Positions 1 through 36,049 of a DNA stretch of 36,049 nt are shown here, one piece after another (the stretch's first letter is position 1; each line of letters starts with the position of its first letter). The position numbers and the translations under genes were made by a program. The notes under the pieces are model-generated. The model was not told the DNA's origin and did no database searches. It was given only the letters and a program-made list of their open reading frames with translations. The stretch lies in assembly GCA_015069015.1 (NCBI GenBank), contig SVJK01000015.1, forward strand, positions 1-36,049. The letters run 5' to 3'. This DNA is from Oscillospiraceae bacterium (GTDB lineage Bacteria; Bacillota; Clostridia; UMGS1810).

Positions 1-2
1 AA

Positions 3-470
3 TTTGCAAAATGTCTGCAGAAGAGATTTGGCAAAATCAAAGGCGTGACAGACAGAAACTACATTACAAATTCCTATCATATCCACGTTACCGAGGAAAT
101 TGATGCTTTTCAAAAACTTGCTACAGAATCAAAATTCCAGGCACTTTCACCCGGCGGTGCCATAAGTTATGTTGAAGTTCCCAATATGCAGGATAACATT
201 GATGCAGTTCTTCAGGTAATCCGTTTTATCTATGATAACATTATGTATGCAGAACTCAACACCAAAAGTGACTACTGTCAGGTGTGCGGATATGACGGCG
301 AGATAAAAATCTATGAAGAAGACGGGAAACTCGGTTGGAAATGTCCGAACTGCGGCAATATTGATCAGTCAAAAATGAATGTTGCAAGAAGAACTTGCGG
401 CTATATCGGCAGTCAGTTCTGGAATCAGGGAAGAACTCAGGAAATTAAAGAAAGGGTGCTTCACCTCTGA
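3..470 (+). CDS. nrdD: Anaerobic ribonucleoside-triphosphate reductase, C-terminal part (5' truncated by window edge)
   Basis: Class III ribonucleotide reductase, which reduces NTPs to dNTPs without oxygen using a glycyl radical. Only the last ~155 residues are present; the frame is open from base 3, so the gene starts outside the window. Visible are a four-cysteine zinc site (CQVC, then CPNC 24 residues on) and the C-terminal glycyl radical loop RRTCGYIGSQFWNQGR, in which the Gly of CGYIG is the family's radical site. The stop TGA (468-470) shares its last base with the ATG of nrdG, so the two are translationally coupled. The first internal ATG-type start (GTG at 45) lies within conserved NrdD sequence and is not the true start. 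Identification is secure. Confidence 0.97.
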   Translation, partial: FAKCLQKRFGKIKGVTDRNYITNSYHIHVTEEIDAFQKLATESKFQALSPGGAISYVEVPNMQDNIDAVLQVIRFIYDNIMYAELNTKSDYCQVCGYDGEIKIYEEDGKLGWKCPNCGNIDQSKMNVARRTCGYIGSQFWNQGRTQEIKERVLHL

Positions 471-988
471 TGAATTATGGCGAAATCAAAAAAACCGATA
501 TTGCAAACGGACTTGGCGTGAGAGTATCTCTTTTTGTGTCGGGTTGTCCTCATCATTGCAAGGGGTGTTTCAACTCTGAAACATGGGATTTTGATTATGG
601 AAAGCCCTTTGACGAAGGGGTGCAGGAGGATATAATAAACCTTCTTTCACCGTCATATATAAACGGACTGACCGTCCTTGGGGGAGAGCCGATGGTTCCC
701 GCAAACCAAAGAGCACTTTTGCCATTTTTGAAAAAGGTTCGTAAAACCTATCCTGATAAGGACATATGGTGTTATTCAGGATATGTTTTTGAAGATGAAA
801 TATTAAAGGGGAATGCCAATATTCCCGAAACAAACGAGTTTTTATCTCTTTTGGATGTTCTTGTAGATGGAAGATTTATAGAAGAGAAGAAAAATATAAC
901 CTTAAAATTCAGAGGTTCTGAGAATCAGAGGATTATAGATGTTAAAGAATCTTTGAAGCAGGGAAGAACAATACTAATGAACATATAA
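470..988 (+). CDS. nrdG: Anaerobic ribonucleotide reductase activating protein (radical SAM)
   Basis: NrdG is the radical SAM activase that installs the glycyl radical on NrdD. At 172 aa it is within the family's usual size. The [4Fe-4S] motif CPHHCKGC gives the CxxxCxxC spacing (C26, C30, C33), followed by FNSETWDF, which is typical of NrdG. A Gly-rich LGGEP segment (SAM binding) lies near residue 73. The start ATG overlaps the nrdD stop by one base, so nrdDG is one transcript. The gene is followed within 8 bases by the structured repeat at 996-1263 and then by a strong hairpin terminator. Confidence 0.97.
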   Translation: MNYGEIKKTDIANGLGVRVSLFVSGCPHHCKGCFNSETWDFDYGKPFDEGVQEDIINLLSPSYINGLTVLGGEPMVPANQRALLPFLKKVRKTYPDKDIWCYSGYVFEDEILKGNANIPETNEFLSLLDVLVDGRFIEEKKNITLKFRGSENQRIIDVKESLKQGRTILMNI

Positions 989-995
989 AAATAGA

Positions 996-1263
996 TTTTT
1001 GGGGAATGTAAAAAAAGTCCAGACCGCAAAAAGGCAGTGATAATAAGCAATACAGAGTATTAATTAGCCTGTAAATCATTTGAATTTGCTAAAAATGTTG
1101 AAAAACATCTGTTTTTCTTCAATTATATGCCTTTTTGCTATTGCCAAATCTCACCACTCGCAGTACCTTTGTACAACTTCGGGTTACCACTCAAAGCATG
1201 GCTCTGCCCTGCTTTGAGTTCGATTTGACAATTCTGAATCTTTTTTTCTATTCCCCCCAAAGG
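996..1263. repeat. Structured repeat element, diverged single copy (relative of the trimer at 20838-21289)
   Basis: A 268-base element with imperfect terminal inverted repeats. The left end TTTTGGGGAATGTAAAAAAAG pairs with the right end (CTTTTTTTCTATTCCCCCCAAAG). Nested inside are GCAAAAAGGCA (1026-1036) with TGCCTTTTTGC (1128-1138), GAAAAACA/TGTTTTTC (1100-1107/1110-1117), ATTGCCAAATC/GATTTGACAAT (1140-1150/1222-1232), GTAC-CTTT-GTAC (1163-1174) and CTCAAAGCA/TGCTTTGAG (1190-1198/1210-1218). Blocks shared with the 20.8-kb copies are AATCTCACC, GTACCTTTGTAC, CTTCGGG, TTCGATTT and CAATTCTGAATC. The 1022-1139 segment is absent from the other copies. No protein is encoded; an ORF crossing it is spurious. 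Confidence 0.75.
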
Positions 1264-1303
1264 GACTGTAAATTAATTTGCCGAATTAATTTACAGTCTT
1301 TTA
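1264..1303 (+). terminator. Rho-independent terminator after nrdDG and the repeat
   Basis: A perfect 15-bp stem, GACTGTAAATTAATT (1264-1278) with its complement (1284-1298), a 5-base TGCCG loop and a following TTTT. Its core is nearly identical to the dapA/holA terminator at 22695-22739. Confidence 0.8.
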
Positions 1304-1335
1304 TATTACATTTAGTTTTCAAAATCGGTTTAAAG

Positions 1336-1364
1336 TTGACTACAGTTTATTCGGATGATAAAAT
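1336..1364 (+). promoter_or_regulatory. Sigma-A-type promoter for the SLH protein
   Basis: TTGACT (1336-1341), a 17-base spacer and TAAAAT (1359-1364). It lies about 60 bases before the AACGGAGGT ribosome site and ATG at 1427, and just after the nrdDG terminator. Confidence 0.6.
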
Positions 1365-1426
1365 TACACTATATAGGTGTCTTTGTTTTTACTTATATAA
1401 ATCAAAAGCAAACGGAGGTATTTAAA

Positions 1427-4339
1427 ATGAAAACAAGCAAAAGAATCACATCATTGATAGTGGCATTAGTGTTTGCGCTCACCTCAATGCTCAGTTTTTC
1501 TGTTTTTGCAGATGACCTGGCATTTTCTGATGTGGCTGAAACACACACTTATTTCTCTGCAATTTCAGAACTTGTGGGCAGAGGTGTAATCAACGGCTAT
1601 GAAGACGGAACCTTCAAACCCGATGCTACCATCACCCGTGCAGAATTTGCAAAACTTCTTGCAGTTGCAACAGCTCCTGCAGGAACAAAGTTTGAAGCAA
1701 CCACAACTCAGTTCCCTGATGTTGCAGATGCAAATTCTTCAAGTGCATGGGCAATTCCATACATTGCATATGCAGTTGGTACAAAAGCAATCAACGGTTA
1801 TGAAGACGGAACTTTCAGACCTACAGCTCCCGTATCTTACGGTGAAGTAATCAAAATGATTGTATGCACAATGGGTTACGGTGATGTTGTAAATAAAAAT
1901 CTTGATCCCTGGTATAAGGGCTATGTTGATGTTGCAAACTCCATCGGACTTACCAAAAATGCATATCTCAACGGTGCACAGCCTGCCCCAAGAGGTGTTG
2001 TTGCTCAGCTTATCTATAATATAGATTTCTGCAGTAAACTCAATAACGTAGGATTTAATGAGAACAAAGATCCTATCTTTGTTCAGGGTGGTTCCACCGG
2101 TGGCGGTGACTGGGATAATTCCGAATCTGAAACCGGAAAACTCCTTGGTGTCGGTGAATATTCACTCACAGGGAAACGCCTTGCCAATACAGAAGCTTTA
2201 ATTGGTGATACAGTTTATGAAATCGGCAATTTTGATGTTGATACTCTTGAGGATATGGTAGGATGTACAGTTTCCTTTAAATTCTCAACAATGGGAAGAA
2301 AAACTCTTACAAGTATCAACAAAGTAAGCGGAATGAACTCATCTTTCACAATTGATGACTGGCAGATTGAAGATGTAAGTGCTGAAACAATCAAGTACTT
2401 CAAGAATGAAGACGATAAGGAAACAGATGAAATCAGCAGAGTTACGCTTTCTGATAATCTTTATGTAGTATATAACGGTGTTCCCGTTCATCCTGACTTT
2501 ATTGATGCAGATTTCATTGAAGACTATCTCAATGTTGAAAACGGAAACGTTACACTCATCAGTAACGACGGTTCATCAAATTCTGCAGAGGTTGCAGTTG
2601 TTGAAAGTTATGTAACATACTACGTAGGTTCAAAATCAAAGACGGACGATGTTGTTTCAATTTATGATAAATATTCTTCAATTACAGGACTTGAGAAACT
2701 TGAATTTGACGAGCATGATGTTGCATCTGTAAGAAGAATCACATCAAAAGGCGGCTCATATTCAGAGACAACAATTGATGCAATCAGTCAGAAGAATGTA
2801 GTATCTGTTGCACAGCCATATGGCAGCGTTGAAGGAACAAACGTTATTATTTCAACTGCAACAGTTACAGGAAACATCAAAGAAATGTCATCCGATTATG
2901 AATATATAAAAATCGGAACTGAAAGTTACTCTGCTTCACCCTATTACAGAACAATTTTGGCAGGCGGAGCAGACGTTGGCTTCTCCACAGGCGATTCCGG
3001 CAAATTCTATCTTGACTATCAGGGAAGAATTGTTGCTTTTGAAAAGACAGAATCCGAAAACCCCTATGGTCTTATTATAAGATATAAACACGGTTCAGGT
3101 ATGGATGCAGGCTATTCTGTAGAAATCTATACATCATCCGGCACTATCCTTCAGGCTCCTATAAAGGAAAGCGTAAGATTTAACGGCGAAAGTGTCAGTG
3201 CACAGACTGCAATAAACCGCCTTCTCGGCACAAGATCACCAAGTGCAAAATGGGATCTTGTAAACGAAGATGATGAACCCGTAAACCTTGATAACTATCT
3301 CATCCAGCCCGTAAGATACAAAACTTCAATATCAGGCGGAAAAACCTATATTTCCGAAATCGAAGCAATGGAATCTTCAAATGACTATCAAGATGGTCTT
3401 ATTGTTCCTGCATATCCTTCAACCGATAACTTTGATTCCGGTGAAGCGGGCGAAAAACTCAAATATTCAAAGAGTGGATATTCCTTTAAACAGGGCAGTT
3501 CAAACGTGTTTGCAATGGGAACAAAAACAGTTCTTTTTGTAGTTCCCAATGATATTACAAAAACAGATTCCTACAGAAAAGGAACCTATAATTATTCCTT
3601 TACAGACGGAAGTCAGTATGCAGTTGAAGCGTATAACGTTGATAAAGGAAATGCAGAGATTGTAATTTACTATCCCACAACAAGCAACACCGGTGCAATA
3701 GTTGGTGCTTCAACCTACACCTATTTAATCAACTCTGCAACACCTGCAACAGGACCTGACGGTTCAGATGCAATAAAGGTAACCTTCTACAGAGCAGGAA
3801 ACGCAGAACCGGATGATAAGCCCAAGTATATAAAGGGCGATTATAAAGCTTCTGATTTTGATTATAATCCTAAAGCCCTTAAATCAGGTGACATTGTTAA
3901 GATGACAGTTTCAGGAGACTATATCACAAACATTAAGCCTGTATATATTGACGGAGAACTTCTCCCTGACACAGGTACAGGTGAAGACTACGAAATTGAC
4001 GGTCATTATGTAAAGGCTACGTATTCCGGAACAGAAGATTATTATCAGGCAATGCTTGGTGTTGTATATCAACTTGATGGATCAGTATTCAGAGTTATTC
4101 CTGCATTCATGGAAGATAACGATGAATTTAATCCTGATTCATGGTATGGACTCACACCTTCAGACTCTATTCAGTATTATAAATACAACAATAAAACCAA
4201 TAGTTTCGTTATTTCGGATGTTGGTGAAATTATGACATATGTAGATCTGTTGGAAAGCGAAGCACCGGTAGAAGGATCCACAAAAGTTCTTGCAATCGGA
4301 AGAGAAAAGAAAATTGTGGCAGTTCTGGTTGTTGAATAA
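1427..4339 (+). CDS. SLH-domain surface (S-layer-like) protein
   Basis: A secreted protein of 970 aa. The start at 1427 is chosen because AACGGAGGT precedes it and a classical signal peptide follows (MKTSKR, a hydrophobic core, and VFA/DD as the predicted signal peptidase I site after residue 28). Three S-layer homology repeats lie at about 31-80, 93-145 and 150-200; the first two carry the INGYEDGTF signature. SLH repeats bind pyruvylated secondary cell wall polymers, so the protein is probably anchored on the cell wall. The ~750-residue remainder is Asp/Ser/Tyr-rich with many beta-type stretches and resembles no family I can name. The gene is monocistronic, with its own promoter and terminator. 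It could be the main S-layer subunit or another wall protein; the sequence does not decide. Confidence 0.9.
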   Translation: MKTSKRITSLIVALVFALTSMLSFSVFADDLAFSDVAETHTYFSAISELVGRGVINGYEDGTFKPDATITRAEFAKLLAVATAPAGTKFEATTTQFPDVADANSSSAWAIPYIAYAVGTKAINGYEDGTFRPTAPVSYGEVIKMIVCTMGYGDVVNKNLDPWYKGYVDVANSIGLTKNAYLNGAQPAPRGVVAQLIYNIDFCSKLNNVGFNENKDPIFVQGGSTGGGDWDNSESETGKLLGVGEYSLTGKRLANTEALIGDTVYEIGNFDVDTLEDMVGCTVSFKFSTMGRKTLTSINKVSGMNSSFTIDDWQIEDVSAETIKYFKNEDDKETDEISRVTLSDNLYVVYNGVPVHPDFIDADFIEDYLNVENGNVTLISNDGSSNSAEVAVVESYVTYYVGSKSKTDDVVSIYDKYSSITGLEKLEFDEHDVASVRRITSKGGSYSETTIDAISQKNVVSVAQPYGSVEGTNVIISTATVTGNIKEMSSDYEYIKIGTESYSASPYYRTILAGGADVGFSTGDSGKFYLDYQGRIVAFEKTESENPYGLIIRYKHGSGMDAGYSVEIYTSSGTILQAPIKESVRFNGESVSAQTAINRLLGTRSPSAKWDLVNEDDEPVNLDNYLIQPVRYKTSISGGKTYISEIEAMESSNDYQDGLIVPAYPSTDNFDSGEAGEKLKYSKSGYSFKQGSSNVFAMGTKTVLFVVPNDITKTDSYRKGTYNYSFTDGSQYAVEAYNVDKGNAEIVIYYPTTSNTGAIVGASTYTYLINSATPATGPDGSDAIKVTFYRAGNAEPDDKPKYIKGDYKASDFDYNPKALKSGDIVKMTVSGDYITNIKPVYIDGELLPDTGTGEDYEIDGHYVKATYSGTEDYYQAMLGVVYQLDGSVFRVIPAFMEDNDEFNPDSWYGLTPSDSIQYYKYNNKTNSFVISDVGEIMTYVDLLESEAPVEGSTKVLAIGREKKIVAVLVVE

Positions 4340-4413
4340 TAGTCTGAATCTTTCAAAAATTAATATTTAATGAAAAACAACCGTTCATATGAGACATACT
4401 CTTAAGGACACAA

Positions 4414-4448
4414 AAAAGGTCGTAGCGATTTGCTACGACCTTTTCTTT
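4414..4448 (+). terminator. Rho-independent terminator of the SLH gene
   Basis: A 13-bp perfect stem AAAAGGTCGTAGC (4414-4426) / GCTACGACCTTTT (4432-4444) with loop GATTT and a T-rich tail. The A-run on the left arm means it could also terminate transcripts from the convergent lipoprotein gene. Confidence 0.85.
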
Positions 4449-4482
4449 TACAAAAGAACTTTTTTGAATTATTATAAGAGTA

Positions 4483-4869
4483 TTATTCTTTTTCGTATAT
4501 AGCTACTAATGGTTCTTCTCCATATTCCAGTGTCATTTTTCCATCATTATTTTTGATTTTCCATATTTCGGTCCTGTTAGTTTTAGACCAATAAATTTTC
4601 AAAGAATCTCCTTCAATATTGTAGGTCCCTTCTAACTTCGCAGATGGACTTTCTGCTGTTCCGTCATTATTAATAACTACTGGAAGCCCACGATTAGATT
4701 CCCATGTTCCATAAAGCGAAGAAATGTCAAAGTCATCATAATCGAAATTCTCGTTTTTTGTGTTATCATCATAATTGCCGGGTTTTTCTGTAGTAAATTC
4801 AGTTGATGTATTGCATCCTGTTAATATTAGACACATATATAACAAGCAAAGGAAAAATACATTTTTCAT
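4483..4869 (-). CDS. Small lipoprotein, lipocalin-like (DUF5640-type?) domain
   Basis: A predicted lipoprotein of 128 aa. The N-terminus is a short hydrophobic signal ending in the lipobox LTGC (Cys19). An acidic Asn/Asp-rich linker (residues ~25-50) follows, then a compact domain with YGTWE, NNDGTAES, EGTYNIEGDSLKIYW and a C-terminal strand. This 'GTW...DGT...Y.I.GD.L.I' pattern is common to small lipocalin-like beta-barrel domains of Gram-positive lipoproteins; the specific family is inferred. GAGAGGT precedes the ATG. It lies 54 bases downstream of the PH-like membrane protein on the same strand and is probably co-transcribed. Ligand and role are unknown. Confidence 0.8.
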   Translation of the reverse strand: MKNVFFLCLLYMCLILTGCNTSTEFTTEKPGNYDDNTKNENFDYDDFDISSLYGTWESNRGLPVVINNDGTAESPSAKLEGTYNIEGDSLKIYWSKTNRTEIWKIKNNDGKMTLEYGEEPLVAIYEKE

Positions 4870-4923
4870 ATCAACTACCTCTCTTTCTATAATTAAAATT
4901 TTATTCTAAACTGATCCAATAAT

Positions 4924-5400
4924 TTATTGTATATCATTAAAATGTCTGAAAATTTCTTTTGAGAACTTTTTGTTTGTAGGTATCCTGTATGTTCCGTTAA
5001 TGGTATGTATAAAAATGCCATTAAATTCGATGGCTATATTTTTAATTCTGCCAGTTGTTATATTGTTGATTTTATCATATGTTAAATAAAAATCCTCACA
5101 ATTCCAGTTGCTTGTCATGAAAGCTTTTCCCTCAATATGATCATCATATATATCAACATATGCCTTTGAGGAAACAACGCTTATTGCTATACATAATACC
5201 CCTATCGCGGTAATGAAATAAGGTATAATTTGTAATACTGTATCAATAAATTCAGTGTTATTTGATATGTATTGCGGTTTAGTATCGACAGTCATAAGTA
5301 TGATAAAACCCATTAATATAATTGCAATGCCAAGAAACACTCCTCCAAATTTTGATAGTAATCCTGTCCTTTTTGTGCTAATTATTAATTTTTTCTTCAT
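4924..5400 (-). CDS. Membrane protein with two N-terminal TM helices and a PH-like domain
   Basis: 158 aa from the ATG at 5400, preceded by AAGGGAGA. Residues ~12-40 and ~53-77 are hydrophobic and likely form two membrane helices. The C-terminal ~80 residues (AYVDIYDDHIEGKAF..., YDKINNITTGRIKNIAIEF, TYRIPTNKKFSKEIFRHFND) match the layout of bacterial PH-like (bPH) domains, in which a two-helix membrane region precedes a single beta-sandwich. The function is not known. An upstream in-frame GTG at 5445 also has an AAAGGAG site 4 bases before it, which would add 15 residues; the ATG is preferred for spacing and because the added residues are not membrane-compatible. First gene of a two-gene unit with the lipoprotein. 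Confidence 0.75.
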   Translation of the reverse strand: MKKKLIISTKRTGLLSKFGGVFLGIAIILMGFIILMTVDTKPQYISNNTEFIDTVLQIIPYFITAIGVLCIAISVVSSKAYVDIYDDHIEGKAFMTSNWNCEDFYLTYDKINNITTGRIKNIAIEFNGIFIHTINGTYRIPTNKKFSKEIFRHFNDIQ

Positions 5401-5520
5401 GTTAATTATCTCCCTTTCAATTATTATATATTTTTTGCAAGACACAAAACTCCTTTCTTCAACCTATGTCAAAAATTTGCAAATAAAAAAATGCGCCCAC
5501 CGAAGCAGACGCATAAAAAG

Positions 5521-5692
5521 CGCAAACTCCGATAGTCGCGAAACCAATTTATACAGCATGAGATATACACATATACTGATAAACGGAATTTGCGTTTTTA
5601 TCAAATTCAAATATCAGTATATGCAAAGATAAGTATATTATTCCAAAAGAAAATATACCTCAACACTGTATAACATATTAAATTGGTTTCGC
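5521..5692. repeat. Nested inverted repeats, MITE-like or regulatory RNA
   Basis: A perfect 14-bp inverted repeat, GCGAAACCAATTTA (5538-5551) with TAAATTGGTTTCGC (5679-5692), encloses a perfect 12-bp pair CATATACTGATA (5570-5581) / TATCAGTATATG (5612-5623). A third pair, CGCAAACTCCG (5521-5531) with CGGAATTTGCG (5584-5594, one mismatch), crosses the outer stem, so it would be an alternative or pseudoknotted fold. TTATACAGCA occurs as a direct repeat at 5549-5558 and 5701-5710. Confidence 0.6.
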
Positions 5693-5815
5693 ATTTGTTA
5701 TTATACAGCAATTTTTATATTTTATCAATTGTTTTAGTAAAATTTATTAAGTTTTCGATAAAAATCTTGTCTGGTACAGTACAGGCAGGGAAAATGTATG
5801 GTATGTTCCAATTTG

Positions 5816-5943
5816 TTTAGGATATCCTAAAACTATGTAAAACGGAGCGACACATAGGTCGTTCCCTACAGGAAAAGGCTGAACGAAATTAATTGGTTTA
5901 GCCTTTTAAATTATTGATCTTGCTAGCACACCATATAAGCAAG
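5816..5943 (+). other. Cluster of hairpins, possible small RNA with terminator
   Basis: In order: palindrome TTTAGGATATCCTAAA (5816-5831); GGAGCGAC-ACATAG-GTCGTTCC (5844-5865, one G-U pair); a 12-bp stem AAAAGGCTGAAC / GTTTAGCCTTTT (5873-5884 / 5896-5907, one G-U) ending in TTTT; and CTTGCT/AGCAAG (5919-5943). The third hairpin looks like an intrinsic terminator, which would fit a short transcript ending near 5910. No family was recognised and no promoter was firmly located. Confidence 0.35.
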
Positions 5944-6110
5944 TGTTTTTTGTGGGAAATTATAGCAATTGACAGAAAATAATTTAAAAGAAAGAAAAAT
6001 CCTTTAAAACGTAAATTAAAATCTGTTTCTCCCGAAATGTTTTGGTTATAATTTCATTTTTGGTGAATATTATTTACATATAGATTTTAACTTATGAAAG
6101 GATGATTCAA

Positions 6111-6773
6111 ATGACAGTGGAAAATGTGAATGTTAACAATGAGGTTTCGGTATCGGGATATGTGGAGGGTGAACTTTCTTTCAGTCACGAAATATATTCG
6201 GAGGCTTTTTATTCTTTTGTTTTGAAAGTTATGAGACTTTCTGATATCTGTGACTATATAAATGTCACCGTATCTGAACGGCTCATAAAAGATATGGACA
6301 TAAGAGACGGTGTTAGGATAAGCGTGACAGGACAATTCCGATCCTATAATAATTATTCGGAAAGCGGAAACAAACTTCTTCTCACAGTTTTTGCAAGAGA
6401 TGTAAAAGAAATATTAGAAGATGACGAAAAACAAAATCCAAATCACATTTTCTTAAATGGGTTTTTATGTAAGAGTCCTGTCTACAGAACCACACCTTTC
6501 GGAAGAGAAATCACCGATCTTTTAATAGCCGTAAACAGAGCCTATAATAAATCCGACTATATTCCATGCATTGCCTGGGGCAGAAACGCAAGATACTGTG
6601 CATCACTAAACGTCGGAGATAACATAAAGGTGTGGGGAAGAATTCAGTCAAGGGAATATCAGAAACGCATATCAGAAGATGAGTCGGTAACCAAGACAGC
6701 CTATGAAATTTCAATTTCCAAACTGGAAGTTGTTTCCGAATCCATAAGTGAATCCGATATAGAAATAATTTAA
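6111..6773 (+). CDS. Single-stranded DNA-binding protein-like, two OB folds
   Basis: 220 aa from the ATG at 6111. An in-frame ATG at 6102 overlaps the likely ribosome site GAAAGGA, so the second ATG, 8 bases after it, is preferred. The protein has two halves. Residues ~1-105 have OB-fold strand patterns (VSVSGYVEG, FVLKVMRLS, INVTVSERL, VRISVTGQFRSY, LLLTVFARDVKEI). Residues ~110-205 resemble SSB/PriB-type OB folds (IFLNGFLCKSPVYRTTPFGREITDLLIAVNRA, DYIPCIAWGRNARYCASLNVGDNIKVWGRIQSREY). Clostridia often carry such a protein besides canonical Ssb. The acidic tip typical of Ssb C-termini (DDDIPF) is absent, though the end is acidic (SESDIEII). It probably binds single-stranded nucleic acid; the exact role is unknown. 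Confidence 0.75.
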   Translation: MTVENVNVNNEVSVSGYVEGELSFSHEIYSEAFYSFVLKVMRLSDICDYINVTVSERLIKDMDIRDGVRISVTGQFRSYNNYSESGNKLLLTVFARDVKEILEDDEKQNPNHIFLNGFLCKSPVYRTTPFGREITDLLIAVNRAYNKSDYIPCIAWGRNARYCASLNVGDNIKVWGRIQSREYQKRISEDESVTKTAYEISISKLEVVSESISESDIEII

Positions 6774-6792
6774 AATTGTAAAAAAGTACCTG

Positions 6793-6821
6793 ACATATAA
6801 AAAACTTTCGTGTACACAATA
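6793..6821 (+). promoter_or_regulatory. Possible sigma-G (forespore) promoter of the SASP gene
   Basis: ACATA (6793-6797), a 17-base spacer and CACAATA (6815-6821). This is close to the sigma-G pattern GHATR-N17/18-CATWHTA, with one mismatch in each box. It lies about 50 bases before the SASP start, where such a promoter is expected. Confidence 0.4.
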
Positions 6822-6869
6822 GTTAATGCAAAGAAAATTTGCAAAAATTTTTCAAGGAGAGTTTTTAGT

Positions 6870-7058
6870 ATGTCAAGAAAGAATGTAGTTCCTGAAGCTA
6901 AAGAAGCTATGGACAGATTTAAAATGGAAGCAGCATCAGAAGTAGGCGTTAACCTCAAACAGGGTTATAACGGTGACTTAACAAGCAAACAGGCAGGTTC
7001 TGTAGGCGGACAGATGGTTAAAAAAATGATCAAGTCCTACGAAGAATCCATGAAATAA
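6870..7058 (+). CDS. Alpha/beta-type small acid-soluble spore protein (SASP)
   Basis: A DNA-binding spore protein of 62 aa. In endospores such proteins coat the chromosome and protect it from UV and heat; during germination they are degraded by the GPR protease. The start at 6870 has AAGGAGA 9 bases upstream. Family signatures are EAKEAMDRFKMEAASEVGV (which contains the GPR cleavage context, ME/AASE) and GYNGDLTSKQAGSVGGQMVKKMI, the conserved second helix. The length is typical. The gene is monocistronic, with a terminator 44 bases later and a sigma-G-like promoter upstream. It shows that the organism, or a recent ancestor, forms endospores. Confidence 0.95.
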   Translation: MSRKNVVPEAKEAMDRFKMEAASEVGVNLKQGYNGDLTSKQAGSVGGQMVKKMIKSYEESMK

Positions 7059-7101
7059 TCATAGGATTATCACTGGGAAAAAAGCATATAATGCAATAAA
7101 G

Positions 7102-7140
7102 ATACCGGAAAGATATCAGATCTCTCCGGTATTTTTATTT
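7102..7140 (+). terminator. Terminator after the SASP gene
   Basis: Perfect 8-bp stem ATACCGGA (7102-7109) / TCCGGTAT (7125-7132), with an inner GAT/ATC pairing in the loop, then TTTTATTTT. Confidence 0.8.
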
Positions 7141-7168
7141 TAAATAATTTTGAAATGAGGAAATGATT

Positions 7169-8998
7169 ATGTGTTCAATATGTGCAATCGCAGATTTTAA
7201 AAACAATCAAAACATCGATCCCGGAATACTTTCTGTAATGGGAAAAAGTATGAAACACAGAGGCCCCGATGACACGGGATTATATCTGACTCCCCATGTG
7301 TCTTTTTGTCATAACCGTCTTTCTGTTATGGACGTAAAAAGAGGCAAACAACCCATGACAGCCGTGTATGAAGGGAAAAAGTACATAATATGTTATAACG
7401 GAGAAATATATAACACCATAGAACTTAAAAAAGAACTTGTGGAATATGGAGCAGAGTTTTTTACAGACTGTGACACGGAAGTTCTTTTGTGGTCCTACAT
7501 AATATGGGGCAGGGAATGTGTAAAAAAACTCAACGGCATTTTTGCATTTATAGTATACGATGAATCCAAAAGAGAATTGTTTCTTGCAAGAGACAGATTT
7601 GGCGTCAAACCTCTTTTTTATAGCTTCATAGACACAACACTTGTTGTATCATCTGAAATAAAAGCAATGCTGTCTCATCCGTCAATTAAACCAAAAGTTG
7701 ATAAAACAGGGCTTTGGCAACTTTTGTTTTTATCACCGGTGACATTTAATAACACCACGGTTTTTCGTGACATATTCCAGCTTTCACCCGGGGAATGTGC
7801 AACATTTTCCATATCGGGATTTAAAAAGGAAAAATACTGGACTATGGAATCAAAACCCCATACAGATTCAAGAGAAGAAACCATCTATAAAACAAAGGAA
7901 CTTTTAAAGACGGCAGTAAAAAGACAACTTAAAAGCGATGTTCCTCTTTGCACATTTTTGTCAGGTGGTCTTGATTCATCTGCCATAACAGCCATCGCTT
8001 CAAAGGAAATGAGGGAAAGGGGTGAAAAACTTTCCACCTATTCCTTTGAATATGAGGGAAACAAGGAAAATTTCAAACAAAGTCTTTTTCAGCCAAAAAG
8101 TGATGACGATTTTGCAACGGGACTTTCGGATTTCCTTTTTACTGACCACAAGGTTCTCACTGTTTCCACAGAAAGCCTTTCTGAATATCTTTCATATGCC
8201 GTTGATGCAAGAGATTTTCCCGGTCAGGCTGACATAGATTCTTCTCTTATATATTTTTGTGAAAAGGTGAAAGAAAATCACACCGTTGCTCTTTCGGGAG
8301 AATGCAGTGACGAAATCTTCGGGGGATATCCGTGGTTTTACAGAGAAGAAATGCTAAAAAGAGATTTTTTCCCCTGGATTCACGATCCCTATGTAAGAGT
8401 ATCGCTTTTTAAAGAAGATGTTATCTCGCCCAAAGACGGATACAATTATGTCAGCAACAGATACAAAAACGACCTTGGCGAATTCAGTTTTCTTGACACA
8501 GACAGTCCTGAAATGAAAAATTCAAGAATTGCCACAAATCTTTCCGTGAAATATTTTATGACGTCTCTTCTTGAAAGAAAAGACCGTATGAGTATGGCAA
8601 GGGGAGTGGAAGTGCGTGTTCCTTTTGCAGATCATCATCTTGCCGAGTATGTATATAACGTTCCGTGGGATATAAAATTTGAAAATGCAACAGAAAAATC
8701 ACTTTTAAGATATGCCGTGGAAGATTATCTTCCAAAAGAGATAACATGGCGCAAAAAAAGTCCTTATCCCAAAAGTCATGATCCATCTTATGCAAAGATT
8801 GTGACAGAACTTTTAAGAAAAAGACTTAGTGTCAGAAACACTCTCTTTTGTGAACTTTGTGACAAGGAAAAAATCAATGAAATGCTGTCCTCTGACGGAG
8901 ACACATGGTTTGGTCAACTTATGGCAAAACCACAACTCATTGCCTGGCTTTTGCAGTTTGACTATTGGCTGGAAAAGTATAATATAGTTCTAGTTTAA
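7169..8998 (+). CDS. asnB: Asparagine synthetase (glutamine-hydrolysing)
   Basis: Converts aspartate, glutamine and ATP to asparagine, glutamate, AMP and PPi. 609 aa. The start is set at the second ATG (7169), not 7163, because glutaminase activity needs the catalytic Cys directly after the initiator Met (MCSICAIADF, Cys2) and the TGAGG site is 8 bases away. The N-terminal Ntn amidotransferase domain (~1-210) shows KHRGPDDTG, NGEIYN and LARDRFGVKPLFY. The synthetase domain has the PP-loop SGGLDSS (about 265-271) and SGECSDEIFGGYPW, the conserved ATP/Asp site. It stands alone between two terminators. Family members can also amidate peptides or cell-wall precursors, but nothing here suggests that. 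Confidence 0.93.
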   Translation: MCSICAIADFKNNQNIDPGILSVMGKSMKHRGPDDTGLYLTPHVSFCHNRLSVMDVKRGKQPMTAVYEGKKYIICYNGEIYNTIELKKELVEYGAEFFTDCDTEVLLWSYIIWGRECVKKLNGIFAFIVYDESKRELFLARDRFGVKPLFYSFIDTTLVVSSEIKAMLSHPSIKPKVDKTGLWQLLFLSPVTFNNTTVFRDIFQLSPGECATFSISGFKKEKYWTMESKPHTDSREETIYKTKELLKTAVKRQLKSDVPLCTFLSGGLDSSAITAIASKEMRERGEKLSTYSFEYEGNKENFKQSLFQPKSDDDFATGLSDFLFTDHKVLTVSTESLSEYLSYAVDARDFPGQADIDSSLIYFCEKVKENHTVALSGECSDEIFGGYPWFYREEMLKRDFFPWIHDPYVRVSLFKEDVISPKDGYNYVSNRYKNDLGEFSFLDTDSPEMKNSRIATNLSVKYFMTSLLERKDRMSMARGVEVRVPFADHHLAEYVYNVPWDIKFENATEKSLLRYAVEDYLPKEITWRKKSPYPKSHDPSYAKIVTELLRKRLSVRNTLFCELCDKEKINEMLSSDGDTWFGQLMAKPQLIAWLLQFDYWLEKYNIVLV

Positions 8999-9039
8999 AA
9001 AATGAGCGGCAAAAAATTTGGTTTTTTGCCGCTCATTTT
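8999..9039. terminator. Bidirectional terminator between asnB and the DHHW gene
   Basis: An 18-bp perfect stem AAAATGAGCGGCAAAAAA (8999-9016) with its complement (9022-9039) and a 5-base loop. A/T runs on both arms suit termination on both strands; the two genes converge on it. Confidence 0.9.
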
Positions 9040-9044
9040 GAATT

Positions 9045-10148
9045 TTATTTCATTGACAGACTGTTATTCAAAAGTGCTGTGCTATACATGAAAAGAATAT
9101 CTTTATTGCTGAAATCAACGAAGTTTGCAATGAATGAACTTTGAATATATCTTATGTCAACAAGGGTGATTTTGCTGTAACTCTCAGCCATAAGAGGAGC
9201 AAGGGAACTTCCAAAAGAATCCCTGAAAATCACAAGTTCCTCATGGCTTTTTGCATTCGGATTTTTAATTTCGATAAGCGCCTGAGTTCCTGAAAGGAAC
9301 AATTCATAGGGGTCTTTTCCATATGCTTTTTCCATGTCATACATACTGTTTTCAATGGGTTTTCCCATATCGTTATAATAGGTTACAGTGCAGGATTTCA
9401 AAACGTCATTTGTAAGATACTTTATGGTGTCAGGTTTGGTTTTGAGACCGTACTGACCTGCGTACACCCCATAGAATGGATTGTCAAGAACATTTTCTTC
9501 AAAATCACCCACAGACGAATTTCCCATTTTTTCAAGATATCTTTTTGCAATATCCACAATTTTTTCCTGACGCCAGTGGGAATCCGTTTTGTAATAATCA
9601 TCAAGGGATAAAAGGTCTCTTATTTCAATATATTCCATAAAGGGGAGACTCTCTTTAAAGTTTTTGATAAACTCATCATAATCAAGGCAAGGATAGCCGT
9701 TTTTGGGAGAGAGTATGAAGTTTTTATCGGGGATAACAGAAAGGTAAACCTTTGAATTCTTACCTTTAATGTTTGTGTCGTAAATTTTTGTAAAAAGTTC
9801 TGCGGCATAATTTGTCATATAAGGATTTTCGTCATCGTCCATTTTGGAGATGTGACCGTCCTGATAATAAAGACCATTGTTTTCATATTTGCCGAGAATC
9901 TTTTGTACGAAAAACGCTTTGTAGGAGCGGAATATATCTCTTAAAGGAAACTGGTCCTGAGTATAAGACTCAAAGTTTTCCATAAAGGTTCCGCTCATAA
10001 CAGACTCTGCGGACAGTTCCGGCATTTGTGCAAGAGCACGTCTTTCCGAAAGGGAGAATTCAGAATCTGTTTTAAAAATACATATAAAAAACACTGATAT
10101 GAAGATGGTTGAGAAAAGAAGAGTTGAAATTATATTTTTTATTTTCAT
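9045..10148 (-). CDS. DHHW / AlgX-AlgJ-like SGNH-type protein, membrane-anchored
   Basis: 367 aa. The start at 10148 (MKIKNIIST) follows AGGTGA at good spacing; longer in-frame reading is not supported. A single N-terminal hydrophobic helix (~6-26) suggests an anchored extracytoplasmic protein. Next come the family's EFSLSERRALAQMPELS segment, then the catalytic-type motif TDSHW (D189, H191) and FRDSFGSSL (S311). These are the equivalents of the Asp-His and Ser of the SGNH hydrolase fold used by AlgJ/AlgX-type O-acetyltransferases. It lies 28 bases after the MBOAT gene on the same strand; such pairs transfer acetyl groups from the membrane acyltransferase to an exported polysaccharide. The target polymer is not identifiable. 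Confidence 0.85.
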   Translation of the reverse strand: MKIKNIISTLLFSTIFISVFFICIFKTDSEFSLSERRALAQMPELSAESVMSGTFMENFESYTQDQFPLRDIFRSYKAFFVQKILGKYENNGLYYQDGHISKMDDDENPYMTNYAAELFTKIYDTNIKGKNSKVYLSVIPDKNFILSPKNGYPCLDYDEFIKNFKESLPFMEYIEIRDLLSLDDYYKTDSHWRQEKIVDIAKRYLEKMGNSSVGDFEENVLDNPFYGVYAGQYGLKTKPDTIKYLTNDVLKSCTVTYYNDMGKPIENSMYDMEKAYGKDPYELFLSGTQALIEIKNPNAKSHEELVIFRDSFGSSLAPLMAESYSKITLVDIRYIQSSFIANFVDFSNKDILFMYSTALLNNSLSMK

Positions 10149-10176
10149 AATATCACCTGCCTTGGAAATAATTGAT

Positions 10177-11577
10177 TTAGAATCTAAAATAAAGGAATGG
10201 GTTAAATGAGCCGTCAACAAGATATGAAACACATATAACAAGAAGAATCAAGAGAACCGGAATCTCGAAAAATTCCATAATAACTTTTGTGAATCTCTTT
10301 TTGTACAAGCACTCCTTAAAGGATTTGAAAAGGGGAGTTGCACCAATAACTGCAATAAGGAGAACTGCAAAATAACTTTTGAAATAGTAAATAAATTCAT
10401 CTGATATGAATGGAATTTCAGATATTGCAAACATTCCTTTTAACTTCATGAAAATGTCTGATGCAGACAAACCGCTGAAAATAACAAAACTTATAATTAC
10501 AAAAAAGAGGGTATATATTCTTCCTGCAACAGGAGATTTTTTTAGCCATTCTTTCAGCCACAGTTTTTCAATCATAAGAAGAAGTGCAAAGAAAAGTCCC
10601 CATATCACAAAGTTCCATGCGGCACCGTGCCAGAAACCTGTGAGACACCAGATTGTAAGAATGTTTATAATCAGTTTTTTTCTGCCGACTCTGCTTCCGC
10701 CCATGGGGATATACACATAGTCTCTGAACCAGGAGCCAAGAGATATATGCCATCTTCTCCAAAATTCCGTGATGCTTGAAGAAATAAAGGGATAGTTGAA
10801 GTTTTCCATAAAGTCAAATCCGAAAAACTTTCCAAGACCTATTGCCATATCGGAATATCCCGAAAAATCAAAATATATCTGGAGCATATAGGCAATTGCA
10901 TACAGCCAGAAAAACAAGACTGATTTATCCTGAGACTGATAAAACACTTCGCATAACTCACCCAGAGTATTTGCTACAATAATCTTTTTTGAAAGACCGA
11001 CAATAAAACGTCTGAACCCTTCTGAAATTTTTTCAAAGGAATGAGTACGGCTTATGAGAGAAGATTCCACATCTGAATATCTTACAATAGGACCTGCAAT
11101 AAGTTGCGGAAAAAGTGCAACATACGTTGCAAGAGTAAGGGGGTTTTTCTGGGATTTCACATCACCTCTGTACACATCAATAACATAACTGAGTATCTGA
11201 AAGGTATAAAAACTTATTCCTATCGGAAGAACAACATTCAAAGCCTTAACTTCTATGCCGGTAACACGCGAAAAGTTTTCAACAAAAAAGTTTGCATACT
11301 TAAAATATAAAAGGAAAGACAGTATTATAACTGACGAGAGGGAGAGAAAAACTTTTGACAGTTTTTTATCTCTGAATTTTTCAATTAAAATAGCACCAAC
11401 ATATCCTGTCAGAACTGTTGTTATCATCAAAGCAAGATACTTTGGCTCGCCCCAACCGTAAAAGCAAAGACTAAACAGAAGTAAAACAGTGTTCTTCATG
11501 GGTTTTGGCGAGATGAAATATACAATTGAAAGAGCAGGCAGGAAATAGAAAAGAAAAGATAAACTTGAAAAAAGCAA
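10177..11577 (-). CDS. MBOAT family membrane O-acyltransferase (AlgI/DltB-like)
   Basis: 466 aa, polytopic membrane protein. The best start is the TTG at 11577: AAAGGAGG lies 7 bases before it, and the product begins MLFSSLSFLFYFLP, the usual N-terminus of AlgI-type proteins. A TTG 18 bases further upstream (11595) would place the ribosome site inside the gene. Family features are YGWGEPKYL, the conserved block EFWRRWHISLGSWFRDYVYIPMGGSR, and TGFWHGAAWNFVIWG with the invariant catalytic His (317). It moves acyl, usually acetyl, groups across the membrane and works with the adjacent DHHW protein. First gene of a two-gene minus-strand unit. Confidence 0.92.
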   Translation of the reverse strand: MLFSSLSFLFYFLPALSIVYFISPKPMKNTVLLLFSLCFYGWGEPKYLALMITTVLTGYVGAILIEKFRDKKLSKVFLSLSSVIILSFLLYFKYANFFVENFSRVTGIEVKALNVVLPIGISFYTFQILSYVIDVYRGDVKSQKNPLTLATYVALFPQLIAGPIVRYSDVESSLISRTHSFEKISEGFRRFIVGLSKKIIVANTLGELCEVFYQSQDKSVLFFWLYAIAYMLQIYFDFSGYSDMAIGLGKFFGFDFMENFNYPFISSSITEFWRRWHISLGSWFRDYVYIPMGGSRVGRKKLIINILTIWCLTGFWHGAAWNFVIWGLFFALLLMIEKLWLKEWLKKSPVAGRIYTLFFVIISFVIFSGLSASDIFMKLKGMFAISEIPFISDEFIYYFKSYFAVLLIAVIGATPLFKSFKECLYKKRFTKVIMEFFEIPVLLILLVICVSYLVDGSFNPFLYFRF

Positions 11578-11613
11578 GGTGTTTCCTCCTTTCAAAAACG
11601 GGCAAAATCAATA

Positions 11614-11647
11614 ACTGCGGGAAAGATCTAAAATTCCTTCCCGCAGT
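11614..11647 (-). terminator. Terminator of the repeat-linker lipoprotein gene
   Basis: 10-bp perfect stem ACTGCGGGAA (11614-11623) / TTCCCGCAGT (11638-11647), just after the lipoprotein stop on the minus strand. The following T-run is weak (TATTGATTTTG). Confidence 0.6.
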
Positions 11648-11666
11648 ATAGGTTGATTTTCAGATT

Positions 11667-12443
11667 TTATTCTTCATCAAAAGATGCGGGACACATTACA
11701 AAAAAGACTTTATTGCCAACGTTTCCTGCAATCATTTCATCTGCTTCTGTGCAGATGTTCCATCTTTTGTTTGCGTTTGCTTTGAGATTTGCCACAAAAG
11801 AGGATGCATCTGTATCTGCATCAAGTGTAAATACATATCCGATAAAGGGGATAGAACCAATCATAGGTGCAAACATATATCCTTCGGAAAATCCTTTAAT
11901 CTCTGCATTATCAAAACCGTTCAAAAATCCGGGTTCAACGCTCATTGACGCACCGCCAAAGGGAATTACGGGATTTGTTAAAAGTGCATCTGCAATTGCC
12001 TGGGCGCTCATTGAGGACGCTTTTGATTTAAAATCTGCCAAAAGAATGTTTCCGACTGTCTTGGGTTTTTCTTCGGGTTTCACCTCAGGTTTCACCTCAG
12101 GTTTTACCTCGGGTTTTGTTTCAGGTTTTGTTTCAGGTTTTGTTTCAGGTTTTGTTTCAGGTTTTACCTCGGGCTTTGCCTCGGGTTTTGTTTCAGGCTT
12201 AGCTTCAGGTTTTGCCTCGGGTTTTTCTTCAGGCTTTATTTCATCTGCTTTTTCTTCGTCTTTTTCAGCCTCATCAACAACCTCTTCGGATGATGAATCT
12301 ACAGTCTCGTCAATAGATGAGTCTGTAATTTTATCTGATTGTGATGGTTTTGATGTTTCAGTTTTTTTCTCATCTTTTTTACCGCATGCAGCAAAAGATG
12401 CCACAACAGAAATTGCTAAAATAAGTGCCAATAATTTTTTCAT
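11667..12443 (-). CDS. Lipoprotein with (KPEx)14 repeat linker
   Basis: 258 aa from the ATG at 12443, with AAAGGAG upstream; the longer reading to 12503 has no ribosome site. The signal peptide ends in the lipobox FAAC/GKKDEKK. An acidic Ser/Glu-rich stretch is followed by 14 KPEx tetrapeptides plus KPK (DNA 12060-12236), with x = E, A, T or V. This probably forms an extended spacer through the cell wall. The C-terminal ~110 residues (VGNILLADFKSKASSMSAQAIADALL... to PASFDEE) form a small folded domain with VFTLDADTDASSFVANLKANANKRWNICTEADEMI. I do not recognise its family. It is downstream of a TetR gene on the same strand. Confidence 0.85.
   Translation of the reverse strand: MKKLLALILAISVVASFAACGKKDEKKTETSKPSQSDKITDSSIDETVDSSSEEVVDEAEKDEEKADEIKPEEKPEAKPEAKPETKPEAKPEVKPETKPETKPETKPETKPEVKPEVKPEVKPEEKPKTVGNILLADFKSKASSMSAQAIADALLTNPVIPFGGASMSVEPGFLNGFDNAEIKGFSEGYMFAPMIGSIPFIGYVFTLDADTDASSFVANLKANANKRWNICTEADEMIAGNVGNKVFFVMCPASFDEE
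12060..12236 (-). repeat. In-frame 12-bp tandem repeat coding for KPEx
   Basis: Fourteen 12-base units plus a partial unit, 59 codons in total, inside the lipoprotein gene. Third positions and the fourth codon vary, so the array is not a fresh expansion, but TCAGGTTTTGTT-type units near 12120-12165 are almost identical. A change of whole units would keep the frame. Confidence 0.9.
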
Positions 12444-12476
12444 AATTATTCTCCTTTGTCTTTTTTCATACATAAT

Positions 12477-12491
12477 ACCTGCAAGGCAGGT
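12477..12491. promoter_or_regulatory. Small palindrome between the TetR and lipoprotein genes
   Basis: ACCTGC-AAG-GCAGGT, in the 65-base gap between the TetR stop and the lipoprotein start. It could be an operator or a short RNA hairpin; there is no further evidence. Confidence 0.25.
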
Positions 12492-12508
12492 AAAAGGTTG
12501 CAAAAAAA

Positions 12509-13069
12509 TTAAAATTCTTTCAAAATACTTTTTTTGAGCATCATAATGGTTTTTTCTCCGTCCATATCACCGTTGTCAATCATAAGAACAGCCCCATACA
12601 CCAAAGAACAGATAACGTAGCATTTATGCTCGGTTTCACTTTCTGACACACCGAATTCAGTGCAACATTTTTTTACAAGTGTGCAGATGGTATCCGTGAT
12701 TTTTGAAAATTCGCTTTCGATTTCAAACTCTTTGGTCTTGAGGGTGAGAACAGAGCGGAAGTTTGGGTTTGCTATCCAGAATTTAACATAGGATGCACAA
12801 ACTTCTGTCAGTTGCTTTTTTAAATCATCTTTGAAAAACTCTTCAATCTGATTCTGCAAAAGCATCCATCTTGAGTGAATGTATGCTACAATTTCCCTTA
12901 TGAAATCTTCCTTGCCCTTAAAGTGTTTATAGGGCGCAGCGCAGGAAACATTGCAGTTTGACGCAACTCTCCGAAGTGAAAAATCAGCGATTCCGTGATT
13001 TTCAATTTCTGATATTCCTGAAATGATTAACTTTTGTCTGACGGTTTCATAGCCTTCGTAATCTTCCAT
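12509..13069 (-). CDS. TetR/AcrR family transcriptional regulator
   Basis: 186 aa. The N-terminal helix-turn-helix is clear: VRQKLIISGISEIENHGIADFSLRRVASNCNVSCAAPYKHFKGKEDFIREIV (about residues 10-62), including the family's 'Y-K-HF-K-K-D' end of the recognition helix. The C-terminal ligand domain is divergent and Cys-containing (TLVKKCCTEFGVSESETEHKCYVICSLVYGAVLMI), so the ligand cannot be inferred. GCGAGG lies before the ATG. It is divergent from the aromatic operon and upstream of the lipoprotein. A palindrome in its own leader (13095-13117) suggests autoregulation. Whether it also controls pheA or the lipoprotein is not decided by the sequence. Confidence 0.92.
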   Translation of the reverse strand: MEDYEGYETVRQKLIISGISEIENHGIADFSLRRVASNCNVSCAAPYKHFKGKEDFIREIVAYIHSRWMLLQNQIEEFFKDDLKKQLTEVCASYVKFWIANPNFRSVLTLKTKEFEIESEFSKITDTICTLVKKCCTEFGVSESETEHKCYVICSLVYGAVLMIDNGDMDGEKTIMMLKKSILKEF

Positions 13070-13094
13070 TTATATAACCTCGCTAAAAGATTAT

Positions 13095-13117
13095 TGATAC
13101 ACGAAAATATTGTATCA
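13095..13117. promoter_or_regulatory. Inverted repeat upstream of the TetR gene, likely operator
   Basis: TGATACA (13095-13101) and TGTATCA (13111-13117), 9 bases apart, 26 bases before the TetR start. The size and position are typical of a TetR self-repression site. This is an inference. Confidence 0.45.
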
Positions 13118-13165
13118 CATATTATACAAATAAGCAACAGTTTTGATAAAACTACATATTTTATG

Positions 13166-13193
13166 TTGACAAAATTATATTTTGTGATATAAT
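13166..13193 (+). promoter_or_regulatory. Sigma-A promoter of the aromatic amino acid operon
   Basis: TTGACA (13166-13171), a 16-base spacer and TATAAT (13188-13193). Both boxes match the consensus exactly. The predicted start is near 13200, giving a leader of about 40 bases, too short for a T-box or an attenuator with leader peptide. Confidence 0.85.
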
Positions 13194-13208
13194 AGTCTTA
13201 ATTCATTA

Positions 13209-13227
13209 AAGTTAACACTGTTAACTT
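13209..13227 (+). promoter_or_regulatory. Palindrome in the pheA leader next to the ribosome site
   Basis: AAGTTAAC-ACT-GTTAACTT, just downstream of the predicted start of transcription and directly before CGGAGG. It could be a repressor operator or an RNA hairpin affecting ribosome access. Confidence 0.5.
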
Positions 13228-13238
13228 CGGAGGTAATC

Positions 13239-14351
13239 ATGGATAAACTTCAGGCTGCAAGAGAAATTATAAATAAGACAGACAGGGAAATGGCAAGACT
13301 TTTTGTGGAGAGAATGAATGCTTCAAAACTTGTTGCAGAGCACAAAAAGGAACACGGTCTTCCGATTTTTGATGCAAAAAGAGAAGAAGAAGTAATAAAG
13401 AACAATTCTCTTTTGGTGGAAGACATTGAACTTCGCTCCTTCTACATCAACTTCTTGAAAAGCACAATGGATATATCAAAAAGTTATCAGCATAAACTTT
13501 TAGAGGGTGCAAGAATTGCCTATTCAGGGGTTGAAGGTGCATTTGCCCACATTGCCGCAAAGAGAATTTTCCCTGATGGCAACCTTACTTCCTACACAAG
13601 TTTCGAGGAAAGTTATGCATCGGTTGTAAAGGGAGAATGCGACTGTGTTGTACTTCCCATTGAAAACAGTTATGCAGGAGAAGTAGCCCAGGTAACCGAC
13701 CTTATGTTTGAGGGTTCGCTTTTTGTAACAGGAATATATGACCTTGAAATCACTCACAATCTTCTGGGTGTTCCGGGTGCTCATCTTTCAGATATCAAAA
13801 CTGTCATAAGCCATCCTCAGGCAATCAGCCAATGCTCAGGCTATATTTCCGAAAAAGGATTTGCTGCCATTCAGACATCGAACACAGCCATGGCGGCACA
13901 GTCGGTTTCTGAAAAGGGCGACAAAACAGTTGCGGCAATTGCAAGCAGGGAAACCGCAAAACTATATAATTTAGAAGTCATTGATCATCACATAAACACA
14001 AGCAATACAAACACAACACGTTTTGCAGTATTTTCCAAATCCGAAAACAAAAGCGTTCCTGCATCTCACACAAATTTCATTCTTCTTTTCACAGTCAATA
14101 ATGAAGCGGGCGCCCTTGCAAAGGCTATCAGTATCATAGGCAGATACGGATTTAATATGAATGCCTTAAGAAGCCGTCCCATAAAGGGAAGAAACTGGCA
14201 GTATTATTTCTATGTGGAAGCAGAAGGAGACATTTCAGGGAAAATCGGTGAACTGATGCTTTCTGAACTTTCTGAATATTGTGACACCGTTAAGGTGGCA
14301 GGAAAGTATTACAGTGAAAAATTATTATCCGATGAGGTGGATATGAAATGA
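13239..14351 (+). CDS. pheA: Bifunctional chorismate mutase / prephenate dehydratase (P-protein)
   Basis: 370 aa. Converts chorismate to prephenate and then to phenylpyruvate, the precursor of phenylalanine. An AroQ-type chorismate mutase domain (~1-85: MDKLQAAREIINKTDREMARLFVERM..., KREEEVIKN) is followed by prephenate dehydratase (~90-270: YSGVEGAFAHIAA, VLPIENSYAGEV, SHPQAISQC, and NTNTTRFAVF with the catalytic Thr-Arg-Phe). A C-terminal ACT domain (~278-355: FTVNNEAGALAKAISIIGRYGFNMNALRSRP) is the family's phenylalanine feedback site. The start follows CGGAGGT. First gene of the operon; its stop overlaps the aroB start by 4 bases (ATGA). Confidence 0.96.
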   Translation: MDKLQAAREIINKTDREMARLFVERMNASKLVAEHKKEHGLPIFDAKREEEVIKNNSLLVEDIELRSFYINFLKSTMDISKSYQHKLLEGARIAYSGVEGAFAHIAAKRIFPDGNLTSYTSFEESYASVVKGECDCVVLPIENSYAGEVAQVTDLMFEGSLFVTGIYDLEITHNLLGVPGAHLSDIKTVISHPQAISQCSGYISEKGFAAIQTSNTAMAAQSVSEKGDKTVAAIASRETAKLYNLEVIDHHINTSNTNTTRFAVFSKSENKSVPASHTNFILLFTVNNEAGALAKAISIIGRYGFNMNALRSRPIKGRNWQYYFYVEAEGDISGKIGELMLSELSEYCDTVKVAGKYYSEKLLSDEVDMK

Positions 14352-15373
14352 ACATACATATGAATCTTGGAAAAGACAGTTATGATATAGTTGTTGAAAG
14401 AGGTCTTTTGAAAAGAGCCTCAGAGGAGATTAATCTTCAAAGAAAAGTTTTCATAGTCACAGATTCAGGCGTTCCGAAAGAATACGCCAAAGAGATTTTA
14501 AACCAATGCAGAGACGGACACATTTTCACAATTGCCCAGGGAGAAGAAAGCAAGAATTTAAAAACATTTGAAACCCTTTTAAGAGAAATGCTTTCTTATG
14601 GGTTTTCCCGTTCTGATTGTGTGGTTGCAGTCGGCGGCGGAGTTGTGGGAGACCTTTCGGGATTTGTGGCAAGTGCATATATGAGGGGAATTGAGTTTTA
14701 TAACATCCCCACAACCGTTTTATCTCAGATTGATTCATCCATTGGCGGAAAGGTGGCAGTTGACCTTGACGGATATAAAAACATAATCGGAGCATTTTAT
14801 CAGCCGTCGAAGGTTTTAATAGATCCGGATGTTTTAAAAACTCTTCCGCCAAGACAGATTTCAAACGGTCTTTCGGAGGCAGTTAAAATGGCAATAACCT
14901 GCGATGAAGAACTTTTTGAAATATTTGAAAAAAATGAACCTATGGACAGTATTGACGAAATTATCATAAAATCACTGAACATTAAAAAGTCAGTGGTAGA
15001 ACAGGATGAAAAAGAAATGGGACTTCGCAAAATCCTGAATTTTGGTCACACAATCGGCCACGCCATAGAAAAAGAAACAGGATTTTCTTCTTTCTATCAC
15101 GGTGAGTGTGTGGCACTTGGAATGATTCCAATGTGTTCAGATTCTCTGAAAGCACGTCTCATTCCCGTTCTGGAAAAACTTTCTCTTCCAACCAAAGCAG
15201 ACATCAACATAGATTCGGTGTCAAAGGCAATCTCTCACGACAAAAAGGTGAAAGACGGAAAGGTCAGCGCAGTTTTTTCTGACAGACTCGGAAGTTTTGA
15301 AATAAAATCCATTGAATGTGACAGTTTAAAAGACAGAATTGCTCTGATTGCAAAAGGGGGGAATTCCAGATGA
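14348..15373 (+). CDS. aroB: 3-dehydroquinate synthase
   Basis: 341 aa. Makes 3-dehydroquinate from DAHP, the second step of the shikimate pathway; it is NAD- and metal-dependent. Motifs: VAVGGGVVGDLSGFVASAYMRGI (NAD binding), PTTVLSQIDSSIGGKVAVDL, GLSEAVKMAI, LNFGHTIGHAIE and FYHGECVALGM; the Glu and the two His of the last three motifs are the metal ligands in this family. It overlaps pheA by 4 bases and aroC by 4 bases, so translation is coupled. Slightly shorter than the ~360 aa usual in E. coli, as in other Clostridia. Confidence 0.97.
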   Translation: MNIHMNLGKDSYDIVVERGLLKRASEEINLQRKVFIVTDSGVPKEYAKEILNQCRDGHIFTIAQGEESKNLKTFETLLREMLSYGFSRSDCVVAVGGGVVGDLSGFVASAYMRGIEFYNIPTTVLSQIDSSIGGKVAVDLDGYKNIIGAFYQPSKVLIDPDVLKTLPPRQISNGLSEAVKMAITCDEELFEIFEKNEPMDSIDEIIIKSLNIKKSVVEQDEKEMGLRKILNFGHTIGHAIEKETGFSSFYHGECVALGMIPMCSDSLKARLIPVLEKLSLPTKADINIDSVSKAISHDKKVKDGKVSAVFSDRLGSFEIKSIECDSLKDRIALIAKGGNSR

Positions 15374-16458
15374 AAAACACATTTGGACAAAGCGTTTCAG
15401 TCACACTTTTCGGTGAAAGCCACGGAGAGGAAATCGGCATTGTCATAGACGGACTAAGCCCCGGAATAGAAATTGATGAAGAATATATTGCCCAAAAACT
15501 TTCCCTTCGCCGGCCAAAAGGAAGAATTTCCACCGCAAGAAAAGAAACGGATCCTTTCAGAATTCTAAGCGGAGTGCATAATGGAATGACAACAGGAACC
15601 CCCATTTGCATCCTCATTCCAAACGGTGACACAAAATCAAAGGACTATTCTGCCCTTGAAAACCTTGCACGTCCCGGTCACGCAGATTATAGCGCCCAAT
15701 GTAAATATCACGGTTTTCAGGACAAACGCGGCGGAGGACATTTCAGCGGAAGAATAACCGCGCCTATAGTTGCCGCAGGAGCAATTGCTCTGAAAGTGCT
15801 TGAAAACAAAGGTATCTATATCGGCACTCACATAAAGGAATGTCACGGCATAAAAGACAGGGGTTTTGAAAACATTCTTTCAGACATAAAAGAACTTTCC
15901 AACATGGAATTCCCTGTGCTTTGTAAAGACAGCGGAGATAAAATTCACGAAGAGATTCTTCTTGCTGCAAACGACGGTGACAGCGTGGGCGGAATTTTAG
16001 AAACTGCAGTGTGGGGAATTCCTGCAGGGGTTGGCGAACCCTGGTTTGATTCCGTTGAAAGTGTTCTTTCTCACATTCTTTTCTCTGTACCCGCCATAAA
16101 AGGTGTGGAGTTTGGCATAGGATTTGACTTTGCCAAAAAAAGAGGCAGTGAGGCAAACGATAGTTTTAAAATGGAAAACGGAGATGTTGTGACAGTTACC
16201 AACAACAACGGAGGAATAAACGGCGGTATAACAAACGGAATGCCAATTATTTTTTCCTGTGTTGTAAAACCAACACCCTCCATATACAAACAACAAAAAA
16301 CAGTAGATTATATTAATAAAGAAGATGCAACCTTGAATTTGGGCGGCAGACACGATCCTGCCATAATTCACAGAGCGAGAATTGTAATAGATTCTGTCAC
16401 AGCACTTGCTCTTTGTGATATGCTTGCTCAAAGGTATGGCACAGATTGGTTGAGATAA
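15370..16458 (+). CDS. aroC: Chorismate synthase
   Basis: 362 aa. Converts EPSP to chorismate using reduced FMN. Motifs in order: FGESHGEEIGIVIDGLSPG, LSLRRPKGRISTARKETD, SGVHNGMTTGTPICILIPN, ARPGHADYSAQCKYHGFQDKRGGGHFSGR, GDSVGGILE, VEFGIGFDFAKKRGSEAND, NNNGGINGGITNGMPI and GRHDPAIIHRA. All expected FMN and substrate regions are present. It overlaps aroB by 4 bases and is separated from the fused aroEK gene by a single base. Secure call. Confidence 0.97.
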   Translation: MKNTFGQSVSVTLFGESHGEEIGIVIDGLSPGIEIDEEYIAQKLSLRRPKGRISTARKETDPFRILSGVHNGMTTGTPICILIPNGDTKSKDYSALENLARPGHADYSAQCKYHGFQDKRGGGHFSGRITAPIVAAGAIALKVLENKGIYIGTHIKECHGIKDRGFENILSDIKELSNMEFPVLCKDSGDKIHEEILLAANDGDSVGGILETAVWGIPAGVGEPWFDSVESVLSHILFSVPAIKGVEFGIGFDFAKKRGSEANDSFKMENGDVVTVTNNNGGINGGITNGMPIIFSCVVKPTPSIYKQQKTVDYINKEDATLNLGGRHDPAIIHRARIVIDSVTALALCDMLAQRYGTDWLR

Positions 16459-16459
16459 T

Positions 16460-17704
16460 ATGGAATACGGACTTATCGGTGAAAAACTGGGACACAGTTT
16501 TTCAAAGGAAATTCACGAAAAAATAGAAAATTATGAATATGTCTTAAAGGAAATAAAAAAAGAAGACCTTGAAATCTTTATGAAAGCAAAGGATTTCAAA
16601 GCCATCAATGTTACAATTCCCTATAAGGAAGCGGTTATGAAATACCTTGACGGCATAAGCGACAGTGCAAGAGAAATCGGTGCTGTGAATGTTATTGTAA
16701 ACAAAGACGGAAAACTCTATGGAGACAACACAGACTTTGCTGGAATGAAAGCCCTTATAGAAAAAGCGGGCATTTCTGTGTCAGGAAAAAAAGTTCTGAT
16801 ACTCGGTACTGGCGGAACATCAAAAACTGCCTTTGCCGTGGCAAAGAGTATGGATGCGTCCATTGTTTTAAAGGTCAGCAGGAAAAAAACAGACGGCAAT
16901 ATTACATATGAGGAAATGTATGAATCTTATACTGATGCCGAAGTGATTATAAATACAACCCCTTGCGGAATGTATCCAAATGCAGATGATGTGCCTGTAG
17001 ATATTGAAAAATTCCCTTGCCTTGAGGGAGTTATAGATGCCATATATAATCCACTTCGCACAAACCTTGTGTCCAATGCAATGAAAAAGGGGATAAAGGC
17101 AGAAGGCGGACTTTATATGCTTTGCGCTCAGGCGGTTTTTGCATCAGAAAAGTTTACGGGAAAAACCCTTCCCCAAGACACGACAAAAAAAGTCTATGGA
17201 GAAATTTATCCCAAAAAGCAGAATATTGTTTTAATCGGGATGCCTTCATCGGGCAAATCAACCGTTGGAAGACAACTTGCCAAAGAACTTGGTATGGAAT
17301 TTGCAGACACCGATGATATGATAGTGGAAAAGCACAAAATGCCAATTACGGAAATCTTTTCAGTTTATGGTGAAGATGTGTTCAGAAAATGGGAGGCAGA
17401 GTGTGTCCGGGAGATATCTTTAAAAAGCGGATATGTTATTGCCACCGGCGGAGGGGCAGTTTTGAGTGAAAAAAGCGTTCGGTTGCTCAAACAAAACGGC
17501 AGACTGTATTTTCTTGACCGTCCTTTGGAACTTCTCATACCAACATCGGACAGACCTCTTGCAAAAGACAGAGAAGCCATAGAAAAAAGATACAAAGAGC
17601 GCTATCCCATATACAAAAACGTGGCAGATGAAACAGTGAACAATGCATCTTCTGTCACAGAATGTGCAGAGAAGATTTTGAAACTTCATAGTAAAAATGT
17701 GTAA
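16460..17704 (+). CDS. aroE-aroK: Fused shikimate dehydrogenase / shikimate kinase
   Basis: 414 aa, one uninterrupted reading frame with two enzymes. Residues ~1-243 are shikimate dehydrogenase (3-dehydroshikimate + NADPH to shikimate): GEKLGHSFSKEIH, NVTIPYKE with catalytic Lys56, NTDF with Asp92, and the nucleotide loop LGTGGTSKTA at ~115-124. Residues ~254-414 are shikimate kinase: P-loop GMPSSGKST (260-268), DTDD, FRKWEAE, ATGGGAV and the lid SDRPL. The junction is short (TTKKVYGEIYPKKQN). The fusion joins consecutive pathway steps. It has no separate start for the kinase: no ribosome site or ATG is suitably placed at the junction. Confidence 0.95.
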   Translation: MEYGLIGEKLGHSFSKEIHEKIENYEYVLKEIKKEDLEIFMKAKDFKAINVTIPYKEAVMKYLDGISDSAREIGAVNVIVNKDGKLYGDNTDFAGMKALIEKAGISVSGKKVLILGTGGTSKTAFAVAKSMDASIVLKVSRKKTDGNITYEEMYESYTDAEVIINTTPCGMYPNADDVPVDIEKFPCLEGVIDAIYNPLRTNLVSNAMKKGIKAEGGLYMLCAQAVFASEKFTGKTLPQDTTKKVYGEIYPKKQNIVLIGMPSSGKSTVGRQLAKELGMEFADTDDMIVEKHKMPITEIFSVYGEDVFRKWEAECVREISLKSGYVIATGGGAVLSEKSVRLLKQNGRLYFLDRPLELLIPTSDRPLAKDREAIEKRYKERYPIYKNVADETVNNASSVTECAEKILKLHSKNV

Positions 17705-17723
17705 TCGGAGGTGACATAAGCAG

Positions 17724-18941
17724 ATGAGAGTAAAAATTGAAAAATCAAAAGCAACAGGCATAGTAAAAGCACCGCCGTCAAAAAGTATGTCACACCGTAT
17801 GCTCATATGTTCGGGACTTTGCGAGGGGGAAAGCGTTGTGAGAGGGATTTCTTTTTCGGAAGATGTGCTTGCAACTCTTGACTGCCTTGAATCCCTCGGA
17901 GCAAAGTATCGCATTGACGGGGATTGTGTATATATCAAAGGTATAAATCCTTTTGACATAAAAAAAGATGTGGACTTATTCTGCCGTGAAAGCGGAAGTA
18001 CAATGAGGTTTTTTGTTCCCATTTGTCTCACCGGCAAAAGAAAAAGCAAACTATACGGAAGCAGAACACTTCTGAAAAGACCTATGAGTGTTTACGAAGA
18101 TATTTGCCGCGAGCAGGAACTTGGATTTGAATGTTTTGACGATCACATGGAAATCAGCGGCAAACTGAAATCCGGAAACTATAAGGTGAAAGGGAACATA
18201 AGCAGTCAGTTCATAAGCGGACTTTTGTTTATAATGCCCCTTCTTGATGGAGACAGTACCATAAATATAACTCCGCCGATTGAAAGTTCGTCATATATCA
18301 ATCTGACAATTGATGCCCTTAAAACATTCGGAGTGGAGGTTGTATGGTCTGATGAACGCACCCTCTATATAAAAGGAAATCAGAGGTATAAAACATCTGA
18401 CGTTACAGTTGAGGGGGATTATTCCAACAGTGCTTTTTTCGCATCACTATCCTATCTTGGTTCTGATGTGAAAGTTGTGGGACTAAATCCCGAAAGTTTG
18501 CAGGGAGATAAAGTCTATGATAAGTATTTTGATATGCTTAGCCGTGGAACTCCAACAATTCACATATCTGACTGCCCGGATCTCGGCCCTGTTCTTTTTG
18601 CTTTGGCAGCCTGCAAAAACGGTGCAATATTCACAGGTACCGCAAGGCTTAAGATAAAAGAAAGCGACAGAGCAAAAGCCATGGCAACAGAACTTGAAAA
18701 ATTCGGGATTTCGGTCAGAGTGGATGAAGATTCCGTTGTGGTATATCCGGGAGATTTTTATCCTCCGAAAGAGGCACTTTGCGGACACAATGACCACAGA
18801 ATTGTAATGTCTCTTGCGGTGATGCTTACCACCTGCGGCGGCACAATTGAGGGAAGCGAAGCCGTATCAAAAAGTTTCCCCGATTTTTTTGACATATTAG
18901 AAAAAACAGGAATTAAGGTGACACAGTATGCAGATAATTAA
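17724..18941 (+). CDS. aroA: 3-phosphoshikimate 1-carboxyvinyltransferase (EPSP synthase)
   Basis: 405 aa. Joins shikimate-3-phosphate and PEP to give EPSP, the target step of glyphosate. Motifs: APPSKSMSHRMLICSGLCEGES, CRESGSTMRFFVPICL, LLKRPMSVYEDICRE, ISSQFISGLLF, VEGDYSNSAFF, LKIKESDRAKAMATELEKFG and CGHNDHRIVMSLAVM. The PEP-binding region reads ESGSTMRFF where the E. coli enzyme has GNAGTAMRPL; this divergent form resembles class II or other Gram-positive enzymes rather than class I. Start after CGGAGGTGA, 19 bases beyond the aroEK stop. The last 14 bases overlap tyrA. Confidence 0.96.
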   Translation: MRVKIEKSKATGIVKAPPSKSMSHRMLICSGLCEGESVVRGISFSEDVLATLDCLESLGAKYRIDGDCVYIKGINPFDIKKDVDLFCRESGSTMRFFVPICLTGKRKSKLYGSRTLLKRPMSVYEDICREQELGFECFDDHMEISGKLKSGNYKVKGNISSQFISGLLFIMPLLDGDSTINITPPIESSSYINLTIDALKTFGVEVVWSDERTLYIKGNQRYKTSDVTVEGDYSNSAFFASLSYLGSDVKVVGLNPESLQGDKVYDKYFDMLSRGTPTIHISDCPDLGPVLFALAACKNGAIFTGTARLKIKESDRAKAMATELEKFGISVRVDEDSVVVYPGDFYPPKEALCGHNDHRIVMSLAVMLTTCGGTIEGSEAVSKSFPDFFDILEKTGIKVTQYADN

Positions 18942-19785
18942 CAAAGAAATAAGAATATTAATTGTCGGTCTTGGACTCATTGGCGGAAGTTATGCAAAAG
19001 CCCTTAAGAAAAAAGGTTTTTATGTCACAGCCATAAACAATGATCCCTCAGCCATAGATTATGCCCTGAAAGAAAAAATCATAGACGAAGGGTATTCATA
19101 TGTTAATGAAGATGCAGTTAAATCATGTACCATTGCAATCTTTGCCCTTTATCCGAAAGTGTTTACCCAATGGATAAAAGAATACGGACATCTTTTTTCT
19201 GAAGGCACACTCATAACCGATGTAACAGGTGTCAAGGAATGTATTGTTGATGAAATTCAGAGTCTTTTAAAACCCGGTGTTGAATTTATAGCCGCTCATC
19301 CCATGGCAGGAAAAGAAGTTTATGGTGTTGAAAACAGCGATGATAAAATATTTGAAGGTGCAAACTATATTGTTGTACCCACAGAAAAAAACACCCCCGA
19401 GGCAATAGAAATTTGCAAAGACCTTGGTTTGGTTATGGGATTTAACAAAGTTTCTGTCCTTTCACCAAAAGAACACGACGAAATGATAGGCTTTGTGTCT
19501 CAACTAACCCACTGCATTGCGGTAGGACTTATGACCTGTTCTGATAACGAACATCTTGTGGATTATACAGGGGATTCATTCAGAGATTTAACAAGAATTG
19601 CCAGAATAAACGAAAATATGTGGTCAGAACTTTTTATGCTCAATAAGGATGCTCTCCTTGAGCAATTTGAAAGATTTATAGACGAGTGCAACACCCTTAA
19701 AAGTATGATATCCAACGAGGATACAGAAGGTTTAAAAGAAAAAATGCGCCTTTCCACAAAAAGAAGGGCACTGTTTGATAAATAA
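18928..19785 (+). CDS. tyrA: Prephenate dehydrogenase
   Basis: 285 aa. Oxidatively decarboxylates prephenate to 4-hydroxyphenylpyruvate for tyrosine synthesis. N-terminal Rossmann fold with ILIVGLGLIGGSYAKAL; then TDVTGVKE, AAHPMAGKEVYGVENSD, SQLTHCIAVGL (with the catalytic His region) and GDSFRDLTRIARINENMW. It has no fused chorismate mutase and no C-terminal ACT domain, which some Firmicutes TyrA proteins carry, so feedback control by tyrosine would have to act elsewhere. The start overlaps aroA by 14 bases in another frame. Confidence 0.95.
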   Translation: MQIINKEIRILIVGLGLIGGSYAKALKKKGFYVTAINNDPSAIDYALKEKIIDEGYSYVNEDAVKSCTIAIFALYPKVFTQWIKEYGHLFSEGTLITDVTGVKECIVDEIQSLLKPGVEFIAAHPMAGKEVYGVENSDDKIFEGANYIVVPTEKNTPEAIEICKDLGLVMGFNKVSVLSPKEHDEMIGFVSQLTHCIAVGLMTCSDNEHLVDYTGDSFRDLTRIARINENMWSELFMLNKDALLEQFERFIDECNTLKSMISNEDTEGLKEKMRLSTKRRALFDK

Positions 19786-19809
19786 GTATTATGAAAGAAG
19801 GAAAATACA

Positions 19810-20838
19810 ATGAATATGATTTTTGAAAGAAAACTTCCCATCCCTCAGGAGGTTAAGGAAATGTATCCCGTATCAGAGGATATAAAAAACCTTATAGCAG
19901 AAAGAGACAGAGAAATCGCAGACATTTTCACAGGAAAATCAGAAAAAATCGTTCTCATCATCGGACCTTGTTCTGCTGATAACGAGGATAGCGTAATAGA
20001 TTATATTTCAAGACTCAGAACTATTCAGGATAAGGTTTCAGATAAGATTTTCATAATTCCCAGAATCTACACCAACAAACCCCGTACAACAGGCGACGGC
20101 TACAAGGGAATGCTTCATCAGCCCGACCCCAACGAAAAACCCGATATGTTTAAAGGCATTGTTGCCATAAGGGAACTTCATATGAGAGCCCTTCGTGAAA
20201 CAGGATTTTCATGTGCAGATGAAATGCTCTATCCTGAAAACTACAGATACTTAAATGATATTTTAGCATACGTTGCAATCGGTGCACGCTCTGTGGAAAA
20301 TCAGCAGCACCGCCTTACCGCAAGCGGACTTGACATTCCCGTGGGAATGAAAAACCCCACAGGCGGCGACCTTTCGGTTATGATGAATGCCATAACTGCC
20401 GCACAGCATAAGCATACCTTCATATACCGCGGCTGGGAAGTTCATTCTCAAGGCAACCCCCTTGCTCACGCAATCTTAAGAGGTTATGTCAACAAACACG
20501 GTCAGAGTCTTCCCAACTATCACTATGAAGACCTCATTTCCCTTTGTGAACTCTACGATAATTCCAATCTTGCAAATCCTGCAGTTATCATTGATACCAA
20601 CCACGCAAACTCAGGAAAGAAATACGATCAGCAAAGTCGCATCGCAAAAGATGTAATGCACAGTTGCCGTCACGATGAAAGAATCAAGAAAATGGTTAAA
20701 GGATTTATGATAGAAAGTTATATTGAAGACGGAGCGCAGAAAATCGGCGAGTGCATCTGGGGAAAATCCATCACAGATCCTTGTCTTGGATGGGAAAAGA
20801 CAGAAAAATTAATATATGATCTTGCAGAACTCGTATGA
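19810..20838 (+). CDS. 3-deoxy-7-phosphoheptulonate (DAHP) synthase, AroFGH type
   Basis: 342 aa. First step of the pathway: PEP + erythrose-4-phosphate to DAHP, metal-dependent. Motifs LIIGPCSADNEDS, YTNKPRTTGDGYKG, GARSVENQQHR, VGMKNPTGGD, DTNHANSGKKYDQQ and GFMIESYIEDGAQ identify the type I-alpha (AroF/G/H-like) class with its N-terminal extension, which carries inhibitor sites in E. coli. Many Firmicutes use the AroA(I-beta) form instead. Which amino acid inhibits this enzyme cannot be read with confidence, so no F/G/H letter is given. Last gene of the operon, 24 bases after tyrA; the trimer repeat begins at its stop codon. Confidence 0.95.
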   Translation: MNMIFERKLPIPQEVKEMYPVSEDIKNLIAERDREIADIFTGKSEKIVLIIGPCSADNEDSVIDYISRLRTIQDKVSDKIFIIPRIYTNKPRTTGDGYKGMLHQPDPNEKPDMFKGIVAIRELHMRALRETGFSCADEMLYPENYRYLNDILAYVAIGARSVENQQHRLTASGLDIPVGMKNPTGGDLSVMMNAITAAQHKHTFIYRGWEVHSQGNPLAHAILRGYVNKHGQSLPNYHYEDLISLCELYDNSNLANPAVIIDTNHANSGKKYDQQSRIAKDVMHSCRHDERIKKMVKGFMIESYIEDGAQKIGECIWGKSITDPCLGWEKTEKLIYDLAELV

Positions 20839-20983
20839 TTTTGGGATGTAAAAAAAGTCCATAATTGATTAATCTCACCTCAGGCGTACCTTTGTACGCC
20901 TTCGGGCTGTCGTGCCACCCGTGAATGTTTCCCGGGTGGCATTCGATTTCTCAATTCTGAATCATTTTTTCCTATCCCAAAAT
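20838..20983. repeat. Structured repeat, copy A (complete terminal inverted repeats)
   Basis: A 146-base element beginning on the last base of the DAHP synthase stop. Ends ATTTTGGGAT (20838-20847) and ATCCCAAAAT (20974-20983) are perfect inverted repeats, followed inward by A7/T6 runs and AATTGA/TCAATT (20863-20868/20951-20956). Inside are two perfect hairpins: AGGCGTAC-CTTT-GTACGCCT (20882-20901) and GCCACCCG/CGGGTGGC (20914-20921/20933-20940). No coding capacity. The same fold is seen in the diverged element at 996-1263. Confidence 0.85.
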
Positions 20984-21000
20984 AGGGAACGCGATTTAAC

Positions 21001-21136
21001 GTAAAAAAGTCCATAATTGATTAATCTCACCTCAGGCGTACCTTTGTACGCCTTCGCTCTGTCGTGCCACCCGTGAATGTTTCCCAGGGTGGCATTCGAT
21101 TTCTCAATTCTGAATCATTTTTTCCTATCCCAAAAT
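21001..21136. repeat. Structured repeat, copy B
   Basis: Near-identical to copy A with period 152, but it lacks the outer left ATTTTGGGAT, replaced by AGGGAACGCGATTTAAC. Differences from A: CTTCGCTCTG for CTTCGGGCTG in the inter-hairpin loop, and an A inserted in the second hairpin loop (TTTCCCAGGGTGGC), which shortens the stem to 7 bp. Confidence 0.85.
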
Positions 21137-21153
21137 AGGGAACGCGATTTAAC

Positions 21154-21289
21154 ATAAAAAAAGTCCATAATTGATTAATCTCACCTCAGGCGTACCTTTG
21201 TACGCCTTCGCTCTGTCGTGCCACCCGTGAATGTTTCCCGGGTGGCATTCGATTTCTCAATTCTGGATCATTTTTTCCTATCCCAAAAT
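21154..21289. repeat. Structured repeat, copy C
   Basis: Third tandem copy, 155 bases after B, with the same AGGGAACGCGATTTAAC joiner. It has the CTTCGCTCTG loop of B but the intact 8-bp CCCG/CGGG stem of A, and a single change in CTGGATCA near its end. It stops 11 bases before the stop codon of the minus-strand gene at 21301. Confidence 0.85.
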
Positions 21290-21300
21290 AGGGCGGCAGT

Positions 21301-21579
21301 TTATCGTCTGAATAATCCTTTAACAGCCCCAAAAACTATCCCAACCAGTGAAATCAATAAAACACTTCCGAGAGAATATCCGAAAAGTCCTAAAGAAAAA
21401 GAGGCTGATTTGCAGATTGCAATAATGTTTCCGAGTGTGAGCAAGGTTATGAGAAAGATGAGTTCTGCGTTTTCTTTTCTCACTTTCTTTCTTGTTTTCG
21501 TAATGCTTTTAAGTGCGGGAACATCTTTGTTGCACACTCCGTATGGTCTCATGTAAGGAATTGTATGTACGTTTGTCAT
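21301..21579 (-). CDS. Small membrane protein, two helices, unknown function
   Basis: 92 aa from the ATG at 21579, preceded by GAAGGAGG at good spacing; the longer reading to 21720 has no ribosome site. The N-terminal ~45 residues are soluble and basic (MTNVHTIPYMRPYGVCNKDVPALKSITKTRKKVRKENAE). Two hydrophobic helices follow (~44-60, LIFLITLLTLGNIIAIC, and ~65-86, LGLFGYSLGSVLLISLVGIVFGAV), then a short basic end GLFRR. No family was recognised. It is a monocistronic gene, divergent from dapA; the 3' end abuts the repeat trimer. The ribosome site and codon use suggest a real gene. Confidence 0.7.
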   Translation of the reverse strand: MTNVHTIPYMRPYGVCNKDVPALKSITKTRKKVRKENAELIFLITLLTLGNIIAICKSASFSLGLFGYSLGSVLLISLVGIVFGAVKGLFRR

Positions 21580-21635
21580 GGTATTTTCCTCCTTCGGGAA
21601 TTTTATCTTTTGATTTATATAGATAATAACAAACG

Positions 21636-21659
21636 ATGTGTCCCATAAAAAGGACACAT
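21636..21659. promoter_or_regulatory. Inverted repeat between the small membrane gene and dapA
   Basis: ATGTGTCC (21636-21643) and GGACACAT (21652-21659), 8 bases apart, lying 57 bases before the small membrane protein start on the minus strand. Likely a regulator binding site for that gene; the regulator is unknown. Confidence 0.4.
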
Positions 21660-21699
21660 TGTGAAATTGATTCCCATAATTCAAAAACACCGAAATCTC

Positions 21700-21728
21700 T
21701 TTACAAATTGCGCCTGACAAGGTATAAT
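21700..21728 (+). promoter_or_regulatory. Sigma-A promoter of dapA
   Basis: TTTACA (21700-21705), a 17-base spacer and TATAAT (21723-21728). The leader is about 60 bases, too short for a lysine riboswitch. Confidence 0.75.
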
Positions 21729-21794
21729 ATTATCAAGAAATGTCATTTGAGAAACCCGACATAAATATAATTAACTTGTAAGGGGGCATTTTGT

Positions 21795-22682
21795 ATGAAA
21801 AAAACAATTTTTAAAGGTTCTGCAACTGCACTTGTAACACCAATAAATGAAAAAGGCGTAAATTTTGATGCACTTGAAAAAATGATAGAATTTCAGATTG
21901 CACAAAATACAGATGCGCTTGTTATTTGCGGAACAACCGGTGAAGCACCCACTTTGGAAGATAGTGAGCATCTCGATGCAATTGAGTGCGCAGTGAGTGC
22001 TTCAAAGGGCAGAATCCCTGTTATTGCAGGAACCGGCAGCAACAACACCGCCCACGCAATAATGATGAATAAGGAAGCACAAAAAAGAGGTGCAGACGCT
22101 CTTTTATGGGTAGCACCGTATTATAACAAAAGCACACAAAGAGGTCTTGTGAAACACTATCAATCACTTGCCGCATCAACCGACCTTCCTGCCATACTCT
22201 ATAACGTACCCTCGCGTACAGGCTCTGATATAAAGGCGGAAACCGTTGAGGAGCTTTCAAAGGTTGAAAACATTGTTGCCATAAAGGAAGCAAGCGGAGA
22301 TGTTGCAAGAAGTGTGGATATCATTGCAAGATGCGGTGAAAATATTGATGTATATTCAGGAAACGATGACATAATTGTTCCCATGATGAGCGTTGGTGCA
22401 AAAGGTGTCATATCCGTTCTTTCAAATGTAGTACCCAAAGACACCCACGAAATGTGTATGCATTGTCTAAACGGTGACTATGAAAAAGCAACTAAACTTC
22501 AACTCAAATATTTCACTCTTGTGAAAGCACTCTTTTGCGAAGTGAATCCCATTCCCGTAAAGACTGCCATGAATCTTATGGGCTTTGATGCAGGAATTTT
22601 AAGACTTCCTCTTTATGAAATGGAAGAAAAGAATTTCAATTTACTAAAAGAAATTATGAAAAGTCACGGACTTATAAAATAA
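21795..22682 (+). CDS. dapA: 4-hydroxy-tetrahydrodipicolinate synthase
   Basis: 295 aa. Condenses pyruvate with aspartate semialdehyde, the first committed step to lysine, diaminopimelate and, in spore formers, dipicolinate. TIM-barrel family signatures: GTTGEAPTL (residues 46-54), YNVPSRTG with Tyr136, and AIKEASGD with the Schiff-base Lys164. AAGGGGG lies 8 bases before the ATG. Alone, with its own promoter and a shared convergent terminator with holA. Some family members act on other 2-keto acids, but the motif set here is that of DapA. Confidence 0.93.
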   Translation: MKKTIFKGSATALVTPINEKGVNFDALEKMIEFQIAQNTDALVICGTTGEAPTLEDSEHLDAIECAVSASKGRIPVIAGTGSNNTAHAIMMNKEAQKRGADALLWVAPYYNKSTQRGLVKHYQSLAASTDLPAILYNVPSRTGSDIKAETVEELSKVENIVAIKEASGDVARSVDIIARCGENIDVYSGNDDIIVPMMSVGAKGVISVLSNVVPKDTHEMCMHCLNGDYEKATKLQLKYFTLVKALFCEVNPIPVKTAMNLMGFDAGILRLPLYEMEEKNFNLLKEIMKSHGLIK

Positions 22683-22694
22683 TACTTAGAAATT

Positions 22695-22739
22695 AAAGGG
22701 AATGTAAATTAATTTGGCAAATTAATTTACATTCCCTTT
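22695..22739. terminator. Bidirectional terminator between dapA and holA
   Basis: A perfect 21-bp stem (22695-22715 with 22719-22739) and a 3-base GGC loop, with A/T runs at both bases. The core TGTAAATTAATTTG is shared with the terminator at 1264-1298. Confidence 0.9.
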
Positions 22740-22742
22740 TTG

Positions 22743-23729
22743 TTATATTATATTCGCAATAAGTACATCAAGTGCCGCCCAGGCATCTGAAAGTCCGCTT
22801 TTTATTCTGTGGTCTGTATCGGCAGATAATTCCAAAATCTTATTCACCTTTTCAAGATTTGTTTTGTCTGCCTGCCTTTGCCACATCTTCACCAGAAAAT
22901 CCCTTTCGCCAAACTCTCTTGCAATCACAGATGCGGGAGTTCCTTTTGGAAACAGCAAAACCTTTTTCAGTTGGTTGAACTTTGCAAAAACCGCACCGTT
23001 TATGGCGATTGGTTCTTCCTTCAAAAGTTTCAATGCACCATAAAGTTCTCCGCCTTTTTTTGCATCCTTATCCAAAAATGCGTCAAGCATTTCAAAGACT
23101 TTGCTTTCAACCATTTTGCATGAACATATGTCGATGTCTTCTTCCGTTATAACTTTTTTTGCACTACAGTATGAAGCAAGTTTTTCAATTTCGTTTTTCA
23201 GCATATACATAGATGTACCGCAACAGTCTATAAGATATTTTGCCGCATCTTTTGAAATTCCTGCGCCTTTGCTTTTAGCATATCTTTCAATCCAGTTAAT
23301 GAGGTCAACTTCTTTTTGAAAAGGGAATTCATCAACGCAGTAATGCTCCGAGACATACTTGAAAAGGGCACTTCTTTTGTCAATATTGGTTTCGGAAAAA
23401 ATAATTACTGCATAATCGGGAACATCTGAAAAGATGCTTTTCCAGTCCTCTCTCACAGATTCTGTGCACTTATAGAAAATGTCGCTGTCTTTTATAAAGA
23501 TAACCTTTTTTTCGCTCATACAAGGGTATGATGAAAGAAACATGGCAACATCCTCTGTGTCGGGCTTGTCCATGGTATATTCCTTGTAGTTGAAATCGGC
23601 AAGGTCAGGGTCTAAAAGTTTTTCTGTCAGAGCCTTTTTGTAATAATCTCTCAAAAACGCCTCTTCGCCGTATAAAAGATAGACACTTTTATATTCGCCG
23701 CTTTTCATATCTTCCTTGATTTTAAGCAT
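22743..23729 (-). CDS. holA: DNA polymerase III, delta subunit
   Basis: 328 aa. The delta subunit of the clamp loader opens the beta sliding clamp during replication. The N-terminal SVYLLYGEEAFLRDYYKKAL, the central WIERYAKSKGAGISKDAAKYLIDCCGTSMYMLKNEIEKLASYC and the C-terminal GAVFAKFNQLKKVLL...MWQRQADKTNLEKVNKILELSADTDHRIKSGLSDAWAALDVLI match HolA/YqeN of Firmicutes. It has a degenerate AAA+ fold without a Walker A motif, as expected for delta. It starts 4 bases after the comEC stop; the comEC-holA order is common in Firmicutes. Confidence 0.93.
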   Translation of the reverse strand: MLKIKEDMKSGEYKSVYLLYGEEAFLRDYYKKALTEKLLDPDLADFNYKEYTMDKPDTEDVAMFLSSYPCMSEKKVIFIKDSDIFYKCTESVREDWKSIFSDVPDYAVIIFSETNIDKRSALFKYVSEHYCVDEFPFQKEVDLINWIERYAKSKGAGISKDAAKYLIDCCGTSMYMLKNEIEKLASYCSAKKVITEEDIDICSCKMVESKVFEMLDAFLDKDAKKGGELYGALKLLKEEPIAINGAVFAKFNQLKKVLLFPKGTPASVIAREFGERDFLVKMWQRQADKTNLEKVNKILELSADTDHRIKSGLSDAWAALDVLIANII

Positions 23730-23733
23730 ATTT

Positions 23734-25968
23734 TCATCTCATTTCTTTAACGCTTATAATTCTGTCTTTGTCCAAAGTGAATATGACTGCACCACTTTGG
23801 TCGGTTCTCTTTGTTTTGATATTTTCGTCTTTTAAGATACTAAGAACCCTCTTGTCGGGATGGTTGTATAAATTATATTTTGAACAGGAAATAACCGCAT
23901 ATTCAGGTGATGATTTATCAATCAGATCCTTAAGATTATCACAGTATCCGCCGTGATGGGGGATTTTTATGATGTCAGAGTCAATGTCATAATCTGCAAG
24001 TTTTTCAATTTCTTTTTCTTCTGCATCACCGCAAAGGAGAACTGAATTTTCACCGTATACAAGCCTTGTGATAAGGGACATATTGTTGTTGTCAAAATAC
24101 ATATCGCTTCCGGGAAGAAGAAATTCTATTTTTATATCACTGTCAAAACTCATTCCGGCGCCGCTTTTCACATATACAATTTCTGTGTTGGAACTGAGTG
24201 CGGCATATATAAGTTTTTCTTTTATTGCTTCAGCATCGTATTCCTGTGGGTTGTAATATTCGGGGAGCATCAGTTTTCTGATTTTTCCGTCAGACAAAAG
24301 TTTTTCCATAATGTTTGCGTGGTCTGAATGGTAGTGAGTTACAATTGCTGCATCAATCTTTTTGATGTTTTTATGCCTGAGCATTGCCTCAACAGATGAT
24401 GTGCAAAAATCAATCTCACCGCTTGTCCCTGAATCTATCAACACAGAGGTTTTCCCCTGACTTATAAGACAACATTCACCTTGCCCCACATCTGCAAAAA
24501 CAATTTCAAGATTATCTGTGTCTCTGTTATTATACACCAAAAATCCTCCAAGGGCAACTGCGAAAATCAAAAGAGCGCAAAAGGCCTTTTTCATGCCGTG
24601 TTTAAAAAAGATTTTTGAAAGTATGATAAACGATATTAATGTTATTCCAAAATACATAGCGTCCGCGCTGTAGATGTCAAGAACTGCTTTTTCAACATGT
24701 GCAACGGATTTGACCACCCATGATATGTAAATATATGTGCCCGATATAAACCCTGATATGGCTTTAAGAATCCACAAAGGAGCAAATCCCGACACGGCGG
24801 CAAAAACCGAGCCTGCACCCAAAAGAGCCGGCATTACAGGCAGAATCAATGCATTGGTAATCCACGAGAGGAGAGGTATGTATCCAAAAGTTCCAACGGT
24901 CACAGGCAGGGTGAAAAGACTTGTGAAAACCGAAACGCAAAATGTTGTACCGAGATAATTTTCCCAAAGAAACGTGAGCAGGTCTCTTTCCTTTAAATAT
25001 TTTATGAAATCAAATGCAACAAGCACACCGAGAGTTGAAAGAAAAGAAAGGGCAAAAGATGTGGAATAAAAGCAATAGGGCATAAAAATAATCATTAAAA
25101 ACCCTGTGAGAAAGAGGGCGTTTTTGCTGTTGTAGTGTCTTGGCACAAGGGATGCAAAGGAGAGGATAGAAGACATTAGAAATGCTCTTATAAGAGACAC
25201 TCCGAATCCTGTGAAAACAAGAACAAAGAATCCGATTCCAAGACAGGTTATCACAGAAAGTATCGCCTTGTGTTTGCGCTTAAGATTCATCCTTCTGATT
25301 GCCCCGTATGCAGCATAAATAAAAATGCTGAGGTGAAGACCTGATATTGCCACAATGTGGTATACGCCCGATTTTTTAAAATTATCCTCATCATCAGATG
25401 AAATGTCTGTGCGGTCACCGCCGATAACAGCCCTTAAAGTTCCCGACGCAGACGGTGAAAGAAACATATCAGATGTTTTTATGAATCTGTCTCTTACCGA
25501 ATAAATCTTATCAAGTAGAAAACCGCGGCGTGACAGGATTTTCACATTTTCATCATCTGATGTGAAAATTCCTGAGACATTTAAGGATTTAAGATATTCT
25601 TTATAGTCAAAACTTCCGGGATTTGATGCACCAAAAACTTTTTCAACGGTTCCCGTAACTGAAATTGTATCACCGCAGGAGATTATGTCTTTTCCCTCAG
25701 GAATTTTCATAAGAAAATTAAGATTTTCAAAATCTTTGACAGAACACTTTATGATTTTTGCCTGTGCGCTTGTTTTTCCGTCTTTTGTTTCGGGGAAAGA
25801 ATTTATGACTGCCTCAACGGTAATTTTTTCCGACTGACTGTTTATTTTTTCCACGCTTTGCTTATAATGTATATTATAGTTTCTGACGGAGAAAAAAGAC
25901 AGGAGAATAAGCGCGCAAAAGAGTATGATATGACTTTGTAATTCCGATATTCTTTTGAACATTTTCAT
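23734..25968 (-). CDS. comEC: ComEC/Rec2 DNA-uptake channel with metallo-beta-lactamase domain
   Basis: 744 aa. Start at 25968 (MKMFKRISELQS), with AAAGGGAT upstream; the reading to 26022 lacks a site. The order is the family's: N-terminal DUF4131 region with an OB-like segment (VTGTVEKVFGASNPGSFDYKEYLKSLNVSGIF), the Competence membrane domain (VYHIVAISGLHLSIFIYAAY..., GFGVSLIRAFLMSSI) with many helices, and a C-terminal metallo-beta-lactamase domain (ADVGQGECCLISQGKTSVLIDSG, THYHSDHANI). It imports single-stranded DNA across the membrane in competent cells. No comEA is nearby, so competence itself is not shown. Upstream of holA in the same transcript. Confidence 0.93.
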   Translation of the reverse strand: MKMFKRISELQSHIILFCALILLSFFSVRNYNIHYKQSVEKINSQSEKITVEAVINSFPETKDGKTSAQAKIIKCSVKDFENLNFLMKIPEGKDIISCGDTISVTGTVEKVFGASNPGSFDYKEYLKSLNVSGIFTSDDENVKILSRRGFLLDKIYSVRDRFIKTSDMFLSPSASGTLRAVIGGDRTDISSDDEDNFKKSGVYHIVAISGLHLSIFIYAAYGAIRRMNLKRKHKAILSVITCLGIGFFVLVFTGFGVSLIRAFLMSSILSFASLVPRHYNSKNALFLTGFLMIIFMPYCFYSTSFALSFLSTLGVLVAFDFIKYLKERDLLTFLWENYLGTTFCVSVFTSLFTLPVTVGTFGYIPLLSWITNALILPVMPALLGAGSVFAAVSGFAPLWILKAISGFISGTYIYISWVVKSVAHVEKAVLDIYSADAMYFGITLISFIILSKIFFKHGMKKAFCALLIFAVALGGFLVYNNRDTDNLEIVFADVGQGECCLISQGKTSVLIDSGTSGEIDFCTSSVEAMLRHKNIKKIDAAIVTHYHSDHANIMEKLLSDGKIRKLMLPEYYNPQEYDAEAIKEKLIYAALSSNTEIVYVKSGAGMSFDSDIKIEFLLPGSDMYFDNNNMSLITRLVYGENSVLLCGDAEEKEIEKLADYDIDSDIIKIPHHGGYCDNLKDLIDKSSPEYAVISCSKYNLYNHPDKRVLSILKDENIKTKRTDQSGAVIFTLDKDRIISVKEMR

Positions 25969-26000
25969 TTTATTATCCCTTTTAATAATTTTCTGCCTAT

Positions 26001-26029
26001 ATAATACCATTTTTTTGTACATTTAACAA
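26001..26029 (-). promoter_or_regulatory. Promoter of comEC-holA
   Basis: On the minus strand: TTGTTA (26029-26024), a 17-base spacer and TATTAT (26006-26001). Its -35 box is one base from the -35 box of the divergent phosphoesterase promoter. Confidence 0.65.
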
Positions 26030-26030
26030 C

Positions 26031-26059
26031 TTGATTTTATGAAAAATATGGTATATAAT
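26031..26059 (+). promoter_or_regulatory. Promoter of the metallophosphoesterase (possibly through tig)
   Basis: TTGATT (26031-26036), a 17-base spacer and TATAAT (26054-26059), back-to-back with the comEC promoter. Confidence 0.7.
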
Positions 26060-26129
26060 ATGTTTTAACTGAAAATTAGGTTGGAATGTTATATAGTTTT
26101 ATGATTATTTCAGGAGGAGGAACATACAT

Positions 26130-26840
26130 ATGGCTTTGTATGCAATGAGCGATCTTCACCTTTCGCTTGGGGTTGAAAAGCCAATGGACGTGTTCGGGAA
26201 TTCGTGGCATAATTATATGAAAAAAATAAAATTCCAATGGAACAAAACAGTTGGAAAAGATGACACCGTCATTGTGGGCGGTGACATATCCTGGGGAATG
26301 TATCTTGACGAGGCAAAAGAGGACTTTGCATTTTTAAATTCTCTCCCCGGAAAAAAGATACTTCTGAGGGGTAATCACGACTACTGGTGGGAGAGCCTTT
26401 CAAAACTCAGGGCATTTCTTTTGAAAAACTCATTTGACACAATAGAGTTTTTGCAAAACGATGCCATGGTTGTGCAGGAAAAGGTCGTTTGCGGCACAAG
26501 AGGGTGGATTCTTCCTCAAAGTGACGGCTTTACCGGAAAAGACAGAAAGATATACGAGCGCGAACTCATTCGTCTTTCTCTTTCTCTCGAAAAAGGAAAA
26601 AAGATTTCAGAGGGAAGAGAAGTCATATGTGTTTTCCATTTTCCGCCCCTTAAGTCTGATGGCAGTCTTGATCCTTCAATCGGGGAGATACTTCACAAAA
26701 ATTCAGTAAAGCGTTGTCTCTACGGTCATCTTCACGGTCAGGTTGCAAAATCTGCATTTGAAGGAGTGTCAGAGGGAATAGAATTCCGGCTTGTTTCTGC
26801 TGATTTTCTGGAATTTACTCCGTATAATCTGGATTTTTAA
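26130..26840 (+). CDS. Calcineurin-like metallophosphoesterase
   Basis: 236 aa. Metal-dependent phosphohydrolase fold with the full motif set: SDLHLS (D8, H10), GGDISWG (D52), RGNHDYWW (N82, H83), VFHFPP (H170) and YGHLHG (H200, H202). It looks cytoplasmic (no signal peptide). The GGDISWGM and GNHDYWW variants match a small phosphohydrolase group often found next to tig or clp genes in Clostridia. The substrate is unknown. Strong AGGAGGAGG site. 58 bases before tig, possibly co-transcribed with it. Confidence 0.9.
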   Translation: MALYAMSDLHLSLGVEKPMDVFGNSWHNYMKKIKFQWNKTVGKDDTVIVGGDISWGMYLDEAKEDFAFLNSLPGKKILLRGNHDYWWESLSKLRAFLLKNSFDTIEFLQNDAMVVQEKVVCGTRGWILPQSDGFTGKDRKIYERELIRLSLSLEKGKKISEGREVICVFHFPPLKSDGSLDPSIGEILHKNSVKRCLYGHLHGQVAKSAFEGVSEGIEFRLVSADFLEFTPYNLDF

Positions 26841-26898
26841 ATCCGGTTAATATATATTTAAAAAAGTCAAAAATTTTATCCAGGAGGGTTTCTTACAG

Positions 26899-28383
26899 AT
26901 GAAACTTATAAAAAACGAACAAATCGAAAAAAACACAGTCAAACTTACAATTGAAGTTGACAAAGAAACATTTGAAAAAGCAATTGACAAAGCATACAAA
27001 AAGAACGTAAAGCAGATTGCTCTTCCCGGTTTCAGAAAGGGCAAAGCACCCCGTAAGATCATCGAAAAATATTACGGTGTAGGCGTGTTCTATGAAGATG
27101 CAGTTAACTTCATTTGTCCTGACGCATACGAATTTGCAGTTAAAGAATCAGGAATTGATCCTGTTGACCGTCCTGAAATTGATATTGAATCAATCGGCGA
27201 AGATGCACCCCTCGTTATCACAGCAACCGTAACAGTTAAACCCGAAGTTAAACTGGGAGAATACAAAGGCATCGAATGTGAAAAAGTTGTATATGAAACA
27301 AAAGAAGAAGATATAGATGCTCAGATCAAGCAGGATGCTGAGAAAAATGTCCGTCTTGTAAACATTGAAGACAGAGATGTTGAAAAAGGCGATATCACCA
27401 CAATCGACTTTGAAGGTTTTGTGGACGGTGTTGCTTTTGAAGGTGGAAAAGGCACAAACCACACTCTCGAAATCGGAAGCGGTCAGTTCATCCCCGGTTT
27501 TGAAGATCAACTCATCGGTGCAAAATTAAATGTTGAAACAGAAGTTAATGTTACATTCCCCGAAGAATATCACGCAGAAGATTTAAAAGGTAAACCTGCA
27601 GTATTCAAAGTAACCGTTAAGGAAATCAAAGTTAAGGAATATCCTGAACTTGATGACGATTTTGCAAAAGATGTAAGTGAATTTGAAACTTTCGCTGAAT
27701 ACAAAAACAGCATCAAGGAAAAACTTGACAAATCCAACGAAGCAAGAACAAAAGGCGAATATGAAAACAAACTTGTTGAAATTGTAACAGAAGCATCTGA
27801 AGTAGAAATTCCCCAGTGCATGATTGACAACCGCATTGAAGATATGATAAAAGACTTTGGTTACCGTCTCTCTTCACAGGGCCTCAACATGGAACAGTAT
27901 ATGCAGATTACAGGCACAACTGTAGACACATTCAAAGAACAGTTCAAAGATCAGGCTGAAACTCAGGTTAAATCAAACCTTGTTTTAGAGGCTATTGCAA
28001 AAGCAGAAAAAGTTGAAGTGACAGATGCTGATGTTGAAGAAGAACTCAAAACAATGGCAGAAATGTACGGCATGGAACTTGACAAAGTTAAAACTCTCAT
28101 CGGTGATAACGAAAAAGAATCCATGAAAGAAGACCTTAAGATAAGAAAAGCAGTAGCATTCATTGCAGACAACTCAAAATCCAAAGCAGCAAAAGCGAAA
28201 GCACCTGCAAAAAAGACTGCAGCAAAAACAACAACTGCTAAAAAGACAACAACAAAGAAAACAACTGAAAAAGCAGACGGCGAAAAAGCACCTGCTAAAA
28301 AAACAGCAACAAAAACAACAACTGCCAAAAAGACAACCACAACCAAGAAAGCCGCTCCCAAAGCAAAGGCTGAAGATAAATAA
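26899..28383 (+). CDS. tig: Trigger factor with a long Lys/Ala/Thr-rich C-terminal tail
   Basis: 494 aa. Ribosome-bound chaperone and peptidyl-prolyl isomerase. The N-terminal ribosome-binding domain carries the signature GFRKGKAP (44-51). The FKBP-type PPIase domain is at ~150-240 (KGDITTIDFEGFVDGVAFEGGKG, IGSGQFIPGFEDQLIG). The C-terminal helical chaperone arms extend to about residue 424. The last ~68 residues are unusual: KAPAKKTAAKTTTAKKTTT at 434 and a second copy, KAPAKKTATKTTTAKKTTT, at 463, ending KAAPKAKAEDK. This histone H1-like basic tail is absent from typical ~430-aa trigger factors. Start after AGGAGGG. Followed by clpP and clpX, a conserved order. Confidence 0.95.
   Translation: MKLIKNEQIEKNTVKLTIEVDKETFEKAIDKAYKKNVKQIALPGFRKGKAPRKIIEKYYGVGVFYEDAVNFICPDAYEFAVKESGIDPVDRPEIDIESIGEDAPLVITATVTVKPEVKLGEYKGIECEKVVYETKEEDIDAQIKQDAEKNVRLVNIEDRDVEKGDITTIDFEGFVDGVAFEGGKGTNHTLEIGSGQFIPGFEDQLIGAKLNVETEVNVTFPEEYHAEDLKGKPAVFKVTVKEIKVKEYPELDDDFAKDVSEFETFAEYKNSIKEKLDKSNEARTKGEYENKLVEIVTEASEVEIPQCMIDNRIEDMIKDFGYRLSSQGLNMEQYMQITGTTVDTFKEQFKDQAETQVKSNLVLEAIAKAEKVEVTDADVEEELKTMAEMYGMELDKVKTLIGDNEKESMKEDLKIRKAVAFIADNSKSKAAKAKAPAKKTAAKTTTAKKTTTKKTTEKADGEKAPAKKTATKTTTAKKTTTTKKAAPKAKAEDK
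28198..28341 (+). repeat. Internal duplication encoding the basic tail of trigger factor
   Basis: Two ~57-base units start at codons 434 (28198) and 463 (28285), encoding almost the same 19 residues. Codon changes between them (GCT/GCC, AAG/AAA) show the duplication is not very recent. Confidence 0.7.
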
Positions 28384-28431
28384 TAATCAGGCAGTTAATT
28401 TTGAATTTCAAAACAAGGAGGAATTGCTATT

Positions 28432-29016
28432 ATGAGTCTTGTACCAATGGTCATAGAACAGACAAACAGAGGAGAAAGATCATTCGATATATATTCCCGT
28501 CTTTTAAAAGACAGAATTATATTTTTGGGTGAAGAAGTAAACGATGTAACCGCAAGCCTTGTTGTTGCACAGCTTCTTTTCCTTGAAGGAGAAGATCCCG
28601 ATAAAGATATCAGTCTCTATATCAACAGTCCCGGCGGATCAATTACCGCAGGTATGGCAATATATGACACTATGCAGTACATCAAGTGTGATGTTTCAAC
28701 AATCTGTATAGGTATGGCTGCATCCATGGGAGCATTCCTTTTGGCAGCAGGCGCTAAGGGTAAGAGATTTGCGCTTCCCAACAGTGAAATTATGATTCAT
28801 CAGCCTCTCGGCGGTATGCAGGGACAGGCAACAGACATCAAAATTCACGCTGACAGAATTATAAAGATGAAAGAAACTTTAAACACAATTCTCAGTGAAA
28901 GAACAGGTAAATCTCTTGAAGAAATCACCCGCGACACTGAAAGAGACAACTTTATGACTGCCATAGAGGCAAAAGAATATGGCCTTGTTGATGAGGTTAT
29001 AGAAAAAAGAAAATAA
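28432..29016 (+). CDS. clpP: ATP-dependent Clp protease proteolytic subunit
   Basis: 194 aa. Serine protease that forms the double-heptamer chamber of ClpXP and related proteases. Catalytic triad Ser98 ([14 protein letters not shown]), His123 ([11 protein letters not shown]) and Asp172 (ERDNFMTA). [19 protein letters not shown] is the oxyanion/strand region. The N-terminal [25 protein letters not shown] is standard for Firmicutes. AAGGAGG precedes the ATG. Lies 48 bases after tig and 15 before clpX. Confidence 0.98.
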
Positions 29017-29031
29017 TAGGAGTCTCAGTAA

Positions 29032-30303
29032 ATGACAAATAGAAGTAAAGATAAATTTGTGTGCTCATTTTGCGGAAAACCTCAGGATATGGTCATGAGA
29101 CTGATATCCAGTCCGTCAGGAGATGTGTTTATCTGCGATGAGTGCGTGGAAGCCTGCAGCGAGATAGTGGAAAATGATTATCGCGAACTTGAAGTTGCAC
29201 CCGAATTTTCTCTTTCCGAACTTCCCAAACCCGTGGATATAAAAAATATCCTCGATCAGTATGTGGTAGGACAGGATAAGGCAAAGAAAAGCCTTGCAGT
29301 TGCAGTGTACAATCACTACAAACGCATATCAAAAGGTGCAAAAGATGAGGATGAAACCGAACTTCAGAAAAGTAACATTCTCATGGTCGGTCCCACAGGT
29401 TCGGGAAAAACCCTTCTTGCACAGACTCTGGCAAGAATCATTGATGTTCCCTTTGCTATAGCCGATGCCACCTCTCTCACAGAGGCGGGCTATGTTGGTG
29501 AAGATGTCGAAAATATTCTCTTAAAACTTATTCAGGCTGCGGACTATAATATAGAAAGCGCCCAAAAGGGAATTATCTATATTGACGAAATCGATAAAAT
29601 TGCAAGAAAATCCGAAAACCCCTCCATCACCCGTGATGTAAGCGGTGAAGGTGTTCAGCAGGCACTTCTCAAAATTTTAGAGGGAACAGTTGCCTCCGTT
29701 CCACCACAAGGCGGAAGAAAACATCCTCAGCAGGAATTTATTCAGATTGACACAACCAACATTCTTTTCATATGCGGCGGTGCGTTTGACGGAATCGAAA
29801 AGATTATTGAACAGAGAACCGGCAAAAAAGTGCTTGGTTTCGGTGCTGACATTAAATCAGGAAAAGAAAAGCAGATTGGCGAAGTCTTAAAAGACATTCA
29901 GCCTCAGGACCTTCTGAAATTTGGTCTCATTCCTGAATTCATCGGAAGATTAAGTGTCAGCGTGACACTTGATAACCTTGACAGAGATGCTCTCATAAGC
30001 ATTCTTACAGAGCCCAAAAATGCCCTTGTGAAACAGTATCAGAAACTTCTTTCCTATGATGGTGTTGAACTTGGGTTTGAAAAAGAAGCCATTGAAGCAA
30101 TTGCCGATAAGGCAATAGAGAGAAAAACAGGAGCAAGGGGTCTTCGTTCCATTATGGAAGAGACAATGAGCGACATTATGTTTGCCGCACCCTCTGATCC
30201 GAATCTTTCAAAGTGTACAGTAACCAAAGAAATGGTAAATGGCAAGGTTAAGACTCTTGAACCTTCAAAACCAAGAGCAGTAAGAGTAAAAAAAGAAGCA
30301 TAA
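29032..30303 (+). CDS. clpX: ATP-dependent Clp protease ATP-binding subunit ClpX
   Basis: 423 aa. AAA+ unfoldase that delivers substrates to ClpP. N-terminal zinc domain with C11, C14, C35 and C38 (CSFCGKP...CDEC). Walker A GPTGSGKT (120-127), pore loop GYVGED, Walker [12 protein letters not shown], sensor and IGF-type ClpP-docking loop (KKVLGFGAD), and the C-terminal [13 protein letters not shown]. Full length. Shares a transcript with clpP; a strong terminator follows. Confidence 0.98.
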
Positions 30304-30311
30304 ATAATGAG

Positions 30312-30350
30312 AATGGACTGTAAAAAAGAAGTTTTACAGTCCATTTTTAA
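30312..30350 (+). terminator. Terminator after clpX
   Basis: 14-bp perfect stem AATGGACTGTAAAA (30312-30325) / TTTTACAGTCCATT (30332-30345) with T-run. It lies within the 61 bases between clpX and the radical SAM gene, so the latter may be read only at reduced level from clpX. Confidence 0.8.
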
Positions 30351-30364
30351 AACGAGGTAAAATA

Positions 30365-31360
30365 ATGAAAAAAACCTTCCATATCCCTGTTTTTGTTCCC
30401 CATAAGGGATGCCCTCATGACTGTGTTTTTTGCAATCAGAAAAAAATCACAGGACAAACTGAGGAAATGACGCCCAAAAAAGCAAAAGAGATTATAGATT
30501 CTCATCTTGAAACAATAGAAAAGAGAAATAAAAGGGAAGAGTGCCACATTGAAATTGCCTTTTTCGGCGGAAGTTTCACCGCCATTGAAAGAGAAAGTAT
30601 GATATCTCTTCTTGAGGTTGCACATAAATATGTCAAAGAAAAAAGAGCAGATGGAATCAGATGTTCAACTCGTCCCGATTGCATAAGTCCGGAAATTCTT
30701 TCCATCTGCAAAAAATATGGAATGACATCTGTGGAACTTGGTGTTCAGTCAGCAGATGAAGAAGTTCTTTGCCTTTCAAACAGGGGTCACAGTTTTGAGG
30801 ATGTGAAAAACGCCTCAAAACTCATAAAGGAATATGAGATGGAACTTGGTCTTCAGATGATGACGGGACTTCCGGGTGACAGTTTTGAAATATCAAAAAT
30901 GACTGCAGAAAAAATTGCATCTCTTTTGCCTGATTGCGTGAGAATATATCCAACTCTTGTTATGGAAGGAACACATCTTTTTGAAATGTATGAAAAAGGG
31001 GAATACTCTCCTCAAAAACTTGACGATGCCGTAAATCTTGCATCTGAACTTGCATCATTTTTCAAAGACAGAAACATCACAGTTTTAAGAATCGGACTTC
31101 AGACTACCGACGGAGTGAACAGAGAAACTGTGAAAGGTCCCTACCACGAAGCCTTTGCAGAACTTGTATATTCAAAAATGATGCGGGACGAAATTGAGAA
31201 AGCATATCTTCTTTGGAAAAGAGATAATAATTCAAACTTAAGAGTTTTTGAATATAAAACCTTGCCTCAAAAAGTTTCTCAGGCAATAGGTCATAGGGGA
31301 GAAAACAAAAAATATTTCAAAGAAAAATATGGTGTTGACCTGAAAATAGTGACAAATTAA
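30365..31360 (+). CDS. Radical SAM protein, Elp3/HemN-like, without acetyltransferase domain
   Basis: 331 aa. The cluster motif CPHDCVFC gives C16, C20 and C23 for a [4Fe-4S] cluster. AFFGGSFTAIE is the glycine-rich SAM motif, and STRPDCISPEIL, VELGVQSADEEVL, LQMMTGLPGD and RIYPTLVMEGT are typical of the Elp3-type radical SAM core (COG1243 style). The Elp3 acetyltransferase domain is missing, which is common in a clostridial group of unknown function. The reaction is not known. GAGGT precedes the ATG. Confidence 0.85.
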   Translation: MKKTFHIPVFVPHKGCPHDCVFCNQKKITGQTEEMTPKKAKEIIDSHLETIEKRNKREECHIEIAFFGGSFTAIERESMISLLEVAHKYVKEKRADGIRCSTRPDCISPEILSICKKYGMTSVELGVQSADEEVLCLSNRGHSFEDVKNASKLIKEYEMELGLQMMTGLPGDSFEISKMTAEKIASLLPDCVRIYPTLVMEGTHLFEMYEKGEYSPQKLDDAVNLASELASFFKDRNITVLRIGLQTTDGVNRETVKGPYHEAFAELVYSKMMRDEIEKAYLLWKRDNNSNLRVFEYKTLPQKVSQAIGHRGENKKYFKEKYGVDLKIVTN

Positions 31361-31432
31361 AGAAAAAAACAACAAAACTTTGCGAAAACCACAAAAAAAA
31401 TCACAAAAAAACAGAAAAAACTAAATTTTTCG

Positions 31433-31461
31433 TTGACAATCAGATATTTCTGTGGTATTAT
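31433..31461 (+). promoter_or_regulatory. Sigma-A promoter of the aldolase gene
   Basis: TTGACA (31433-31438), a 17-base spacer and TATTAT (31456-31461). An A-rich stretch (31361-31430) upstream could act as an UP-element or curved DNA. Confidence 0.8.
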
Positions 31462-31496
31462 TATGATAAGATTTTTTATGTAAGGAGATACAGACT

Positions 31497-32438
31497 ATGT
31501 TAGTTAATATGAATGAAGTCCTTATTCCTGCAAAGAAAAACCGCTATGCAGTTGGTCTTTTCAACGCAGTAAACTTAGAACTTGCCCGTGGTATCATAAA
31601 TGCGGCAGAGGCAACAAGATCGCCCGTTATCATGGGTACAGCGGAAGTTCTTCTTCCCTATGGTCCCCTTGAGGAGGTTTCCTACTACCTTATCCCCATG
31701 GCAAAGAAAGCATCTGTTCCTGTTGTTGTACACCTTGACCACGGTCTTACATATGACACTTGTATTGAAGCATTGAAACTCGGTTTCAGTTCAGTTATGT
31801 ATGACTGCTCAACAGATTCTTATGAAGAAAACGTAAGAAAAGTTAAGGAAATGGCAGATATTGCCCATTCCTACGGTGCAACAATTGAAGGAGAACTTGG
31901 CCATGTTGGTGACAACGAAGGCTCAGCAGAAGGAAGTCATCACCTGGATGATCCTTCAAAATATTTCACCGATCCCAAACTTGCAAAAGACTTTGTTGAA
32001 AAAACAGGTGTTGATGCTCTTGCAATTGCTGTCGGCAATGCCCACGGAGCATACAAACTCCCCCCGAAACTTGACTTTGAAAGAATCCGCACAATTGCGA
32101 ACACAGTGGATGTTCCTCTGGTTCTTCACGGCGGTTCAGGTCTTACTGATGATGATTTCAGAAAGGCAATTCAGGAAGGTATCAGCAAAGTTAACATTTT
32201 CACAGACATAAACGTTGCAGCAGTTGAAGCAGAATTCAAAAAATTCCATAGCATGGACAAAGGTCTCATCGACCTTATCCCTGCTGCAGTTGAAGCAGTA
32301 AAACTTGAAACTTCAAAGAAAATGAAACTTTTCTCAAGTGACGGAAAAGCAGGTGCAGCACCTCAGGCTCCGGGACTTAGTCTTGATGAACTCACAAGAC
32401 TTGTTGCAGAAGAAGTTGCAAAATATATTAATAAATAA
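31497..32438 (+). CDS. fba: Class II fructose-bisphosphate aldolase family protein
   Basis: 313 aa. Zinc-dependent aldolase of glycolysis and gluconeogenesis. Motifs: VHLDHG (Asp81 catalytic, His82 zinc ligand), EGELGHVGDNEG, AVGNAHGAYK (His183), VLHGGSGLTDDD (His211) and KVNIFTDIN. The same family includes tagatose-bisphosphate aldolases (GatY/KbaY), which cannot be excluded; single-copy core-gene context favours Fba. The C-terminus (from ~280, SSDGKAGAAPQAPGLSLDELTRLVAEEVAKYINK) is an extra ~35-residue tail with an Ala/Pro linker and a helix. AAGGAGA precedes the ATG. Monocistronic with a good promoter and terminator. Confidence 0.9.
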   Translation: MLVNMNEVLIPAKKNRYAVGLFNAVNLELARGIINAAEATRSPVIMGTAEVLLPYGPLEEVSYYLIPMAKKASVPVVVHLDHGLTYDTCIEALKLGFSSVMYDCSTDSYEENVRKVKEMADIAHSYGATIEGELGHVGDNEGSAEGSHHLDDPSKYFTDPKLAKDFVEKTGVDALAIAVGNAHGAYKLPPKLDFERIRTIANTVDVPLVLHGGSGLTDDDFRKAIQEGISKVNIFTDINVAAVEAEFKKFHSMDKGLIDLIPAAVEAVKLETSKKMKLFSSDGKAGAAPQAPGLSLDELTRLVAEEVAKYINK

Positions 32439-32458
32439 ACATATAAATAAAGCACAGA

Positions 32459-32494
32459 AGACGTTATCTCAAATTATGGGATAACGTCTTTTTC
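32459..32494 (+). terminator. Terminator of the aldolase gene
   Basis: 10-bp perfect stem AGACGTTATC (32459-32468) / GATAACGTCT (32480-32489) followed by TTTTT. Confidence 0.85.
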
Positions 32495-32495
32495 T

Positions 32496-32827
32496 TGCTG
32501 TATAGGAAATTACTCTGGAATTTAGTTCGCGAGATAAGATGTATATCAAATTACGCTCGCGACTCATGCTGCAGGCTCAGCCTGCTTTCTTGAATTTTGT
32601 GCTTTCCTTTCATATAGTATAGCGGAGTTTTGATATAATTAAACCCATTGATGAATTTGACAATGAACATATAATGGAATATAATATAGCAGGTAGTGGT
32701 GTTGGATTTAAGTCGAAGAACTATTTTGTTCTCTCATCAAATACTCTGGTCAAAAGAAAATGTAACAAAGTATGAATATGACCGTATAACAAAAACAGCC
32801 ACGTCTCCAAACTGTACCCATAATTCT
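32496..32827. other. Non-coding stretch with palindromes and a possible decayed reading frame
   Basis: CGCGAG/CTCGCG (32528-32533/32556-32561) and the tight palindrome GCAGGCT-C-AGCCTGC (32571-32585) lie just after the terminator. From 32638 a frame runs IKPIDEFDNEHIMEYNIAG... to a stop at 32773-32775. A second frame from about 32736 continues as SKENVTKYEYDRITKTATSP... to a stop at 32858-32860. Together they could be a frameshifted remnant of a gene, but no start with ribosome site and no family was recognised. Confidence that any of it is functional is low. Confidence 0.3.
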
Positions 32828-32868
32828 GTGATAACATCACGGATAATGAGAAAACTATAATATATAAT
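32828..32868 (+). promoter_or_regulatory. Predicted activator-dependent promoter of the trxB operon with Crp/Fnr-like site
   Basis: Palindrome GTGAT-AAC-ATCAC (32828-32840; with its flank TGTGAtaacaTCAC), then TATAAT at 32863-32868 with no good -35 box at the 17-base position. With a start near 32875, the palindrome centre (32834) is at about -41, the class II activator position of Crp/Fnr proteins. A second TATAAT at 32856-32861 overlaps, so the exact start is uncertain. Confidence 0.45.
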
Positions 32869-32900
32869 ATATTTAACATAGGAAAGGGGCTGATGATAAC

Positions 32901-33854
32901 ATGGCAGTTTTAAATAAAGATATAGTTTACGATATGATAATAGTCGGCGGAGGTCCTGGTGGTTATACATCAGCACTTTACGCTGCAAGAGCCGGAATTA
33001 ATGTTTTGGTTCTTGAAAAGTTTTCAGCAGGCGGACAAATGGCACTTACGCATCAGATTGACAATTATCCCGGGTTTGAAGATGGTGTTGATGGGTTCTC
33101 TCTTGCCGATAAAATGAAAAATCAGGCAGAACGTTTTGGTGCAAAAAGTGTAAATTGCGAAGCAGTCAGAGTAAATCTTACTGCAAATCCAAAGGAAATA
33201 GAAACTGCAAAAGGAACATTTTTTGCAAAAACAGTTGTGCTTGCCACAGGAGCAAATCCGAGAGAACTTGGTATCGAAAAGGAATCTGAACTTGTGGGAA
33301 GAGGTGTTGCGTATTGTGCTTCCTGTGACGGAATGTTTTACAGGGGCAAAACGGTTGTTGTGGTTGGTGGTGGAAATACTGCAGCTGCAGATGCAATTCT
33401 TCTCAGCCGCATTGCAAAAAAGGTTATTATTGTTCATCGTAGAGACACTTTAAGGGCAACCAAAATTTACCATGAGCCTTTAATGAATGCAGAAAATGTG
33501 GAGTTTAAATGGGATAGTACAATTACGGAACTTTTGCATGAAGATAAAATAACAGGTGTTAAGATTAAAAATATCAAAACAGGAGAAGAAAGTATAATTG
33601 ATTGTGACGGTGTATTTGTAAGTGTTGGAAGAAAACCTGCAACCGGTTTTCTCGGTGGCGAGCCTGATTTGGACGAGAACGGATACATCATTGCAGATGA
33701 AACAACAAAGACGAGCGTTCCCGGCGTGTATGCTGTCGGCGATATCAGAACCAAACAACTTCGTCAGGTGGTTACCGCTGTTTCAGATGGTGCAATGGCA
33801 GTTCATTCGGCAGAAGAGTATCTTGCCAAAGAACACAAAGGAAGTGAAAAATAA
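32901..33854 (+). CDS. trxB: Thioredoxin reductase (NADPH)
   Basis: 317 aa. Low-molecular-weight flavoprotein that passes electrons from NADPH to thioredoxin. FAD site IVGGGPGGYTSALYAARAG (residues 14-32), redox-active CASC (C139, C142), NADPH-binding VVGGGNTAAADAILLS and HRRDTLRATK (the basic residues indicate NADPH), and the FAD end GVYAVGDIRTKQLRQVVTAVSDGAMAV. No thioredoxin gene is adjacent. Its stop shares one base with the ccdA start. First gene of a four-gene thiol-redox operon. Confidence 0.95.
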   Translation: MAVLNKDIVYDMIIVGGGPGGYTSALYAARAGINVLVLEKFSAGGQMALTHQIDNYPGFEDGVDGFSLADKMKNQAERFGAKSVNCEAVRVNLTANPKEIETAKGTFFAKTVVLATGANPRELGIEKESELVGRGVAYCASCDGMFYRGKTVVVVGGGNTAAADAILLSRIAKKVIIVHRRDTLRATKIYHEPLMNAENVEFKWDSTITELLHEDKITGVKIKNIKTGEESIIDCDGVFVSVGRKPATGFLGGEPDLDENGYIIADETTKTSVPGVYAVGDIRTKQLRQVVTAVSDGAMAVHSAEEYLAKEHKGSEK

Positions 33855-34516
33855 TGCAATATTTAATATCGTTTCTTGAAGGGATTATCACCTTTATATC
33901 ACCTTGTCTGCTTCCGATGCTTCCCATATACATTTCATATTTTGCAGGAGGCAAAGAAAGAACCACTGCAAAAACATTAAAAGGTGCTTTCGGATTTGTA
34001 ACAGGTTTCACCGTTGTTTTTGTAATACTTGGAGCATTGGCAGGAACAGTGGGGAGTTTCTTTCGTGAATACCAGACTGCAGTAAACATTATTTCGGGGC
34101 TGATTGTGATAATTTTCGGGCTGAATTTTCTTGGAGTGTTTAACCTGAACATCTTTACGGGAAATAAGCACAATGTTAAAACTGATAATATGGGCTTTTT
34201 CTCTGCAATGCTTTTCGGAATTGCTTTTTCTGTAGGTTGGACTCCTTGTGTTGGAGCATTCTTGGGTTCGGCACTTATGCTGGCATCCCGGCAAGGGCAT
34301 GCAATAGAAGGAATGATGATGCTCCTTAGTTATTCATTGGGACTTGGGATACCGTTTATACTAAGTGCTGTATTGATTGATTATCTCAAATCAGTATTTA
34401 ATCTGATTAAGAGAAATTACAAAATCATCAACCTTATAAGCGGCAGTCTGCTTGTTATAATCGGTATTATGATGGCAACTGGAACACTGGGGCAACTTAT
34501 GAATCTGCTCAGTTAG
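33854..34516 (+). CDS. ccdA: CcdA-type membrane thiol:disulfide carrier (short DsbD)
   Basis: 220 aa, six predicted membrane helices. Carries electrons from cytosolic thioredoxin to an extracytoplasmic thioredoxin-like protein. The two redox cysteines are Cys18 in FISPCLLPMLP and Cys132 in SVGWTPCVGAFLGSAL, the standard positions at the ends of helices 1 and 4. It begins on the last base of the trxB stop and ends 8 bases before the TlpA-like gene, consistent with a working electron chain. The usual client roles are cytochrome c maturation, repair of oxidised proteins and spore cortex synthesis; no cytochrome gene is present here. Confidence 0.94.
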   Translation: MQYLISFLEGIITFISPCLLPMLPIYISYFAGGKERTTAKTLKGAFGFVTGFTVVFVILGALAGTVGSFFREYQTAVNIISGLIVIIFGLNFLGVFNLNIFTGNKHNVKTDNMGFFSAMLFGIAFSVGWTPCVGAFLGSALMLASRQGHAIEGMMMLLSYSLGLGIPFILSAVLIDYLKSVFNLIKRNYKIINLISGSLLVIIGIMMATGTLGQLMNLLS

Positions 34517-34524
34517 GAGGCACT

Positions 34525-35091
34525 ATGAAAAATAAGAAAACACTGATAATACTTATTCTTGCATTTGCAGTTTTGCTTGGCGGGGCATATATACTGTACT
34601 CTCAACTTGGACAGTCGCAATTGCCCGATCAACTTTCGGTAGAGCAACAAGGAAAAGGTGAAACAGAAGAAAATCAAAAACCATTAGCACCTGATTTCAC
34701 AGTGTATGATGCAGACGGAAATGAGGTTAAACTGTATGACTTTATCGGGAAACCCATTGTCCTTAATTTCTGGGCAAGTTGGTGCGGTCCGTGCCAGATG
34801 GAAATGCCGGACTTTCACGAAAAATATCTTGAACTTGGTGATGAAATAAACTTTCTGTTGATAAATATGACAACAGGGCGGGAAACTCTGGAGAGCGCAA
34901 AGAGTTTTATTGCAGAAAAGGGTTATACATTCCCCGTGTTTTATGATACAAAGTCTGATGCCGCTATTGCCTACGGAGCATATTCATTGCCGACAACATA
35001 TTTTATTGACTCCGAAGGTTATGCTGTTGCTCATGCCACGGGTGCCATTGATGGCGAAACTCTCCAGCGCGGGATTGATATGATAAAATAA
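34525..35091 (+). CDS. Membrane-anchored TlpA/ResA-like thioredoxin-fold protein
   Basis: 188 aa. An N-terminal hydrophobic helix (~6-26) with basic start anchors the protein outside the membrane; there is no lipobox cysteine. A Gln/Glu-rich linker (30-52) precedes the redoxin domain, APDFTVYDADGNEVKLYDFIGKPIVLNFWASWCGPCQMEMP, with active-site CGPC at C87 and C90. The cis-proline loop is SLPTTYFIDSEG. It probably receives electrons from CcdA. AGGAGG is present. Which proteins it reduces is unknown. Confidence 0.93.
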   Translation: MKNKKTLIILILAFAVLLGGAYILYSQLGQSQLPDQLSVEQQGKGETEENQKPLAPDFTVYDADGNEVKLYDFIGKPIVLNFWASWCGPCQMEMPDFHEKYLELGDEINFLLINMTTGRETLESAKSFIAEKGYTFPVFYDTKSDAAIAYGAYSLPTTYFIDSEGYAVAHATGAIDGETLQRGIDMIK

Positions 35092-35112
35092 TGATTTACG
35101 AGGTCAACTGTT

Positions 35113-35772
35113 ATGGAATTTCAAAGTTACTTTCCAATATGGGACAAATTAAATAAAGCAGACAAAGACCGTATCACAGGCAACTTGATTACCAGAAAGG
35201 TAACAAAAGGAACTGTAATTCATAACGGCAGTATGGAATGTACGGGCTTGCTTTTGATAAAGGCAGGACAACTTCGTGCATATATTCTTTCCGATGAGGG
35301 CAGAGAAATCACACTTTATCGTCTTTTCGAAAGGGATATGTGCCTGTTTTCAGCCTCCTGTATTATGCGTTCAATTCAGTTTGATATAACAATTGAAGCC
35401 GAAAAGGATACAGATTTATGGATTATTCCTGCAGAACTTTACCGGAGCATTATGGAAGAATCCGCACCTGTTGCCAATTATACCAATGAACTTATGGCAA
35501 CAAGATTTTCTGATGTAATGTGGCTGATAGAGCAGATTATGTGGAAAAGTCTTGATAAGCGTCTGGCAGAATTTCTTCTTGAAGAAACTTCCATAGAGGG
35601 AACAGAAAAACTGAAGATTACCCACGAAACCATTGCAAATCATCTTGGTTCACACCGTGAAGTAATGACAAGGATGCTTAAATATTTTCAAAACGAAGGG
35701 ATGGTTAAACTTTCCCGTGGTATGATAGAAATAACAGATGCACAAAAACTTGGAAGCATATGTGATGAATAA
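35113..35772 (+). CDS. Crp/Fnr family transcriptional regulator
   Basis: 219 aa. An N-terminal cyclic-nucleotide-binding-type beta-roll (~15-115) and a C-terminal winged helix (~148-212: LDKRLAEFLLEE...LKITHETIANHLGSHREVMTRMLKYFQNEGMVKLSRGMIEI) with recognition helix SHREVMTRML. No cAMP-binding Arg/Ser signature and no Fnr-style N-terminal Cys cluster are seen, but Cys43, Cys77, Cys83 and Cys217 are present; C77 and C83 are six residues apart, a possible redox switch (inference). Similar proteins end clostridial trxB/ccdA or metabolic operons. 21 bases after the TlpA-like gene. It may regulate its own operon through the site at 32828. Confidence 0.92.
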   Translation: MEFQSYFPIWDKLNKADKDRITGNLITRKVTKGTVIHNGSMECTGLLLIKAGQLRAYILSDEGREITLYRLFERDMCLFSASCIMRSIQFDITIEAEKDTDLWIIPAELYRSIMEESAPVANYTNELMATRFSDVMWLIEQIMWKSLDKRLAEFLLEETSIEGTEKLKITHETIANHLGSHREVMTRMLKYFQNEGMVKLSRGMIEITDAQKLGSICDE

Positions 35773-35779
35773 AAAAAAT

Positions 35780-35811
35780 GTCCGCCGATGGTACTGTGGC
35801 GGACGTTTTTA
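35780..35811 (+). terminator. Terminator of the trxB-ccdA-tlpA-crp operon
   Basis: 7-bp GC-rich stem GTCCGCC (35780-35786) / GGCGGAC (35798-35804) followed by GTTTTTATT. Confidence 0.85.
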
Positions 35812-35845
35812 TTGTATAGGAAACTTCGTTCCTATACAATAAAAA
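35806..35845. repeat. Perfect 17-bp hairpin just after the terminator
   Basis: TTTTTATTGTATAGGAA (35806-35822) with its exact complement (35829-35845) and loop ACTTCG. It shares the T-run of the terminator. The TGTATAGGAAA block also occurs at 32498-32510, after the aldolase terminator. Confidence 0.7.
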
Positions 35846-36049
35846 TATTATCATATTGCCGTGCAAAATTTTTTGAAAAGAAAAAAATTGCTTTTCAAAA
35901 ATGCACATGGCTTAAGAAAAGCGGCTCCGCACGTCCGCCGCAGGGCGGAGTGAACCTATCCCTGTCAAGTAGACAGTGTAAATAACAAAAATTTTATGAT
36001 ATACATCCCACATTTCTGTGGGGTGTATATTTTTATGCCGCCATTAATT
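35846..36049. other. Intergenic end of window: more hairpins, possible mobile-element edge
   Basis: TTTTGAAAAG/CTTTTCAAAA, framed by GTGCA/TGCAC (about 35863-35905), then the GC-rich CTCCGC/GCGGAG hairpin (about 35925-35950), the block CTGTCAAGTAGACAG, and a 13-bp terminator-like stem TATACATCCCACA (36000-36012) / TGTGGGGTGTATA (36017-36029) with T-run. No coding region was seen. The abrupt rise of GC near 35920-35955 and CTGTCAAGTAGACAG could mark an insertion-sequence end, but no transposase is inside the window. Confidence 0.35.

What the first reader, a model, noticed from the sequence alone, without database searches (positions are those of the whole stretch)
996..1263. Diverged cousin of the repeat keeps the fold while stem sequences change
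The element after nrdG shares short blocks with the 20.8-kb copies (AATCTCACC, GTACCTTTGTAC, CTTCGGG, TTCGATTT, CAATTCTGAATC), but the second hairpin is CTCAAAGCA/TGCTTTGAG instead of GCCACCCG/CGGGTGGC. The inner closing stem is ATTGCCAAATC/GATTTGACAAT instead of AATTGATTAATC/GATTTCTCAATT. Pairing is kept though sequence differs, i.e. compensatory change. That argues that the folded RNA or single-stranded DNA matters. Both loci sit at the 3' end of an operon. This may be an undescribed structured RNA or mobile-element family.
Basis: partly seen in the sequence, partly recalled or inferred. Interest (0 to 1): 0.7.

Follow-up and report, generated by a model that had tools for sequence, protein, structure and literature searches.

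The report
Mobile folded repeat behind stop codons
The stretch after nrdG is one copy of a previously uncatalogued family of small, strongly folding mobile repeats that has spread through many gut Clostridia and usually sits just after the stop codon of a gene; the matched changes in its stems are real, but much of that matching probably arises in the DNA and so does not by itself show a working RNA.

Summary
Window 1001-1256 is a diverged copy of the repeat present three times at 20839-21288. It belongs to a family of about 32 copies in this 2.15-Mb MAG. A covariance model finds it, mostly multi-copy, in 43 of 391 Clostridia genomes and in no other genome of a 399-genome phylum sample. Rfam and the papers searched show nothing like it. 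The fold is an outer stem, an optional arm, an inner stem and two hairpins. Both-side changes occur at 43 of 47 pairs in 91 sequences (0 of 500 shuffles). Copies are absent from 28 orthologous sites inspected in relatives, are nested with other repeats, and lie same-strand within about 40 nt of a stop codon in 57 of 97 cases. So it is a mobile, MITE/REP-like element, not an ancestral RNA gene. The step from compensatory change to functional RNA is weak: stems are almost purely Watson-Crick, with no G-U excess over A-C, and an adjoining palindrome changes in concert far faster than its neighbour sequence, as template switching in DNA would produce. The inner stem does carry a position-specific A-C mismatch. 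The mobilising enzyme and the function are unknown. New member of a known kind.

The parts
1001..1256 (+). Long-type copy of the element after nrdG (about 256 nt)
   Evidence: CM core hit 1135-1239; 94-96% identical long copies on contigs C11, C88, C8 and C62
1001..1007 (+). Outer stem P1, left tip GGGGAAT (partner 1250-1256), followed by TGTAAAAAAAGTCC
   Evidence: tips vary but pair across copies
1026..1138 (+). Optional arm A of the long type: GCAAAAAGGCA (1026-1036) / TGCCTTTTTGC (1128-1138), with an internal hairpin
   Evidence: absent from short-type copies such as 20839-20982
1140..1150 (+). Inner stem P2, left arm ATTGCCAAATC (partner 1222-1232, one C-A mismatch)
1151..1183 (+). Most conserved block TCACCACTCG-CA-GTACCTTTGTAC-AACTTCGGG with the GTAC hairpin (P3)
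1190..1218 (+). Hypervariable hairpin 3: CTCAAAGCA/TGCTTTGAG
1222..1232 (+). Inner stem P2, right arm GATTTGACAAT
1241..1256 (+). T-tract and right tip of P1: TTTTTTTCTATTCCCC
1259..1302 (+). Adjoining independent 44-nt palindrome AAAGGGACTGTAAATTAATTTGCCGAATTAATTTACAGTC...; also found alone elsewhere
20839..20982 (+). Short-type copy 1 after the aroF-like gene
20992..21135 (+). Short-type tandem copy 2, without its own left tip
21145..21288 (+). Short-type tandem copy 3
22691..22739 (.). Solo copy of the adjoining palindrome family, just after the dapA-like gene

Best explanation
It is a copy of a non-autonomous, miniature mobile element made of nested inverted repeats, of the MITE/REP/YPAL kind, that multiplies in Clostridia genomes and settles just behind stop codons in the orientation of the gene. 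SHOWN: one family; a conserved branched self-complementary fold with conserved unpaired blocks; tens of copies per genome; absence from orthologous sites; nesting with other repeats; a position tied to the upstream stop codon. INFERRED: it is moved in trans by an enzyme not identified here; it is tolerated there because the tail of the upstream transcript simply ends in an extra set of hairpins with an A-tract and a T-tract, which may act as a weak two-way terminator or 3'-end block; and much of the stem compensation arises in DNA, where template switching within a palindrome copies one arm onto the other, so that stems drift in sequence while staying perfectly paired.
For: About 32 copies in the genome, long ones 94-96% identical at unrelated loci. 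Patchy multi-copy occurrence: 11 of 60 relatives, 43 of 391 of the class, 0 of 398 other genomes of a phylum sample. No element at 28 orthologous or homologous sites in relatives: nrdG, aroF-like and two further genes. Nesting: other repeats inside hairpin 3 and inside arm A, and a head-to-tail second left end. In G001 copies are embedded in units bounded by the inverted repeat AAATTGGAGTTTATCG/CGATAAACTCCAATTT, whose 15-mer core occurs 112 times there and 0 times in the control pattern. Position: left tip within -30 to +40 nt of a same-strand stop in 57 of 97 copies, against 13 of 94 for the right tip and convergent stops. Covariation: 43 of 47 pairs, 457 cells, 0 of 500 shuffles, slid controls 59-78 cells. 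DNA-level maintenance: G-U no commoner than A-C in hairpin 3 and arm A; palindromes of L046 and L048 differ at four pairs, all compensated, while 118-nt cores differ at one base; the palindrome loop reads AA or TT between copies.
Against: No autonomous copy, no transposase and no target-site duplication were found. The A-C/C-A mismatch at P2 pairs 7-9 and the sequence-conserved loops need selection or recognition beyond template switching. A simple scan finds no intrinsic-terminator-like site in either element. Gene calls for the position test were crude longest-ORF calls.
Confidence: 0.65

Rival explanations
1. A functional structured RNA: the 3' tail of the upstream mRNA, or an antisense RNA from the other strand, folds into the branched structure and regulates message stability, ribosome release or termination; selection on the RNA fold keeps the pairs.
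For: Very strong covariation with conserved loops; same-strand position right after stop codons. E. coli REPs within 15 nt of a stop codon are reported to lower translation (PMC12306157). The P2 mismatch series G-C / A-C / A-U reads as C-G / U-G / U-A on the minus strand.
Against: G-U is almost absent and equals A-C in hairpin 3 and arm A. The P2 asymmetry favours the minus strand, i.e. antisense to the gene, which does not fit a 3'-UTR role. Absent from orthologous genes. No Rfam match.
Confidence: 0.2
2. A single-stranded DNA hairpin substrate: the minus strand, exposed during replication, is recognised and moved by a structure-specific enzyme (as REPs by RAYTs or attC by integron integrase); the A-C/G-T position in P2 is a recognition feature.
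For: Position-specific mismatch, 77 A-C to 2 G-U in P2; hypervariable terminal hairpin with conserved unpaired blocks; insertion of other palindromic modules into its hairpins; preferred orientation relative to genes.
Against: Y1 transposase genes do not track the element: not detected in G002, G007 and G046 which have it, and present in many genomes without it. The own RAYT-like gene carries GTAG-type repeats and no copy of this element lies near it. No core-site motif was identified.
Confidence: 0.2
3. Only a family of two-way intrinsic terminators that look alike because terminators in these genomes share A-tract/palindrome/T-tract design.
For: A7 and T7 tracts flank the stems; location after stop codons; the aroF-like gene in G004 ends with a bare palindrome at the same place; purely Watson-Crick stems suit function on both strands.
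Against: Conserved 33-nt core sequence in many families of the class; 94-96% identical copies at unrelated genes; the A/T tracts are lost in some distant copies while pairing stays; no terminator-like site by scan.
Confidence: 0.1

Closest known systems
YPAL/RU-2 elements of Yersinia (about 168 bp; PMC2229807)
   Same: Small, non-coding, strongly folding, intergenic, multi-copy; YPAL targets lie in or next to dyad symmetries, comparable to terminators
   Different: Unrelated host group; no sequence comparison was made; YPAL makes target duplications of 3-26 bp, none was resolved here
Pneumococcal SPRITE, BOX and RUP repeats (PMC3049150, PMC10969869)
   Same: Intergenic folded repeats that cluster and insert into one another; SPRITE is terminator-like
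   Different: Different host; branched fold with a conserved CTCG..GTAC..CTTCGGG core here; no IS partner known
REP elements and RAYT transposases (PMC3733652; PMC12306157)
   Same: Extragenic palindromes, many near stop codons
   Different: REPs are 20-40 bp with a GTAG tag; this element is 130-260 nt without it; Y1 genes do not co-occur with it
MITE-like units with the inverted repeat AAATTGGAGTTTATCG in the same genus (found here)
   Same: Some copies of our element lie inside such units and share their ends
   Different: Most copies, including both window loci, lack these ends, and most such units carry other inner modules

Membership tests
MITE (non-autonomous DNA element) | Short, non-coding, many dispersed copies | tested here: met
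   About 125-270 nt, about 32 copies
MITE (non-autonomous DNA element) | Terminal inverted repeats | tested here: met
   Imperfect paired ends (P1), outermost bases variable but paired; a clear 16-bp outer repeat only in the G001-type units
MITE (non-autonomous DNA element) | Presence/absence at orthologous loci | tested here: met
   Absent at 28 inspected sites
MITE (non-autonomous DNA element) | Target-site duplication | tested here: inconclusive
   No near-identical empty site available; relatives too distant
MITE (non-autonomous DNA element) | Shares ends with an autonomous transposon | tested here: inconclusive
   None seen among listed TIR pairs; one 4.4-kb pair had no transposase
REP | 20-40 bp hairpin tagged GTAG (or CGTC) | tested here: not met
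   Conserved sequence and length differ
REP | Associated RAYT gene | tested here: not met
   No copy near the Y1 genes checked; no co-occurrence
YPAL-like element | Insertion in or next to dyad symmetries with target duplications of 3-26 bp | tested here: inconclusive
   Adjoining palindromes are common and a bare palindrome stands at one orthologous site, but no junction could be resolved
Structured RNA family | Covarying helices above shuffled and slid controls | tested here: met
   R-scape itself could not be run
Structured RNA family | Wobble (G-U) tolerated in preference to A-C on the transcribed strand | tested here: not met
   Plus strand G-U:A-C in hairpin 3 3:3, arm 1:1, P2 2:77
Structured RNA family | Transcribed | not testable with these tools
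   No RNA-seq held
Structured RNA family | Match to a known Rfam family | tested here: not met
Intrinsic terminator | G+C-rich hairpin directly followed by a T-run | tested here: not met
   0 sites in 900-1420 and 20750-21400 by a simple scan

The most novel reading that the evidence does not exclude
A widespread Clostridia element whose folded minus strand (DNA or RNA), marked by a conserved mismatch in its inner stem and conserved loops, is recognised by an unknown structure-specific mobilisation system that inserts into or beside hairpins behind stop codons, building modular palindromes within palindromes.
Probability: 0.2. Interest if true: 0.75.

Novelty: new member of a known kind. Interest (0 to 1): 0.48.

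Why it matters
It is a large uncatalogued repeat family in gut Clostridia (43 of 391 genomes sampled) that breaks assemblies and decorates the 3' ends of genes. It is also a clear warning case: textbook covariation in stems need not mean a functional RNA, and counting G-U against A-C on both strands offers a simple test. The nested modules give material to ask how palindromic repeats spread without a visible transposase.

Tried and rejected
Rfam at gathering and at lax thresholds: no match. Viral contigs: no exact core match. RAYT/Y1 transposase as mobiliser: no co-occurrence, and the own RAYT-like gene has GTAG repeats. Host-terminator origin of the outer tip (each copy wedged inside a local terminator): rejected for recent copies, because near-identical copies carry the same tip; still open for old ones. 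The 4.4-kb TIR pair in G001 as an autonomous element: only ordinary genes inside. Conserved internal motif as kink-turn or integron attC: considered by eye from general knowledge, no fit. The palindrome pairing printed was off by one base and is superseded. The flanks of a fifth upstream gene (L263-L266) showed the wrong ORF and were not used. C19 holds only a contig-end fragment, not an autonomous copy. An unanchored count of stem mismatches mixed in chance helices and was replaced by the anchored count.

Full report
OBSERVATION. The element after nrdG spans 1001-1256, about 12 nt behind the nrdG stop codon. It shares its blocks with three tandem copies at 20839-21288 directly behind the aroF-like stop. 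The second hairpin differs completely in sequence and pairs perfectly in both loci. The inner stem pairs in both but with one and two mismatches, so those two loci alone do not show clean compensation there. Folding is far stronger than in shuffles on either strand (z about -7 and -6).

FAMILY. BLASTN in the own genome (a 2.15-Mb MAG in 101 contigs) finds about 30 places; many lie at contig ends, as repeats do. Two types exist: short (about 125-150 nt) and long (about 245-270 nt), the latter with an extra arm GCAAAAAGGCA...TGCCTTTTTGC after GTCCAG. The window copy at 1001-1256 is long; those at 20.8 kb are short. A covariance model R1 from 16 own copies finds the element in 11 of 60 relatives, in 43 of 391 genomes of the class from 27 of 222 genera, and in none of 398 others in a phylum sample, which also serves as a false-positive control. 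Named records holding the core are MAGs of ruminant-gut Clostridia. Rfam shows nothing, and the papers found by my searches did not describe it; that library holds only open-licence papers.

FOLD. The architecture is constant: variable outer tip, A-tract/T-tract stem (P1), optional arm, inner stem P2, a conserved block TCACC.CTCG..GTACCTTTGTAC..CTTCGGG with a small hairpin, a hypervariable hairpin 3, then TTCG and the right arms. Pair counts on 91 distinct sequences: 43 of 47 pairs with both-side change, 457 such cells, 0 of 500 shuffles, slid versions 59-78 cells; on the own copies 25 of 47. The alignment was fitted to the model and leans towards it; the 16-copy alignment was not.

RNA OR DNA? 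In a single-stranded RNA, G-U should outnumber A-C among intermediates. With a symmetric scoring, hairpin 3 has 698 Watson-Crick cells, 3 G-U and 3 A-C; the arm base 471, 1 and 1. P2 has 2 G-U and 77 A-C, concentrated at pairs 7-9 (two-sided binomial about 1e-20, which ignores relatedness of copies). So plus-strand RNA pairing is not what the changes track; P2 carries a position-specific mismatch that is G-U/U-G on the other strand. The palindrome next to the element shows how fast arms change together: two copies with cores differing at 1 of 118 bases have palindromes differing at four pairs, all compensated and both perfect, and the loop occurs as AA or TT between copies. Template switching is reported to create and repair stems in one event (PMC8794818). 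I infer that it contributes here; it was not tested on ancestral sequences.

MOBILITY. None of 28 orthologous or homologous sites inspected in relatives carries the element: 9 for nrdG, 8 for the aroF-like gene, 8 and 3 for two other upstream genes. Long copies 94-96% identical lie at unrelated loci. Other repeats sit inside hairpin 3 (C21) and inside arm A (C88/C12), and a second left end follows head to tail at C91. In G001 near-identical copies are parts of units bounded by AAATTGGAGTTTATCG/CGATAAACTCCAATTT; the core of this repeat occurs 112 times in G001 and 16 times in the own genome, with none for the reversed control, and flanks other nested palindromes as well. No transposase was found with these ends, and Y1 transposases do not track the element.

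POSITION. With crude gene calls, 57 of 97 copies have the left tip within -30 to +40 nt of a same-strand stop codon, against 7 with an opposite-strand gene end there, and against 13 of 94 for the right tip and convergent stops (Fisher p about 1e-10). E. coli REPs within 15 nt of a stop codon are reported to lower translation (PMC12306157), so an effect on the upstream gene is possible but untested.

CONCLUSION. This is a new, widespread family of the known kind of miniature folded mobile repeats, closest in behaviour to YPAL, SPRITE/BOX/RUP and REP elements. It is not a member of the REP family by the tests made. The finding's RNA inference is weakened; a single-strand DNA role remains open.

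Noticed in passing
window 1259-1302 and 22691-22739; about 17 further places in the own genome: Dispersed 44-nt palindrome family (AAAGGGACTGTAAATTAATTTGCCGAATTAATTTACAGTCCCTTT) with outer bases that vary but stay paired; lies behind genes or directly after the long element
   Followed up: partly
L231 2185-2691 (own genome C1) and L232 (G004): RAYT-like transposase genes whose coding regions contain an inverted pair of GTAG-type REP sequences
   Followed up: partly
G001, 112 places; L319-L328, L334: Family of 150-370-bp MITE-like units with inverted repeat AATTGGAGTTTRTCG and nested inner palindromes such as CTCCCTTGTGTAAAGGGAGCTGTCACGAAGTGACTGAGGGATTGTT; minimal 53-bp perfect palindrome in the own genome at C32 (L329)
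   Followed up: partly
window 20839-21288; L213 (C91) from 1518: Head-to-tail tandem copies that share or lack the left tip, suggesting tandem insertion or unequal exchange
   Followed up: no
L214 (own genome C21), inside the element copy at 8278-8684: About 280-nt palindrome-ended repeat (TGACAG...CTGTCA) inserted in hairpin 3
   Followed up: no
window 12036-12280: Thirteen 12-nt tandem repeats inside a long ORF
   Followed up: no
L184, behind nrdG of G002: A different branched hairpin (ACAGCTGT..TTTTTC [CTGCACTCGGGCTTCGGAATGGC..] GAAAAAC..ACAGCTGT) sits at the orthologous place, possibly another nested family
   Followed up: no
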